In this document: positions 1 to 64,000 of the stretch, in pieces
Position numbering within the stretch: the stretch's first letter is position 1
Layout: each line of letters begins with the position of its first letter
From: Mesorhizobium sp. B2-1-1
GTDB lineage: Bacteria > Pseudomonadota > Alphaproteobacteria > Rhizobiales > Rhizobiaceae
Length of the DNA: 64,000 nucleotides
Assembly: GCF_006442975.2 (NCBI RefSeq)
Contig: NZ_CP083954.1
Span: 744,001-808,000 of the forward strand
Direction of reading: 5' to 3'
Position numbers and translations under genes: made by a program
Notes under the pieces: model-generated
The model's input: only the letters and a program-made list of their open reading frames with translations
What the model was told of the DNA's origin: nothing
The model's database searches: none

Positions 1-986
1 AGGTCGAAGACGTAGTAGATGAAGCGATCCGTGCGCTTCGCCGACAGGTCGGCCTGCAAAAGCGCGAAGGAAGAGACGCCGCTGTCGGCCAGCACCACGA
101 TCTCGCCGTCGATGATGGCGTCGCTGCATTTCAATCCGGCGAGCTCGGCGACGATCGCGTCGCCGAATTTCTTCGTCCAGTCGAGGCCGGTGCGGGTGAG
201 CAGCCGCACGTCCGTGCCGGCGATCTGCGTCTGCATGCGATAGCCGTCGAACTTCACCTCATGCAGCCAGTCCTCGCCCGGCGGCGCTTCCCGCTCGAGC
301 GTGGCCAGTTGCGGCTCGATGAAGTCGAGGCGCTTTGCGTGTCCGGCCTTGGCTTGGGCGGCGGCCGGTTTGTTGGAGTGCCAGACCTTCGCCTTCTCCC
401 CTTTCGCGGCCTTGCCCGCCCCGACCTCCTCGATCGTCAGGCCCGACTTCACCGATTTCGGCGCTTCCTCCAGAATATCCTCGCCTGGCCGGGCCGCGCC
501 ATCGTCGGACTTGATCAGCAGCCAGTTGTCACGCTTCTCTCCGGGGCGCGGTCTCAGCCGCACCAGGTGCCAGCGGCCGTGCAGCTTGTGGCCGTTGAGC
601 TCGAAGTTGATATGGCCCTTCTTCATCGCCTTGGCCGGATCGCCCTCGGGCACCCATGTGCCCTCGTCCCAGACGATGACCGAGCCGGCGCCATATTCGC
701 CCTTGGGAATGGTGCCCTCGAACGGCGCATAGTCGATCGGATGGTCCTCGACATGCACGGCGAGCCGTTTCTCGTGCGGATCGAGGCTGGGCCCGCGCGT
801 CACCGCCCAGCTCCACAGCACACCGGCATGTTCGAGGCGCAGGTCGTAATGCAGCCTGGTCGCGGCGTGCTTGTGGATGACGAAGATGCCGCCTGCCTCG
901 CTCTTCTTGCCGCGGGCGACCTTGCCGGGGGGTTCGGCGGTTTTCCTGAAATCGCGCTTGGCGTGATATTGTTCGAGGCTAGCCAT
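1..986 (-). CDS. ligD: ATP-dependent DNA ligase LigD, N-terminal part (runs off the window edge)
   Basis: Seals double-strand breaks in bacterial non-homologous end joining together with Ku. About 328 residues are visible, read on the minus strand from the ATG at 986. The N-terminal 3'-phosphoesterase domain (about residues 30-160) shows the family metal and phosphate ligands H40, H46, D48, R50, H82 and Y86. The ligase domain follows, with the nucleotidyl-accepting lysine in KFDG at 245-248. The order phosphoesterase-ligase is seen; a polymerase domain, if present, would lie beyond the edge. The start codon is 12 nt after the ku stop, so ku and ligD form an operon, probably driven by the stress promoter upstream of ku. 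It is partial only because the window ends. Confidence 0.93.
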   Translation of the reverse strand, partial: MASLEQYHAKRDFRKTAEPPGKVARGKKSEAGGIFVIHKHAATRLHYDLRLEHAGVLWSWAVTRGPSLDPHEKRLAVHVEDHPIDYAPFEGTIPKGEYGAGSVIVWDEGTWVPEGDPAKAMKKGHINFELNGHKLHGRWHLVRLRPRPGEKRDNWLLIKSDDGAARPGEDILEEAPKSVKSGLTIEEVGAGKAAKGEKAKVWHSNKPAAAQAKAGHAKRLDFIEPQLATLEREAPPGEDWLHEVKFDGYRMQTQIAGTDVRLLTRTGLDWTKKFGDAIVAELAGLKCSDAIIDGEIVVLADSGVSSFALLQADLSAKRTDRFIYYVFD

Positions 987-998
987 CCCTTGATGTCC

Positions 999-1877
999 TC
1001 ACGCCGATTTGCGCTTGGGCGCGGCTTCTTTCGGCTTGCCGCGTTTGACCGCCGGTTTGGCTTTCGCGGAGGCCTTGCCGCGGCGTTCGCCCGATCCGCC
1101 GTCCGACGAAAGGCTCTTCTTCAGAGCGTCGAAAAGATTGACGACGTTGGACGGCTTGGGCGCCGCTTTGGCCTTCGGCGCCTTGCGGCCCGCCTTCTTG
1201 GCGCGGATCAGTTCGAGCAGCGCATCCTCATACTTGTCCTCGAATTTCGAGGGATCGAACTTCGCCTTCTTCTTGTCGATGATGAGCTCGGCCAGATCGG
1301 TCATCTCCTGATCCGTCTTTACCGATTCGATGTCGCCGAAGACGGTGTCCGGCTGGCGCACCGTGTTGTCGTATCGCAACGTCGTCAGCACCATGCCCTT
1401 GCCGAGCGGTTCGATGACCACGGGACGTTCGCGCCGATAGAGCACGATGCGCGCCAGACCCGCCATCTTCTTGCCGGCCATCGCGTCGCGGATGACGGCG
1501 AAAGCGTCCTGCGAGACCTTGTCGGCCGGCGCGACGTAATAGGGCGTATCGAGATAGATCTGCTCGATGGAGGATTTGTCGACAAAGCCGTCGAGGCTCA
1601 TCGTGTGCGAGGACTCGATCTGGATGGCCTCGATCTCGTCCTCTTCGATGTGGATGAACTTGCCATCGTCGTCCTCGTAGCCCTTTATCTCGTCGCCATC
1701 CTCAAGCGGCTTGCCGGTTTCGGCGTCGACATAGATCCGCTTCACCGTGTTGCCGGTCTCGCGGTTGAGGATGCGAAAAGAGACCTTCTCGGCATGGGTG
1801 ACGACATTGGTCAGTTCGATGGCGCAGGTGACCAGCGAAAGCTTCAGATAGCCTCTCCAGGCGGGACGCGGCGCCAT
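999..1877 (-). CDS. ku: Ku protein for non-homologous end joining
   Basis: DNA end-binding homodimer that recruits LigD to double-strand breaks. 292 aa. The start MAPRPAWRGYLKLSLV was chosen over a longer reading frame because it begins at the conserved Ku N-terminus and has AGGAA just upstream. The Ku core spans about residues 1-240. A Lys/Ala/Pro-rich basic tail follows, as in many bacterial Ku proteins, where it contributes to DNA and LigD binding. It is directly upstream of ligD. A GGAAC-N16-CGTT promoter 32 nt upstream of the start places it in the general stress regulon (inference). Confidence 0.96.
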   Translation of the reverse strand: MAPRPAWRGYLKLSLVTCAIELTNVVTHAEKVSFRILNRETGNTVKRIYVDAETGKPLEDGDEIKGYEDDDGKFIHIEEDEIEAIQIESSHTMSLDGFVDKSSIEQIYLDTPYYVAPADKVSQDAFAVIRDAMAGKKMAGLARIVLYRRERPVVIEPLGKGMVLTTLRYDNTVRQPDTVFGDIESVKTDQEMTDLAELIIDKKKAKFDPSKFEDKYEDALLELIRAKKAGRKAPKAKAAPKPSNVVNLFDALKKSLSSDGGSGERRGKASAKAKPAVKRGKPKEAAPKRKSA

Positions 1878-1908
1878 GATGATTTCCTGTAGAGAAGGAC
1901 CTGGCTGG

Positions 1909-1933
1909 AACGGACGACGACCCCAACGGTTCC
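1909..1933 (-). promoter_or_regulatory. EcfG-type general stress promoter upstream of ku
   Basis: On the minus strand the -35 element GGAAC (1933-1929) and -10 element CGTT (1912-1909) are separated by exactly 16 nt. This matches the alphaproteobacterial EcfG/SigT/RpoE2 consensus GGAAC-N16-17-CGTT without mismatch. It ends about 32 nt before the ku start codon, a normal leader length. Confidence 0.75.
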
Positions 1934-1988
1934 AATCCGGTCGAGCCAAGGCCGGCGCGATTGCCACCGGCCCCAACTCTTTCAGCCC

Positions 1989-2495
1989 CTATTCGGCGGC
2001 CTGCAGGTTGATCTTGCTTTCCGCTATTTCGGTCAGCTTGCGATCCGTCGCCTGCTCTTCCTTGAGGTTCTTGGCCAGCACGTTGGCGCAGTCGCTGCGG
2101 CCAAGCTGCTTGGCCCAGGCGATCAAGGTGCCATAGCGGGTCATCTCATAGTGCTCGACCGCTTGCGCCGAGGCGATCAGCGCCGCATCCAGCACCTCCT
2201 TGTCGTCGACGTCGCCGCTGACGTCGTCGGCTTCCTCGAGGATGCCGTCTATGGCCGGGCAGTTGACCTCCTTGGCCTTGACGCCGTGCAGTTCGAACAC
2301 CTGCTCGACGCGCTCGACATGGCCCCTGGTCTGCTCGAGATGTTTCTCGAAGCCGGCCTTCAGCTGCGGATCCGTCGCCTTGTCGATCATCTTCGGCAAT
2401 GCCTTCTCGATCTGCTTTTCGGCATAATAGATGTCGCGCAGCGTGTGCACGAAGAGGTCGTCCAGGGTTTTGATGTCCTTCGAAAAGAAGCCCAT
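1989..2495 (-). CDS. Ferritin-like DUF892 protein (YciE/YciF family)
   Basis: 168 aa, helical. It begins MGFFSKDIKTLDDLFVHTLR after a good AAGGAAGG ribosome binding site; the longer upstream frame lacks conservation. The family has a ferritin-like four-helix bundle with a di-metal centre and is induced by stress. Carboxylate and His candidates are visible (YYAEKQIE near the N-terminus, EKHLEQTRGHVER mid-protein, EHYEMTRYG later). The biochemical role is not established. A perfect EcfG promoter lies about 94 nt upstream, and ku-ligD follow on the same strand 111 nt downstream, so the three genes look like a stress-survival block. Confidence 0.9.
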   Translation of the reverse strand: MGFFSKDIKTLDDLFVHTLRDIYYAEKQIEKALPKMIDKATDPQLKAGFEKHLEQTRGHVERVEQVFELHGVKAKEVNCPAIDGILEEADDVSGDVDDKEVLDAALIASAQAVEHYEMTRYGTLIAWAKQLGRSDCANVLAKNLKEEQATDRKLTEIAESKINLQAAE

Positions 2496-2588
2496 GATTG
2501 CGGCCCTTCCTTTGCTCTTGCGGTTGCGGGTTAGCGTGGGGCCGCAGGTCGGCGGCCCCATGGGCCGGCCATGCCGGCTCGAAGAATC

Positions 2589-2613
2589 AACGTCTCGTCC
2601 CAAGCCGGGTTCC
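2589..2613 (-). promoter_or_regulatory. EcfG-type general stress promoter upstream of the DUF892 gene
   Basis: Minus strand GGAAC (2613-2609), 16-nt spacer, CGTT (2592-2589): a perfect match to the EcfG consensus, located 94 nt upstream of the start at 2495. It has the same spacing as the ku promoter 700 bp away. Confidence 0.75.
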
Positions 2614-2895
2614 GGACTTGCGGCGGCGAGCAAGGAAAATTCTCCCGCCAGGGCGAAAGCTGAAACGCAACCGCACCCAGGCGACATTCAAACGAAACAT
2701 ATGTGATGCAAAAGTCACACACGCCGAAATGGCGACAAAAGGCGTGGAAAGACCCCGAATCAGCCGCATTCCGGCCATGAACCGACGGGTTTTCGACCAG
2801 AAATTAACATCGCGTTCACCGACTATTCACGCCTCGACGCTATGATTTCCGCAATTCGGAAGGGACACCCGAAAGTCGGGACAGGGACAGGTAAA
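2614..2895. other. Intergenic region upstream of the stress genes
   Basis: No convincing gene. It includes an imperfect dyad TGTGA-N8-TCACA at 2702-2719. The spacing is 8 rather than the 6 of a CRP/FNR site, so it is recorded only as a dyad. The strand switch between the leftward stress block and small rightward frames occurs here. Confidence 0.4.
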
Positions 2896-3036
2896 ATGAA
2901 CTTCCTCACGCACCTCATCGGCTATGCCGCAGCCATCCGCGAATTCGTCGCGCCGACCTATCGGCCCGAGCGCTACTACATGCGCGGGCCGGGCCCGGCC
3001 TGCGCTCGTCGCGGCACCTCGCTGGGCGCGCACTGA
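2896..3036 (+). CDS. Small hypothetical protein, 46 aa
   Basis: Reading frame starting MNFLTHLIGYAAAIREFVAP, with a weak GGGACAGG upstream. It is basic and carries a TYRPERYY motif. An N-terminal hydrophobic patch (HLIGYAAAI) is too short to be a clear signal peptide. The next small frame begins 2 nt after its stop and contains a similar TYRAER motif, suggesting a duplicated small gene. Function unknown; it could also be non-coding. Confidence 0.35.
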   Translation: MNFLTHLIGYAAAIREFVAPTYRPERYYMRGPGPACARRGTSLGAH

Positions 3037-3038
3037 CC

Positions 3039-3164
3039 ATGACTTTCGAGAGCCGACACAACAGCCGCATCTGCAGGCCTGACGCCGAGTCGCGCGCCAC
3101 CACCTATCGCGCCGAGCGCCCGGCCTTCGCCGATCGGCGGCGTGCGACATCGCCGCGGCTTTGA
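3039..3164 (+). CDS. Small hypothetical protein, 41 aa
   Basis: Begins MTFESRHNSRICRPDAESRA two bases after the previous small frame stops. It shares the TYRxER motif with that frame and is Arg-rich. It has no strong ribosome binding site of its own and would depend on translational coupling. Low confidence. Confidence 0.22.
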   Translation: MTFESRHNSRICRPDAESRATTYRAERPAFADRRRATSPRL

Positions 3165-3228
3165 GACCGCCTTCGCCGGCTTAATGTCTCAGGACACGAG
3201 CCGCCGAGGCCCGCGTGAGCGACCTTCT

Positions 3229-3273
3229 CCAGCCCAGTCGGCCCCAGTCCAGTCGGGCCCAGTCCAAGCCGTC
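3229..3273. repeat. Degenerate 15-bp tandem repeat, 3 units
   Basis: Three adjacent 15-mers (3229-3243, 3244-3258, 3259-3273), each starting CCAG and containing CAGTC-like cores. It lies in the space downstream of the convergent DUF1850 gene. No gene function is assigned. Confidence 0.5.
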
Positions 3274-3349
3274 CTTCTGAATACCCTTCGATGCAAGCCA
3301 TCCGCTGACCGTCTTCGACGGCGCTGGCTCCAGCCGGGATGATAGTGCG

Positions 3350-3729
3350 CTACCGCGGCAGGCTCGTGCCGTCCGGAGCACACGGCTCCAGCACGATCGT
3401 GCCGCCGGCCACCTTGCCGAGTTCTCGGCAACCCTGATCTGCGCACAGTGTCCAACCATCACCGGTCGCGCCGGAGGCGGCGAGCATAAGGCTTCGCTGC
3501 GGCCCGACCTTCGGAGCATAGACCCACCAGCCGTCTCGCAGCACCGCGCCCTCCGGTGGTTCCATGCCGGCGCCCGAGCCCTTTATGCGCGCCTCGGTGA
3601 CTTGCAGGCCGGAAGGCATCACCTTCCAGTGTTCCTCCCAGCGCGTGCGCTCCACCGAGTGCGTCCAGGAGAGGGTGAAGGCGGCGGCCGCCAGCGTCAC
3701 CGTCTTGCCGGCGGCAAGGATACACAGGC

Positions 3730-3733
<4 letters not shown>
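3350..3733 (-). CDS. DUF1850 protein of a TAXI-TRAP transporter
   Basis: 127 aa starting MSLCILAAGKTVTLAAAAFT, with a hydrophobic N-terminus consistent with export or membrane anchoring. Its body contains HSVERTRWEEHW, a Tyr/Trp-rich region typical of DUF1850. The family is found next to TAXI-type TRAP permeases; its mechanistic role is not known. The start overlaps the permease stop as ATGA, so the two are translationally coupled. It is the last gene of the three-gene transporter operon. Confidence 0.85.
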
Positions 3734-5850
<2,117 letters not shown>

Positions 5851-5907
5851 CCGATGCACTCCAAAATGAGCGAATGACAGTGCGAAGACATCTCAGATGG
5901 TCCTCGC

Positions 5908-6867
5908 CTACTTCAGCAGCCCCTTCTCCTTGTAATAGCGTTCCGCGCCCGGATGCAGCGGCACCGGCATGCCGTCGAGCGCCTTGGCAGGGTCGATCGC
6001 CTTGGCGGCGGCGTGGGCGGCGGCTAGTTGGTCGAGATGCTCGAACATCAGCTTGGTCATCTGATAGGCCGTCTCGTCGGAAACATCGGCGCGGGTGACG
6101 AGGAAATTGCCGACGGCCGCGGTCGCGACGTCCTCGGCCTGGCCCTCATAGGTGCCCTTGGGGATAACCACCGACAGATAGGGGGCGCCGATCTTGGCGA
6201 CATCCTCGGCCGGCACCGCGACGACGTTGATCGGCACCGAGGTGGCGAGATCGCGGATCGAGGCGACCCCGAGGCCGGCCGACTGCAGCGTGGCATCGAG
6301 CTGGCGGTTCTTGATCAGCTCGACCGATTCGGCGAAGGGCAGGTATTCGACCCGGCCGAGATCCTCGTATTTCAGGCCGGCGGCGGCAAAGATGGCACGC
6401 GCGTTGAGCTCGGTGCCGGAGGCCGGCGCGCCGACCGACAGGCTCTTGCCCTTGAGGTCGGCCAGCGTCTTGATGCCGGATTCCTGGCTGGCGACGATCT
6501 GGATATAGTTGGGGTAGATGGCGGCGATGCCGCGCAATTTGTCGAGCTTGCCGGGGAAGCCGGCCTCGGCATTGCCTTCGGCGGCCATCTTGACGGAATC
6601 GCCGAGCGCGAAGGCGATCTCGCCCTTGCCCTGCTGCAGCAGGTTGAGGTTCTCGACCGAAGCCTTGGTGGCCTGCACCTGGGTGCGGGCGCCTGCGATG
6701 CCCTTGCTGTAGATTTCCGACAGCGCCACGCCGAGCGGGTAGTAGACGCCCGACGTGCCGCCGGTCAGCACGTTGATGAATTCCTGTGCCCTGGCCGAGG
6801 CAATGCCGAGCCCAAGCGATAGCGCCATTGCGCCGGCCGCAACGAACTTCGTTCTGAAATGGAACAT
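5908..6867 (-). CDS. TAXI family TRAP transporter solute-binding protein
   Basis: 319 aa periplasmic receptor, first gene of the transporter operon. The start MFHFRTKF follows a strong GGGAGGAAACCGG leader. A Sec signal peptide ends near ASARA-QEF (residue about 28). The mature protein begins with FINVLTGGTSGVYYPLG, the hallmark of the TAXI family (glycine-rich TGG.SGVYYP). Substrates of this family include glutamate and other dicarboxylates; the substrate here is not predictable. The permease gene starts 57 nt downstream. Confidence 0.95.
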   Translation of the reverse strand: MFHFRTKFVAAGAMALSLGLGIASARAQEFINVLTGGTSGVYYPLGVALSEIYSKGIAGARTQVQATKASVENLNLLQQGKGEIAFALGDSVKMAAEGNAEAGFPGKLDKLRGIAAIYPNYIQIVASQESGIKTLADLKGKSLSVGAPASGTELNARAIFAAAGLKYEDLGRVEYLPFAESVELIKNRQLDATLQSAGLGVASIRDLATSVPINVVAVPAEDVAKIGAPYLSVVIPKGTYEGQAEDVATAAVGNFLVTRADVSDETAYQMTKLMFEHLDQLAAAHAAAKAIDPAKALDGMPVPLHPGAERYYKEKGLLK

Positions 6868-7128
6868 CCGGTTTCCTCCCTGAAATATTGGCTGCCGCAC
6901 CACCTCCTCGATGCGAACCGGCCAAGTTTAGACGGCGGGCCGCAAATGCCAACCCGCAATTGCATTCATTAGACGAACGGTTGAATGGATGCGGAAACAG
7001 CTCCCGGCTTGCGCGGGACGCGACCGTGGCCGAAAGATTTTTTCCGGCACCTGTCGAAATCGGCCCTTGCCGCGCGACATATGTCCGGCTCGCAAGGACG
7101 CGGCCTACGAAACCACGGGAGAAGACCC

Positions 7129-7497
7129 ATGCGATACATGCTTTTGATCAACAACGACGAAGCCGCACTGGCGAACACGCCGATCGAGAAGGCTCAACAG
7201 ATGAGCGCGGCCTATGGCGCCTATACCGAAGCGTTGAAGAAATCCGGCGCGTGGCTGGCCGGAGAAAGGCTGCGCCCGACTCAGGCAACCACCTCGGTGC
7301 GGATCACCGACGGCAAGACCAACGTGATCGACGGCCCCTATGCGGACACCAAGGAGCAGCTTGCCGGCTTCTACATGATCGAAGCGGCCGACATCGATAC
7401 CGCCATCGAATGGGCCGCGCGCTGCCCGGCGGCCAGCACAGGCACGGTCGAGTTGCGGCCGATTTGGGAAATGGCCGAATACATGCCCAAGAAATGA
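7129..7497 (+). CDS. YCII-related DGPF domain protein
   Basis: 122 aa, start MRYMLLINNDEAAL after GGGAGAAG. It contains the DGPYADTKEQ motif that defines the DGPF/PCG group of YCII-like proteins. The fold is ferredoxin-like; some relatives are small hydrolases, but this subgroup is known mainly as the conserved partner of ECF42 sigma factors. That sigma factor starts 7 nt after its stop codon, so the pair forms an operon. The protein is thought to act with, or be controlled by, the sigma factor (inference from family context). Confidence 0.92.
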   Translation: MRYMLLINNDEAALANTPIEKAQQMSAAYGAYTEALKKSGAWLAGERLRPTQATTSVRITDGKTNVIDGPYADTKEQLAGFYMIEAADIDTAIEWAARCPAASTGTVELRPIWEMAEYMPKK

Positions 7498-7504
7498 CGA
7501 TGTG

Positions 7505-8749
7505 ATGGACAGCAGCGCGCAGATTGCCCGGGCAGCCGCCGAGGCCGCCGCCCGGCAAAGCTACGGCAAGCTGGTCGCCTGGCTCGCGGCGCGCACGCGC
7601 GATGTGGCCGCCGCCGAGGACGCGCTGGCCGACGCCTTTGCCGCGGCGCTCGAACGCTGGCCGCGAACCGGCGTGCCCGAAAAGCCGGAGGCCTGGCTGC
7701 TTGCCGTGGCAAGGCGGCGGCGTGTCGACGCGGTGCGGCGGCGGCTCACCAGCGAAACCGGCCGCGACCATCTCAAGCTGATTGCCGAGGAGGCGGAGGC
7801 GTGCATGACCGACCAGGACCTGCCCGACGAACGGCTGCGGCTGATGTTCGCCTGCGCGCATCCGGCGATCGAACCTGGCGTGCGCGCGCCGCTGATCCTG
7901 CAGGCCGTGCTTGGTTTCGACGCCGCGACGATCGCCTCCGCCTTCCTGGTTCCGCCGGCGACAATGGGCCAGCGCCTGGTGCGGGCCAAGGCCCGCATCC
8001 GTGAAGCCGGCATTCCGTTCCGCGTACCGGAGCGGGCCGAACTCGGCGAGCGCCTGGATACCGTGCTGGAGGCCATATACGCGACCTTCGCCGAGGGCTG
8101 GTCCGACCCGGCGGGCACAGAGACGCGGCGCCGGAACCTGGCCACCGAAGGGATCTGGCTCGGCAGGCTGGTGGCCTCGCTGCTGCCGGAAGAACCGGAG
8201 GCGCTGGGCCTGCTTGCGCTGATGCTGTTCGCCGAGGCGCGCCGTACCGCGCGCCGCGATGGGTCCGGAGATTATGTGCCGCTCGCCGAGCAGGATCATG
8301 CGCTTTGGGATCATGCCTTGATCGACGAGGCGGAAACCCTGCTCGGCCGCGCCGCCTCCATGGGCGTGATCGGCCGCTACCAGCTCGAGGCGGCCGTGCA
8401 GTCCGTTCACGCGGCGCGGCGGCTGAGCGGCGAGACCGACTGGGTGGCGATCCGCGAATTCTACGACGCGTTGCTTTCGATCGCACGATCGCCCGTGGTG
8501 GCGATCAACCGCGCGGTGGCGATCGCCGAAGCCGAGGGCGCCGTGGCGGGGCTGGCGGCGCTGTACGTGCTTGGCGACGACAAGCGGCTCAATGATTACC
8601 AGCCCTATTGGGCAGCGCGCGCCGGCCTTCTGGCCAGGCTCGGCCAGGTGCCGCAGGCGGTCGAAGCCTATGACCGTGCGATCGGCCTCGAAAGCGATCC
8701 GGCGGTACGCCGCTTCCTGCAGGGAAAACGCGCGACGCTCAGGCATTGA
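7505..8749 (+). CDS. RNA polymerase sigma factor, ECF42-type with long C-terminal extension
   Basis: 414 aa, much longer than a normal ECF sigma factor (about 180-200 aa). Residues 1-180 hold sigma region 2 (DAVRRRLTSE, MFACAHPAI) and region 4 (AATIASAFLVPPATMGQRLVRAK). About 230 residues of helical, TPR-like extension follow, ending in a repeat-like stretch (AARAGLLARLGQVPQAVEAYDRA). This architecture and the DGPF gene just upstream define ECF42, which has no classical anti-sigma factor; the C-terminal domain is needed for activity in studied members. ATG 7505 or the adjacent GTG 7502 may be the start. Confidence 0.93.
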   Translation: MDSSAQIARAAAEAAARQSYGKLVAWLAARTRDVAAAEDALADAFAAALERWPRTGVPEKPEAWLLAVARRRRVDAVRRRLTSETGRDHLKLIAEEAEACMTDQDLPDERLRLMFACAHPAIEPGVRAPLILQAVLGFDAATIASAFLVPPATMGQRLVRAKARIREAGIPFRVPERAELGERLDTVLEAIYATFAEGWSDPAGTETRRRNLATEGIWLGRLVASLLPEEPEALGLLALMLFAEARRTARRDGSGDYVPLAEQDHALWDHALIDEAETLLGRAASMGVIGRYQLEAAVQSVHAARRLSGETDWVAIREFYDALLSIARSPVVAINRAVAIAEAEGAVAGLAALYVLGDDKRLNDYQPYWAARAGLLARLGQVPQAVEAYDRAIGLESDPAVRRFLQGKRATLRH

Positions 8750-8761
8750 AATGCCTGAGCG
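8736..8761. terminator. Perfect palindrome between convergent genes, possible terminator
   Basis: Arms of 12 bp (CGCTCAGGCATT and its complement) separated by 2 nt. The TGA stop of the sigma factor sits at the centre (8747-8749). It lies between the convergent sigma factor and GST genes. There is no T-run on either side, so factor-independent termination is uncertain. Confidence 0.4.
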
Positions 8762-8783
8762 CGGTGCTTTGCCGATGAATTGT

Positions 8784-9410
8784 TCAGCCCGGCCACATTT
8801 CGTGCGATGCGTTGAGCGTCTTCATCAGCGGGTGCTCGCGAAGCCTGGCCCACAGGCGTTCGATGTCGGGCCAGGCAGTGCGTGCCTTGCCGCTGTCGGG
8901 ATGCCAGGCCACCAGCATGGCCAAATAGATATCGGCCACCGACATCGCCTCGCCTGCCAGCCAGTCGCGGCCGCGCAAGGCGGCATCGACGACGGCAAAG
9001 CCGCGGTCCATCTCGGCCACGGCCGCCTGCTTGACGGCCTTGGCGCCGTCGGCGTCGGCCGTGTAGCGCGGCGCGTAGTAGAAACGCAGCACCGCCGGAT
9101 AGAGGGCGGACGACATGAACGCCATCCAGCGCAGGAAGTCGGCGCGGGCCGGTTCATCGGCCGCCGGCGCCAGCCCGGCCCGCGGATGGCGTTCGGCGAG
9201 CAGGATGCAGATGGCCGCCGATTCGGTCAGCGAGCGGCCGTCCGGCAAGGTCAGCACCGGCACCTGGTTCAGCGGGCTGATGTGGAGGAAAGCGGGATCG
9301 GGCCGATCGGATTTCGGTACGTCGATCTGCTCGAACGGCGCCTTGGCCAGCGCCAGGGCCGCCTCGACAACGAAGCCGCCGCTGCCGGGACGGGTGTAGA
9401 GCTTGTACAT
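8784..9410 (-). CDS. Glutathione S-transferase family protein
   Basis: 208 aa, start MYKLYTRPGSGGF after GGAGG. The N-terminal thioredoxin-fold domain (1-80) carries the cis-Pro region NQVPVLTLPDG and the glutathione-binding LTESAAIC (TESxAI). A helical C-terminal domain (90-205) follows, with DWLAGEAMSVADIYLAMLV (the N-capping box S/T-xx-D motif). The substrate is not predictable. It is transcribed alone toward the convergent sigma factor gene. Confidence 0.93.
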   Translation of the reverse strand: MYKLYTRPGSGGFVVEAALALAKAPFEQIDVPKSDRPDPAFLHISPLNQVPVLTLPDGRSLTESAAICILLAERHPRAGLAPAADEPARADFLRWMAFMSSALYPAVLRFYYAPRYTADADGAKAVKQAAVAEMDRGFAVVDAALRGRDWLAGEAMSVADIYLAMLVAWHPDSGKARTAWPDIERLWARLREHPLMKTLNASHEMWPG

Positions 9411-9476
9411 GAGGTCCTCCGCCGGCCCTGCGGGGGCCGGGGGCGATATGAACCGGAAGCAGGGCGCTGCTCAAGC

Positions 9477-9504
9477 CCGTGGCATCCGCCACGGCGGGTT
9501 TTTT
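9477..9504 (+). terminator. Rho-independent terminator on the plus strand with no obvious gene
   Basis: Stem CCGTGGC/GCCACGG (7 bp) with loop ATCC, then CGGG and six T residues: a canonical intrinsic terminator for rightward transcription. Both flanking genes (GST and cysK) read leftward, so it either ends a short unrecognised rightward transcript or blocks antisense transcription into cysK. Confidence 0.6.
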
Positions 9505-9602
9505 CAGCGGGCCAGGCTAAGCACCTTTGTGTTAGGCGCTCGGCAGGGGGCGTGTCGAAACTTGACAGGCGACGCGTCGTATCGCTTCGCCCAACGAAGA
9601 CC

Positions 9603-10583
<981 letters not shown>

Positions 10584-10775
10584 TGGTTTGGCTCCCAGAA
10601 TGTCAGGCGGATGGAACTGATCTCAGACGGATGGCCGCCAAGATAGGCCTTCCACGGACGCAAGATAGACCGTCGCCCGAAAATATCCGAGTGGGGCCCG
10701 TGTCTAAAACGCCTCGGCCTCGGAAAAGCGTTCCCGCAAAAGCCAGTCCGGCGGAATGCCTTGGCAAAAATGGCC

Positions 10776-11393
10776 CTATTGGCGGGCGGCGATCGCCGCC
10801 GCCGCGCCGACCATGAAACCGGCCGCGGTGCGGTTCAGCGCCTTCAGGGCGCGCGGCGAGCGCAGGAACCAGCGCGCCTTGGCCGCCAGCGCCAGATAAG
10901 GCACCAGCACCACGAACAGGACGAGGACGGTGAGTGCGGCGAGGATGCCGTAGTCGGCCAGCGTGATGGTCTTGAGGTCGACGATGGTCGGCGTGATGGC
11001 GAGATAGAAGATCATCGTCTTCGGATTGCCGAGCGTCACCGTCAGGCCGGCGAGGAAGCTCGACGCCAGCCCGCCCTTGCCTTTCCTGGCCTCGACCGTC
11101 TCGGGCGTGATGCCGGCGGTCCAGAAGCGCCAGCCGAGGAAGGCGAGATAGGCGACGCCGGCCCATTTGACGGCGAGGAACACCAAGCCGAAGGTCTGCG
11201 CGACAAAGGCAAGCCCAAGCACCACGGCGGTGAGATAAAGGAGGTCGCCGAGCATCAGGCCGAAGGACATGGCCAGCGACGAGCGGAAGCCGGAACCGAG
11301 CGCGCGCGCCACAAGCGCGGTGACGCCGGGGCCGGGAATGGCCGCGGCCAAGCCGCGGGCGGCGCTGTAGGCGAGGAAGCCGGTGAGGGTCAT
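10776..11393 (-). CDS. LysE/RhtB family amino acid exporter
   Basis: 205 aa membrane protein with about six hydrophobic segments. It has the family N-terminal signature AAIPGPGVTALVARALGSGF and, at the middle, LTVTLGNPKTMIFYLAI (GNPK.. conserved in LysE/RhtB). It exports amino acids or their derivatives; the substrate is unknown. The ribosome binding site is weak. It is probably monocistronic, between cysK and the sugar dehydrogenase, all on the same strand with 120-190 nt gaps. Confidence 0.92.
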   Translation of the reverse strand: MTLTGFLAYSAARGLAAAIPGPGVTALVARALGSGFRSSLAMSFGLMLGDLLYLTAVVLGLAFVAQTFGLVFLAVKWAGVAYLAFLGWRFWTAGITPETVEARKGKGGLASSFLAGLTVTLGNPKTMIFYLAITPTIVDLKTITLADYGILAALTVLVLFVVLVPYLALAAKARWFLRSPRALKALNRTAAGFMVGAAAAIAARQ

Positions 11394-11521
11394 GGATCGA
11401 GCCTTGCGTCCGCGAAACTGCTGGGACGGCGCCTTGTCGCACAGAGTTTCGCGGGCGGGAATTGCCTGGAGCCGGATTTGGTTGCACCAGGCATGCCCCG
11501 TGCTCGAGGCCTCCCAGCGGA

Positions 11522-12892
11522 TCAGGACCGGCCGTCGCCGTAGGTCACGCGCCAGATGGTGCCGTTGCCGTCCTCGGTGACGATCAGCGCGCCGTCGCTC
11601 GCCACCGCCACGCCGACCGGCCGGCCCCAGACCTCGCCGCCGGAGGTGACGAAGCCGGTCATGAAATCCTCATATTCGCCGGTCGGCTTGCCGTCCTTGA
11701 ACTTGAGCCGCACCACCTTGTAGCCGGTCCTGTTGCCGCGATTCCACGAACCGTGCAGGGCGACGAAGGCGTCGCCCCTGTATTCGGCCGGAAAACCGGA
11801 TCCCGCGCGGACATTCCTGCCGTCGTAGAAGGCGATGTTGAGCGGCGCCGAATGCGCCTGCATCAGAATGTCGGGGACGGTGACCTTGCCGGCAAGGTCG
11901 GGACGCGCGCCCTTGTGGCGCGGATCCTCATTGTCGCCGATATAGTACCAGGGCCAGCCGTAGAAGGCGCCTTCCTTCACTTCGGTCGCATATTCGAACG
12001 GCACGTTGTCGCCGAGCGCGTCGCGCTCGTTGACCACGCACCACAGCGCGCCCGCCGCCGGCTGCATGGCCATGCCCGAACAATTGCGCAAGCCGGTGGC
12101 AACGATGCGGCCATTCCTACCGTCCGGGTCGAAAGCCCTGACGTCGGCGCGGCCTTCCTCCGCGCCCCAGGTGGCGCCGAGCGGCTTCGACCTGGCCCAG
12201 GCGTCGAGCCCGCCCCGCGGTTTTTTTGCCATGTCCTGGGCGGCGTTCGAACCGGAGCCGACCGAGAGATACAGCGTCTTGCCGTCCGGCGAGAACGCGA
12301 CGTCGCGGGTCCAGTGATGAGTGGCCGGAATATCGCGGACGACGGTTTCCGGCTCGCCGGAGGCCTTCAGGTCGCCATCGCGGTAGGGAAAGCGCACGAT
12401 GCTGTCGCTGTTGGCGACATAGATCCACTGCGGGCTGTCCCCTGGCGGATAGAAGGCGATGCCGTAGGGCCGGTTGAGATTGCGGGCGAAGATGCCGTCC
12501 CTGACAGGTTTCGCGCTGCCCTCGCCGAGACGGTAGACGCGGATCTGGTTGGCCTCGCTGTCGGCGACGAACAGGTCGCCATTGGGCGCGACACGCACGA
12601 CGCGCGGATTATCGATGCCCGACGCGATCAGTTCCGCCGAAAAACCCGCCGGCAGCCGCGGCTCGGCGCCTCGAGGCCTTTGCACCGGACCGGCGCTGTT
12701 CGAAGCGGATCTGGTGACATAGGGCCGGGGCTGGTCTTGCGGCCTGATCAGCCGGCGCACGCCCGGCTCGTCGGCACGCCAGTCACCGAATGCGGCCGCG
12801 CCCTTCAGCACCGGCTCTGCCTGCTGGGCCAATGCCGTCGCGGCGAAGAGCAAGGCAGCAGGGAGCGCCACCGCGCCGGCAAGTCGGATCAT
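11522..12892 (-). CDS. Secreted PQQ-type sugar (sorbosone) dehydrogenase-like beta-propeller
   Basis: 456 aa with a Sec signal peptide (hydrophobic to about residue 22, cleavage after ATALA). The mature protein is an NHL/six-bladed propeller of the glucose/sorbosone dehydrogenase family: repeated blades such as DNPRVVRVAPNGDLFVADSE and RPYGIAFYPPGD, with the conserved HWTRDVAFSPDG and LHGSWNR (His and Trp near the cofactor site). It likely oxidises aldoses in the periplasm using PQQ; the substrate is not known. The ribosome binding site GGAG precedes the ATG. A perfect EcfG promoter is 70 nt upstream, so it is probably stress-induced. Confidence 0.9.
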   Translation of the reverse strand: MIRLAGAVALPAALLFAATALAQQAEPVLKGAAAFGDWRADEPGVRRLIRPQDQPRPYVTRSASNSAGPVQRPRGAEPRLPAGFSAELIASGIDNPRVVRVAPNGDLFVADSEANQIRVYRLGEGSAKPVRDGIFARNLNRPYGIAFYPPGDSPQWIYVANSDSIVRFPYRDGDLKASGEPETVVRDIPATHHWTRDVAFSPDGKTLYLSVGSGSNAAQDMAKKPRGGLDAWARSKPLGATWGAEEGRADVRAFDPDGRNGRIVATGLRNCSGMAMQPAAGALWCVVNERDALGDNVPFEYATEVKEGAFYGWPWYYIGDNEDPRHKGARPDLAGKVTVPDILMQAHSAPLNIAFYDGRNVRAGSGFPAEYRGDAFVALHGSWNRGNRTGYKVVRLKFKDGKPTGEYEDFMTGFVTSGGEVWGRPVGVAVASDGALIVTEDGNGTIWRVTYGDGRS

Positions 12893-12961
12893 CCCAGTCT
12901 CCAGCTTCTCGCTTCTTCATGCATGTCGTTGTCCCAAGACCGAGGTCACATGCACCAAGGG

Positions 12962-12986
12962 AACGGGCGGGCTCGGCAGTCGTTCC
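12962..12986 (-). promoter_or_regulatory. EcfG-type general stress promoter upstream of the sugar dehydrogenase
   Basis: Minus strand GGAAC (12986-12982), 16-nt spacer, CGTT (12965-12962). This is a perfect match with the same spacing as the two at 1.9 and 2.6 kb. It ends 70 nt before the start at 12892. Confidence 0.7.
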
Positions 12987-13016
12987 GGACGAAACGGGGA
13001 GTTGAAGGAATTCGGG

Positions 13017-13211
13017 TCAGGTATCCGCGTCGAGATCGGCGTCGAGGTTCTTTTCCAGTTCGACGAGGTCGGCCGGCAGCGGCATGCCCATGGCGCGGAT
13101 TTCGCGCAGCTTCTCGCGCAATTGCTCCTGCACTTCGCGCACATCCTCAGGCTGGTTGACCATCTCCTCCAGCAGCAGGCTGATCTGGGCCTTGAACGAT
13201 TCCAGCGCCAT
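13017..13211 (-). CDS. Small conserved hypothetical protein, 64 aa
   Basis: Starts MALESFKAQISLLLEEMVNQ after GGAGAG, 37 nt downstream of hrcA. It is acidic and strongly helical, with a heptad-like pattern (REVQEQLREKLREIR) suggesting a short coiled coil, and has an Asp-rich end. No known function. It occupies the place where grpE follows hrcA in many bacteria, but it is far too short and unrelated to GrpE. Probably co-transcribed with hrcA. Confidence 0.7.
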   Translation of the reverse strand: MALESFKAQISLLLEEMVNQPEDVREVQEQLREKLREIRAMGMPLPADLVELEKNLDADLDADT

Positions 13212-13248
13212 CTTTTCTCTCCTCGGCCGGCTGGATCGATCCCAGCTC

Positions 13249-14370
13249 TCAGCGCAGCATGCGCGATATCAGCTGCGCCGTATAGTCGACCATCGGGACA
13301 ATGCGGGCATAGTTGAGCCGGGTCGGGCCGATGACTCCGAGCGCGCCGACGACGCGGGCGTCCTTGTCGCGGTAAGGCGCCACGACCAGCGACGAGCCGG
13401 AGAGCGAGAAAAGCTTGTTTTCCGAGCCGATGAAGATGCGCACGCCCGGTCCCGCCTCGGCGAGGTCGAGCAGCTGGATCAGCCCGTCCTGCGTCTCCAT
13501 GTCCTCGAACAGGTGGCGCAGGAGTTCGATGTCGGCCTGGGCGGTGACGTTTTCGAGCAGATTGGCGCGGCCGCGCACGATCAGGCGCGCCGGCAGGCCG
13601 CTTTCCGCGCCGGCCCACACCGCCAGCCCTTTCTCCACCAGGTCCTGCGACAGCGTGTCGAGCGCTGCCCTTGTCTCTTCCTTGATACGCTCGACCTCCG
13701 CCCGCGCCTCGGCCAGCGTACGGCCGCGAATATGGGCGTTGAGGAAATTCGAGGCCTCGTGCAATTGCGAGACGGTGATGCCGGCCGGCAGATCGATGAC
13801 CCGGTTCTCGACGTCGCCGTTCTGCGACACCATCACGGTCAGCGCCTTGGTCGGTTCGAGCTGGATGAACTCGATGTGCTTAAGGGCCACCTCGTTCTTG
13901 GCGGCCAGCACCAGGCCGGCGCCGCGCGACATGCCCGACAGCATCTGGCTGGCCTCGGTCAGCATGTGTTCCAGGGTAGCGCCCGAGCCGGAGGCTCGCA
14001 CCTGCGCCTCGATGCTGCGCCGCTCCTCGTCGGAGAGGTCGCCCAGTTCCATAAAGGCGTCGACGAAGAAGCGCAGGCCGGCCTGCGTCGGCAGACGGCC
14101 GGCCGAGATGTGCGGCGCGTAGATCAGGCCGAGATGTTCGAGGTCGCTCATCACGTTGCGGATGGTGGCGGGCGACAGCGAGGACGGCAGGATGCGCGAC
14201 AGGCTGCGCGATCCCACGGGCTCGCCGTCCCTCAGATAGGAATCGACGATGCGCCGGAAGATGTCGCGCGAACGCATGTCGAGCGCCTGAAGTGCGGGCG
14301 CCTGAAGTGCCGGCGTGTGAAGAGCGAGCGACTGCGAAGCGGGATCGACTGCCTTGGTCATTGCGGCCAT
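13249..14370 (-). CDS. hrcA: Heat-inducible transcription repressor HrcA
   Basis: 373 aa. Residues about 30-100 are the winged-helix DNA-binding domain ([33 protein letters not shown], typical HrcA). The rest is the GAF-like and dimerisation region ending [20 protein letters not shown]. It represses groESL/dnaK-type genes through CIRCE elements. No CIRCE sequence is seen in this window. The N-terminus has an extra Ala/Leu/Pro-rich segment (residues 13-30) encoded by a short tandem DNA repeat (14289-14335), which makes it longer than usual; the start could lie at a later Met. It diverges from rph. Confidence 0.95.
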
Positions 14371-14406
14371 AACCTCCGGTTCAAGGATATAGACTTCGCG
14401 GCGCTG

Positions 14407-14432
14407 CGCGCAACCCGGTGTCGTGTTGCGCG
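14407..14432. promoter_or_regulatory. Inverted repeat between divergent hrcA and rph
   Basis: Arms CGCGCAAC and GTTGCGCG (8 bp) with a 10-nt centre. It lies in the divergent promoter region. It is not CIRCE. It could be an operator or part of a leader hairpin; no factor is recognised. Confidence 0.25.
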
Positions 14433-14546
14433 ATCACCCCGGTGTCGCCGCGTTTGCGGCCGCCGGTCCATTTTCCTTTACGCCGTGCCCCGCATGCGTC
14501 TAAAAGCCGGCCAAGATTCAAAAAAGCTGACAAGAAAGCAGGCCGA

Positions 14547-15263
14547 ATGCGCCCCTCCAAACGCCAGTTCGACGAAATGCGCGCCATCTCCTTCGAGCGC
14601 GGCATCTCCAAACATGCCGAAGGCTCGTGCCTGGTGAAGTTCGGCGACACGCATGTCTTGTGCACGGCAAGCCTGGAAGAAAAGGTGCCGGGCTGGATGC
14701 GCAATTCCGGGAAAGGCTGGGTGACGGCCGAATATGGCATGCTGCCGCGCTCGACAGGCGAGCGCATGCGCCGCGAGGCCTCCGCCGGCAAGCAGGGCGG
14801 GCGCACGCTGGAGATCCAGCGGCTGATCGGCCGCTCGCTGCGCGCGGTGGTCGACCTGCAGGCGCTGGGCGAGCAGCAGATCACCGTCGACTGCGACGTC
14901 ATCCAGGCCGATGGCGGCACCCGCACCGCCTCCATCACGGGCGGCTGGGTGGCGCTCTACGATTGCTTGCGCTGGATGGAGGCCCGGCAGATGGTGAGCG
15001 TCGCCAAGGTGCTGAAAGACCATGTCGCGGCGATTTCCTGCGGCATCCATGACGGCCAGCCGGTCATCGACCTCGACTATATCGAGGATTCCTCGGCCGG
15101 CACCGACGCCAATTTCGTCATGACCGGCAAGGGCGGCATCGTCGAGATCCAAGGCACGGCCGAGGGCGAGCCCTTTTCGGAAGGGCAGTTCGCCGAGCTG
15201 ATGGGCCTGGCCAAGAAAGGCATCCAGAGGCTGGTGAGTTTGCAGCAGATGGCGGTGGTTTAG
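14547..15263 (+). CDS. rph: Ribonuclease PH
   Basis: 238 aa phosphorolytic 3'-5' exoribonuclease that matures tRNA 3' ends. The start [12 protein letters not shown] is chosen because it is the conserved N-terminus and a longer frame has no homologous extension. Visible signatures: [19 protein letters not shown], the phosphate-site [33 protein letters not shown] and the late [17 protein letters not shown]. Length is normal. It is followed by a long palindromic repeat and then VOC-rdgB-hemW in the same direction. The rph-rdgB-hemW order is common in alphaproteobacteria. Confidence 0.97.
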
Positions 15264-15286
15264 GCTTTCAATGTCGAGCCCAGGCG

Positions 15287-15440
15287 CCCCCCTCTGGCCT
15301 GCCGGCCATCTCCCCCGCAAGGGGGGAGATCGGTTGTCACCTCTGCCTTCGCCAATCTCCGGCATTGCAGGACGAGCGCTTTCGGCAACGCCGCCAATCT
15401 CCCCCCTTGCGGGGGAGATGGCCGGCAGGCCAGAGGGGGG
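15287..15440. repeat. Palindromic intergenic repeat, family A, copy 1
   Basis: Inverted repeat with 44-bp perfect arms (15287-15330 and 15397-15440) and a 66-nt centre. Each arm also folds on itself (ATCTCCCCC...GGGGGAGAT). Similar copies lie at 23192-23356 and 63307-63466, with fragments near 21690 and 27420. It resembles the short palindromic intergenic elements of rhizobia. Its right arm supplies the GAGGGG ribosome binding site of the next gene. Confidence 0.9.
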
Positions 15441-15446
15441 TGCCTC

Positions 15447-15857
15447 GTGATCCCCTCTGCAATTCTTGAATCCGCTCTTTACGTCACCGACCTCGCCGCT
15501 GCCGAAGCCTTCTACACCGACATCCTCGGCCTCACTCCTCTCGGCAAGGTCGAGGGCCGCCATCTCTTCTTCCGTTGCGGAGCCGGCGTGCTGCTGATCT
15601 TCAACGCCGAGGCGACCAAGGTCCCGCCCGCGCCCGACGCGAGGCTGAAAGTGCCGCCACACGGCACATCGGGCGAAGGCCATCTCTGCTTTGCGGCGAC
15701 CGCCGATGAAATCAGCCGCTGGAAATCCCATCTGAAGGCGAAGAACATCGCTGTCGAAAGCGAATTCGAATGGCCGCAAGGCGGCCGCTCGCTTTATATC
15801 CGCGATCCCTCCGGCAATTCGATCGAATTCGCCGAGCCGAGAATCTGGGGACTTTGA
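15447..15857 (+). CDS. VOC family protein (glyoxalase/bleomycin resistance fold)
   Basis: 136 aa. The GTG start gives [20 protein letters not shown]; no ATG is available nearby, and GAGGGG at 15433-15440, within the arm of repeat A1, is at good spacing. It has two beta-alpha-beta-beta-beta modules: [20 protein letters not shown] at the start, and GHLCFAA and [17 protein letters not shown] at the end, with His and Glu as likely metal ligands. Substrate unknown. Its stop overlaps the rdgB start as ATGA, so the two are coupled. Confidence 0.9.
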
Positions 15858-16519
15858 TGCATTTTCTCGACGGAAAAAAGATCGTCGTCGCCAGCCACAA
15901 TGAAGGCAAGCTGCGCGAATTCGCCGATCTGATGGCGCCATTCGGATTCGAGGCGAAATCGGCGAAGGACTATGGCTTGCCCGAACCCGAGGAGACCGGC
16001 ACAACCTTCGAGGAGAACGCCTATATCAAGGCCTTCGCCGCGGCCAAGGCGACGGGCCTGCCGGCGCTGTCGGACGATTCGGGCCTGTGCGTTGACGCGC
16101 TCGACGGCGCGCCCGGCGTCTACACCGCCAACTGGGCCGAAACGCCTGATGGCAGCAGGGATTTCGGCATCGCCATGCAGCGCACCGAAGTGGCGCTGCA
16201 GGAAGTCGGCGCCGCCACGCCCGCGCAGCGCACGGGACGCTTCGTCGCCGTCATCTGCCTCGCCTTTCCCGATGGCGAGGCCGAATATTACCGCGGCGAG
16301 GCCGAAGGCACGCTGGTCTGGCCGCCGCGCGGCGAGCTCGGATTCGGCTACGACCCGGTGTTCCTGCCCGACGGCTTCGAAAAGACCTTCGGCGAGATGA
16401 GTGCCGAGGAAAAACACGGCTGGAAACCCGGCCAGGCTACGGCGCTGTCGCACCGCGCCCGCGCCTTCCAGAAATTCGCCCAAGCCCGATTGGGTCTGGC
16501 CCGGTTAGGCTCGGCATGA
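15857..16519 (+). CDS. rdgB: XTP/dITP diphosphatase (non-canonical purine NTP pyrophosphatase)
   Basis: 220 aa house-cleaning enzyme hydrolysing ITP, dITP and XTP. Conserved blocks: [13 protein letters not shown] at the N-terminus (substrate and phosphate binding), [26 protein letters not shown] (metal-binding acidic residues), [18 protein letters not shown] and LSHRARAF at the C-terminus. ATGA overlaps at both ends tie it to the VOC gene and hemW. The last residues ([11 protein letters not shown]) are a low-complexity tail. Confidence 0.97.
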
Positions 16520-17694
16520 TCAGGCCCGGCGCCACCATGCCGCTCGACCGCAGCCCCGGTTTCGGCGTCTATGTGCATTGGCCGTTCTGCGCGGCCAAAT
16601 GCCCCTATTGCGACTTCAACAGCCATGTCCGCCACCAGCCGGTCGACCAGGAGCGCTTTGCCGCCGCCTTCGAGGCGGAACTGGCGACGATGCGCCAGCG
16701 CACCGGCCCACGCGAGGTGACCAGCATCTTTCTCGGCGGCGGCACGCCGTCGTTGATGAAGCCGGAAACGGTGGCCAGGGTCCTGGACGCCGTGGCGAAG
16801 AACTGGACGGTGCCCGACGGCATCGAGGTGACGCTGGAGGCCAATCCCTCCTCGGTCGAAGCCGAACGCTTTCGCGGCTATCGCGCTGCGGGCGTCAACC
16901 GGGTCTCGCTCGGCGTGCAGGCGCTGAACGACAAGGATTTGCGCTTCCTTGGCCGGCTGCACAATGTGGACGAGGCGCTGCACGCGATCGGGCTCGCGCG
17001 GGAGATATTCCCAAGGCTCTCCTTCGACCTGATCTACGCACGGCCAGGCCAGACGCCGGAGGCCTGGGCATCGGAGCTCGAACAGGCGATCGGCCACGCC
17101 GCCGACCATCTGTCGCTCTATCAGCTGACCATCGAGGAAGGCACGCCGTTCCACGCGCTGCACGCGGCGAAGAAATTCATCATCCCCGACAACGACCACG
17201 CCGCCGACCTTTATGCGCTGACGCAAGAGGTGACATCAGCCCATGGTTTGCCGGCATATGAGATCTCAAACCACGCCCGGCCGGGTGCCGAAAGCCGGCA
17301 CAATCTGACCTACTGGCGCTATGGCGAATATGTCGGCGTCGGCCCTGGCGCGCATGGCCGCTTCGTCGAGAACGGCCACCGCGTCGTGACCATCGCGGAG
17401 AGGATGCCGGAAACCTGGGCCAATCTGGTCGAGGCCAAGGGCCATGGCGTCACCGGCGGCGAGACCCTGACGCGCTCCGAAGAGGCTGACGAGTTCCTGC
17501 TGATGGGACTGAGGCTGGCGGAAGGCATCGACCTGTCGCGCTACGAAGCGTTTTCCGGGCGCGGCCTGTCGAGCGCACGGCTGTCGGTGCTGCAAGGCGA
17601 AGGGCTGGTGGCGCCGATCGGCAACGCCCGCCTGCGCGCCACGCCCGCCGGCATGATCGTGCTCGACGCCGTGGTGGCCGATCTGGCACGGTAG
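16516..17694 (+). CDS. hemW: Radical SAM heme chaperone HemW (HemN-like)
   Basis: 392 aa. The radical SAM cluster motif CxxxCxxC is at C25-C29-C32 in [17 protein letters not shown] follows around residue 75 (SAM binding), and the HemN C-terminal domain is about 300-385. HemW inserts heme into respiratory proteins; it lacks the CPO-specific extra N-terminal region, so it is not a coproporphyrinogen dehydrogenase. The ATG overlaps the rdgB stop (ATGA); a second Met at residue 8 is an alternative start. Confidence 0.95.
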
Positions 17695-17792
17695 GCTGGG
17701 ATGCTGCTCCCAATCTCGAAGCCAAGATTACGCTTCTGGAGGCGGCTGTTTCGCGGTATCTGAGTTGAGACCCGACCGGTGAGGCTATCCGA

Positions 17793-18227
17793 ATGAACCT
17801 GCCGCTCTCCTGGCAATTCTGGGCGCTGTTGTCGGCGACTTTCGCGGCGCTGACGGCGATCTTCGCCAAGGTCGGCATCGAGACCATCAATTCCGATTTC
17901 GCCACCCTCATCCGGACAGCCATCATCCTGGTCGTGCTTGCGGCGATCCTCGCCGCCAGCGGCCAATTCCAATCGTGGGCCTCGATCTCCGGGAAGACCT
18001 GGCTTTTCCTTAGCCTGTCGGGACTGGCGACCGGAGCCTCGTGGCTCTGCTATTTCCGCGCGCTGAAAATCGGCAATGCGGCGCAGGTGGCGCCCATCGA
18101 CAAGCTAAGCGTCGTGCTTGTGGCGGTGTTTGGCGCGGTCTTTCTCGGCGAGCGGCTCACCGGTGCGAACTGGCTTGGCGTCGCCCTTATCGCGGCGGGC
18201 GCGGTGCTGGTCGCTTATCGAGGGTAG
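17793..18227 (+). CDS. EamA/DMT family small transporter
   Basis: 144 aa with about four to five hydrophobic segments. It corresponds to one EamA half-domain, ending in VLVAVFGAVFLGERLTGANWLGVALIAAGAVLVAY, the typical EamA C-terminus. Single-domain members probably dimerise. Substrate unknown. No operon partner is obvious: a 97-nt gap separates it from hemW, and the next gene reads in the opposite direction. Confidence 0.88.
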   Translation: MNLPLSWQFWALLSATFAALTAIFAKVGIETINSDFATLIRTAIILVVLAAILAASGQFQSWASISGKTWLFLSLSGLATGASWLCYFRALKIGNAAQVAPIDKLSVVLVAVFGAVFLGERLTGANWLGVALIAAGAVLVAYRG

Positions 18228-18300
18228 TGCTGCGCCGTGGCGGGCGTTCTTGGTTTCGAGACGGGTGATGAAAATATCGAAGCGATTGGGCATCGTCCGG

Positions 18301-18480
18301 TCAGTGCTCCGTCGTGCTGTCGGGTTCGTTGTCGGGTAGCTTGATCTCTGGTGGCGGGCGGCGCGCGGGCCCCTGCTTGCCGTCCGTGGTGGCGGGCGGC
18401 TTCCCGTCTCCTTGCGCGGCAAAGCGCTTGCGGCCTGCATAGTAGGGCTCGAAAGCGTCCTGTATGGTCAGTCTGTCCAT
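18301..18480 (-). CDS. Small hypothetical protein, 59 aa
   Basis: Read from ATG at 18480: MDRLTIQDAFEPYYAGRKRF and on to TGA at 18303-18301. A strong GGGAGGACAGG ribosome binding site is 3-13 nt upstream, good evidence that it is translated. The N-terminus is ordered-looking and the rest is Pro/Gly/Asp-rich and likely disordered (KPPATTDGKQGPARRPPPEI). No family recognised. It is convergent with the EamA gene and divergent from rsmI. Confidence 0.65.
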   Translation of the reverse strand: MDRLTIQDAFEPYYAGRKRFAAQGDGKPPATTDGKQGPARRPPPEIKLPDNEPDSTTEH

Positions 18481-18613
18481 CCTGTCCTCCCGGGGGAATC
18501 AGGGGCTAAATCTGCGAAAGACGGTTTCGTTCCCTACTGTGGCGAAGGAATGGCGCTCGCCTTGCATTACAGCGGCTTTTGCAACCCGGCGCGGGCCGTG
18601 CCAAACAGGGCGG

Positions 18614-19591
18614 ATGATTTCGGAACGTCCTTCGCGGCTCCATCTGGACGCGGGCGCGCCGCTGACGGAGAAGGCACCGGTGACTGGCGAGACGGGAAAG
18701 CGCAGCTATGTGATCGGGCAGACCGAGATCGCGGCCCGGCCGCTCGAACCGGCACTCTATCTGGTGGCGACGCCGATCGGCAATCTCGCCGACATCACGC
18801 TGCGCGCGCTTGAGACGCTGGCCGCCGCCGACATGGTCGCCTGCGAGGACACGCGCGTGTCGCGCGTGCTGCTCGACCGCTACGGCATCCGCCGCCGCAC
18901 CACGGCCTATCACGAGCACAATGCCGGCGAGGCCGGGCCAAAATTGATAGCGGCGCTCCAGTCGGGGCAGAGCGTGGCGCTGATCTCGGATGCCGGCACG
19001 CCGCTGGTTTCCGATCCCGGCTACCGGCTGGTCGGCGAGGCGCTCGACCAGGGCATTCGCGTCGTGCCCATCCCCGGTCCGTCCGCGCCGCTTGCCGCGC
19101 TCACCGCATCCGGCTTGCCTTCGGATGCCTTCCTGTTCTCCGGCTTCCTGCCGGTCAAGGCGGGGCAGCGGCTGGCGCGGCTGGACGCGCTTAAAGCGGT
19201 GCCGGCGACGCTGATCTTCTTCGAATCGCCGCGCCGGCTGGCCGAGTCTCTCGGCGCGATGGCCGAAGCGCTTGGCGGCGAGCGCAAGGCAGCGATCGGC
19301 AGGGAATTGACCAAGACCTTCGAGGAGATGCGCACCGGCACGCTGCGGGCGCTGGCCGACCACTATGCGGCGGCCGATACGCCGAAGGGCGAGATCGTGG
19401 TGTGCGTCGGTCCGGCCGAGGCCAGGGCGGACGAGCCGGCCGATATCGACCGGATGCTGTTGTCGCTCGCCGCCGAAATGCCGGCTTCGAAGGCGGCGGC
19501 GGAAGCGGCGAAGATGACCGGCGGCCAGAAGCAGGCGCTTTACCGGCGGCTGCTGGAACTCAGGGATGCCTCTGGAGAGGACCGTGGCTAG
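18614..19591 (+). CDS. rsmI: 16S rRNA (cytidine1402-2'-O)-methyltransferase
   Basis: 325 aa SAM-dependent tetrapyrrole-methylase-fold enzyme. Signatures: [73 protein letters not shown] and [14 protein letters not shown]. The start at 18614 gives an N-terminal extension of about 45 residues before LYLVATP; a later internal start is possible. yraN begins inside its 3' end, an overlap of 26 nt, and this pair is conserved in many proteobacteria. Confidence 0.95.
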
Positions 19592-19961
19592 GCTCCCGAG
19601 CGTCAGCCGTCAAAAGGCCTACCGGCGCGGCCATCGCGGCGAATGGCTGGCGGCGGCGGCGCTGGTGCTGAAAGGCTACCGGATCCTGGCGCGCCGCCAT
19701 CGCACCCGTTTCGGCGAGATCGACCTGATCGCGCGGCGCGGCGACCTGGTGCTGTTCGTCGAGGTCAAGGCGCGCCGCACGCTGATGGAAGCGATGGAGG
19801 CGATCGCCCATGAATCGGAGCGCCGCATCGAAGGCGCCGCCGACATCTGGCTGTCGCGCCAGCCGGATTACGGCAGGCTGTCGATGCGGTTCGACATGAT
19901 CGCCGTGCTGCCATGGCGCTGGCCGGTGCATGTCCCGAACGCGTTTTACGGGCGCAATTGA
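19566..19961 (+). CDS. YraN family (UPF0102) nuclease-like protein
   Basis: 131 aa with the restriction-endonuclease-like core [42 protein letters not shown] (E...D..VEVK catalytic-like motif). Its function is not firmly established; the family resembles Holliday-junction resolvase folds. It overlaps the end of rsmI by 26 nt, with CTCAGGG as ribosome binding site inside rsmI. Confidence 0.93.
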
Positions 19962-19979
19962 GGGCTGCGTCGCTCGGGT

Positions 19980-20966
<987 letters not shown>

Positions 20967-20970
20967 TGCC

Positions 20971-21651
20971 TCAAAGCTCGCTGTAAAGCCTGGCCGCGTT
21001 TTCAAAGCTGAAACGCAGCGGCACCGAGCCCTCGACCTGCCAGACGGCGACGCTCTCGCCAGCCAGCAGCAGGCAGGCGCCGTCGGTGTCGGTGACGGCG
21101 CCGCCATAGAGCCGGTTGGCGAGGTTGAGGATTGCGGTCTGGTGCATGGCGGCACTGCCGCTGCCGCAGGCGTCCTTGACCAGCAGCACGCGAAAGCCGC
21201 GCGCCACGGCGTCCTTCACGGTGGCATCGATGCAGGCCTCGGTCCACACGCCAGATATGACCAGCCATTCGACGCCGGAAGCCTTGAGCCGATCGGCGGC
21301 CGGTCCCGCGCGGAAGGCGCTGGCCTCGGCCTTGATCAGCAGCGCCTCGCCATCAGCAGGCGCCACCTCACGGCAGATCTCGGTCAGCGGATCGCTCTTG
21401 TCGGAGAAGGCCGACTTGCCGTCGGTTCCAACAGGGTGAAAGGGCCGCTCCTGCTTGTCGAGATCGACAATGTAGGCCCAGTGATAGAGCGGCACATTGT
21501 TCTGCCGCGCCGCCGCCTGCAGCCGCTGGACGTTGGCGAGAATCTTGTCAAAACCCTCGACCAGGTAGCGCGGGTCCTGCCGGTGCTCTTCCTGCAGGTC
21601 GATGAAGACAGCGGCCACGGTGCCGCGCTTGACGGAGATAGGGCTTTTCAT
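20971..21651 (-). CDS. Isochorismatase-family cysteine hydrolase
   Basis: 226 aa. Catalytic triad of the family: D18 (VFIDLQEEH), Lys in LLIKAEASAF and Cys in SGVWTEACIDATVKDA, with the cis-peptide region just before. Relatives hydrolyse amides such as N-carbamoylsarcosine or nicotinamide, or release isochorismate. The substrate is not predictable from sequence. It is 4 nt upstream of the esterase and 115 nt downstream of the M24 gene, on the same strand. Confidence 0.9.
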   Translation of the reverse strand: MKSPISVKRGTVAAVFIDLQEEHRQDPRYLVEGFDKILANVQRLQAAARQNNVPLYHWAYIVDLDKQERPFHPVGTDGKSAFSDKSDPLTEICREVAPADGEALLIKAEASAFRAGPAADRLKASGVEWLVISGVWTEACIDATVKDAVARGFRVLLVKDACGSGSAAMHQTAILNLANRLYGGAVTDTDGACLLLAGESVAVWQVEGSVPLRFSFENAARLYSEL

Positions 21652-21689
21652 GCGGATGCGCCTGGCCCCCAAGATACTTCCAAACGCTG

Positions 21690-21709
21690 GAGGGACAGAG
21701 GGGGGCGCC
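21690..21709. repeat. Fragment of a family A palindromic repeat arm
   Basis: Contains GGACAGAGGGGGGCGC, which matches the outer end of the family A arms at 23341-23356 and 63450-63466. It lies in the gap between the M24 gene and the cysteine hydrolase gene. No partner arm was found. Confidence 0.5.
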
Positions 21710-21766
21710 AAGGAATGAGGCGCTCGTTCTTCAGCTGCGATGCGTCGCCGAGGCGGGCAGTGGATG

Positions 21767-23071
21767 TCAAACCTGCTTCTCCAGAAACTCATCCTCATAG
21801 GGGAAGCGCGACAGGAGCTCGGTGCCGGTCTCGGTGATCAGGATTTCATCCTCCAGCTTGACGCCCTCGCGGCCGCCCTTCTCGCCAATATAGCTTTCCA
21901 CGCTCACCACCATGCCTGGCACGATATGGCCGTCGCGGCCATAGGTCTCGTAGTCCATGGCGTGCGCGATGAAGGGCGTCTCGCCATGCATGCCGACGCC
22001 GTGCATGACCGAGGTGTAGCGCTGGTCGACGAAGCGGTCGGGGATCTTCCACGCCTTTTCGGCGATCTCGCGGAAAGCCATGCCCGGCTTCACGATCGAG
22101 ATATTGTGCTGAACCTGGTCGTGCGCCATGCGGTAGAGCGATTTCTGATAGGGGGTCGGCTTGCCGGGCCCGCAGCGGAAGGTGCGCGAGAAATCCGAAT
22201 AATAGCCATAGCAGCCGATCGTGTCGGTATCGAGCGCCAGCAACTCGCCTGGCCGGATTTTTCGCCCGCTGGCCTCGTTGAACCAGGGATTGGTGCGCTG
22301 GCCGGACGTCAACAGCCGCGTCTCGATGAACTCGCCGCCCTGGCGGATGACCTCGCCATACATGATGGCGAACAGCTCGTTCTCGGAAACGCCGGGCTTG
22401 ATCGCCTCGCGCACGGCATAGACGGCGGCTTCCGCGCCGGCCATCGACACCTGCAGGCATTTCACTTCCTCCGGCGTCTTGACCGCGCGCACCGCCAGGA
22501 TCTCGCCCTGGCAATCCCGGACCTCGCAACCGCGCTTTTCCAGCGCCAGCGCCTGCAGATGGCTGCAACGGTCGAGCCCGAGTTTCATCGAGCCGCCGCC
22601 ATGCTGCTTCAGGAGTTCGGCGATCTCGTCGGCGAAGGGACCGGCGGTCTCGTCGTCGCGGCCCGATACCGACGACCAGACGAGCTTGGAAGGACGCGCC
22701 TCGTCGATCGTGTCGAGCACCATCGAGACATGGTAGCTCTGCGGATATTCGAACAGCACGATCGGCCCTTCGGTCGGAATGAAGAAATAACGGGTCGAGT
22801 TGCGCAGAAAATAGCCGAACATGTTGCGCGAGCCGGTGGCGTAGCGCTGGTTGTACGGGTCGAACAGCACAGCGCCGCCATAGCCGGCCTCGCGCATCCA
22901 GCCGCGCAGCTTGGCCAGCCGGCCTTTTCGAAGGGCGTCGGCATCGATGAAGGACGGCTCGGTGTCGGACAGCCACATGCCGCCCGCCGAATCGGCCGCC
23001 GCGGGGTGGCGCATGCGGTCCTTGAAGTCGACGTCTTCAGTGCTGTCGGGGTCGAATACGACGATGCTCAT
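21767..23071 (-). CDS. M24 family hydrolase (Xaa-Pro dipeptidase/creatinase/DddP fold)
   Basis: 434 aa with the pita-bread fold. The N-terminal domain shows GYGGAVLFDPYNQRYATGSR. Metal ligands in the catalytic domain: D and D in LALDTDTIGCYGYYSDFSRT, His in MHGVGMHGE, Glu in VSVESYIGEKGG and Glu in VKLEDEILI. The DTD...D spacing and the N-terminal block resemble the DMSP lyase DddP as well as prolidases, so a non-peptidase role (C-S or C-N bond cleavage of a betaine-like compound) is possible. Start MSIVVFDPDS; the ribosome binding site is weak. The cluster partners are a cysteine hydrolase and an esterase. Confidence 0.9.
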   Translation of the reverse strand: MSIVVFDPDSTEDVDFKDRMRHPAAADSAGGMWLSDTEPSFIDADALRKGRLAKLRGWMREAGYGGAVLFDPYNQRYATGSRNMFGYFLRNSTRYFFIPTEGPIVLFEYPQSYHVSMVLDTIDEARPSKLVWSSVSGRDDETAGPFADEIAELLKQHGGGSMKLGLDRCSHLQALALEKRGCEVRDCQGEILAVRAVKTPEEVKCLQVSMAGAEAAVYAVREAIKPGVSENELFAIMYGEVIRQGGEFIETRLLTSGQRTNPWFNEASGRKIRPGELLALDTDTIGCYGYYSDFSRTFRCGPGKPTPYQKSLYRMAHDQVQHNISIVKPGMAFREIAEKAWKIPDRFVDQRYTSVMHGVGMHGETPFIAHAMDYETYGRDGHIVPGMVVSVESYIGEKGGREGVKLEDEILITETGTELLSRFPYEDEFLEKQV

Positions 23072-23191
23072 GGGGGCTGACCTTGGGTGGTTTGCAAGAT
23101 CAGACCATGGCGCAGGAGATAACGAGGGATTGTGCGGAAAACCGCGCTTGTTGTGCGAGATGCCGCTGGTAATAAGAGATGCAGGTGCCAA

Positions 23192-23356
23192 GCGCCCCCC
23201 TTCTGCCCTGCCGGGCATCTCCCCCTCAAGTGGGGAGATTGGCAGCTTTGACCTCGTCGCTTCTTCCGTGAAAATTGGCGAAAGCTGTTGTGACGTTCAA
23301 TCTCCCCCCTTGAGGGACCCTCGTATGGGAGATGGCCGGCAGGACAGAGGGGGGCG
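23192..23356. repeat. Palindromic intergenic repeat, family A, copy 2
   Basis: Imperfect inverted repeat with the same outer sequence as copy 1 (GCGCCCCCC...CTGCC / GGCAGGACAGAGGGGGGCG). The right arm carries a roughly 10-nt insertion (around 23317-23327). It fills most of the 310-nt gap between the GlxA-type regulator and the M24 gene and could form a strong hairpin in a shared transcript. Confidence 0.85.
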
Positions 23357-23381
23357 ACGTCTCTCAGCGCCAGCAAGACCT

Positions 23382-24347
23382 CTAATGCCGTCGCGCCAGC
23401 TTCGGAGGATGGCCGTGCTCCTCGCGAAAGGCGCGCGCGAAGCTCGACATCGAGGCAAAGCCGCAGGCGAGCGCCACGTCGCGCACGGCGAGCGTCGAGT
23501 GCGCCAGGAGATCGGCGGCGCGTTTCAGCCTGAGCCGCCGATAGTAGCCATTGGGCGAGATGGCGAGTTCGGAGCGGAAGGAGCGTTCGAGCTTGTCGGA
23601 CGACACGCCGAGCCGCGCAGTGAGCTCCGCCATGCCGAGCCGCTCCTCGACCGCGTCCTCCATGATGGCGATGGCCGACAGCACCAGCTCGTTCCGGACG
23701 CCGGTACGCAGGCGCAGCGGCATCAGCTTGCGGTCGACGCTGGAGCGCAGCTGGCTGTGCACGAACCATTCGGCGACGCCGGCCGCAAGCTCGGCGCCGT
23801 AGTCGCGGGTAATGATCTCCAGCATCATGTCGAGGCTGCCGACGCCGCCGGCCGAGGTGAAACGCTTGCGGTCGATGACATAGAGGTCGCGCCTCAGCTC
23901 GACATTGGGAAAGGCCTCGGTGAAGGCCGCCTGGCTGGTCCAGTGCAAGGTGCAGGCATGGCCGTCGAGCAGGCCGGCGCGGGCGAGGAAGAAGGCGGCG
24001 TCCGCCACCGCGCCGATATGGGCGCCACTGCGCAAGCTGCGGCGGATCCAGCTTGCCGCATCCTCGGCAACGAGATGATCGGCATCGCCGCCTGAGCAGA
24101 CGACGATGCGGTCGACCTTCGGCGCATCCCCGGCATAGAAGCGCGGCTGGATGACGACGCCGTTCGAGGCCTCGACCGCGCCCTGGGTAGCGCCGACGAT
24201 GATCCAGCGATAGCATTCCCGCTTCGCCAGCACATTGGTCGCGCGCAGCGGCTCGATGACCGAGCTGAACGCCATCATCGGAAAGCCGGGGAAGACCAGC
24301 ACCGCGAAAGTGAGGGGAGCGTCTGGAGATGTGTCGCGCGTGGCCAT
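23382..24347 (-). CDS. GlxA family transcriptional regulator (DJ-1/PfpI plus AraC HTH)
   Basis: 321 aa. The N-terminal DJ-1/PfpI-like sensor domain (about 1-190) lacks a nucleophilic Cys at the elbow (IVVCSGGDADH only partly resembles it). The C-terminal AraC helix-turn-helix pair (about 215-315) includes LGVSSDKLERSFRSEL and DVALACGFASMSSFARAFREEHG. Relatives GbdR, CdhR and ArgR sense quaternary amines or amino acids. It is upstream of, and co-oriented with, the M24, cysteine hydrolase and esterase genes, which it may activate (inference). Confidence 0.92.
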   Translation of the reverse strand: MATRDTSPDAPLTFAVLVFPGFPMMAFSSVIEPLRATNVLAKRECYRWIIVGATQGAVEASNGVVIQPRFYAGDAPKVDRIVVCSGGDADHLVAEDAASWIRRSLRSGAHIGAVADAAFFLARAGLLDGHACTLHWTSQAAFTEAFPNVELRRDLYVIDRKRFTSAGGVGSLDMMLEIITRDYGAELAAGVAEWFVHSQLRSSVDRKLMPLRLRTGVRNELVLSAIAIMEDAVEERLGMAELTARLGVSSDKLERSFRSELAISPNGYYRRLRLKRAADLLAHSTLAVRDVALACGFASMSSFARAFREEHGHPPKLARRH

Positions 24348-24414
24348 AGGCTCTACATCTCGGGCAGATGGGATTTGGGGTCAACGGGGTTGTGGCTGGC
24401 TTTCTGCGAAGTTG

Positions 24415-24590
24415 GCGCTGCCCCTCATCCGCCTGCCGGCACCTTCTCTCCGTATAGTGACGGGGAGAAGGGAGATACCGCAACCCCGGCTCCCTCTTGC
24501 CGCCGTTGATAATTGGCGCAAATCGAGACACAGCGCCCCTCTCCCCGTCACTATACGGGAGGATGCCGGCAGGCAGGTAAGGGGCAGCGC
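24415..24590. repeat. Palindromic intergenic repeat, family B, copy 1
   Basis: Imperfect inverted repeat. The outer arms read GCGCTGCCCC and its complement, with internal CCTTCTC...CGTATAGTGACGGGGAGAAGG on the left and CTCCCCGTCACTATACGGGAGG on the right. Each arm is itself a hairpin. Another copy lies at 35952-36131, with degenerate pieces at 51.5-51.9 kb. It lies between the GlxA regulator and the cystathionine lyase gene. Confidence 0.85.
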
Positions 24591-24630
24591 TGGCTTGGAG
24601 ACTGGCTCGTCTCAGCGGGAGCGCCGCCGC

Positions 24631-25800
24631 TCAGCCCCCCAGCGCCTGCTCCAGGTCCGCGATCAGATCGTCGCCATCCTCGATGCCCGCCGACAGCCGC
24701 ACCAGCGAATCCGATATGCCGATCTCTTCGCGCTTCTCCGCCGGGATCGATCCATGCGTCATCAGCGCCGGATGCTCGATCAGGCTCTCCACGCCACCGA
24801 GGCTTTCGGCCAGCGTGAACAATTGCGTGCGTTCGAGGAAGCGTTTCGTGCCGGCGAGGTCGCGGTCGAGCACGGCTGATATCATGCCGCCGAACGCATG
24901 CATCTGCTGGACGGCAACGGCATGCTGCGGATGGCTGGCGAGGCCGGGATAGATGACCCGGCGCACATCCTTGCGGGCTTCCAGCCACTGCGCGATCTTG
25001 AGGCCGTTCGACGAGTGCCGCTCCATCCTCAGCGCCAATGTCTTGAGGCCGCGCAGGGCGAGAAAACTGTCGAACGGGCCCGAAATGGCGCCGATGGCGT
25101 TCTGCAGGAATTTCAGGCGATCGGCCAGATCCTTGTTGTCGCCGACAACAGCCACGCCGCCGACCATGTCGGAATGGCCGTTGAGGTACTTCGTCGTCGA
25201 ATGCACCACGACGTCGATGCCGAGCTCCAGCGGCCGCTGCAAATAGGGGCTGCAGAATGTGTTGTCGGCGACCGAGAGGATGCCCTTGCGCCTTGCAAGG
25301 GCTGCGACGCCTTCGAGATCGATGATGCGCAGCAGCGGGTTGGTCGGCGTCTCGACCCAGAGCATTTTCGTCTCCGGGCGGATTGCCGCCTCTATAACCG
25401 CAAGGTCGGTGCAGTCGACGAAGCTCACCTTGAGATCGGCGGAGCGCTTGCGCACACGCTCCATCAGGCGGAAGGAGCCGCCATAGATGTCGTCGGTGGC
25501 GACGATGTGGGCGCCGGAATCGAGCAGTTCCAGCACGGTGGCGATCGCCGCCAGCCCGGAGGCGAAGGCGAAGGCAGCCGAGCCGCTTTCGAGATCGGCC
25601 ACCGCGCGCTCGAAGGCAAAGCGCGTCGGATTCTGGCTCCGGGCATATTCAAAGCCCTTGTGCACGCCGGGCGACTGCTGGCCATAGGTCGAGGTGGCGT
25701 AAATCGGCACCATCACCGCTCCGGTCAGGGGATCGTGGCTCTGGCCGCCATGGATGGTGCGGGTGGAGAAGGCCAGGCGGTTCTTTCCGGATGCGGTCAT
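24631..25800 (-). CDS. Cystathionine gamma-lyase (Cys/Met metabolism PLP enzyme)
   Basis: 389 aa. PLP-binding lysine in VVHSTTKYLNGHSD; other family motifs are YARSQNPTRFAFERAVADLE, ASGLAAI and WVETPTNPLLRIID. By sequence alone it could be a gamma-lyase, gamma-synthase or beta-lyase. Because it overlaps the upstream cystathionine beta-synthase gene by ATGA, a gamma-lyase completing reverse transsulfuration (homocysteine to cysteine) is the best call. It is the second gene of that two-gene operon. Confidence 0.9.
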   Translation of the reverse strand: MTASGKNRLAFSTRTIHGGQSHDPLTGAVMVPIYATSTYGQQSPGVHKGFEYARSQNPTRFAFERAVADLESGSAAFAFASGLAAIATVLELLDSGAHIVATDDIYGGSFRLMERVRKRSADLKVSFVDCTDLAVIEAAIRPETKMLWVETPTNPLLRIIDLEGVAALARRKGILSVADNTFCSPYLQRPLELGIDVVVHSTTKYLNGHSDMVGGVAVVGDNKDLADRLKFLQNAIGAISGPFDSFLALRGLKTLALRMERHSSNGLKIAQWLEARKDVRRVIYPGLASHPQHAVAVQQMHAFGGMISAVLDRDLAGTKRFLERTQLFTLAESLGGVESLIEHPALMTHGSIPAEKREEIGISDSLVRLSAGIEDGDDLIADLEQALGG

Positions 25801-27254
25801 CGTGCACGGCGCCTCAAATGGTTGATCAGGTCGATGCGGGTTATCAGGCCGACGAACTCGTCGCCGTCGAAGATGATGGCGACCTCGTTGCGGTCGAATA
25901 CCGGCAGCAGCGCGTCCAGCGTCTGGCTGGCCTGCAAAGTATGCAGATTGGAGGTCATCGCCGTGCGTACCGGCGCGTTGAAGCGCTCCCAGCGGCCCTC
26001 ATAGGGGCCGTCGACCTTGGCCAGAATGTCGCTTTCGTCGACGATGCCGACCAGCTTGCCGTCGTCGAGCACCGGCAGCTGCGAGACATCGGAGCGGCGC
26101 ATGCGGCCATAGGCGTTGAGCAGGCTCTCGTCCGGACCGACATAGACGGTGTCGCCGGTGCGGTGCGTGCGCATCACCAGGTCGCGCAGGTCGCCATGCT
26201 GCTCGTGCTCGGCCAGCCCCTGCTCGGCCAGCCAGAAATCGTCGAAGACTTTCGACAGATATTTGTTGCCGCTGTCGCAGACGAAGGTGACGACGCGCTT
26301 GGGCGACGTCTGCTCGCGGCAATAGCGCAAGGCGGCCGACAGCAGCGTGCCCGAAGACGAGCCGGCCAGGATGCCTTCCCGGGACAGGAGATCGCGCACC
26401 GCCAGCATGCTCTGCTTGTCCGATATGGAATAGGCCTTCTTGACCAGCGACAGCTCGGCATTGGGCGGCACGAAGTCCTCGCCGATGCCTTCCACAGTCC
26501 AGCTGCCGGCCTCCACCATCTTGCCGGTCTTGATCAGCGGCGCCAGCACCGAGCCGACCGGATCGGCCAGCACCATTTCCGTCTTCGGCGATGCCTTGGC
26601 GAAGAACCGGCCAAGGCCGGTCAGCGTGCCGCCGGAGCCGACGCCGACCACCACCGCGTCGACATCGCCGTCGAGCTGCGAAAAGATTTCCGGACCGGTG
26701 GTGGTTTCGTGCGCCTCAGGGTTGGCCGGATTGGCGAACTGGTTGGCGTAGAAGGCGCCGGGCAGCTCGGCCGCGATTTTTTCGGCCATGTCCTGATAAT
26801 ATTCGGGGTGGCCCTTGCCGACATCGGAGCGCGTCATGCGCACTTCCGCGCCCAGTGCGCGCAGGTGCTGGATCTTCTCGCGCGACATCTTGTCGGGCAC
26901 GACCAGGATGATGCGGTAGCCCTTGGGGATGCCGACCTGGGCCAGCCCCAGGCCCGTATTGCCGGCCGTCGCCTCGACAATCGTGCCGCCTGGCTTCAGC
27001 CTGCCCTCCTTCTCGGCCGCCGCGATCATCGACAGCGCGATACGGTCCTTGATCGAGCCGCCGGGATTCTGGCTTTCGAGCTTGATGAACAGCCGGCACT
27101 TGCCGGTGTCGAATTGGGTCAGCTCGACCACGGGGGTCTGGCCGATCAGGTCGAGCACCGACCCGTAAGGCGGCCGCAGGCGCGACGTTGCGTTTTCCGA
27201 AGCGGCGCTTTCCAAAGGGGCGCTATCCGAGGGCGCAATCTTGTGCCTGCTCAT
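25797..27254 (-). CDS. Cystathionine beta-synthase with C-terminal CBS domains
   Basis: 485 aa. The PLP domain (about 28-345) has the lysine in NPGGSIKDRIALS, the ATAGNTG loop and GVGSGGTLTG. Two CBS domains follow (about 350-480: VGPDESLLNAYGRMRRSDVSQLPVLDDGKLVGIVD and the paired unit ending FVGLITRIDLINHL). It condenses serine and homocysteine to cystathionine; there is no heme-binding N-terminus as in animals. The ribosome binding site is GGAG. The first 27 residues are a degenerate Ser/Ala/Glu-rich tail encoded by an imperfect DNA repeat. It is translationally coupled to the gamma-lyase gene. Confidence 0.94.
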   Translation of the reverse strand: MSRHKIAPSDSAPLESAASENATSRLRPPYGSVLDLIGQTPVVELTQFDTGKCRLFIKLESQNPGGSIKDRIALSMIAAAEKEGRLKPGGTIVEATAGNTGLGLAQVGIPKGYRIILVVPDKMSREKIQHLRALGAEVRMTRSDVGKGHPEYYQDMAEKIAAELPGAFYANQFANPANPEAHETTTGPEIFSQLDGDVDAVVVGVGSGGTLTGLGRFFAKASPKTEMVLADPVGSVLAPLIKTGKMVEAGSWTVEGIGEDFVPPNAELSLVKKAYSISDKQSMLAVRDLLSREGILAGSSSGTLLSAALRYCREQTSPKRVVTFVCDSGNKYLSKVFDDFWLAEQGLAEHEQHGDLRDLVMRTHRTGDTVYVGPDESLLNAYGRMRRSDVSQLPVLDDGKLVGIVDESDILAKVDGPYEGRWERFNAPVRTAMTSNLHTLQASQTLDALLPVFDRNEVAIIFDGDEFVGLITRIDLINHLRRRAR

Positions 27255-27419
27255 ATCGATGCTCCATGATCAAGCGGCCGCCTCGTGCAGGGCGGCAGCG
27301 TATCCTCTTTTCCAGCCCTTTGCAGTGGGAAAGAAGATAGATCGTGCCAATCGACCGGCTAGATGGAGAATGAAATTCCGGGTTGCGACGCGCAACGGCT
27401 GCAGGACTGTGCGGCACGT

Positions 27420-27438
27420 CCCCCCTCTGGCCTGCCGT
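27420..27438. repeat. Fragment of a family A palindromic repeat arm
   Basis: CCCCCTCTGGCCTGCCG matches the outer part of the left arm of repeat copy 1 (15287-15303). It is a solitary remnant just past the 3' end of the flavoprotein gene. Confidence 0.5.
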
Positions 27439-27458
27439 AGAGCGCCGACGTCAACACT

Positions 27459-28799
27459 TTACCCCAGCAGCTGCTTGCTCAGCCTCGCACACTGGACGCG
27501 AATATCCGGAATGGCGTCGATCTCGAAGAAGGTGCCTCTGGTCAGCGGGCCGACGGCGAGGATTTTCCTGGACACCGTGCCGTCGCCGGCGATGATCTCG
27601 CAATTGGCCGTCACGTCGAGGCCGATGCGCAGCGGATCCGGCCGCGCCAGCCCGCGGTCGACCAGCGAGCGCACCACGCTGTTCGACGAGGCCGAGATGT
27701 CCCTGACGATACCGGAGCAATCATAGATGCGGGCGACCTCGAACCTCTCCAGCCGCTTGGTGTGGCGCGACTGGACCTGGACCGTGAACTCGCCGCCCGC
27801 CGCGATGTCGACGACACGGCCGGCGACGAGGCGGATGCGGCCGGACTGCACGGCTTGCGTGACGCGGGCATGGACCTCGGGCGCCATGCGGTGGCGGTGG
27901 ATGTCCCACCACGCCTTGGTGTGCTCGACGAAACGACGCTTGGCGGAGGCCGGCCAGTTCTGCCAGATCTTCTGGTTGAACGGGCGAAGGCCGTCGACGA
28001 CGTCGCGCCAGTCGATGCCGGCCTTCTGGTTTTCCCGGATCAAATCGCGGAACCAGCCGACGAAATAGGAAAGCTGGGTGCCGAGCGGGATATCGGCGAC
28101 GTCGAGCTTGATCGGATTGCCCTTGCGGTGCGGCGAGGGCAGCAGGCCGCGCCGCGACACCGCGACGATCTCGGCGCGGTGGCCGCGCTGTTCGAGGGCG
28201 AGGAACGCGTCGACCATGCTGAGGCCCGTTCCCAGCACCATGACGCTCCGGTCGGGATCGAGCGCGGTGTCGGCCTCAGACCCCATCCGAACCGCATGGC
28301 CTTGCCCCATGGCCGGCACCTCGTCATGGCCGGTGGCGAGCACCGCCAGATGGGCGACGACGCTGGTGCCGTTGGCGAGCGCCACTTCCACCCCCGAGGC
28401 CGTGGGCGAGATCGACAGGCTTTCCTCATGGATCAGCCGGAGGCGTCCGGTCTCCCTCTCGCGCGCCTCGAGATCGTCCAGCAATTCGCCGAGATAGCGG
28501 GCATAGATGCTGCGCGGCGCGTAGACCGGCGCCTGCTCGGGCGTTGCCAGGTCGCGTTCCAGCAGCCAGCGCCAGAAATTGCCGGGATCGTCGGCATAGG
28601 CGCTCATACCGGCGGCGCTGACGTTCAGCACATGCGCGGAGAGCAATGTGGAATAGGCGATGCCCTGGCCGAAATGCGGGCGCTTCTCGACCAGCGTGAC
28701 GCGAAGGTCGGGATTGGGCTGTCTCAGCAGATGCGCGGCGAGCACGACCCCGCTGGCGCCGCCCCCGACGATGATGATCGAGTTGCCGCGGCCGCTCAT
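27459..28799 (-). CDS. FAD/NAD(P)-binding flavoprotein (COG4529-like)
   Basis: 446 aa. The N-terminal Rossmann motif SIIIVGGGASGVVLAAHLL binds FAD. A second dinucleotide-like motif is MVLGTGLSMVDAFLAL (about residue 190), together with LATGHDEVP. The family resembles L-ornithine/lysine N-monooxygenases and Baeyer-Villiger flavoproteins, but its activity is unknown. It is 25 nt downstream of the Rrf2 regulator on the same strand and faces a divergent sulfonate transporter, so a role in sulfur compound oxidation is plausible but inferred only from context. Confidence 0.88.
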   Translation of the reverse strand: MSGRGNSIIIVGGGASGVVLAAHLLRQPNPDLRVTLVEKRPHFGQGIAYSTLLSAHVLNVSAAGMSAYADDPGNFWRWLLERDLATPEQAPVYAPRSIYARYLGELLDDLEARERETGRLRLIHEESLSISPTASGVEVALANGTSVVAHLAVLATGHDEVPAMGQGHAVRMGSEADTALDPDRSVMVLGTGLSMVDAFLALEQRGHRAEIVAVSRRGLLPSPHRKGNPIKLDVADIPLGTQLSYFVGWFRDLIRENQKAGIDWRDVVDGLRPFNQKIWQNWPASAKRRFVEHTKAWWDIHRHRMAPEVHARVTQAVQSGRIRLVAGRVVDIAAGGEFTVQVQSRHTKRLERFEVARIYDCSGIVRDISASSNSVVRSLVDRGLARPDPLRIGLDVTANCEIIAGDGTVSRKILAVGPLTRGTFFEIDAIPDIRVQCARLSKQLLG

Positions 28800-28824
28800 G
28801 CCAGCCCCGTGCGACGCGCCGGCG

Positions 28825-29316
28825 TCAGGCCTTCACCGCAACCGGCAGATCGTCGCTCGCGACCGAGAGGTCGTCGAGGCCCCTTGCGACCCCAAGGTCG
28901 TCGAGGCCGATGTCGCGCATCTCGGCGAGGCTGCGCTGGTCGAGCACCTCGGCGATCGCTTGCCGGACTTCCAGCATCAGATGTCGAACCTGGCATGTCG
29001 CCTCGTTACAGTCTTCGCAGCGCTGGTATTGGGTACGGCTGGCGCAAGGGATCGGCGCCAGCGGGCCGTCGAGCACACGCACGACATGGCCGACCCTGAT
29101 TTCCTCCGGTGGCCGCGCCAGGCGATAGCCGCCATCCTTGCCTTTGCGGCTCTGCACGAAACCGGCATTGCGCAGTTCGCCCAGGATGGCGTCGAGAAAC
29201 TTCTTCGGGATGTTGTTGCCGGTCGCGATGTCGTTGACGAAGGCAAGCTGCCCGGCCGGCATCCGCGCCAGATGGACGAGCGCCTTGAGGCCGTACTTGC
29301 CTTTCTTGGTGAGCAT
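28825..29316 (-). CDS. Rrf2 family transcriptional regulator with likely Fe-S cluster site
   Basis: 163 aa. A winged helix at residues 1-80 (KYGLKALVHLARMPAGQ, GGYRLARPPEEI) is followed by four cysteines C91, C100, C103 and C108, where IscR and related Rrf2 proteins bind an Fe-S cluster. It likely senses sulfur, iron-sulfur or redox status. It heads the leftward operon with the flavoprotein and diverges from a taurine/sulfonate-type ABC transporter, which is its likely target. A dyad GTTTA-N7-TAAAC lies 90-106 nt upstream of its start. Confidence 0.93.
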   Translation of the reverse strand: MLTKKGKYGLKALVHLARMPAGQLAFVNDIATGNNIPKKFLDAILGELRNAGFVQSRKGKDGGYRLARPPEEIRVGHVVRVLDGPLAPIPCASRTQYQRCEDCNEATCQVRHLMLEVRQAIAEVLDQRSLAEMRDIGLDDLGVARGLDDLSVASDDLPVAVKA

Positions 29317-29724
29317 GATCCGAACGTTTCTCTGTCATGCGATGGCTCGAGGCCATCCGTTGCGAAACGCCTGGCGTGCCTCCCGCCGCGCTCAAGCATC
29401 CATAAGTTTACTATACTTAAACGCGAACAGGCGGAACACGTTTTTAAATTCCAATCCATCTGAAGCATGGATTTGCCTTTCAAGCGGCTGCAACGTGAAT
29501 TCTCGTTCGCGATCGGAGGCCGTAGCGGTGGCTGGAGCTTCCCGAACGTGATGATCTCGCCACTCTTGAAGCGCCATAGCCGCCAAATCCGCCTGGGGAC
29601 CTCGGCACCGGCAGCTTTTTCCAACAAATCCAGCCCCGCTAGAAGAATTTAACTCTACAAGAACCATAGAATTAGCGGACTATCATGAAGCAATCCGGTT
29701 TTCCCCTGTTTCATGGAGCCCTTG
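29317..29724. promoter_or_regulatory. Divergent control region between the Rrf2 regulator and the tau-like operon
   Basis: 408 nt without a convincing gene. Two AT-rich patches stand out: 29401-29450, with the dyad GTTTA-CTATACT-TAAAC at 29406-29422 and a leftward -10-like TATAGT inside it, and 29645-29690 with ATAG...CTAT half-sites just ahead of the transporter gene. Both are plausible Rrf2 operators. The middle (29465-29640) holds only weak short frames. Confidence 0.4.
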
Positions 29725-30741
29725 ATGTCCACCACCATTTCGCGACGCATCCTTCTCCTGTCTACGGCCGCACTTGCCGGCGCCGCCTTCCTCGGCCCGG
29801 CTTTTGCCGACGACCTCAAGATCACCATCGGCTACCAGACGGTGGTCGAACCCTCCAAGGTGCCGCAGGCCGATGGTGCCTATGAAAAGGCTACCAACGC
29901 CGCCATCGACTGGCGCAAATTCGATTCCGGCGCCGATGTCATCGCCGCGGTCGCATCCGGCTCGGTAGACATCGGCTATGTCGGTTCGAGCCCGCTGGCG
30001 GCGGCGGCGAGCCGCGAATTGCCGGTCCAGACCATCTTCGTCGTCGGCCTGATCGGGCCATCCGAGGCCTTGGTCGCACGCAACGGCGCCGGCATAGAGA
30101 AGGTCGCCGACCTCGCCGGCAAGAAGGTGGCCGTGCCCTTCGTCTCGACGACGCATTACAGCCTGCTTGCCGCGCTGAAACATGAGAATGTCGACCCGAA
30201 ATCGGTCGAGATCCTCAATCTCAGGCCGCCGGAAATCGCCGCCGCCTTTTCGCGCGGCGATATCGATGCGGCCTATGTCTGGGATCCGGCGCTCGGCCAG
30301 GTCAAGACATCAGGCAAGGTGGTGCTGGATTCCTCCCAGGTCGCCGCCTGGGGCGCGCCGACCTTCGACGCCTGGATCGTGCGCACCGACTTTGCCGAAA
30401 AGAACCCGGAAGCGGTGCGCGACTTCGTCAAGGTGACGGGTGCGGCCTATGCCGAGTACCTGGCTAAGCCCGACGCCTGGTCGGCAGCGTCGCCGCAAGC
30501 GGCCGAGATCGCCAAGCTGACCGGCGCCAAGGTCGAGGAAGTGCCTGAACTGCTCAAGGGCTACGTCTTCCCGACACTCGAAGAACAGGCCTCCGACAAG
30601 TTCCTCGGCGGCGGCACGGTCAAGGCGATCGCGGCCGCGTCCGCCTTCCTCAAGGAGCAGGGCAAGGTAGACGCCGTGCTGCCGGACTATTCGAAATATG
30701 TGACATCGAAATACGTCACCGAGGCGCTGGCCTCGAACTGA
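29725..30741 (+). CDS. tauA: Taurine/sulfonate ABC transporter substrate-binding protein
   Basis: 338 aa periplasmic receptor. The start at the second ATG (MSTTISRRILLLS) is preferred over 29713, because GGAG inside the upstream codons is at ideal spacing. The signal peptide is MSTTISRRILLLSTAALAGA and on to about residue 28. The mature protein fits the TauA group: ITIGYQTVVEPSKVPQADGAYEKATNAAIDWRKFDSGADVIAAVASGSVDIGYVGSSPLA (quoted in separate motifs: IGYQTVVEP, WRKFDSGADV, GSVDIGYVGSSP). It imports taurine or a related alkanesulfonate as a sulfur source. Confidence 0.88.
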   Translation: MSTTISRRILLLSTAALAGAAFLGPAFADDLKITIGYQTVVEPSKVPQADGAYEKATNAAIDWRKFDSGADVIAAVASGSVDIGYVGSSPLAAAASRELPVQTIFVVGLIGPSEALVARNGAGIEKVADLAGKKVAVPFVSTTHYSLLAALKHENVDPKSVEILNLRPPEIAAAFSRGDIDAAYVWDPALGQVKTSGKVVLDSSQVAAWGAPTFDAWIVRTDFAEKNPEAVRDFVKVTGAAYAEYLAKPDAWSAASPQAAEIAKLTGAKVEEVPELLKGYVFPTLEEQASDKFLGGGTVKAIAAASAFLKEQGKVDAVLPDYSKYVTSKYVTEALASN

Positions 30742-30893
30742 CCCGAGCGTTGGAGCGCCCCATGCCACGACGGGCAGGTGGCGCCCCGATGAGACGCGCG
30801 CGGCTTTCCTGACGCCGCGTGTCGTCTGTCCCGGAGCCGCTGACGAGGCGCGGCTTCGGGCAGGCGGACTTCAACGAACTCCTGCGAGGGCTC

Positions 30894-31667
30894 ATGTCGC
30901 ATCTCGTGCTCGACAGAATCTCGATCCACTATGACGGCCAGCCCGCACCCGCCGTCGAGCGGGTATCGATCGACGTCGCCAGCGATGACTTCGTCGTCCT
31001 TGTCGGCCGTTCCGGCTGCGGCAAGACCTCGCTGCTCAATGTAGCCGCCGGCTTTGTCGCGCCGGCACGCGGCACGGCCGCGATCGACGGCCGGCCGATC
31101 GCAGCACCCGGTTCGGACCGTGCGGTGGTGTTCCAGAACGACGCGCTGTTTCCTTGGCTGACGGCGCGCGAGAACGTCGCCTTCGCGCTCAGGCTGCGCG
31201 GTGTCGGGCCATCCGAGCGGGCGCGCCGCGCCGACGAATTGCTCGGCCTGGTCAAGCTCACCGATGCCGGCGACAAGCGCATCTGGGAGCTGTCCGGCGG
31301 CATGCGCCAGCGCGTCGGCCTTGCCCGGGCGCTGGCTGCCGAGCCGCAATTCCTGCTGCTCGACGAGCCGCTCGGCGCGCTCGATGCGCTGACGCGCGAG
31401 CGCATGCAGACGACGCTGCTCGACCTGTGGACGGCAAGCAAGGTCGGCGTGCTTATGGTCACGCACGGCATCGACGAGGCGCTGGTGCTCGCCACCCGCA
31501 TCGTGGTGCTGGCGCCCGGGCCGGGCCGGGTGGTGCGGACCTTGGAGCCGGGCTTCTCCAGGCGCTACGCAGCGGGCGAGGCCATCCGCGCCATCAAGGC
31601 CGATCCTGGCTTCGCCGCGGCGCGCGGCGAACTGACCGACGCGATCTTCGAGGGAGAGGCGGCATGA
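30894..31667 (+). CDS. tauB: Taurine/sulfonate ABC transporter ATP-binding protein
   Basis: 257 aa. Walker A GRSGCGKTS (38-46), signature LSGGMRQRV, Walker B FLLLDEPLGALD and switch His in VTHGIDEA. The start at 30894 follows GCGAGGG; the longer frame upstream has no conserved residues. It is 152 nt after tauA, a gap with no visible terminator, and its stop overlaps the permease start by ATGA. Confidence 0.93.
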   Translation: MSHLVLDRISIHYDGQPAPAVERVSIDVASDDFVVLVGRSGCGKTSLLNVAAGFVAPARGTAAIDGRPIAAPGSDRAVVFQNDALFPWLTARENVAFALRLRGVGPSERARRADELLGLVKLTDAGDKRIWELSGGMRQRVGLARALAAEPQFLLLDEPLGALDALTRERMQTTLLDLWTASKVGVLMVTHGIDEALVLATRIVVLAPGPGRVVRTLEPGFSRRYAAGEAIRAIKADPGFAAARGELTDAIFEGEAA

Positions 31668-32524
31668 CCATTTCCTCCTACACCGAACGCTCCGGCCCCA
31701 GGACCGAAGAGGCCGACGGCCTGTCGGTGCCATGGTCGCGCCCGGTCCCGAAGCGCAAGGGCGTTTCGGCGCGCATGGTCAGCGCGGCCACCATTCTTCT
31801 GGTGCTGGCGCTGTGGACGCTGTCGGCCCGCCTGCAACTGGTGTCGCCGGTATTCCTGCCCTCGCCTGTCGCGGTGTGGAACAAATTCATCATCGTCGCC
31901 CGCGACGGCTTTGTCGACGCAACGCTCGTCCAGCATATCGCCGCCAGCCTGGGGCGGGTGTTCGCCGCGCTCATCGCGGCGCTCCTCGTCGGCGTGCCGG
32001 TTGGCCTCGCCATCGGCATCAGCACCGTCGGCCGCGGCATTTTCGATCCGCTGCTGGAATTCCTGCGGCCGATCCCGCCGCTCGCCTATCTGCCGCTGGT
32101 CATCATCTGGTTCGGCATCGGCGAGCCGTCCAAGGTCCTGGTGATAGCCATCGCCATGCTGGCGCCGGTGGCCTTGTCGACCGCGTCCGGCGTCCGCGGC
32201 GTCTCGCAGGAGCGCATCAACGCCGCGCGTTCGCTTGGCGCGACGAGGCGCCAGGTGGTCCGCCACGTGATCCTGCCCAGCGCGCTGCCGTCGATCCTGA
32301 CCGGACTGCGCATCGCGCTCGGCGCCGGGTGGTCCACGCTGGTCGCCGCCGAACTGGTGGCGGCGACGCGCGGGCTTGGCTTCATGATCCAGTCGGCGGC
32401 GCAGTTCCTGGTCACCGACGTGGTGGTCATGGGCATTTTGGTGATCGCGGCCATCGCCTTCGTGCTCGAATTCGCCATCCGCAGGATCGAGCGCGCGCTC
32501 GTGCCGTGGGCGGGACGCGAATGA
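31664..32524 (+). CDS. tauC: Taurine/sulfonate ABC transporter permease
   Basis: 286 aa with six or so hydrophobic segments. The cytoplasmic EAA-like loop is AARSLGATRRQVVRHVILPSALPSILTGLRI. It belongs to the BPD_transp_1 family of nitrate/sulfonate/taurine systems. It is translationally coupled to the ATPase gene. No sulfonate dioxygenase or monooxygenase gene follows; only two small unrelated frames come next. Confidence 0.93.
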   Translation: MTISSYTERSGPRTEEADGLSVPWSRPVPKRKGVSARMVSAATILLVLALWTLSARLQLVSPVFLPSPVAVWNKFIIVARDGFVDATLVQHIAASLGRVFAALIAALLVGVPVGLAIGISTVGRGIFDPLLEFLRPIPPLAYLPLVIIWFGIGEPSKVLVIAIAMLAPVALSTASGVRGVSQERINAARSLGATRRQVVRHVILPSALPSILTGLRIALGAGWSTLVAAELVAATRGLGFMIQSAAQFLVTDVVVMGILVIAAIAFVLEFAIRRIERALVPWAGRE

Positions 32525-32543
32525 TCGGGAAACGGAGATGACG

Positions 32544-32750
32544 ATGACCCATTCCACCGCCATGCTGTTCGCCCATTTCGGCACCTGGCTGCTGGGCCTG
32601 ACATCCGATGGCAAGGCGATAGAGGAGGACAAGGCGACAAGGGAGGACGGTCCGCGCTCGCCGGCGCCCGTCCGACTCCCGGCCGGGCGTGACCGCCTGC
32701 CGCCGCGAGACGAAAGCTTCTACTGGGCCTGGCAGTACTGGTCGCAGTGA
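32544..32750 (+). CDS. Small hypothetical protein, 68 aa
   Basis: Start MTHSTAMLFAHFGTWLLGL, with GGAG six nt upstream; an ATG two codons earlier overlaps that site. The N-terminus is hydrophobic, the middle is charged and Pro-rich, and it ends in aromatic residues (ESFYWAWQYWSQ). It begins 19 nt after the permease stop and so could ride on the transporter operon. No family recognised. Confidence 0.5.
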   Translation: MTHSTAMLFAHFGTWLLGLTSDGKAIEEDKATREDGPRSPAPVRLPAGRDRLPPRDESFYWAWQYWSQ

Positions 32751-32757
32751 GAGCGGC

Positions 32758-32943
32758 TCAACCGCGCGAACGGTTCGCCCACACGAGCCCGGCGAGACCG
32801 ACCAGCATGACGATGATGCCGATGGTGAGCCATTGCGACTGGCCGGTCATGAAGCTGCCGCCGATCGCGCCGATGCCTTGCAGCGACCACAGCGCGCCGA
32901 CGGCCAGCACAATCAACGCCAGCAGATTTTTGATCAGTCTCAT
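32758..32943 (-). CDS. Small membrane protein, 61 aa
   Basis: Start MRLIKNLLALIVLAVGALWS after GGGAGAATCC. Two transmembrane helices (residues 5-25 and 38-55) are separated by GSFMTGQSQW, with the end WANRSRG. It resembles the many short two-helix inner-membrane proteins of rhizobia. Function unknown. Convergent with the preceding small gene. Confidence 0.75.
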   Translation of the reverse strand: MRLIKNLLALIVLAVGALWSLQGIGAIGGSFMTGQSQWLTIGIIVMLVGLAGLVWANRSRG

Positions 32944-33253
32944 TGCCGGATTCTCCCTTCCGAAGTTGATCGGTCGCGTCTTCGCCGTCGCGATGAAAGA
33001 GGCAAAGGAATCGGTTCGGCAGCAGCATCTTCTACTTGGATGTTGCCGCTCGATCTTGTCAAACAAGACATGGATATCCGCTGGAACATCATCGTGAGTT
33101 GATCGCTGACCGCCGGGAAATCACTGACAGACTGTTACCGGGCGACTCCAAACGTGTGCCGGCGCCATGGAACCGCCAGATGATCGCCGCATTTCGTGCC
33201 TTATTGTCTCCGTAACGGCTGGGGCCTGTCAAAAACGGAGCCTTCCCCCAAAT

Positions 33254-33622
33254 ATGAATAACAACAACCGGACCGCGCTTGCCGCGGTGACGATCGCTGC
33301 TGGCCTGATGGTCGGCGCCTCCGCCACTCCAGCCGCCTCCGCCGCCGGTCAATGCGGTCGCGCTTCCTGGTACGCCCTGCACTCCAGGACCGCGTCGGGC
33401 GAACGGATGAACCCTTCGGCCTTGACCGCCGCACACCGCACGCTGCCTTTCGGCACCAAGCTGCGGGTCACCAACCAGAACAATGGCCGCAGCGTCGTGG
33501 TGCGCATCAACGATCGCGGACCGTTCATCAGGGGACGCGTGCTCGACCTGTCGAAGGGTGCCGCCGGCCAGCTCGGCTTCATCGGTTCGGGCCACACCGC
33601 GGTCTGCATGGCGCGCGTCTGA
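33254..33622 (+). CDS. RlpA-like double-psi beta-barrel protein, secreted
   Basis: 122 aa. A signal peptide (to about residue 30, [12 protein letters not shown]) is followed by the RlpA core: [41 protein letters not shown] and [24 protein letters not shown] (given as separate motifs [20 protein letters not shown] and [16 protein letters not shown]). Such proteins bind or cleave peptidoglycan at the septum; the C-terminal SPOR domain of full RlpA is absent. An EcfG-like promoter with one mismatch (GGAAC-N16-CATT) lies at 33169-33193. Confidence 0.88.
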
Positions 33623-33630
33623 CCACCACT

Positions 33631-33650
33631 GCCCGGCCCGAGGGCCGGGC
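33631..33650. terminator. GC-rich hairpin after the RlpA-like gene
   Basis: GCCCGGCCC/GGGCCGGGC arms, 9 nt after the stop codon. There is no T-run, so it may act as a transcript 3' end stabiliser rather than an intrinsic terminator. Confidence 0.35.
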
Positions 33651-33850
33651 CGCCTGGCCTTCGCACCTGCACAATGAGCCGGCTTGTACCGTCCAAGGCT
33701 GATTTCCAACGCTTTGGACCAAGAATGCGTATAGATCACGCCACGTGACGTATTGCATCGCAGCAATTAGTTGTTAACTTCCCCGCGAGACAGTTAGGGC
33801 CAGGCACTGCTCGCCGCCCCTTCGGTCGCAGGCCGCAGCGGGGTAAACGG

Positions 33851-35128
33851 ATGTTCTACCAGCTCTATGAAATGAACCACGCCGCCCTGCAGCCGGCCCG
33901 TCTCTATGCCGATGCGGTGCGGCTGTTCTATTCCAACCCGCTCAATCCGTTCTCGCACACGTCCTGGGGCCGCTCGATCGCGGCGGGCGCCGAGTTGTTC
34001 GAGCGCACCACGCGCCGCTACGGCAAGCCGCAATTCGGCCTCGACAAGACGGTGGTCGACTGGAAGAGCGTGGCAGTGACCGAGAAGATCGTCTGGTCAC
34101 GACCGTTCTGCAACCTGGTGCATTTCGAGCGCGCCGTGCCCGCCGGGCGGCGGCGCGATCCGAAGCTTCTGATCGTGGCGCCGATGTCGGGCCACTATGC
34201 GACGCTGCTGCGCGGCACGGTCGAAGCCATGCTGCCCCATGCCGACGTGCACATCACCGACTGGATCGACGCCCGCATGGTGCCGACGGCCGACGGCCAA
34301 TTCGATCTCGACGACTATATCGACTATGTTGTCGACATGCTGCATGTGCTGGGCCCCGACACGCATGTGATGGCTGTTTGCCAGCCTTCCGTGCCGGTGC
34401 TGGCGGCCGTGGCGCTGATGGAAACGCGCGGCGACCCCTTCGTTCCTGCGACGATGACCCTGATGGGCGGGCCGATCGACACGCGCCGCAACCCGACCGC
34501 GGTCAACCTTCTGGCCGAGGAGAAGGGCATAGACTGGTTCCGCGACAATGTCGTGATGCGCGCGCCCTGGCCGGTGCCGGGCTTCGGCCGCGAGGTCTAT
34601 CCAGGCTTCCTGCAGCTCTCGGGCTTCATGAGCATGAACCTCGACCGCCACATCATCGCCCACAAGGACTTCTTCATGCACCTTGTGAAGCATGACGGCG
34701 ACAGCGCCGAGAAGCACCGCGACTTCTACGACGAGTATCTGGCGGTGATGGACCTGACGGCGGAGTTCTACCTGCAGACGGTCGACACGGTGTTTGTCCG
34801 GCACGCCTTGCCCAAGGGCGAGATGACGCATCGCGGCACGCCGATCGATCCCTCGGCCATCCGCAATGTCGCGCTGTTCACGGTGGAGGGCGAGAACGAC
34901 GACATTTCGGGCCTTGGCCAGACGCGGGCGGCGCATGATCTGTGCGTCAACATTCCCGCCGACAGGAAGGCGCATTACATGCAGCCCGCGGTCGGGCACT
35001 ACGGCGTCTTCAACGGTTCGCGCTTCCGCGCCGAGATCGTGCCGCGCATCGTCGACTTCATCACCAGCTATGGCCGCCAGAACCGGGTCGCCGTGAAACC
35101 GAAGCTGGTCCGCACCGCCAAAAGATAG
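33851..35128 (+). CDS. phaZ: Intracellular polyhydroxyalkanoate depolymerase
   Basis: 425 aa, start MFYQLYEMNHAALQPARLYA, the conserved N-terminus of intracellular PhaZ. The nucleophile is Cys177 in AVCQPSVPVLAA, as in the Ralstonia PhaZ1 group, where Cys replaces Ser of the lipase box. Likely acid and base lie in VEGENDDISG and VGHYGVFNGSRF (His). It mobilises stored polyhydroxybutyrate. The gene stands alone in a roughly 230-nt upstream gap, with a weak TTGCAT/TAACTT promoter candidate near 33755-33780. Confidence 0.94.
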   Translation: MFYQLYEMNHAALQPARLYADAVRLFYSNPLNPFSHTSWGRSIAAGAELFERTTRRYGKPQFGLDKTVVDWKSVAVTEKIVWSRPFCNLVHFERAVPAGRRRDPKLLIVAPMSGHYATLLRGTVEAMLPHADVHITDWIDARMVPTADGQFDLDDYIDYVVDMLHVLGPDTHVMAVCQPSVPVLAAVALMETRGDPFVPATMTLMGGPIDTRRNPTAVNLLAEEKGIDWFRDNVVMRAPWPVPGFGREVYPGFLQLSGFMSMNLDRHIIAHKDFFMHLVKHDGDSAEKHRDFYDEYLAVMDLTAEFYLQTVDTVFVRHALPKGEMTHRGTPIDPSAIRNVALFTVEGENDDISGLGQTRAAHDLCVNIPADRKAHYMQPAVGHYGVFNGSRFRAEIVPRIVDFITSYGRQNRVAVKPKLVRTAKR

Positions 35129-35292
35129 GCAGCCTGCATTGCCGGCCCGATAGCGCCGGACAGGCCTGTCGCACGGGTGCCGCTGCCATGCGTCTCGCGG
35201 GTAACCATGTCGCAAATCACCCAATCGTGGTAATTGACACGGACTGTAGATCGCCCTTAACCTTTCATTAATAACAAGGGCGAGCGGGGACA

Positions 35293-35913
35293 ATGAATTC
35301 CTCACCAATGGCGCGAGCGCTTCGTGCGTGCGCAGTAGCCGGACTGGCGACAATGATGGGAGGCTGGGTGGCACCGGCCCTGGCGGCTGGAGCGATGACG
35401 ACCGGCGGCGTCGCGTCGCAACCGATCGGCCATTATGATTTCTGCAGGCTCAATGCCCGCGAATGCGCGATCCGTCCCGGCAATCTTGCGCCGGCCGCGA
35501 TGACGGACAGATTGTGGCGCAAGCTGGCCAAGGTCACCGCCAGGGTGAATGCCGCCGTCAGGCCGATGAGCGACATGGACATCTATGGCAAGGACGAGGT
35601 CTGGGCCTATCCCGCCAAGGGCGTCGGCGACTGCGAGGACTATGTGCTGGAAAAGCGGCGCCTGCTGTCCCGGATGGGCATATCGCTTGCCGATCTTCTC
35701 ATCACCGTGGTGCGCAAACCCGACGGCGAAGGGCACTCGGTGCTGACGGTGCGCACCGACAGGGGCGACTATGTGCTCGACAATCTGACCGACAAGGTCA
35801 AGGCCTGGGACGACACCGGCTACCATTTCCTCAAGCGCCAGGCGATCGACAACACCGGCCGCTGGGTCTCGATCCGTGGCGGCCAGCAGGTGCTGGTCGG
35901 GTCCGTGGAGTAG
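35293..35913 (+). CDS. Transglutaminase-like cysteine peptidase (BTLCP, DUF920)
   Basis: 206 aa exported protein. The signal peptide extends to about residue 32 (ending APALA-AGA). Catalytic triad of the bacterial transglutaminase-like Cys proteinase family: C114 (GVGDCEDYVLEKRRLL), H148 (GEGHSVLTV) and D163 (YVLDN). Members process periplasmic proteins, e.g. LapG-type adhesin release, but no LapD/LapA partner is adjacent. A TTGACA element at 35234-35239 is the best promoter candidate, although the -10 is poor. Confidence 0.92.
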   Translation: MNSSPMARALRACAVAGLATMMGGWVAPALAAGAMTTGGVASQPIGHYDFCRLNARECAIRPGNLAPAAMTDRLWRKLAKVTARVNAAVRPMSDMDIYGKDEVWAYPAKGVGDCEDYVLEKRRLLSRMGISLADLLITVVRKPDGEGHSVLTVRTDRGDYVLDNLTDKVKAWDDTGYHFLKRQAIDNTGRWVSIRGGQQVLVGSVE

Positions 35914-35951
35914 GGACTGCGGCGGGCGGCGCGCCCAACCGCCGGATGTCG

Positions 35952-36131
35952 GCCCCGCCCCTCATTGCCCTGCCGGGCATTTCTCCCCGTATAGTGACGG
36001 GGAGAAAGACGCTGTCATCGACGATTTCCCCAATTGCCGACGTCGCAAGAAATACGCCAAGGGCGCGGCTGTCTCCCTTCTCCCCGTCCTATACGGGGAG
36101 AAGGTGCCGGCAGGCGGATGAGGGGCGGCGC
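35952..36131. repeat. Palindromic intergenic repeat, family B, copy 2
   Basis: The left arm contains TTCTCCCCGTATAGTGACGG and the right arm CTTCTCCCCGTCCTATACGG followed by a GCCGGCAGGCGGATGAGGGG end. It is the same element type as 24415-24590. It fills most of the 333-nt gap between the transglutaminase-like gene and the small secreted protein gene. Confidence 0.85.
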
Positions 36132-36246
36132 CGACGTTGCAGTCACGCGCCTCGCGCACTCCCCAAAAAAATTCCCACCTCCATGAACCATTTCGGCCCG
36201 GCCGGCGACACACAGCCGTGAACCGAACCAACCATGGAGACTTCAA

Positions 36247-36486
36247 ATGACTGCTTTCCTGCGTAACACCCTTCTCGCCGCCGTCGCGGTGTCGGGCATG
36301 GCCGGATCCGCTCTGGCCGATCAGACCATTCCAAGCTGCGCCAACACCAATCTCAACGACCTGTGGAGCGGCCGCTGTTGCGGCGCCGCCGGCGCATCGG
36401 ACTGCCTTGGCGGCGGCAATGGTGGCCGTGGCCATGGTGATCACGGCCGCGGTGGCAATGGCGGCAGCACGGCCGGCAAGAACTGA
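36247..36486 (+). CDS. Small secreted Cys/Gly/His-rich protein
   Basis: 79 aa. A clear Sec signal peptide (MTAFLRNTLLAAVAVSGMAG..., cleavage near ALA-DQT). The mature part of about 54 residues has four Cys (PSCANTN, GRCCGAAGASDC) and a C-terminal Gly/His/Arg-rich tail (GGRGHGDHGRGGNGG) that could bind metal. No family recognised. It is followed directly by a strong hairpin, so it is a self-contained transcript. The start lies 7 nt or so after GGAGACTTCAA. Confidence 0.72.
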   Translation: MTAFLRNTLLAAVAVSGMAGSALADQTIPSCANTNLNDLWSGRCCGAAGASDCLGGGNGGRGHGDHGRGGNGGSTAGKN

Positions 36487-36494
36487 TCTCATCA

Positions 36495-36531
36495 CGGCGG
36501 CCCGCCGGCTGCTGCTGGCGGGCCGCCGTTT
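36495..36531 (+). terminator. Strong hairpin terminator after the small secreted protein gene
   Basis: 12-bp perfect stem (CGGCGGCCCGCC and its complement) with a 10-nt loop, followed by TTT, 9 nt past the stop codon. The T-run is short but the stem is very stable. A second hairpin (GCCGGG/CCCGGC, 36560-36575) sits just downstream of the convergent regulator gene. Confidence 0.55.
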
Positions 36532-36575
36532 CGCGATCGGGAGCTCAGCCGCCGCGAGAGCCGGGCAAACCCGGC

Positions 36576-36944
36576 CTACCGCCGCCGCCCCAGCGCCGCG
36601 CGGATAGAGGCGGTTATGCGGCGCAGTTCCTCCTCGTCGAGCTTTTCGATGTTCTCAGCCAGGAGGTTGGCAAGCTCGGTCGCGGCCGGGCTCAGGCCCG
36701 ACGTGTCGAGCCTGACGCGCGGATGCGAGCCTTCGGCCAGTCGCGCCAGTTCCTCGGCGTCGTCCCAGATGATGTTGAAATAGCCGATGATCTTCTGGAT
36801 AAGCGTCCAGGTCGGCGCGCCGCGCCTTCCATGCTCGAGCGCCGACAGATAGGCGGCGCTGACGCCGATGGCGGCGGCCATGTCCTTCTGGGTGACGCCG
36901 CGCTCGGCCCTCAGCGCCCGCAGCCTCTCGCCGAACGGGGTCAC
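36576..36944 (-). CDS. XRE-type helix-turn-helix regulator
   Basis: 122 aa, read from a GTG at 36944 with GAGG about 9 nt upstream: first residues MTPFGERLRALRAERGVTQK. The HTH_3 fold is at residues 5-60 (TQKDMAAAIGVSAAYLSALEHGRRG), and a helical C-terminal region follows. No ATG exists at the right position. The start lies 10 nt after the smr stop, so it is probably translated from the mltA-smr transcript. Confidence 0.88.
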   Translation of the reverse strand: MTPFGERLRALRAERGVTQKDMAAAIGVSAAYLSALEHGRRGAPTWTLIQKIIGYFNIIWDDAEELARLAEGSHPRVRLDTSGLSPAATELANLLAENIEKLDEEELRRITASIRAALGRRR

Positions 36945-36954
36945 GACCCCATCC

Positions 36955-37485
36955 TCACGACCGGACCCGCCGCAGCCTGACATAGAGCGCGCCCGAGCCG
37001 CCATGGTTGCGCGCGGCGTGGTCGTGACTGGAGACCAGCGGCCGGAACGCCGGCGTCGACAGCCAGGCCGGCACCGCGCGGCGCAGCACGCCGTCGCCGC
37101 CCGACGAAGAGCCCTTGCCGGTGATGACCAGGACATAGCGGATGCCGCCGGCATGCGCGCGGCGCAGGAAGGAGAACAGCAGCGAATAGGCTTCGTCCTG
37201 CGTCATGCCGTGCAGGTCGACCCGGCCTTCGATGGGCAGCCGGCCTTTCGACAATTTGTCCAGCGTCGGCTCGTCGAGTGCATGGGAGACATGCTGGGCC
37301 TTCGGCTTAGGCGCGCCGGCCGGACCGGCAACGGGCCGGGCTTGTTGCGTCGGCGCCGGCTTCGCCTCGATGCCGAAATCCGGGACAGGCACGGCGGCCT
37401 TGCCCTTCAGCGGCTTGGCCGTGCGCGCCACCAAGTTCCACAGCACCCGGTCGTCCTCGCTCAACCTGTCGCTGCGGCGGGTCAT
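36955..37485 (-). CDS. Smr domain protein (Smr/MutS2 family)
   Basis: 176 aa starting MTRRSDRLSEDDRVLWN. The N-terminal half is basic and Pro/Lys-rich. The Smr domain (about 85-170) has the motif VDLHGMTQDEA (DLHG) and VLVITGKGSSSGGDGVLRRAVPAWL. Smr domains act as nucleases, some of them on stalled mRNA. The ATG overlaps the mltA stop (ATGA), giving a coupled mltA-smr pair that is conserved in Hyphomicrobiales. Confidence 0.93.
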   Translation of the reverse strand: MTRRSDRLSEDDRVLWNLVARTAKPLKGKAAVPVPDFGIEAKPAPTQQARPVAGPAGAPKPKAQHVSHALDEPTLDKLSKGRLPIEGRVDLHGMTQDEAYSLLFSFLRRAHAGGIRYVLVITGKGSSSGGDGVLRRAVPAWLSTPAFRPLVSSHDHAARNHGGSGALYVRLRRVRS

Positions 37486-38585
37486 GGCTTCGAACCCGAG
37501 ACGAGCGGGCGCGGCACCAGCGCGTAGAAATCGGCCGGATTGCGCACCACGCCGGCGATCTCGCCGGCGGCGTCGCCCGAGCCGGCGAAGAGATCTCCAC
37601 GCGCCGGCCCGGTGATGGCGGAGCCCGTGTCTTGCGCGATCATCAGGCACCGGAACGGTTTTGCCTCGAAAGCCGTCAGCGATGGCGCGTCGATGTAGAA
37701 GGGCGTGCCGAATGTGTGCAGCAGCCGGTCGACGGCGATCGAGCGGCCCGGCGTCAACGGCACCTTGGCGGCGGCGATCGGCCCGAGCGTTGCGTCCTCG
37801 ACCGCGGCCTCGCGGAAGAAGATATAGGAACGGTTCTGCCACAGGATCTCGTCGACGCGGCCCGGATGCGCCCTGAACCAGGCGCGGATCGACTGCATCG
37901 TCACCTTTTCCAGCGGGATCTCGCCGAGCTCGCTCAACACCTTGCCGGGTCCGGTGAAGCGCTGGCCGGACTTGGCCGCATAGGTGACGCGGCACAGCCT
38001 GCCGTCGGTCATGAGAAGCCGCGCCGCGCCCTGCACATGGATGAAGAATGCATCGACCCTGTCGGCCAGCCAGGCGATCTCCAGTCCCTTGCCGGCGAGC
38101 GCGCCGCGCTCGATCGCGCCACGGTCGAAATATTCGGCCGGCCCGTCCGGCGTCCGGCGCGCGAAAGCGAGATAGGGGTCCATTCCATCGGGCCGGTTGG
38201 CGTCGTCGATGTCGACGAGATCGGCGGGACGCGACAGCAGCGGCACGGCAAAACGCTCCGTGCGCACCGGCGAGGCCTCGACCTCCGGTTCGTAGAAGCC
38301 GGTGACGAGGCCGGCGCCGGTCTCTGGACGCACCAGCATGGGGACGAAATGACGCTCGAAGAAGGCGCGGGCTTCCGACCGGCTGGCAGGAGGGGCCGCG
38401 CGCGCCTCGACATAGGCGCCGGCAAAGGCGTCAAAGTCCACCCCGAGCGCGCCGCTGCGATAGGGCTTGGCCAGCACATGGAAGGCAGAGCGGCGAAAGG
38501 CCTCGAAGGCCGCCAGATGGTCGTCGTCATCCCAGCCGGGCAGATCGCCGAAGGATCTTTCGCTGAATGCCTGATGGAAGGACAC
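37482..38585 (-). CDS. mltA: Membrane-bound lytic murein transglycosylase A
   Basis: 367 aa. MltA domain with VTGFYEPEVEAS (about residue 95) and FFIHVQGAARLLMTDG. The 3D domain near the C-terminus carries the catalytic-region motif MIAQDTGSAITGPARGDLF (the conserved Asp residues). It cleaves peptidoglycan glycan strands. There is no convincing lipobox or signal peptide at this start, as is common for annotations in this group. It is 24 nt downstream of the Tim44-like gene and overlaps smr. Confidence 0.94.
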   Translation of the reverse strand: MSFHQAFSERSFGDLPGWDDDDHLAAFEAFRRSAFHVLAKPYRSGALGVDFDAFAGAYVEARAAPPASRSEARAFFERHFVPMLVRPETGAGLVTGFYEPEVEASPVRTERFAVPLLSRPADLVDIDDANRPDGMDPYLAFARRTPDGPAEYFDRGAIERGALAGKGLEIAWLADRVDAFFIHVQGAARLLMTDGRLCRVTYAAKSGQRFTGPGKVLSELGEIPLEKVTMQSIRAWFRAHPGRVDEILWQNRSYIFFREAAVEDATLGPIAAAKVPLTPGRSIAVDRLLHTFGTPFYIDAPSLTAFEAKPFRCLMIAQDTGSAITGPARGDLFAGSGDAAGEIAGVVRNPADFYALVPRPLVSGSKP

Positions 38586-38609
38586 GACAGGCCCGCCGCG
38601 GTCAGGGAT

Positions 38610-39314
38610 TCAATCTTCTTCTTCGGTGGCGACGAGCTTCCAGTTCGGATCGCGCGAGCGCGTGTCGCGGGCGAAGGTCCAGACGTCCTTGACCTCGGCG
38701 ACGGTTTCGGGGTCGCCGTCGATGACCGCACCGGCCTTGTCGCGCGTCGCCGAAATCAGCTCGCTGATGATGCGCAGCGTGACATGCGCCTCGCCGCCCT
38801 TCATCTCGGCCGAGACGATGTCGGCCTTGTCAATGCCGACGAAGGAAGACTGGATCTTTTCCGACCGCGCCTCGCGCTCGCCGATCGCGGCGACGAAACC
38901 GTCATAGACATCGCGCGACAGAAGGTTCTTCAGCGTTTTGCGATCGCCGTCGGCATAGGCCATGACGATCATCTCGTAAGCCATCTTGGCGCCGTCGACG
39001 AAACCCTTCGGGTCGAAGGACGGATCGTTGTCCTTGATCGTGCGCAGGCCCTTGTTGAGGTCGGTGCCGGGCTTGGCAAAGGCGTCAATGGCCGCATAGA
39101 CCTCGCCGGCCGGCTCGCCGGGCTGGCGCTTGCGCGGCAGCGACACGACATTCTCGGACTTCTGCGCATCCTTGTCGCCGGTGCGGGCGGCGGTATAGGG
39201 GTCGAAAGGCGGCCGTTCGCTGCCGGTACGACGGCCCAGCACATTGCGCAGCTGGAAAAAGATCACAACTGCCGCAATCAGAAAGAAAATCGTGCCGAAG
39301 TCGAAGAAACCCAT
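38610..39314 (-). CDS. Tim44/TimA domain protein
   Basis: 234 aa starting MGFFDFGTIFFLIAAVVIFF, a single N-terminal transmembrane helix. A low-complexity linker follows, then the Tim44-like domain (about 85-230: YAAIDAFAKPGTDLNKGLRTI to DVWTFARDTRSRDPNWKLVA). The ATG at 39314 with GGCGGAAG upstream is preferred over an in-frame TTG. In alphaproteobacteria this family (TimA) is a relative of the mitochondrial import motor subunit Tim44. It is the first gene of the tim44-mltA-smr-XRE operon and divergent from fxsA-secB. Confidence 0.92.
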   Translation of the reverse strand: MGFFDFGTIFFLIAAVVIFFQLRNVLGRRTGSERPPFDPYTAARTGDKDAQKSENVVSLPRKRQPGEPAGEVYAAIDAFAKPGTDLNKGLRTIKDNDPSFDPKGFVDGAKMAYEMIVMAYADGDRKTLKNLLSRDVYDGFVAAIGEREARSEKIQSSFVGIDKADIVSAEMKGGEAHVTLRIISELISATRDKAGAVIDGDPETVAEVKDVWTFARDTRSRDPNWKLVATEEED

Positions 39315-39527
39315 ATCTTCCGCCAATCAATCCTGCCCTCGGCCGGACCGCCCGGCCAACAGGGCAGCGGTCGCATAGCGTTCAACATGCAAACCATATA
39401 GAACGCAAGGCGCAATCATTCAAATCAAAGGCAGCCATACCTATCTAACAGCCTCGGCGCCAGCGGCCGGCGGCCGCTGGCAGGCAAAGCAGACCAACGC
39501 CAGAACGATCGGAAGGATCGGCAAGAC

Positions 39528-40028
39528 TTGCGCATTTCGTTATTTCCCGTTTTTCTTCTGGCGCTTCCGCTGCTGGAGATCGCCGGCTTCGTCATAGTCG
39601 GGCGCCAGATCGGCGCGCTGGCGACGGTCGGCCTGGTGCTCGCCTCGAGCATCGCCGGGGCGCTGCTGCTCAGGCATCAGGGTTTTGGCGTCATGAGCCG
39701 CATCAGCACCGAGATGGGCGCCGGCCGCGATCCGAGCCGCCAGCTCGCGCACGGCGCCATGATCGTGCTCGCCGCGATCCTGCTGATCATCCCGGGCTTC
39801 ATATCGGACATTTTCGGCATTCTCCTGTTCCTGCCGCCGGTGCGCGATCTTGCCTGGCGCAGGCTCAAGGGCCGCATCGTGGTGGCGACGAATTTCTCGG
39901 CCGGCGGCTTCCGCGGCCGGCCGCGCGACAGGGTCATCGACCTCGACGACGGCGATTATTCGCGCGAAGACGATTTCAAGCGCGGGCCGGACCACAATTC
40001 GCCATGGCGCCGCCTGAAGGACGACTGA
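39528..40028 (+). CDS. fxsA: FxsA family membrane protein
   Basis: 166 aa starting at TTG 39528 (MRISLFPVFLLALPLLEIAG). Helices: 1-22, 27-48 and 75-98. The family signature is LEIAGFVIVGRQIGALATVG plus HAGM-like LAHGAMIVLAAILLIIPGFISDIFG. The C-terminus is charged. Overexpressed FxsA relieves F-plasmid exclusion of T7 in E. coli; its normal role is unknown. secB follows on the same strand. Confidence 0.92.
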   Translation: MRISLFPVFLLALPLLEIAGFVIVGRQIGALATVGLVLASSIAGALLLRHQGFGVMSRISTEMGAGRDPSRQLAHGAMIVLAAILLIIPGFISDIFGILLFLPPVRDLAWRRLKGRIVVATNFSAGGFRGRPRDRVIDLDDGDYSREDDFKRGPDHNSPWRRLKDD

Positions 40029-40195
40029 GGCTATATTGATGTTCAGGTGATGCCGGCCTGACCTGAATCTCGACGCAGTCTGGATCCCCTCCGGTCGCAA
40101 GGCGGCAAACCTTGTCTTGTCATGCCGGCCATGGTAGCGAACGCCCGATTTCAATTCGGTCAGCAATGCTGCCCAGGCAAAAGGACACAAGGCTC

Positions 40196-40693
40196 ATGGC
40201 CAGCAAAGATGACGCGCCGGTCGGCGCCAACGGAAACGGCAACACGGCGCAGCCCTCGCTCAACGTCCTTGCCCAGTATGTGAAGGACCTTTCCTTCGAG
40301 AGCCCCGGCGCGCCGAACTCGCTGCGCGGCCGCGATAAGGCGCCCGGCATCGCCATCAACGTCAACGTCAACGCCAATCCGCTCTCCGACAAGCAGTTCG
40401 ACGTCAACCTGACGCTGAACGCCAAGGCGTCCTTCGACCAGGAAGTGCTGTTCAATGTCGAACTGGTCTATGGCGGCGTTTTCGCCATCAGTGGCTTCCC
40501 GCAGGAACACATGTTGCCGATCCTGTTCATCGAATGCCCGCGGCTGCTGTTCCCGTTCGCCCGGCAGATCATCGCCGAGGCAACGCGCAATGGCGGCTTC
40601 CCGCCGCTGATGCTCGACCCGATCGATTTCGCGCAGATGTTCCAGCAGAAGCTGGCCGAGGACCAGGCGGCGTCGAAGGTCCAGGTGAGCTGA
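40196..40693 (+). CDS. secB: Protein-export chaperone SecB
   Basis: 165 aa tetrameric chaperone that delivers unfolded preproteins to SecA. SecB signatures: [40 protein letters not shown] and [34 protein letters not shown] (as separate motifs [11 protein letters not shown] and [13 protein letters not shown]). The start [10 protein letters not shown] was chosen because the frame upstream is not conserved. It is followed by a canonical terminator. Confidence 0.96.
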
Positions 40694-40721
40694 TTCCGGC
40701 TCGTACGGATATTGCAGAAAG

Positions 40722-40745
40722 ACCCGGCCTCGCGCCGGGTTTTTC
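40722..40745 (+). terminator. Rho-independent terminator of secB
   Basis: Stem ACCCGGC/GCCGGGT with loop CTCGC followed by TTTTT, 29 nt after the secB stop. Canonical and correctly oriented. It also separates secB from the convergent dnaQ. Confidence 0.85.
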
Positions 40746-40800
40746 GTTTTCGAGGCCGGTTTGGCCGCGAAGCCCCCCGACTTCGAGGAGAACGGCGCGC

Positions 40801-41505
40801 TTAGGCGCCCATCACCTTCAGCCACAGCGCCTTCTCACCCAGCGTGGCGACCATGCCGGCATGCGCCGCGCGCTCGGCTTCGCTCAGGCGCGGGGGGAGG
40901 GCGATCGGCCGCGCACCGACCGAGATGTCGATGTCTGCCACTTCGCCCGCGCCGTTCATCTGCACTGAAACGGTGTCCAGGATCAGAGCCGTCTGTTTGC
41001 CGCCGATCAGCTCGATATAGACTTCGGCCAGCAGCTCCGAATCCAGCAAGGCGCCGTGCTTGGTGCGCCGCGCATTGTCGATGCCATAGCGCCGGCAGAG
41101 CGCATCGAGCGAATTGGGACCCATCGGATGCCTGCGCCGCGCCAGCGCCAGCGTGTCGACGACGCGCCCGATATCGACGGCCGGATGGCCGAGCCGGCCG
41201 AACTCGACATTGAGGAAGCCGATGTCGAAGGTGGCATTGTGTGCGACCAGCTTGGCGCCGTCGGTGAAGGCGATCCACTCCTCGACGATCTCGGCGAAGG
41301 ACGGCTTGCCTTGCAGGTCCGCCATGCTGATGCCGTGCACGGCCTGCGCCTCGGCGTGGATCGAGCGGCCCTGCGGGTTGATGTAGTGGTGGAAGGTCTT
41401 GCCGGTTGGAAAGCGGTTGACCAGCTCGACGCCGCCAAGCTCGATGATGCGGTCGTCGCGCATGTCGAGGCCGGTGGTTTCCGTATCGAAAATGATCTCA
41501 CGCAT
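40801..41505 (-). CDS. dnaQ: DNA polymerase III epsilon subunit (proofreading exonuclease)
   Basis: 234 aa DEDDh exonuclease. Exo I is FDTETTGLD (Asp, Glu), Exo II is AHNATFDIGFLN and Exo III is HGALLDSELLAEVY (His, Asp). The start MREIIFDTETTG was chosen at the conserved N-terminus. It proofreads replicative synthesis. It lies next to coaE on the same strand, a common alphaproteobacterial arrangement. Confidence 0.96.
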   Translation of the reverse strand: MREIIFDTETTGLDMRDDRIIELGGVELVNRFPTGKTFHHYINPQGRSIHAEAQAVHGISMADLQGKPSFAEIVEEWIAFTDGAKLVAHNATFDIGFLNVEFGRLGHPAVDIGRVVDTLALARRRHPMGPNSLDALCRRYGIDNARRTKHGALLDSELLAEVYIELIGGKQTALILDTVSVQMNGAGEVADIDISVGARPIALPPRLSEAERAAHAGMVATLGEKALWLKVMGA

Positions 41506-41570
41506 CGAATCAGTCGCTCCTGGCAAGCAGAATCGTGAGAGCGGAACAAAATGGCAATGGGCAATGACTT

Positions 41571-41600
41571 TTTTCCTTCTCCCCTGTGGGAGAAGGAAAA
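41571..41600. repeat. Hairpin with 13-bp arms between coaE and dnaQ
   Basis: TTTTCCTTCTCCC and GGGAGAAGGAAAA arms with a 4-nt loop. The sequence CTTCTCCC/GGGAGAAG recalls the core of family B repeats. It has no trailing T-run in the leftward direction. Confidence 0.5.
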
Positions 41601-41611
41601 GAGGCGCCGAT

Positions 41612-42193
41612 CTAACCTCTCAAATCCGCGATGATAGCTTTGACCTCAGCCCGCGCGGCATCCAGGCCCTGGCTGGTATCGATGACGAAGTCGGCCTGGC
41701 GGCGCTTTTGCGCATCCGGCACCTGGCTGGCCAGGATGGAGGCGAGTTTCTCTTCGCTCATGCCGGGCCGCGCCAGCACGCGCTGGCGCTGGACTTCGGC
41801 CGGCGCGGTGACGACGACGACCTTGTCGACGCGGTCGCGGCCGCCGGTTTCGAACAGGAGCGGAATGTCGAGGACGGCAAGCGGCGCGCCGGCGACGCGG
41901 TTGCGCGCCAGGAACGCGTCGGCGTCGGCGCGCACCAGCGGATGGATGATCGCTTCCAGCCTTTTCAGCGCGGCCGCATCGCCAAGCACCCGAGCGCCGA
42001 GCTTTGCCCGGTCGACGCCTCCGGCGCCGGTGGTTCCTGGAAACGCGGCCTCGACCAGGGGGGCTGCCTTGCCGGCATAGAGGCGATGCACCGTCTCGTC
42101 GGAATCGTGGACCGGGACGCCGGCCTCGGCAAACATTTTCGCGGTGGTCGACTTGCCCATGCCGATCGAACCGGTGAGGCCGAGAACGATCAT
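41612..42193 (-). CDS. coaE: Dephospho-CoA kinase
   Basis: 193 aa, last step of CoA synthesis. The Walker A loop [17 protein letters not shown] is at the N-terminus, with the conserved [13 protein letters not shown] (Asp) and [12 protein letters not shown] downstream. Its ATG overlaps the aroE stop (ATGA). It is part of the leftward maf-aroE-coaE-dnaQ run. Confidence 0.96.
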
Positions 42194-43032
42194 GGTTTTG
42201 GCGCCAGATCGGCTTCGACGAGCGCGCGCAATTCGGGTGTGACCTGGGGCCGCACGCCGAACCAGCGCTCGAAACCCGGCACCGCCTGGTTGAGCAGCAT
42301 GCCGAGGCCGTCCACCGTCTTCAGCTTGCGCGCGCTTGCCGCCGCAAGCAGCGGCGTCTCGAGCGGCACATAGACGATATCGGTGACGATCGCGTGGTCC
42401 GGCAAAAGGGCCGGGTCGGCGGCCAGACCCTCATTGCCTTGCATGCCGAGCGCCGTGGTGTTGATGAGCAGGCCGGCATCGGCAAGCAGTTCACCGGTCG
42501 CCGCCATGCCATGCGCCGAGACACCGGCGCCGAACCGGTCGCGCAATTCCACCGCCCGGGCAAGCGTGCGGTTGACGATGCGGATATCGCGGATGCCGCG
42601 CTGCTTCAGCGCGTGGATGACGGCGCGCGAGGCGCCGCCGGCGCCGAGCACCACCGCCGGGCCAATGGACGCCCAACCCGGCGCATGATCGTCGAGATTG
42701 GCGGCGAAGCCATGGCTGTCGGTGTTGCCGCCCCACAGGTGACCGTCCTCCAGCCAAAGCGTGTTGACGGCACCGATCTGCTGGGCTGCCTCATCGCGGT
42801 GCTCGACCAGGGCGAAGACGGCCTCCTTGTGCGGGATGGTGACGTTGCCGCCGAGATAACCGCTCGCTTGCAATGTGCTCAGGAATTCGGCGAAATCCTG
42901 CGGCGCGACATCGATCGCCTGGTAGCTGCCGTCGATGCCGTATCTGGCCAGCCAGTGGCCGTGGATCTTCGGCGAGCGCGAATGCTTGATCGGGTGACCG
43001 GTGACGAAGGCCTTTTTGGTCGCCTCAGCCAT
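42190..43032 (-). CDS. aroE: Shikimate dehydrogenase
   Basis: 280 aa NADP-dependent enzyme of the shikimate pathway. The substrate site is [14 protein letters not shown], the catalytic Lys is in [11 protein letters not shown], the cofactor loop is [15 protein letters not shown] and NRT follows. The start [12 protein letters not shown] overlaps the maf stop region by 8 nt. Length is normal. Confidence 0.96.
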
Positions 43033-43624
43033 CGATCGCTCCCAGCGTGCGCAGTTCGGCCAGCAGCGGCAGCAGCGGCAGGCCGACAATGGTAAAGTGG
43101 TCGCCCTCGATCTTCTCGAAGAGCTGGATGCCTTCGCCTTCGACCTGGTAGGCGCCGACGCTCGACAGCGCCCTTGAGCCGACGCGCGCCAGATGGCGGC
43201 CGATGAAGGCCGGGTCAAGCTTGCGCATGGTGAGGCTGGCGATGCCGACATGGCGCCACAGCACCTGGCCGTCGCGGACCAGGACCGCGGCGCTGTTGAG
43301 CTGATGGGTCCTTCCCGACAGCGCCAGCAGATGGCGGCGCGCCCCTTCCATGTCGGCCGGCTTGTGGAACACCTCGTCGCCGAGCGACAGCGTCTGGTCG
43401 CAGCCGAGCACCAGCGCGCCGGGCCTGCGCCCGCTCACTTCGGTGGCCTTGGCTTCGGCCAGCACCAGCGCGACATCCTCGGGCGAGGCGCCGCTGCCTT
43501 GCAGGGGCGCCTCGAGCGCGCGCTCGTCGACATCAGGCGCAACCGCCTCGACGTCGATGCCGGCACCGAGGAGCATCGCCTTGCGGAACGGACTGCCGGA
43601 GGCGAGGATGATTTTTTCGGTCAT
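43025..43624 (-). CDS. Maf-like nucleotide pyrophosphatase
   Basis: 199 aa. The N-terminal signature is [19 protein letters not shown], with [18 protein letters not shown] (Asp) and [20 protein letters not shown]. Maf proteins hydrolyse modified or canonical nucleoside triphosphates and affect septum formation in some bacteria. It precedes aroE with an 8-nt overlap. This is the diverged Maf type found next to aroE in alphaproteobacteria. Confidence 0.93.
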
Positions 43625-43681
43625 GCTGGTTCACCCAGGATTGGCGTTCCGTCGCGCACCCCTCACTTATCTCACCTGCAC

Positions 43682-44503
43682 CTACCGCGTCTTCCCCCGC
43701 AGGGCAACGATTGCCGCCGCCGTTTCCTCGATCGAGCGGCGGCTGACGTCGATCATCGGCCAGCCATGGCGGGTACAGATCTGGCGGGCATAGGCGAGCT
43801 CCTCGTTGATGGCGGCGCGGTCGACATAGTCGCCTGGCACATAGGCGCTGCTGTTGCCGAGGATGCGGTTCTGGCGGACATGCGAGATGCGTTCAGCGGT
43901 GGCGACAAGGCCGACGATCAGCGGCGTCCTGGCGTTGACCAGGCTTTCGGGCACCGGCACGCCGAGCACGATCGGAATGTTGGCGGTCTTGATGCCCCTG
44001 TTGGCGAGATAGATGCTGGTCGGCGTCTTGGACGTGCGCGAAATGCCGACCAGCACGATGTCGGCATCGTCCATATTGGCCGGCAACTGGCCGTCATCAT
44101 GTTCCATGGTGAAGTTGAGTGCGTCGATGCGGCGGAAATATTCGGCATCGAGGACGTGCTGGGCGCCGACGCGGCGGCCGGCGGGCGTGCCCAGATAGGA
44201 CTGGAAGACGGTGAGCACCGGCTCCAGCACGGAGACGCAGGGCAGGCCCATGGCGGCGCAGCGCTCGTCGATGCCGCGCGCCAGCTTCTGGTCGACGACG
44301 GTGTAGAGAATGATGCCTGGCTCCTCCTCGATGTCCTCGAACACCTTGGCCACCTGTTTTTCGGTTCGGATGAGCGGGTAGATGTGCTCGATGGCGCGCG
44401 CATCCTTGTATTGCGCCGAAGCCGCACGGCCGGCCGCGAGCAGCGTTTCGCCGGTGGCGTCGGAGATCAGGTGCAGGTGGAAGAAGCTCTGGGGTTTGTT
44501 CAC
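43682..44503 (-). CDS. Pyruvate, water dikinase/PPDK regulatory protein (DUF299)
   Basis: 273 aa bifunctional Ser/Thr kinase and phosphorylase controlling PPDK or PEP synthase. N-terminal [20 protein letters not shown]. The nucleotide-binding loop is [21 protein letters not shown] (G-x-S-R-x-x-K-T-P-x-x), and the C-terminal block is [24 protein letters not shown]. Starts at GTG 44503. This is the first leftward gene beside the putative origin; in related genomes the same family sits opposite hemE at the origin. Confidence 0.94.
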
Positions 44504-44907
44504 AGGGTTTTACCTAGGGCTGTGGGCGGATGTGGATAAAGCAGGGTTCGGAAAACCCGCCGGCCGGAGCGACTGTATCAGATGCCGGTTTGTCCACAAT
44601 TCGATGCGCTGTAGGCTTCGTCGGGCGGCTGGGGACAAGTCCGTGGACGAAGATTTCTGCCTTTTGTCTGTCCACAGGACGTACCTGCAGGATCGCTGCT
44701 CTAGCGCGTTGAGTCCAATGGAAGATTCCGGCTCGTCCCCAGAACCATGCAAGGGGCGATTGGAAATGCGCGACAATATGCTTGCTGGTGTTTTGACGGC
44801 CAAAGCGGGACAGGTGACAACCACCACAACCAACAGACTCTTAGAATCAGAAGATTCTTTAAAATAAGATATTTGATTAAAGGGAAGCCGGGAGAGGCGA
44901 GCGCTCT
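44504..44907. other. Putative chromosomal replication origin (oriC)
   Basis: 404-nt gap between the divergent kinase regulator and hemE, the position of oriC in Caulobacter and other alphaproteobacteria. Seen directly: one perfect DnaA box (44531-44539), one box with a single mismatch (TTGTCCACA, 44590-44598), and degenerate ones at 44496-44504, 44630-44638 and 44668-44676. There are five GANTC methylation sites (44711, 44724, 44836, 44844, 44853) and an AT-rich stretch at 44829-44885 with the inverted repeat AGAATC-AGAA-GATTCT (44843-44858), a candidate unwinding element. Gene direction diverges from here, and parAB lies 10 kb away. Confidence 0.75.
44531..44539 (-). promoter_or_regulatory. 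Perfect DnaA box
   Basis: TGTGGATAA on the plus strand is TTATCCACA on the minus strand, the consensus DnaA box, within the putative origin. Confidence 0.8.
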
Positions 44908-45939
44908 ATGCCTGCAAAACGGATCATGCTGGACGTGCTGAAGGGTGAGACGGTGTTTCCGCCGCCGCTCTGGATGATGCGCCAGGCCGGGCGCTATCTA
45001 CCGGAATACCGCGAGACGCGCCGACGCGCAGGTTCATTCCTCGACCTCTGCTATGATCCCGACCTTGCCTTCGAGGTGACCATGCAGCCGATCGAGCGCT
45101 TCGGCTTCGACGCTTCGATCCTGTTCTCCGACATCCTTGTCGTTCCGCATGCGCTTGGCCGCGACGTGCGCTTCGAAGAGGGGCGAGGGCCGCTGCTGAC
45201 GCCGATCACGGCGGCTGAAATCGCGGCCCTGGACAGCACGGTGTTTCACGTGAATCTCGAACCGGTCTACGAGACGGTTCGCCGGTTGCGGACGAAACTG
45301 CCCGATGAAATCACGCTGATCGGCTTCTGCGGCGCGCCATGGACGGTGGCGACCTACATGATCGCCGGGCACGGCACGCCGGACCAGGCGCCGGCGCGGC
45401 TGTTCGCCTATCGCGAGCCGGCGGCGTTTCGTCGGCTGCTCAAGGTGCTGGCCGATCATTCGGCCGCCTATCTCATCAGGCAGATCGAGGCCGGCGCCGA
45501 TATGGTACAGATATTCGATTCCTGGTCCGGCGTGCTCGACGATGCTTGTTTCGAGCTGTTCTGCGTCGAGCCGGTGGCCGAGATCGTCAGGCAGGTTCGA
45601 GCGGTCCATCCCGATGTGCCGATCATCGGTTTTCCCAAGGGCGCCGGCGCGCGCTACCGGAGCTATCGCGAGAAGACCGGCGTCACGGGGCTGGGGATCG
45701 ACTGGACGGTGCCGCTGGAGACAGCGAAGGCGTTGCAGCGGGAAGGGGCCGTCCAGGGCAATCTCGATCCGCTGCGGCTGGTCGCCGGCGGCAAGGTGCT
45801 GGCCGACGGCGTCAGCGCGATCCTGGAGAGCCTGGGAAGCGGACCGTTGATCTTCAATCTTGGCCACGGCATTACCCCGGAAACGCCGATTGCGCATGTC
45901 GAGGCGATGGTGAAACTGGTGAGGAGCGCGACACGCTGA
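44908..45939 (+). CDS. hemE: Uroporphyrinogen decarboxylase
   Basis: 343 aa, heme pathway: uroporphyrinogen III to coproporphyrinogen III. Signatures: [20 protein letters not shown] near the N-terminus (substrate arginines), [35 protein letters not shown] and [10 protein letters not shown]. The hemE gene beside the origin is a hallmark of alphaproteobacteria. It overlaps hemJ by one base. Confidence 0.97.
45242..45257. promoter_or_regulatory. parS-like site inside hemE
   Basis: TGTTTCACGTGAATCT, two mismatches from the palindrome TGTTTCACGTGAAACA. It is within hemE codons, about 350 bp to the right of the putative origin. Confidence 0.4.
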
Positions 45940-46475
45940 TGGCCGGGATGAGCAACACCAACAGCACGGGCCAGGCGATGATGCGCATGGTGATCGGCAT
46001 CGTGGCCCTGGTCGTGCTCACCGCGCTGCTGTTTCTGGCGGCCCCAGACGGCTTCTATCTCTGGGCCAAGGCGATCCACGTTCTTGCCGTCATCTCGTGG
46101 ATGGCGGGCATGCTCTATCTGCCGCGGCTGCTGGTCTATCACGCTGATGCCGAGAAGGGTTCGGTGCAGTCGGAGACTTTCAAGGTGATGGAGCGCCGGC
46201 TGCTGCGCGGCATCATCAACCCGGCGATGATCGTCACCTGGGTATTCGGCCTATGGCTGGCCTGGAAAGGTTTCGGTTTCCAGGGCGGCTGGCTGCACGG
46301 CAAGATCGCGCTGGTGCTGGTTCTGTCGGGCATCCACGGCTATCTGGCCGGCGCGGTGCGAAAATTCGCTGAGGATCGTAACGAAAAACCCGCGAGGCAC
46401 TGGCGGATCGTCAATGAGATCCCCACATTGCTGATGATCGCTATCGTGATCCTGGTCGTCGTCAAGCCGTTCTGA
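45939..46475 (+). CDS. hemJ: Protoporphyrinogen oxidase HemJ (CopD-like membrane protein)
   Basis: 178 aa, four to five transmembrane segments. HemJ signature: LWAKAIHVLAVISWMAGMLYLPRLLVYHAD (the essential His in AIHV, followed by WMAG and LPRL), and later RLLRGIINPAMIVTW. It oxidises protoporphyrinogen IX, and its place right after hemE fits. ATG overlaps the hemE TGA by one base; a second Met (MSNTNSTG, three codons in) is an alternative. Confidence 0.93.
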   Translation: MAGMSNTNSTGQAMMRMVIGIVALVVLTALLFLAAPDGFYLWAKAIHVLAVISWMAGMLYLPRLLVYHADAEKGSVQSETFKVMERRLLRGIINPAMIVTWVFGLWLAWKGFGFQGGWLHGKIALVLVLSGIHGYLAGAVRKFAEDRNEKPARHWRIVNEIPTLLMIAIVILVVVKPF

Positions 46476-46540
46476 ACCTTCAGACCTCTCTCACGACCTG
46501 TTAAAAGGCGGCTTGCTCTTTCAGCCGGCCGACGATAAAA

Positions 46541-46560
46541 GACGGGTCTTCCTTCCCGTC
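46541..46560 (+). promoter_or_regulatory. Hairpin in the rho leader
   Basis: GACGGG/CCCGTC stem with an 8-nt loop in the 174-nt leader between hemJ and rho. Rho leaders are often attenuated autogenously; no T-run directly follows. Function inferred and weak. Confidence 0.3.
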
Positions 46561-46649
46561 ATGCGCCGCCCTTCATTGCTTTTGGCCGCGCCCGGCATTT
46601 ATCGCATCCCGCCGATTTCCTCCCAAAAGCCTACCCAGAGTCTATCCTA

Positions 46650-47915
46650 ATGCAAGAAATGAAACTCACCGAGTTCAAGAACAAGAAACCGCCAGAGCTG
46701 ATCGCCTATGCCGAATCGCTCGAGGTGGAGAACGCCAGCGTCATGCGCAAGCAGGAGCTGATGTTCGCAATCCTCAAGAAGCTGGCCGCCCAGGACATCG
46801 AGATCATCGGCGACGGCGTGGTCGAAGTCTTGCAGGACGGTTTCGGTTTTCTGCGCTCGGCCAACGCCAATTATCTGCCGGGTCCCGACGACATCTATAT
46901 TTCGCCCTCGCAGATCCGGCGCTTTTCGCTCAAGACCGGCGATACGGTCGAAGGGCCGATCCGCAGCCCGAAAGAGGGCGAGCGCTATTTCGCGCTGCTC
47001 AAGGTCAACACGATCAATTTCGACGATCCCGAAAAGATCCGCCACAAGATCCACTTCGACAATCTGACGCCGCTTTATCCGACCAAGCGGCTGAAGATGG
47101 AGATCGACAACCCGACCTCCAAGGATATCTCGCCGCGCGTGATCGATCTGGTGGCGCCGATCGGCAAGGGCCAACGCGCGTTGATCAACGCGCAGCCGCG
47201 TACCGGCAAGACGGTTCTCATGCAGAACATCGCCCATTCGATCACCGCCAACCATCCGGAATGCTACCTGATCGTGCTTCTGATCGACGAGCGGCCGGAG
47301 GAAGTGACAGACATGCAGCGCTCGGTGAAGGGCGAGGTGATCTCCTCGACCTTCGACGAGCCGGCGGTGCGCCACGTGCAGGTCGCCGAAATGGTCATCG
47401 AGAAGGCCAAGCGGCTGGTCGAGCATGGCCGCGACGTCGTCATCCTGCTCGATTCGATCACCCGCCTCGGCCGCGCCTACAACACCGTGGTGCCGTCCTC
47501 CGGCAAGGTGCTGACCGGCGGCGTCGACGCCAATGCCCTGCAAAGGCCGAAGCGCTTCTTCGGTGCCGCCCGCAACATCGAGGAAGGCGGTTCGCTGACC
47601 ATCATCGCCACCGCGCTGATCGATACCGGCAGCCGCATGGACGAAGTTATCTTCGAAGAGTTCAAGGGCACCGGCAACTGCGAAATCCAGCTCGACCGCA
47701 AAGTGGCCGACAAGCGCATCTACCCGGCCATGGACATTCTGAAGTCGGGTACCCGCAAGGAAGACCTGCTGGTGCCGCGCGCTGACCTGCAGAAGATCTT
47801 CGTGCTGCGCCGCATCCTGGCGCCGATGGGAACAACCGACGCGATCGAGTTCCTCATCGACAAGCTGAAGCAGACCAAGACCAACGCGGACTTCTTCGAT
47901 TCGATGAATACGTAG
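46650..47915 (+). CDS. rho: Transcription termination factor Rho
   Basis: 421 aa hexameric RNA helicase. N-terminal Rho-N and CSD RNA-binding region ([48 protein letters not shown]). The ATPase domain has Walker A in [12 protein letters not shown], Walker [12 protein letters not shown] and the Q/R-loop [20 protein letters not shown]. Length is typical of alphaproteobacteria. It lies between hemJ and the mnmE cluster in the conserved origin-proximal order. Confidence 0.98.
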
Positions 47916-47936
47916 TTCGCAGAGCGAACTCCACTT

Positions 47937-48073
47937 CTTCGTGATCCTCGGGCTTGACCCGAGGATCCATGCCATGGCCTCGGCCAAAGAGCGCGGCGGA
48001 CTGGATCTTCCACCTGTTGCAGCGCTCGAAAGTCACGGCATGGATCCTAGGGTCTCCGCGACGGAGCTTCGCC

Positions 48074-48083
<10 letters not shown>
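47937..48083. repeat. Palindromic repeat, family C, intergenic copy
   Basis: Contains ATCCTCGGGCTTGACCCGAG (47944-47963) and an inverted right portion GGCATGGATCC...CCTAGGATGACG. Its left hairpin matches the family C arm inside the E2 gene at 62259-62283 with one difference. The right end overlaps the 3' end of the next gene, giving its stop codon TAG. A 7-bp stem AGTTCGC/GCGAACT (47914-47930) precedes it at the rho stop. Confidence 0.8.
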
Positions 48084-50110
<2,027 letters not shown>

Positions 50111-50174
50111 GATGAGCGGTCCGGCGAAACAGGGGTTGGATAGTGAAGCTAGGGCGGTCCAACAAGGCGGGCAA

Positions 50175-51497
50175 ATGATTTCGGCCGACACCATCGTCGC
50201 GCTTTCCAGCGGCCGCCTGCCCGCCGGCGTCGCCGTCATCCGCATTTCGGGGCCAAAGACTCGATTCGTTGTCGAAACGATCGCCGGCGGTATGGTTAAG
50301 GGCCGCGTGGCCAGCCTGCGCAAGCTGCGGGCGCCCGATGGCGGCGTGCTCGACAGTGGCCTGGTGATCTTTTTCCCCGGCCCCGGCAGCTTCACCGGCG
50401 AGGACGTGGCGGAATTCCAGGTGCATGGCGGCCGCGCCGTGGTGGCGAGGCTGTTGGAGACGATCGCCGGTTTCGAAGGCGTCAGGCACGCCGAAGCGGG
50501 CGAGTTCACGCGCCGGGCCTTCCTCAATGGCAAGGTCGATCTGGTGAGGACGGAAGCGCTGGCCGATCTGGTCAACGCCGAGACCGAGGCGCAGCGGCGC
50601 TTCGCGGTGCAGAATGCCGAGGGCGCGCAAGCCGAGCTTTATCTGAGCTGGCGGCGGCGGCTGATCCATGCTCGCGCCATGATCGAGGCCGAGATCGACT
50701 TTGCCGACGAGGACGATATTCCCGGGTCCGTTTCGGACACGGTCTGGTCTGACGTCTCGGCGATGATTGGGGAGATCGACCGCCACATTGCCGGGTTTCG
50801 TGCCGGCGAAATCCTCCGCGACGGGTTCGAGGTCGTTATCCTCGGCGCCCCAAACGCCGGCAAGTCGAGCCTGTTCAACGCTTTGGCGCGGCGCGATGCA
50901 GCTATTGTAACGGATGAGCCAGGCACGACGCGGGACCTGCTCGAGATCGTACTTGACCTCGAAGGCCTGCGGGTCAGGCTGACCGACACCGCAGGCCTGC
51001 GCGATGCGGCCGGCAAGGTGGAAGCGATCGGCATCGAGAAGGCGCGAGCCAAGGCGCATGGCGCCGACCTCTTGCTCATCCTCGAGGATATGGCCGACCC
51101 GCATCCCGTTGCTCTTCAACGCGAGGGGATCGCGACCCTGCGCGTGGGCACCAAGCTCGATCTGGTGCACGGGCAAGCCGCTGCCGGGGGCTATGATCGC
51201 GCCATCTCGACGAAGGACGGGACCGGCGTGGCGGAGCTGTTGACCGAGATCGCCAGGCTCGCGGCCGCGCAGGTCGGCGAAGCGGGCGACATCCTGCCCT
51301 CACGGCTTCGCCACGTTGAATTGCTAGGCGAAGCCAACCGCTTCCTGCTGCGCGCGGCCGAGAGCCCGGACGCCGGGCAGGAACTGCGCGCCGAGGATCT
51401 GCGGCTGGCCGCCGACCGGCTCGGCCGGATCGTCGGCGCTGTCGATGTCGAGGACATGCTGGATGTGATTTTCTCGCAGTTCTGCATCGGGAAATGA
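50175..51497 (+). CDS. mnmE: tRNA uridine-5-carboxymethylaminomethyl(34) synthesis GTPase MnmE
   Basis: 440 aa, partner of MnmG in wobble uridine modification. The N-terminal folate-binding domain (1-115) starts MISADTIVALSSGRLPAGVA. The G domain has G1 GAPNAGKS at 224-231, followed by DEPGTTRD and DTAG. The C-terminus FCIGK contains the catalytic Cys. The start at 50175 follows AAGGCGGG. Its stop overlaps the first parS-like site. Confidence 0.97.
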   Translation: MISADTIVALSSGRLPAGVAVIRISGPKTRFVVETIAGGMVKGRVASLRKLRAPDGGVLDSGLVIFFPGPGSFTGEDVAEFQVHGGRAVVARLLETIAGFEGVRHAEAGEFTRRAFLNGKVDLVRTEALADLVNAETEAQRRFAVQNAEGAQAELYLSWRRRLIHARAMIEAEIDFADEDDIPGSVSDTVWSDVSAMIGEIDRHIAGFRAGEILRDGFEVVILGAPNAGKSSLFNALARRDAAIVTDEPGTTRDLLEIVLDLEGLRVRLTDTAGLRDAAGKVEAIGIEKARAKAHGADLLLILEDMADPHPVALQREGIATLRVGTKLDLVHGQAAAGGYDRAISTKDGTGVAELLTEIARLAAAQVGEAGDILPSRLRHVELLGEANRFLLRAAESPDAGQELRAEDLRLAADRLGRIVGAVDVEDMLDVIFSQFCIGK

Positions 51498-51510
51498 TTC
51501 ACGTGGAACA
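51495..51510. promoter_or_regulatory. parS-like site 1 (at the mnmE stop)
   Basis: TGATTCACGTGGAACA, two mismatches to TGTTTCACGTGAAACA. It overlaps the last bases of mnmE. Confidence 0.55.
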
Positions 51511-51535
51511 TTGTCGGGGCGCGGACGCCGTCAAG

Positions 51536-51586
51536 CCTCCCTTCTCCCCGTCACGGTGCCGGCAGGCGGATGAGGGGCAGCGCTGA
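51536..51586. repeat. Fragment of a family B palindromic repeat
   Basis: CTTCTCCCCGTCACGGTGCC followed by the GCAGGCGGATGAGGGGCAGCG end. It is a half element with an internal deletion relative to 36078-36131. Confidence 0.6.
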
Positions 51587-51617
51587 CCTCGGCTTCTATC
51601 ACGACGGGCCCGGCCGA

Positions 51618-51633
51618 TAACTCACGTGAAACA
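51618..51633. promoter_or_regulatory. parS-like site 2
   Basis: TAACTCACGTGAAACA; the right half is perfect and the left half has three mismatches. Confidence 0.45.
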
Positions 51634-51654
51634 GAAGGGCTCTCCGACCGACGT

Positions 51655-51670
51655 TGTTTCACGTGAAACG
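51655..51670. promoter_or_regulatory. parS site 3
   Basis: TGTTTCACGTGAAACG, one mismatch to the 16-bp palindromic ParB-binding consensus. Confidence 0.75.
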
Positions 51671-51697
51671 GCTGCGCCGGGGTCAATCGCCAACGTC

Positions 51698-51863
51698 GGC
51701 GCTACCCCGCACTTGCCTGCCGGCATTCTCTTATCCGGCATTCTCTTATAAGGACGGGGAGAGGGCGCGCTGTTATTTCCAGTTTCGGCAATTATCAGCC
51801 TTGTAAATGAAGGTGCCGGCTTTGCGGTCAGCGCTGTCTCCCTGTGCCAGGGAGAAGTGCCGA
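51698..51863. repeat. Degenerate family B repeat with internal 15-bp duplication
   Basis: Remnant arms (CCTGCCGGCATTCTCTTAT..., GACGGGGAGAGGGCG, AAGGTGCCGGC...GCGCTG, and the hairpin CTCCCTGTGCCAGGGAG) recall family B. The left part contains a 15-bp direct duplication CGGCATTCTCTTATx at 51721-51735 and 51736-51750. Confidence 0.5.
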
Positions 51864-51900
51864 CACGGCGCCGGGGGGCGGCGCCGGCGGTCGATACACG

Positions 51901-51916
51901 TGACTCACGTGAAACA
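51901..51916. promoter_or_regulatory. parS-like site 4
   Basis: TGACTCACGTGAAACA, two mismatches. It is centred 37 bp from site 5. Confidence 0.6.
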
Positions 51917-51937
51917 CTACAATGAGGCTCGCCGTCC

Positions 51938-51953
51938 TGTTTCACGTGAAACT
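51938..51953. promoter_or_regulatory. parS site 5
   Basis: TGTTTCACGTGAAACT, one mismatch, 75 bp upstream of the mnmG start. Confidence 0.75.
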
Positions 51954-52027
51954 CCCGCGAAGTTTCTTGACACCGTCCCGCTGCGGGGACATCTCTCCAC
52001 CAAACTTCGAATCCAGGGCGTTTTGAA

Positions 52028-53902
52028 ATGACCGATCACTATGATGTGGTTGTGGTGGGTGGCGGCCATGCGGGCAGCGAGGCGGCCAGCGCGGCTGCGC
52101 GTGCGGGCGCCAGGACAGCGCTGGTGACGCTGCGTTTCGACACGATCGGCGTGATGTCCTGCAATCCGGCCATTGGCGGGCTCGGCAAGGGCCATCTGGT
52201 GCGCGAGATCGACGCCATGGACGGGCTGATGGGCCGGGTGGCGGATGCCGCCGGCATCCAGTTTCGCCTGCTCAACCGGCGCAAGGGGCCGGCCGTGCGC
52301 GGCCCGCGCACCCAGGCCGACCGGAAACTTTACCGGCTCGCCATGCAGGAAGCGATCCGGCAGCAGAACGGTCTCGATGTGATCGAGGGCGAGGTGCTCG
52401 ACTTCGACATCGACGATTCGGGATGCCTGCGCGCCGTTCTCCTGGCCGATGGCCGGCGCCTTGCCAGCGGCGCGGTGGTCCTGACCACCGGAACCTTCCT
52501 ACGCGGGCTGATCCATATCGGCGAGAAGAAGATTGTCGCCGGCCGCATGAATGAACAAGCGAGCCTAGGGCTGTCGGCGACGATGAGCCGCGCAGGCTTC
52601 AAGCTCGGCCGGCTGAAGACCGGCACGCCGCCGCGCCTCGACGGGCGCACCATCGACTGGGCGTCGCTGGAAAGCCAGGCGGCGGATGACGAACCGGTGC
52701 CGTTCTCGCTGCTGACCGACCGCATCGAGACGCCGCAGATCGAATGCGGCATCACGCGCACGACCGCGGCCACGCATGAACTGATCCGCGCCAATCTCGG
52801 GCGCTCGGCCATGTATTCGGGTTCGATCGAAGGCGTCGGGCCGCGCTACTGTCCGTCGATCGAAGACAAGATCGTCAAGTTCGGCGACCGCGAAGGCCAC
52901 CAGATTTTTCTCGAGCCGGAAGGCCTGGACGACGACACGGTCTATCCCAACGGCATCTCGACCTCGCTGCCGGAGGAGGTTCAGCTCGAAATCTTGAAGA
53001 CCATCCCGGGGCTGGACCGAGCGGTGATGCTGCAGCCCGGTTATGCCATCGAATACGACCATGTCGACCCGCGCGAGCTTCATCCGACCTTGGAGACGAA
53101 GCGCGTCGGGGGCCTGTTTCTAGCCGGGCAGATCAACGGCACGACCGGCTATGAGGAGGCCGCCGCGCAAGGTCTGCTGGCGGGCCTCAATGCCGCAAGG
53201 CGGGCGTCGGGCAGCGAGCAAGTCGTGCTCAGCCGCACCGAAGCCTATATCGGCGTCATGGTCGACGATCTGACCAGCCGCGGCATCAGTGAGCCTTACC
53301 GCATGTTCACCTCGCGCGCCGAATTCCGGCTTTCGCTGCGCGCCGACAATGCCGACGAGCGGCTAACGCCGCTGGCTGCAAGGCTGGGTATAGCGTCAGC
53401 CCGGCGGATGCAGCGGTTCGGCGAGGTGGAGCAGCGCCTCGCGGAAGCGCGCCGGCTGGCGCTCGGCGTAAAGCTGACACCCAACGAGGCGGCGCGCCAC
53501 GGGCTGGAGGTCAATCGCGACGGCGTGCGCAGATCCGCCTATGAGCTGCTCGCCTATCCCGGCGTCGACGTGGCTTGGCTGGCCCGAATCGATGGGAATT
53601 TCGGGACGATCGACGCCAGGACGGCGGAGCGCCTCGAAACGGAAGCGAAATATTCGGTTTATCTCGATCGCCAGAAGAGCGACGTCGCCCAGATCCGGCA
53701 CGAGGAAAGCCGGCTCATCCCCGAGTCGCTCGACTTCGCCGAGGTGCCGGGACTATCGAACGAGCTGAAGCAGAAGATGCATGCGCGGCGACCGCGTTCG
53801 GTTGCCGACGCGCAGCGCATGGAAGGGATGACGCCAGCGGCGCTGGCCATCATCGTCGCTCATGTCAGGCATTCCGAGAGCGCGCAAAGGGACGTCGCGT
53901 GA
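52028..53902 (+). CDS. mnmG: tRNA uridine-5-carboxymethylaminomethyl(34) synthesis enzyme MnmG (GidA)
   Basis: 624 aa FAD enzyme acting with MnmE. The N-terminal FAD motif is [20 protein letters not shown], with [20 protein letters not shown] and [18 protein letters not shown], and the C-terminal helical domain follows ([19 protein letters not shown]). Full length. It overlaps the rsmG start (GTGA). The 530-nt upstream gap is the parS region. Confidence 0.98.
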
Positions 53903-54531
53903 GCGCTGCCTCCTGGGAGAGCCTGCGCAACGCCGCCGGTCCGGTTTCACGTGAAACATTCGATCGCCTGGTGGCGTTCGAAGAGATGTTCCAGAAATGG
54001 AATCGCAGCATCAATCTTGTCGCGCAGTCGACAGCAGGCGATGTCTGGCAACGCCACATACTGGACAGCGCGCAGCTCTGGCGAATCGAGGACAAAGCGC
54101 GGCGATGGGTCGATATCGGCTCGGGCGGCGGATTTCCGGGACTGGTGCTGGCGTTCCTGCTTGCCGAGCGTGACGGCGCCAGCATCGACCTGGTCGAAAG
54201 CAATCGCAAGAAAGCGGGATTCCTGCAAGCCGTCGTCGGCCAGTTCGGTCTGCCGGCGCGTGTCGTCGCGCGCCGCATCGATGACAGCCATGCGCTTGTT
54301 TCGGCACCGGAAATCGTCACGGCGCGGGCGCTGGCGCCGCTTTCGACCTTGCTTGAGCTGGCGGGGCCGTGGCTGACATCAGGCGCGCGCGGGCTGTTCC
54401 ACAAAGGCCGGGATTACCGTGCCGAAGTGCAAGAAAGCGTTAACCGCTGGAGCTTCGATCTGGTAGAACATCCAAGCATGACCGACCCTGGCGGCGTCAT
54501 CCTTGAACTGTCCAATGTGCGACCTGTCTGA
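53899..54531 (+). CDS. rsmG: 16S rRNA (guanine527-N7)-methyltransferase (GidB)
   Basis: 210 aa. Starts at GTG 53899, overlapping the mnmG TGA. SAM-binding motif [20 protein letters not shown], with [22 protein letters not shown] ahead of it (typical RsmG) and [20 protein letters not shown] after it. A parS site lies within its first codons (encoding PVSRETF), as in other alphaproteobacteria. It is upstream of parA. Confidence 0.96.
53943..53958. promoter_or_regulatory. parS site 6 inside rsmG
   Basis: GGTTTCACGTGAAACA, one mismatch to the consensus. It lies in the 5' part of rsmG, about 630 bp ahead of parA. Confidence 0.75.
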
Positions 54532-54567
54532 ACAAAGACCTGTCCGAATCCGTGTTGGCGACCCAAA

Positions 54568-55389
54568 ATGAATTCCTGGCATAGACCCATGATGAAGAAC
54601 GGCCCTCGAATCATCACCGTAGCCAACCAGAAGGGCGGTGTCGGCAAGACCACCACCGCCATCAACCTGGCCACCGCGCTGGCGGCGATCGGCGAGAAGG
54701 TGCTGATCGTCGACCTCGATCCGCAAGGCAATGCCAGCACCGGCCTCGGCATCGACCGCAAGGACCGCACGGTGTCGTCCTATGACGTGCTGACCGGCGA
54801 GCTGGAGCTTGAGGAGGCGGCGATCCCGACGGCGGTGCCCGGCCTGTCGATCGTGCCGTCGACCCTCGATTTGCTCGGCATCGAGATGGAGATCGCCTCG
54901 GCGCCGGACCGGGTGCTGCGGCTGCGCAACGCCCTGCGCGCCGCATCGGCGCGTTCGGCCGGGTTTGGCTATGTGCTGATCGACTGTCCGCCGTCGCTCA
55001 ATCTCTTGACCTTGAATTCAATGGCGGCGGCCGATTCCGTTCTGGTGCCGCTGCAATGCGAGTTCTTCGCGCTGGAAGGTCTCAGCCAGCTGCTCGAAAC
55101 CGTCGAGCAGGTGCGCCGCTCGATCAACCCGGATCTCACCATCCAGGGCATCGTGCTGACCATGTATGACGGCCGCAACAACCTCGCCAACCAAGTGGTG
55201 CAGGACGTGCGCGAGCATATGGGTGACAAGGTCTACGAGACCATCATTCCGCGCAATGTGCGGGTGTCTGAAGCGCCGTCCTACGGCAAACCGGCGATCC
55301 TCTACGACCTCAAATGCTCCGGCAGCCAGGCTTATCTGCAGCTTGCGTCGGAAGTGATCCGCCGCGAGCGTAAATTGCGCGCCGCTTAA
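54568..55389 (+). CDS. parA: Chromosome partitioning ATPase ParA
   Basis: 273 aa with deviant Walker A NQKGGVGKTTTAINLA (22-30), switch I/II motifs DLDPQGNASTGLGI and LIDCPPSLNLLT, and the later VLTMYDGRNNLANQV and IPRNVRVSEAPSYGKP. It segregates the origin region together with ParB and parS. Either ATG 54568 or ATG 54589 (MMKNGPRIITVANQKG) may be the start; neither has a strong ribosome binding site. Confidence 0.97.
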   Translation: MNSWHRPMMKNGPRIITVANQKGGVGKTTTAINLATALAAIGEKVLIVDLDPQGNASTGLGIDRKDRTVSSYDVLTGELELEEAAIPTAVPGLSIVPSTLDLLGIEMEIASAPDRVLRLRNALRAASARSAGFGYVLIDCPPSLNLLTLNSMAAADSVLVPLQCEFFALEGLSQLLETVEQVRRSINPDLTIQGIVLTMYDGRNNLANQVVQDVREHMGDKVYETIIPRNVRVSEAPSYGKPAILYDLKCSGSQAYLQLASEVIRRERKLRAA

Positions 55390-55446
55390 CAAGCGGCCGC
55401 GCATGGAGCAAAAGCCGATTCGATACCGAAACAATCTGGAACCGAA

Positions 55447-56334
55447 ATGAGCGAAGACCTTTCGAGAAAGAGACTGGGCCGCGGGCTGGCGGCGCTGATC
55501 GGCGAGATCGACCGTCCGAGCGCGCCGGAGAAGCCCGGGATGAGTGCCGACGGCAAGGTACCGATCGAGTTCCTGACGCCCAATCCGAAAAACCCGCGCC
55601 GGCATTTCGGCGACGCCGAGTTGACCGACCTGGCGCAATCGATCCGCGAGCATGGGGTGGTGCAGCCGGTGGTGGCGCGGCCTTCGCCGTCGCAGGCCGG
55701 GCGCTACGAGATCATCGCCGGCGAGCGGCGCTGGCGTGCCGCGCAACGCGCCGGATTGACCGAGATCCCGGTCATCGTGCGCGAGGTCAACGACCGCACG
55801 GCGCTGGAACTGGCAATCATCGAGAACGTCCAGCGCGCCGACCTCAACCCGGTCGAGGAAGCGCTCGGCTATCAGCAGCTCATCGACGATCACGGCTACA
55901 CCCAGGCCGATCTCGGCCAGGTCATCGGCAAAAGCCGCAGCCATGTCGCCAACACGCTGCGGCTGCTGAAGCTGCCCGACGTGATCCGCGACATGCTGGT
56001 CGACGGGGCCTTGTCGGCGGGCCATGCCCGCACGCTGGTGACGGCGGAGGACCCGGCAGGGCTTGCCAAGCGCATCGTCGAGGAAGGGCTCTCGGTGCGC
56101 CAGGCCGAAGCGCTGGCGCAGATGCCGGCCGGTCCGACCCCGGCGAAGCCGAAGCAGGCGAAAAGCGCGCCGGAAAAAGACGCCGACACGCTGGCGCTGG
56201 AAAAGCTGATGACCGGCACGCTCGGCATGATCGTGACCATCGACCACACGAACAAAGGCGGCGAGATTCGCGTGGCGTACCGGACGCTGGAGCAGCTTGA
56301 CGAGCTGTGTCGGAGATTGAAACAAGAGCGGTAG
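55447..56334 (+). CDS. parB: Chromosome partitioning protein ParB
   Basis: 295 aa. N-terminal ParA-interacting region (SRKRLGRGLAALIGEID). CTP-binding/ParB-N domain with NPRRHFGDAELTDLAQSIREHGVVQP and GERRWRAAQRAGL. HTH with YTQADLGQVIGKSRSHVANTLRLLKLP for parS. C-terminal dimer domain about 240-295. It is 57 nt downstream of parA and followed by a strong terminator. Confidence 0.98.
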   Translation: MSEDLSRKRLGRGLAALIGEIDRPSAPEKPGMSADGKVPIEFLTPNPKNPRRHFGDAELTDLAQSIREHGVVQPVVARPSPSQAGRYEIIAGERRWRAAQRAGLTEIPVIVREVNDRTALELAIIENVQRADLNPVEEALGYQQLIDDHGYTQADLGQVIGKSRSHVANTLRLLKLPDVIRDMLVDGALSAGHARTLVTAEDPAGLAKRIVEEGLSVRQAEALAQMPAGPTPAKPKQAKSAPEKDADTLALEKLMTGTLGMIVTIDHTNKGGEIRVAYRTLEQLDELCRRLKQER

Positions 56335-56383
56335 TTAGCCGGCGAACTTCAACAAAGCGGAAGCTACAACGCAGGGAAAACGA

Positions 56384-56412
56384 GGGCTGGCTGTCCGCCA
56401 GCCCTTTCGTTT
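56384..56412 (+). terminator. Rho-independent terminator of parAB
   Basis: GGGCTGGC/GCCAGCCC stem, loop TGTCC, followed by TTTCGTTT; the palindrome extends to AAACGA...TCGTTT. It is 49 nt past the parB stop. Confidence 0.8.
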
Positions 56413-56648
56413 GAAGCGCTGGCGATTGGCGAAAAAGCAGCGCCATCGGCATCCGTCGCCAGCCGCGCTCGCGGCTTGACAGTGCCCGGCAACGGCGTAA
56501 CCTCTATTAGACAAGGCTTAAATTAATTGCCCTAGCGTGCCGGTCAGTCGCGGCGAGGGCTATCTGCCATTCCTGCAACAGGCGTGAAATGGCACCGCCT
56601 CGCCAAAGCAATATGCCGACGCGCGCCTGACGCAAATGGGAGGTGCAA
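56413..56648. other. Intergenic region upstream of the DUF1326 gene
   Basis: No gene. It holds an AT-rich block CAAGGCTTAAATTAATTGCC at 56513-56532 and a TTGACA at 56477-56482 without a well-placed -10, so the promoter of the DUF1326/DUF2182 operon is probably here but cannot be defined. Confidence 0.4.
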
Positions 56649-57275
56649 ATGGCAGTCCGTTGGCAATTGTCCGGAAGTTACTTCGAAAACTGTAGCTGCG
56701 ATGTCGTGTGTCCTTGCCTGCTGTCCACCAACGCGCAGCTGACATCAAGGCCGACGAACGGCGTTTGCGACGTCGGCCTGGTCTTTCATATCGATACGGG
56801 CAGTTACGGCGACGTCCGTTTGGATGGGCTCAGCGTCGCCATGGTTGCCCACACGCCGGGTCCGATGGCAGACGGCAATTGGACGGCCGCCGCCTATATC
56901 GACGAACGGGCCGATGACAGGCAGACAGAGGCGCTAGGCGCCATCTTCACTGGCGTCGCGGGCGGCCCGATGGCGGTGCTGGCACCCTTGATCGGCACGA
57001 ATCTCGGCGCCAAGAAGGTACCAATAAGCTACCGGATAGACGGCAAGAAGCGGTCGGCGGAGATTGCCGGCGTCATGCGGATGGCGGTCGAGCCGCTGCC
57101 GACGATGCGCGAGGACGGGCAGATGTGGGCGGCCACCGGCCATCCCGTCAATCCCGACTGGCTCGCCTTGGCCATGGGGGCGGAAGGCAGTACATTCAGC
57201 GACCATGGCATGAGCTGGGACAATTCCCGCCGAAACGGACACTACGCCCCGATCAACTGGTCTGGCCAGCAGTAG
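56649..57275 (+). CDS. DUF1326 domain protein
   Basis: 208 aa. The start MAVRWQLSGSYFENCSCDVV follows GGGAGGTGCAA. The cysteine motif NCSCDVVCPCLLS at the N-terminus (C-x-C-x4-C-x-C) and the conserved GSYFENCSC typify DUF1326. The remainder is beta-rich, with WAATGHPVNP near the end. The family is of unknown function but almost always paired with DUF2182, as here (34 nt downstream). The Cys cluster suggests metal or Fe-S binding (inference). Confidence 0.92.
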   Translation: MAVRWQLSGSYFENCSCDVVCPCLLSTNAQLTSRPTNGVCDVGLVFHIDTGSYGDVRLDGLSVAMVAHTPGPMADGNWTAAAYIDERADDRQTEALGAIFTGVAGGPMAVLAPLIGTNLGAKKVPISYRIDGKKRSAEIAGVMRMAVEPLPTMREDGQMWAATGHPVNPDWLALAMGAEGSTFSDHGMSWDNSRRNGHYAPINWSGQQ

Positions 57276-57309
57276 CCGTTGGCCGCATGGTACGGGACGT
57301 ACTTCGTCC

Positions 57310-58098
57310 ATGGTGCAGACGTTGCAGCGATACATCATTCTCGCGCTGCTGATCGCTATCGCGGCGGCGGCATGGACCTTGCTCATCCGGCAGCAGGCGG
57401 GCATGGGCGCGGACATGCGCATGGAAATGTACTCGCTCACCATGGGCATGAAGGCGCCGCTGTTTCTTGCCGTCTGGATGATCATGATGATTGCCATGAT
57501 GTTTCCGACGGCCGCACCCATGATCCTGACATTTCACCGGGTCCAGGCGGGCAAACGGGGCCGGGGCGAGACCTTTGTCTCGAGCTGGGTGTTCGTGGCC
57601 GGGTACATGCTGGTCTGGGGCGTGATGGGCGTTATCGCCTTTGCCGGCGCGGCGGGTGCGGAGATGCTCGCCGGGCATGTGGGATTGTCCACGGCGACGG
57701 CCGCGCGTTTCGGCGGCGCGCTGCTGATGCTTGGGGGCGCCTATCAACTTTCCCCACTGAAGGATCTGTGTCTGGCCAAATGCCGCACGCCGATCGGCTT
57801 CATCCTGACCTCATGGCGCGATGGTTACTGGGGCGCGGTTCGCATGGGCCTTGAGCATGGACTTTTCTGCCTGGGCTGCTGCTGGCTTCTGTTTCTCGCC
57901 CTCTTTCCTCTCGGGATCATGAACGTTGCCGCAATGGCCGTGGTCACCTTGCTGATATTCGCGGAAAAGACCCTGCCGTCTGGAAATGGGATCGCGAAGC
58001 TGTCGGGGATCGCTCTGCTGCTCTATGGCGCGGCGGTGCTGGTCTTTCCACAGGCGCTGCCGACCTTTGAGCCGGTAGGCGCCATGACAATGAATTGA
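57310..58098 (+). CDS. DUF2182 integral membrane protein
   Basis: 262 aa with about seven hydrophobic segments. Family motif WMIMMIAMMFPTAAPMILTF (Met-rich, M-x-x-A-M-M-x-P). Further Cys pairs are LCLAKCRTP and GLFCLGCCWLL, and a Met-rich N-terminus includes GADMRMEMYSLTMGMKAP. Met and Cys clusters point to copper or another soft metal; this is an inference. It forms an operon with the DUF1326 gene. Its stop codon lies inside a 17-bp tandem repeat. Confidence 0.9.
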   Translation: MVQTLQRYIILALLIAIAAAAWTLLIRQQAGMGADMRMEMYSLTMGMKAPLFLAVWMIMMIAMMFPTAAPMILTFHRVQAGKRGRGETFVSSWVFVAGYMLVWGVMGVIAFAGAAGAEMLAGHVGLSTATAARFGGALLMLGGAYQLSPLKDLCLAKCRTPIGFILTSWRDGYWGAVRMGLEHGLFCLGCCWLLFLALFPLGIMNVAAMAVVTLLIFAEKTLPSGNGIAKLSGIALLLYGAAVLVFPQALPTFEPVGAMTMN

Positions 58099-58126
58099 CC
58101 AACGGAGGGAATTGACCAACGGAGGC
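58093..58126. repeat. 17-bp tandem duplication at the DUF2182 stop codon
   Basis: AATTGACCAACGGAGGG at 58093-58109 is repeated at 58110-58126 with one mismatch. The first unit includes the TGA stop. It looks like a recent slippage event. Confidence 0.75.
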
Positions 58127-58148
58127 AGGCGCCCGGTGCCGAAAGGGC

Positions 58149-59192
58149 CTAACGCTGTGCCAGCCTCGCGCTTTCCACCGCGATGCCGAGCAGCGCCTGC
58201 CTTGCCAGCGCCACCGACAGGTCCGGCCTTCGCCGCGTCTGCAGCACGGCGGTCTGCAGCCGGGTCAGCGCGCGGCCGAGCGCCTCGACGCTCCAGCGTT
58301 CCAGCGCCTTCTCCACCAGCTTGCGGCGCGAGAAGAAAACCGGCGGGCGCGCCGCCGCCACCACCGACGCGGCATTGCGGCCGCCGGCCTCCATCTGGCC
58401 GCGCATGGACTGCATCGCCTGAAACTGCCGCATCGCCGAGGACAGCACCAGGAAGGGTTGGCCGCCTGCCTGGCAATGGCGGGTGAAGGCGGTGTCGAAC
58501 TCGCCGACCTTGCCTTCGAGAAGCGCGTCGACGGCATCGTCGAAGGACGCGCCGGAAACGTCGCCGGACATCGCCCTGACGTCGTCGAGGCCGATTTCCT
58601 TCTGGCCATGGACATAAAGCAGCAGCTTGTCGATCTCGCCGCGCGAGGCCAGCCGGTCGCCGCCGAGATTGCGGCGCAGCGCCTGTCTTGCCTCAAGCGT
58701 CATCGTCGCGCCGGTCTTGCGCAGCTCGTCGTCGATCACGGCATCGATGTCCCTGGCCTCGTCGGCATAGCAGGGCAGCGCCATGGCGTTGTCGGCCGCC
58801 TCGACGACGGCGCGCAGCCCGACGCCCTTCTTGAGATCGCCGGCCTCGATGAGGATGATCGCGTCCCGCACGGGCTCCGCCGTCAGCGCCTTGACGTCGT
58901 CGGCCAGCGCCTTCTGGCCGCCGGCATTGCGCACCCACAGCAGGCGGCGGTCGGAAAACATCGGCACGGTGCGCGCCTCGTCGAGCAGCCGGCCCTCGTC
59001 GCGCTCGACTTCGGAGCCGTCGAGCCTGACCACCGAGAAGGGGTCGTCGAGCGGCAGGCCGGTCGCGGCGGCAAAAGCCTTGGCGCGCTCCGAGACAAGG
59101 CCGCGATCGGGGCCATAAAGCAGGACGATCGCCATGCGCGGGTCCGGCTTCGCGAGCCAGGAATCCACTTCGTATGCTTTCTTCTGTGCCAT
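58149..59192 (-). CDS. holA: DNA polymerase III delta subunit
   Basis: 347 aa clamp-loader subunit. N-terminal KPDPRMAIVLLYGPDRGLVSERA (glycine-rich remnant of a Walker site), DEARTVPMFSDRRLLWVRNA and FVLSSAMRQFQAMQSMR-like C-terminal helices (LVLSSAMRQFQAM). The start MAQKKAYEVDSWLAK lacks a clear ribosome binding site. In many Hyphomicrobiales holA follows leuS and lptE; neither is upstream here, where repeats and a 2-oxoacid dehydrogenase operon are found instead. Confidence 0.94.
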   Translation of the reverse strand: MAQKKAYEVDSWLAKPDPRMAIVLLYGPDRGLVSERAKAFAAATGLPLDDPFSVVRLDGSEVERDEGRLLDEARTVPMFSDRRLLWVRNAGGQKALADDVKALTAEPVRDAIILIEAGDLKKGVGLRAVVEAADNAMALPCYADEARDIDAVIDDELRKTGATMTLEARQALRRNLGGDRLASRGEIDKLLLYVHGQKEIGLDDVRAMSGDVSGASFDDAVDALLEGKVGEFDTAFTRHCQAGGQPFLVLSSAMRQFQAMQSMRGQMEAGGRNAASVVAAARPPVFFSRRKLVEKALERWSVEALGRALTRLQTAVLQTRRRPDLSVALARQALLGIAVESARLAQR

Positions 59193-60863
<1,671 letters not shown>

Positions 60864-60866
60864 GCC

Positions 60867-61880
60867 ATGCCGAGGCGGACCATGATCGAGGCCATTCGCG
60901 ACGCGATGGACGTGTCGATGGGGCGCGACGAGAAAGTGGTGGTGTTCGGCGAGGATGTCGGCTTTTTCGGCGGCGTGTTCCGCTGCACGCAAGGCCTGCA
61001 GGCGAAATACGGCAAGAGCCGCTGCTTCGACGCACCGATCAATGAATCCGGCATTGTCGGCTCGGCCATCGGCATGGCCGCCTATGGTCTGAAGCCGTGC
61101 GTGGAGATCCAGTTTGCCGACTACATGTACCCGGCCTACGACCAGCTGACCCAGGAAGCCGCGAGGCTGCGCTACCGCTCGAACGGCGACTTCACCTGCC
61201 CGATCGTGGTGCGCATGCCGACGGGCGGCGGCATATTCGGCGGCCAGACGCACAGCCAAAGCCCGGAAGCGTTGTTCACCCATGTGTCGGGGCTGAAGAC
61301 CGTCGTGCCCTCGAACCCGCATGACGCCAAGGGGTTGCTGATCGCGGCGATCGAGGATCCCGACCCGGTCATCTTCCTCGAGCCGAAGCGGCTCTACAAC
61401 GGCCCCTTCGACGGCCATCACGACCGGCCGGTGACGCCGTGGTCGAAGCACGAGCTGGGCGAGGTCGCCGACGGCCACTACACCGTGCCGCTCGGCAAGG
61501 CCGCGATCCGCCGGGCCGGCTCCGCCGTCACGGTGTTGGCGTACGGCACAATGGTCTATGTCGCGCAGGCGGCGGCCGAGGAGACCGGCATCGATGCCGA
61601 GATCGTCGATCTCAGGACGCTGTTGCCGCTCGACCTCGACACCATCGTGGCGTCGGTGAAGAAGACCGGACGCTGCGTCGTGGTGCACGAGGCGACGCTG
61701 ACCTCCGGCTTCGGAGCGGAGCTGGTCGCGCTTGTGCAGGAAAACTGCTTCTACCATCTGGAGGCACCGGTGGCCCGCGTCGCCGGCTGGGACACGCCCT
61801 ATCCGCATGCGCAGGAATGGGACTATTTCCCCGGTCCGGCCCGCGTCGGCCGGGCGCTTACGGAAACATTGGAAGCCTAG
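60867..61880 (+). CDS. bkdA2: Branched-chain 2-oxoacid dehydrogenase E1 beta subunit
   Basis: 337 aa transketolase-like beta subunit, starting MPRRTMIEAIRDAMDVSMGR just 3 nt after the alpha subunit stop. Motifs: VVVFGEDVGFFGGVFRCTQGL, PINESGIVGSAIGMA, PTGGGIFGGQTHSQSPEALF and a C-terminal VVHEATLTSGFGAE. There is no lipoyl domain fused to it, unlike rhizobial PdhB, which supports the branched-chain assignment. Confidence 0.95.
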   Translation: MPRRTMIEAIRDAMDVSMGRDEKVVVFGEDVGFFGGVFRCTQGLQAKYGKSRCFDAPINESGIVGSAIGMAAYGLKPCVEIQFADYMYPAYDQLTQEAARLRYRSNGDFTCPIVVRMPTGGGIFGGQTHSQSPEALFTHVSGLKTVVPSNPHDAKGLLIAAIEDPDPVIFLEPKRLYNGPFDGHHDRPVTPWSKHELGEVADGHYTVPLGKAAIRRAGSAVTVLAYGTMVYVAQAAAEETGIDAEIVDLRTLLPLDLDTIVASVKKTGRCVVVHEATLTSGFGAELVALVQENCFYHLEAPVARVAGWDTPYPHAQEWDYFPGPARVGRALTETLEA

Positions 61881-61896
61881 AACGGGGAGGCCCGAC

Positions 61897-63276
61897 ATGG
61901 GCGAACACATCATCAAGCTGCCCGATGTCGGCGAGGGCGTCGCCGAGGCGGAACTCGTCGAATGGCATGTCAAGGTCGGCGACATCGTGCGCGAGGACAT
62001 GATGCTTGCCGCCGTGATGACCGACAAGGCCACGGTCGAGATCCCTTCCCCCGTCGACGGCGAGATCCTGTGGCTGGGCGCCGATATCGGCGACACGGTG
62101 GCGATCGGCTCGCCCATCGTGCGGCTGAAGGTGGCCGGCGAGGGCAATGTCGTTGGCGGTGCGATGCCGGCGGAAGTGACGGCTGAAAGTATCTCCGATG
62201 ATACGGGGGCTCGCCCGGTCTCGGACCTGGAGCCGTCATCGCCCAATCTGTCGCCGTCATCCTCGGGCTTGTCCCGAGGATCCGCCGTCCCACAGGGATA
62301 TGACGCGACCAGTTCCGGAAGGTCGGTAGATCCTCGGGACAAGCCCGAGGATGACGGCGCCAGGTCCAAGGTCAACAGCGCGCCGCGTGCGCAAGGTGAA
62401 AGGCCGCTGGCCTCGCCGGCCGTGCGGCTGCGTGCGAAGGAAGCGGGCATCGACCTCAGGCAGGTCCAGGGAAGCGGCCCGGCCGGTCGCATCGGCCATG
62501 AGGACATCGAGGCGTTCCTGGCGCGCGGGCCGCACATGGCCAAGGCATCCGGCCTCGCCCGCAACGATGCCGTCGAGGACATCAAGGTGGTGGGCCTGCG
62601 GCGCAAGATCGCCGAGAAGATGACGCTGGCGGCGTCGCGCATCCCGCACATCACCTATGTCGAGGAGGTCGACGTTACCGCGCTCGAGGATCTGCGCGCC
62701 GCGCTCAACAAGGAGAAGCGGGCGGCCAAGGGGGTAGAAAGGCCAAAGCTGACGCTGCTGCCGTTCCTGATGCGCGCGATGGTCAGGGCGATCGCGGACC
62801 AGCCCAACCTCAATGCGCTGTTCGACGACGAGGCCGGCATCATCCACCAGCATGGCGGCATTCATATCGGCATCGCCGCGCAGACGCCGTCGGGACTGGT
62901 CGTGCCCGTCGTCAAGCACGCCGAGGCGCTGGACATCTGGGAATGCGGCGCGGAGGTCGCCAGGCTGGCCGAGGCGGCCAAGTCGGGAACCGCGACGCGC
63001 GACGAGCTCTCCGGTTCGACCATAACCATCACCTCGCTCGGTGCCATGGGCGGCGTGGCGACGACTCCGGTCATCAACCACCCGGAAGTCGCGATCCTCG
63101 GCGTTAACAAGATGATGGTGCGGCCGGTATGGGACGGCACCCAGTTCATCCCGCGCAAGATGATGAACCTGTCGTCGAGCTTCGACCATCGCGTCATCGA
63201 CGGCTGGGACGCGGCGGTGTTCATCCAGCGCATCAAGACGCTCCTGGAAACGCCGGCGCTGATTTTCGTGGATTGA
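61897..63276 (+). CDS. bkdB: Branched-chain 2-oxoacid dehydrogenase E2 (dihydrolipoamide acyltransferase)
   Basis: 459 aa. One lipoyl domain (1-80, lipoyl Lys44 in MTDKATVEI), a linker (about 85-170), the E1/E3-binding domain (about 171-207: SPAVRLRAKEAGIDLRQVQG) and the catalytic domain (about 225-459), with the active site His-Asp in SSFDHRVIDGWDA. Residues 119-155 of the linker (including SSSGLSRGS and DPRDKPEDDG) are encoded by a 108-bp palindromic repeat inserted in frame. The ribosome binding site is GGGGAGG. It is co-transcribed with bkdA1A2. Confidence 0.95.
   Translation: MGEHIIKLPDVGEGVAEAELVEWHVKVGDIVREDMMLAAVMTDKATVEIPSPVDGEILWLGADIGDTVAIGSPIVRLKVAGEGNVVGGAMPAEVTAESISDDTGARPVSDLEPSSPNLSPSSSGLSRGSAVPQGYDATSSGRSVDPRDKPEDDGARSKVNSAPRAQGERPLASPAVRLRAKEAGIDLRQVQGSGPAGRIGHEDIEAFLARGPHMAKASGLARNDAVEDIKVVGLRRKIAEKMTLAASRIPHITYVEEVDVTALEDLRAALNKEKRAAKGVERPKLTLLPFLMRAMVRAIADQPNLNALFDDEAGIIHQHGGIHIGIAAQTPSGLVVPVVKHAEALDIWECGAEVARLAEAAKSGTATRDELSGSTITITSLGAMGGVATTPVINHPEVAILGVNKMMVRPVWDGTQFIPRKMMNLSSSFDHRVIDGWDAAVFIQRIKTLLETPALIFVD
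62252..62359. repeat. Family C palindromic element inserted in frame in bkdB
   Basis: Inverted repeat with 31-bp perfect arms (62252-62282 and 62329-62359) and a 46-nt centre. The total is 108 bp, exactly 36 codons. Each arm contains an inner hairpin CCTCGGG/CCCGAGG. The arm matches the intergenic element at 47943-47968. The translated peptide is polar and Ser/Asp/Gly-rich, tolerable in a flexible linker. Confidence 0.9.
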
Positions 63277-63306
63277 CGGTGGATCATTCGAGATGATGGC
63301 GGGAGA

Positions 63307-63466
63307 GCGCCCCCCTCTGCCTTGCCAGGCATCTCCCCCACAAGGGGGGAGATCAGATGTCACGCCGGCTTTCGCCAATCACCAGCGCTGCGGGATTGAG
63401 CGAGGCGCCGAAGCCTCCAATCTCCCCCCTTGTGGGGGAGATGTCCGGCAGGACAGAGGGGGGCGC
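63307..63466. repeat. Palindromic intergenic repeat, family A, copy 3
   Basis: Left arm GCGCCCCCCTCTGCC...GGGGGGAGAT (63307-63353) and right arm ATCTCCCCCC...GGGGGGCGC (63420-63466), nearly complementary. It lies inside the bkd operon between the E2 gene and lpdA. Confidence 0.88.
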
Positions 63467-63510
63467 GAAGAATCTCGACGGAGCGTTTCCTCGGATCGAA
63501 GGGTCACGTC

Positions 63511-64000
63511 ATGAAAGAAATCTCCTGCAAGCTGCTGGTCATCGGCGCGGGGCCGGGCGGCTATGTCTGCGCTATTCGTGCCGGGCAGCTCGGCGTCGAT
63601 ACCGTCATCGTCGAGGCCGGCAAGCCGGGCGGCACCTGTCTCAATGTTGGCTGCATTCCTTCCAAGGCACTGATCCATGCAGCGGAGGAGTTCGAGAAGG
63701 TCGCGCAGATGGCGGGCGGCAACAGCCCGCTCGGCATTTCGGTGGCCGCGCCGGCGCTGGATCTGGGCAAGACGGTCGCCTGGAAGGACGGCATCGTTAG
63801 TCGGCTTAACAGCGGTGTCGCCGGCCTGCTCAAGAAGGCCGGGGTGAAGACCGTGCAGGGCTGGGCGACGTTTCGAGACGGCAAGACCGTCGCGGTCGAG
63901 ACCGAGACGGGAAGCCAGGTGATCCGCGCCGAAGCGGTGGTGATCGCCACCGGCTCGGCGCCGGTCGAATTGCCGTTCCTGCCGTTCGGCGGGCCGGTGA
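63511..64000 (+). CDS. lpdA: Dihydrolipoyl dehydrogenase (E3), N-terminal part (runs off the window edge)
   Basis: 163 residues visible from ATG 63511 ([20 protein letters not shown]), with GAAGGG upstream. The FAD Rossmann motif is [19 protein letters not shown]. The redox-active disulfide is in [30 protein letters not shown] follows near the edge. It regenerates the lipoyl disulfide of the E2 protein; its place after bkdB shows it is the E3 of this complex. It is separated from bkdB by 234 nt containing repeat A3. Confidence 0.95.

Follow-up and report, generated by a model that had tools for sequence, protein, structure and literature searches.

Probable repeated overwriting of an E2 acyltransferase linker by palindromic repeats in Mesorhizobium

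The linker between the lipoyl and E3-binding domains of an E2 acyltransferase appears to have been overwritten repeatedly by palindromes across the genus Mesorhizobium. In Mesorhizobium sp. B2-1-1, the palindrome is probably a dimer of CGTC-tagged REPs, non-autonomous and copied into the stretch of the gene that codes for the linker (we place the probability of this reading at about 0.75). The element, here referred to as A, lies near the end of the window, i.e., the whole 64,000-nucleotide stretch of contig NZ_CP083954.1 that was analysed. Its usual unit is 102 bp, a multiple of three, and the reading frame is kept; E2 function would have been retained, since the segment joining the lipoyl and E3-binding domains presumably needs only to be flexible and soluble, so that in-frame arrivals may survive there. 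Genus-wide, the overwriting would have been carried out by A, by an unrelated palindrome family (B) and by a longer variant of B, with the older linker being lost locally. A wider reading, to which we give somewhat less than even odds, is that unrelated palindromes enter, replace each other in frame and homogenise with dispersed copies family-wide, in which case mobile DNA and not point mutation would be a main source of new E2 linker sequence.

The best-known palindromic repeats that sit in frame are those of Rickettsia, an obligate intracellular genus. In the present case, about 140 orthologues from a free-living genus point to one defined protein segment being replaced many times by repeat-derived peptide, as if junk-like repeats keep becoming protein linker. 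Several questions thereby become testable: are such peptides no more than neutral filler, by what means do repeats spread in the absence of a known transposase, and at what rate are disordered linkers rewritten? The complex is well studied, and its swinging-arm linker lends itself to such measurements.

Structure of element A and its host gene

The host gene encodes a branched-chain-type E2 (Table 1), the catalytic domain of which covers residues 225-457 (Pfam). An initial annotation, made from the window sequence, had described a 108-bp palindrome with 31-nt perfect arms that keeps the frame open between the lipoyl and subunit-binding domains, and the sequence check and the Pfam domains bear this out. 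The palindrome touches residues 119-155 (phase 1) and, as these are flanked by the two Pfam domains, it lies inside the linker; only one of the three coding-strand frames is free of stops across it, namely, the frame in use. With mismatches allowed, 43-nt arms are obtained at 91% (62248-62290/62321-62363). The same annotation had equated the palindrome with a 36-codon unit. Its length of 108 nt stands, but the mobile unit is better delimited by the CGTC tags, which give 102 nt or 34 codons.

Table 1. Coordinates of the features discussed, in window numbering
Feature	Position	Strand	Basis
Intergenic REP of the A family, downstream of a gene read as rho	47945..47966	.	motif search
E2 acyltransferase gene, bkdB-like, 459 aa	61897..63276	+	ORF and translation, Pfam domains, Mesorhizobium orthologues
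Lipoyl domain, residues 6-77	61912..62127	+	Pfam PF00364
Possible relic of the left arm of the B variant, left of A	62206..62228	+	local alignment score 13, p 0.006 against 500 codon shuffles
Inverted repeat of 108 nt with 31-nt perfect arms	62252..62359	.	arms are exact reverse complements
CGTC-tagged REP dimer, 102 nt, likely mobile unit	62255..62356	.	tags, stems and loops in the sequence; copy lengths elsewhere
Left REP: CGTC 62255-62258, 9-bp stem 62259-62267/62273-62281, 5-nt loop 62268-62272, tail CCG	62255..62284	+	sequence compared with the available description in PMC3733652
Spacer of 46 nt; 80% identity with the consensus built from dispersed copies of equal spacer length (n=12)	62283..62328	.	
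Right REP, the left REP inverted	62327..62356	-	sequence
E3-binding (subunit-binding) domain, residues 170-205	62404..62511	+	Pfam PF02817

The anatomy of A agrees with CGTC-3 as described in the available text of Di Nocera, De Gregorio and Rocco (2013; PMC3733652), and the element can be described as a CGTC-3-like REP dimer. Its CGTC tag is answered by an inverted GACG at 62353-62356, and the stem ATCCTCGGG/CCCGAGGAT around the loop CTTGT has the 9 bp, the AT start and the 5-nt loop of CGTC-3, although these stem and loop lengths are common to CGTC families 3 and 4 (PMC3733652). The tails are CCG and CTA in the E2 copy and CCA at a second copy near 47.9 kb, CCA being the tail given for CGTC-3. 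That family is also described as mostly alphaproteobacterial, forming inverted dimers with conserved spacers, some of them intragenic; A is likewise an inverted dimer, and its 46-nt spacer is kept in dispersed copies. Lastly, the accessible text of the same paper reports that no dedicated transposase was found for CGTC REPs, and no match to the RAYT domain PF01797 was obtained in the window's own genome, with the control search being positive in 5/14 genomes.

Other repeat classes were considered as well. A GTAG REP or REPIN with its RAYT does not fit, as the tag is CGTC and the window's genome has no PF01797 match. As regards a classical MITE, the E2 copy has inverted arms, and no flanking direct repeat was seen by eye at the occupied site. 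At the gathering threshold, Rfam gave no match in 46000-64000. A structure prediction of E2 (20-row alignment) had a mean pLDDT of 31.9, and hence no claim on disorder is drawn from it. Two further features of this locus were noted, namely, an open frame of 804 aa antisense to E1 and E2 (60240-62654, minus strand), which is presumably spurious in a GC-rich genome, and another long inverted repeat at 63307-63466, in the intergenic region downstream of the E2 gene. The latter has 64-nt arms that are 81% complementary and 32 nt apart, and is by eye a different repeat.

Copies of A in the genome and the genus

Searching the window with the motif TCCTCGGGNNNNNCCCGAGGAT at up to three mismatches gave six matches (three sites on both strands) against 0.59 expected, a number reached by none of 100 shuffles. 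The arm repeat that had been noticed at 47.9 kb is a single intact REP with 2/26 mismatches to the arm core. It is located directly 3' of the gene read as rho and has a degenerate inverted partner at 48034-48054. In the window's whole genome, the core occurs at five loci at up to one mismatch, i.e., the E2 dimer, the 47.9-kb copy and three more. Across the genus, the full dimer (exact arms, 20-50 nt spacer) was found at 25 places in 10/146 genomes, five of these places being in E2. Such full-length copies in related genomes, spacer included, uphold the earlier description of A as a dispersed mobile-type element.

The copies in E2 are 102 nt long in seven of eight genes and 96 nt in the eighth, so that all are divisible by three; the dispersed copies are 102 nt long in 12/20 cases and divisible by three in 13/20. 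The right arm is identical over 28 nt in all eight carriers. A consensus of dispersed spacers, built from the 12 of 20 that are 46 nt long, is 80-87% identical, in forward orientation, to the E2 spacers of L012 (the window's E2), L013 and L014, and the 80% identity of the window's spacer marks it as part of an inserted repeat. The spacers of L018 and L024 fit the consensus best when reversed (score 10, with 8.5 as the 99.9% point of the null), albeit at 61% identity only, L017 fits weakly in forward orientation, and L051 fits neither way clearly. The presence of both orientations weakly suggests that A was inserted more than once.

Linker types among Mesorhizobium relatives

In total, 141 E2 genes from 146 genus genomes were compared, with linkers being read as far as the contigs allow. 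Eight linkers carry A, 39 carry the unrelated palindrome B, and 94 are plain sequences rich in Pro, Ala and Lys; about a third of the genes (47/141) thus contain A or B. Types were called at 90% arm identity for A and 75% for B, while L044, L045, L047 and L054 were set to B by hand (L054 was confirmed to carry the B variant) and L189 was set to a separate class D. The arms of B resemble TACCCCCACCCCTAACCCCTCCCCACAAGGGGGAGGGG, and B is translated as TPTPNPSPQGGGG ... SPSPLWGGARGGG. Palindromic linkers in the genus measure 255-339 nt (median 293.5, n=44) and plain ones 204-282 nt (median 228, n=94). An inverted-repeat score that is blind to family reached at least 14 in 45/161 linkers versus 2/161 after codon shuffling; 7 of 168 linkers (L188, L190, L194, L196, L044, L045 and L047) were left out of this scoring. 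Outside the genus, 6/23 outgroup rows of the E2 tree have B in E2 as well. In two loci from other genera, L188 and L189, the E2 linker has a third repeat-like peptide, SSPPSPRRGEEE ..., possibly from another repeat family.

B is read in one phase almost throughout. In the genus B linkers with a length that is a multiple of three (n=33), the right arms (33/33) and the left-arm matches (33/33) share a single phase. When the count is limited to arms with 85% or more identity to the consensus, outgroups and broken genes included, the same holds for 31/31 left and 30/32 right arms. The second family (39/141), the layering of elements described below and a second gene, sufS, are missing from the initial annotation.

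That annotation had also foreseen a clean 36-codon gap in relatives, which was not what the comparison gave: non-carriers have a largely different linker. A linker lacking exactly A was absent from 120 listed E2 proteins and from the nine closest discordant pairs aligned, and neither for A nor for B did the relatives compared offer an empty site whose flanks otherwise match, for which reason we infer the insertion of A and B rather than observe it.

The longer B variant, which has an extra hairpin, is itself dispersed, occurring in 33/146 genomes (up to two mismatches) and, by coordinates, at five places in E2. To the left of A, a stretch resembling this variant scores 14-20 in five of eight A linkers (L013, L014, L018, L024 and L051, with L014 at 16 and L051 at 20), whereas none of 110 plain linkers reaches 14 in the same test. 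It is therefore likely, judged from these alignments, that five of the eight A linkers hold a relic of the B variant. The window's own linker scores 13 and is merely suggestive, since plain linkers also go up to 13, and the scores of L015 (11) and L017 (9) are unconvincing.

History of the linker

In a quick E2 tree computed without the linker (164 rows), the linker types are scattered and require at least 33 changes. The starred branches alone force 13 changes for B and five for A, which should be read in the light of many poorly supported branches, non-independent rows and the program's own warning that stars are less trustworthy with long rows. Four of 27 outgroup loci that failed the domain pattern (L188, L190, L194 and L196) are omitted from this tree. 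A tree of the upstream neighbouring gene (27 rows, from 30 loci with long flanks) requires seven changes of linker type where two is the minimum possible.

Scatter of this kind could also have come about through a single ancient entry of each palindrome into the E2 linker, followed by the exchange of whole linker alleles between species by homologous recombination, a history that we hold to be less likely. It draws support from the A linkers of L012-L015, which have common non-palindromic flanks though they lie apart in the E2 tree, and from L015, in which the left part matches one A type and the right part a different one, so that it looks like a chimera; these linkers argue that allele exchange also plays a part. 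B spacers, too, are slightly more alike genus-wide than shuffled ones (0.57 versus 0.51 at 88% domain identity), a weak similarity in the same direction. Some pairs of genes with domains that are 94-95% identical have linkers that differ for the most part, although L051/L135, one of nine such pairs shown, has the right end in common. However, discordant pairs have no extra divergence adjoining the linker. Over the 105 nt beside it, 61 discordant and 154 concordant pairs, which are non-independent, gave 0.945 versus 0.947 on the lipoyl side and 0.900 versus 0.903 on the E3-binding side. The two orientations of the A spacer count weakly against a single entry as well.

The codon positions of B speak against a single old entry in another way. 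In the 33 in-frame genus linkers, diversity at the first, second and third codon positions of the right arm is 0.14/0.17/0.15; that of the unfiltered left arms, a set in which longer variants align badly, is 0.23/0.17/0.22. With arms restricted to 85% consensus identity or more, diversity is 0.05-0.10 per codon position, the filter itself lowering these values. The first seven and last nine linker codons of the same genes have third-position values of 0.40 and 0.37, respectively, with at most 0.06 at the other positions. The arms are thus far more conserved at third positions than the neighbouring codons, and the flat profile implies that they are conserved as DNA and not as protein. This pattern indicates that the B arms would be either recent arrivals or sequences homogenised or converted by dispersed copies. 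Repeated insertion, as in our preferred reading, and allele exchange may both have contributed.

Other genes carrying the repeats

The E2 linker need not be special if insertion is neutral and random and becomes visible here only because linkers tolerate it. Flexible linkers have indeed been proposed as tolerant REP sites (PMC3733652, available text), and a second gene is affected, at its 5' end (see below). We nevertheless find this account rather doubtful, because no scanned ORF elsewhere has Pfam domains on both sides of a repeat, as opposed to 47/141 E2 genes, in what is a partial survey. For A, 33 ORFs of at least 90 aa span the 20 dispersed exact dimers, and none of the 20 longest has Pfam domains on both sides. 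For B, exact arms occur at 66 places in 28 genomes, and none of the 21 ORFs from 14 of 17 fetched non-E2 loci has domains on both sides; this part of the survey is partial, and ORFs lacking a Pfam domain prove nothing. Apart from SufS, described below, the long ORFs spanning dispersed copies gave Pfam matches only to MnmG/GidA (L155), LysE (L271) and an HPr-kinase domain (L222), and in all three the element precedes the domain, towards the N-terminal end of the ORF. The ORF at L234 has Pfam hits below the cut-off.

A wider peptide search gave matches in 15/146 genomes, from which 14 further places were followed and 11 ORFs from 10 of them were scanned. In two of the 15 genomes with translated matches, A is carried by the 5' end of sufS (L297 in G138 and L298 in G107). 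Here, the right arm runs into the coding sequence of the cysteine desulfurase SufS, and its peptide DPRDKPEDDG replaces the usual N-terminus. As read from sequence alone, SufS starts with MDQK in 26 of 29 other genomes, the remaining three having MDQN, VDQK and a different start. With the start codon of G138 and G107 likely lying in the A spacer, the repeat seems to have built a new SufS N-terminus in these two genomes.

Function and assembly

Selection for a function would be another way of keeping palindromes in the gene; the hairpin might adjust translation or mRNA stability within the operon, or the encoded linker peptide might alter the behaviour of the complex. The RNA is predicted to be very stable (-106 kcal/mol for 62220-62390, z -10), and the two B arms of a gene pair better with each other than with arms from other genes (34.96 versus 34.52 of 37, permutation p 0.0016). 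Such a role is improbable all the same, given that 94/141 orthologues do without a palindrome, that pairing is perfect over 37 nt in only 4/26 B pairs, and that the arm sequences equal those of dispersed copies, so that recent origin explains the complementarity without selection.

An assembly or annotation artefact has a negligible chance of being the explanation: three E2 contigs end at B (G040, G080 and G098), one has a run of N within it (G143) and 2/39 B genes have a frameshift inside the palindrome (L042 in G029 and L046 in G047), but 135/141 genus E2 genes align over at least 458/459 residues without a stop, related A linkers recur in separate genomes and, contrary to the objection foreseen in the initial annotation, the same linker element is present in separate assemblies of other species. 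The assemblies break or have a gap at the B palindrome in L044, L045, L047 and L043, and draft genomes may therefore under-report such E2 genes. The frameshifts of L042 and L046 may be sequencing errors in G-rich hairpins or real loss.

Relation to known repeats

No description of such insertions among rhizobial repeats had been known to the initial annotation, a view that is not quite right. In the available text of PMC3733652, GTAG and CGTC REPs are reported inside genes of several species, some in frame, and CGTC families in S. meliloti, A. tumefaciens and Bradyrhizobium; in-frame repeats, including the Rickettsia palindromic elements (RPEs), are reviewed in PMC2229807. As in-frame REPs are already in print, the kind of event is known. 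What is new, as far as our searches show, is that one linker has been overwritten repeatedly by unrelated palindromes. Literature searches on rhizobial, in-frame or E2 palindromes returned no description of the E2 linker case among the matches listed, with subscription journals mostly uncovered, and the words Mesorhizobium, acetyltransferase and dehydrogenase are absent from the main text of PMC3733652. In that text, unlike in E2, no linker is hit by unrelated families, the nearest case being different REPs at about the same recB site in X. campestris and X. oryzae.

The likeness to RPEs was closer than had been supposed, for RPE-4 and RPE-6 are CGTC REPs (PMC3733652, available text). RPEs are palindromic repeats of about 105-146 bp that are fused in frame to conserved protein genes (PMC2229807 and PMC3733652, as available), and A likewise lies in conserved genes, in frame in 8/141 E2 genes and at the sufS 5' end of two genomes. 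They differ in spread: 19 Rickettsia reading frames are affected by RPEs, as against one gene recurrently across a free-living genus, plus sufS in two genomes. QMITE1/2 of Coxiella burnetii are also short inverted repeats, some in frame in ORFs, but they are other elements, likened here by their description; QMITE2 has partial relatives in Bradyrhizobium, and no single recurrent linker is described in the available text (PMC5896051). Long perfect inverted repeats in translated genes are further known from Nematomorpha mitochondria, where, according to the available account, the arms encode conserved parts of proteins (PMC6649704), whereas those of A and B occur within a variable linker and have dispersed repeats as their counterparts.
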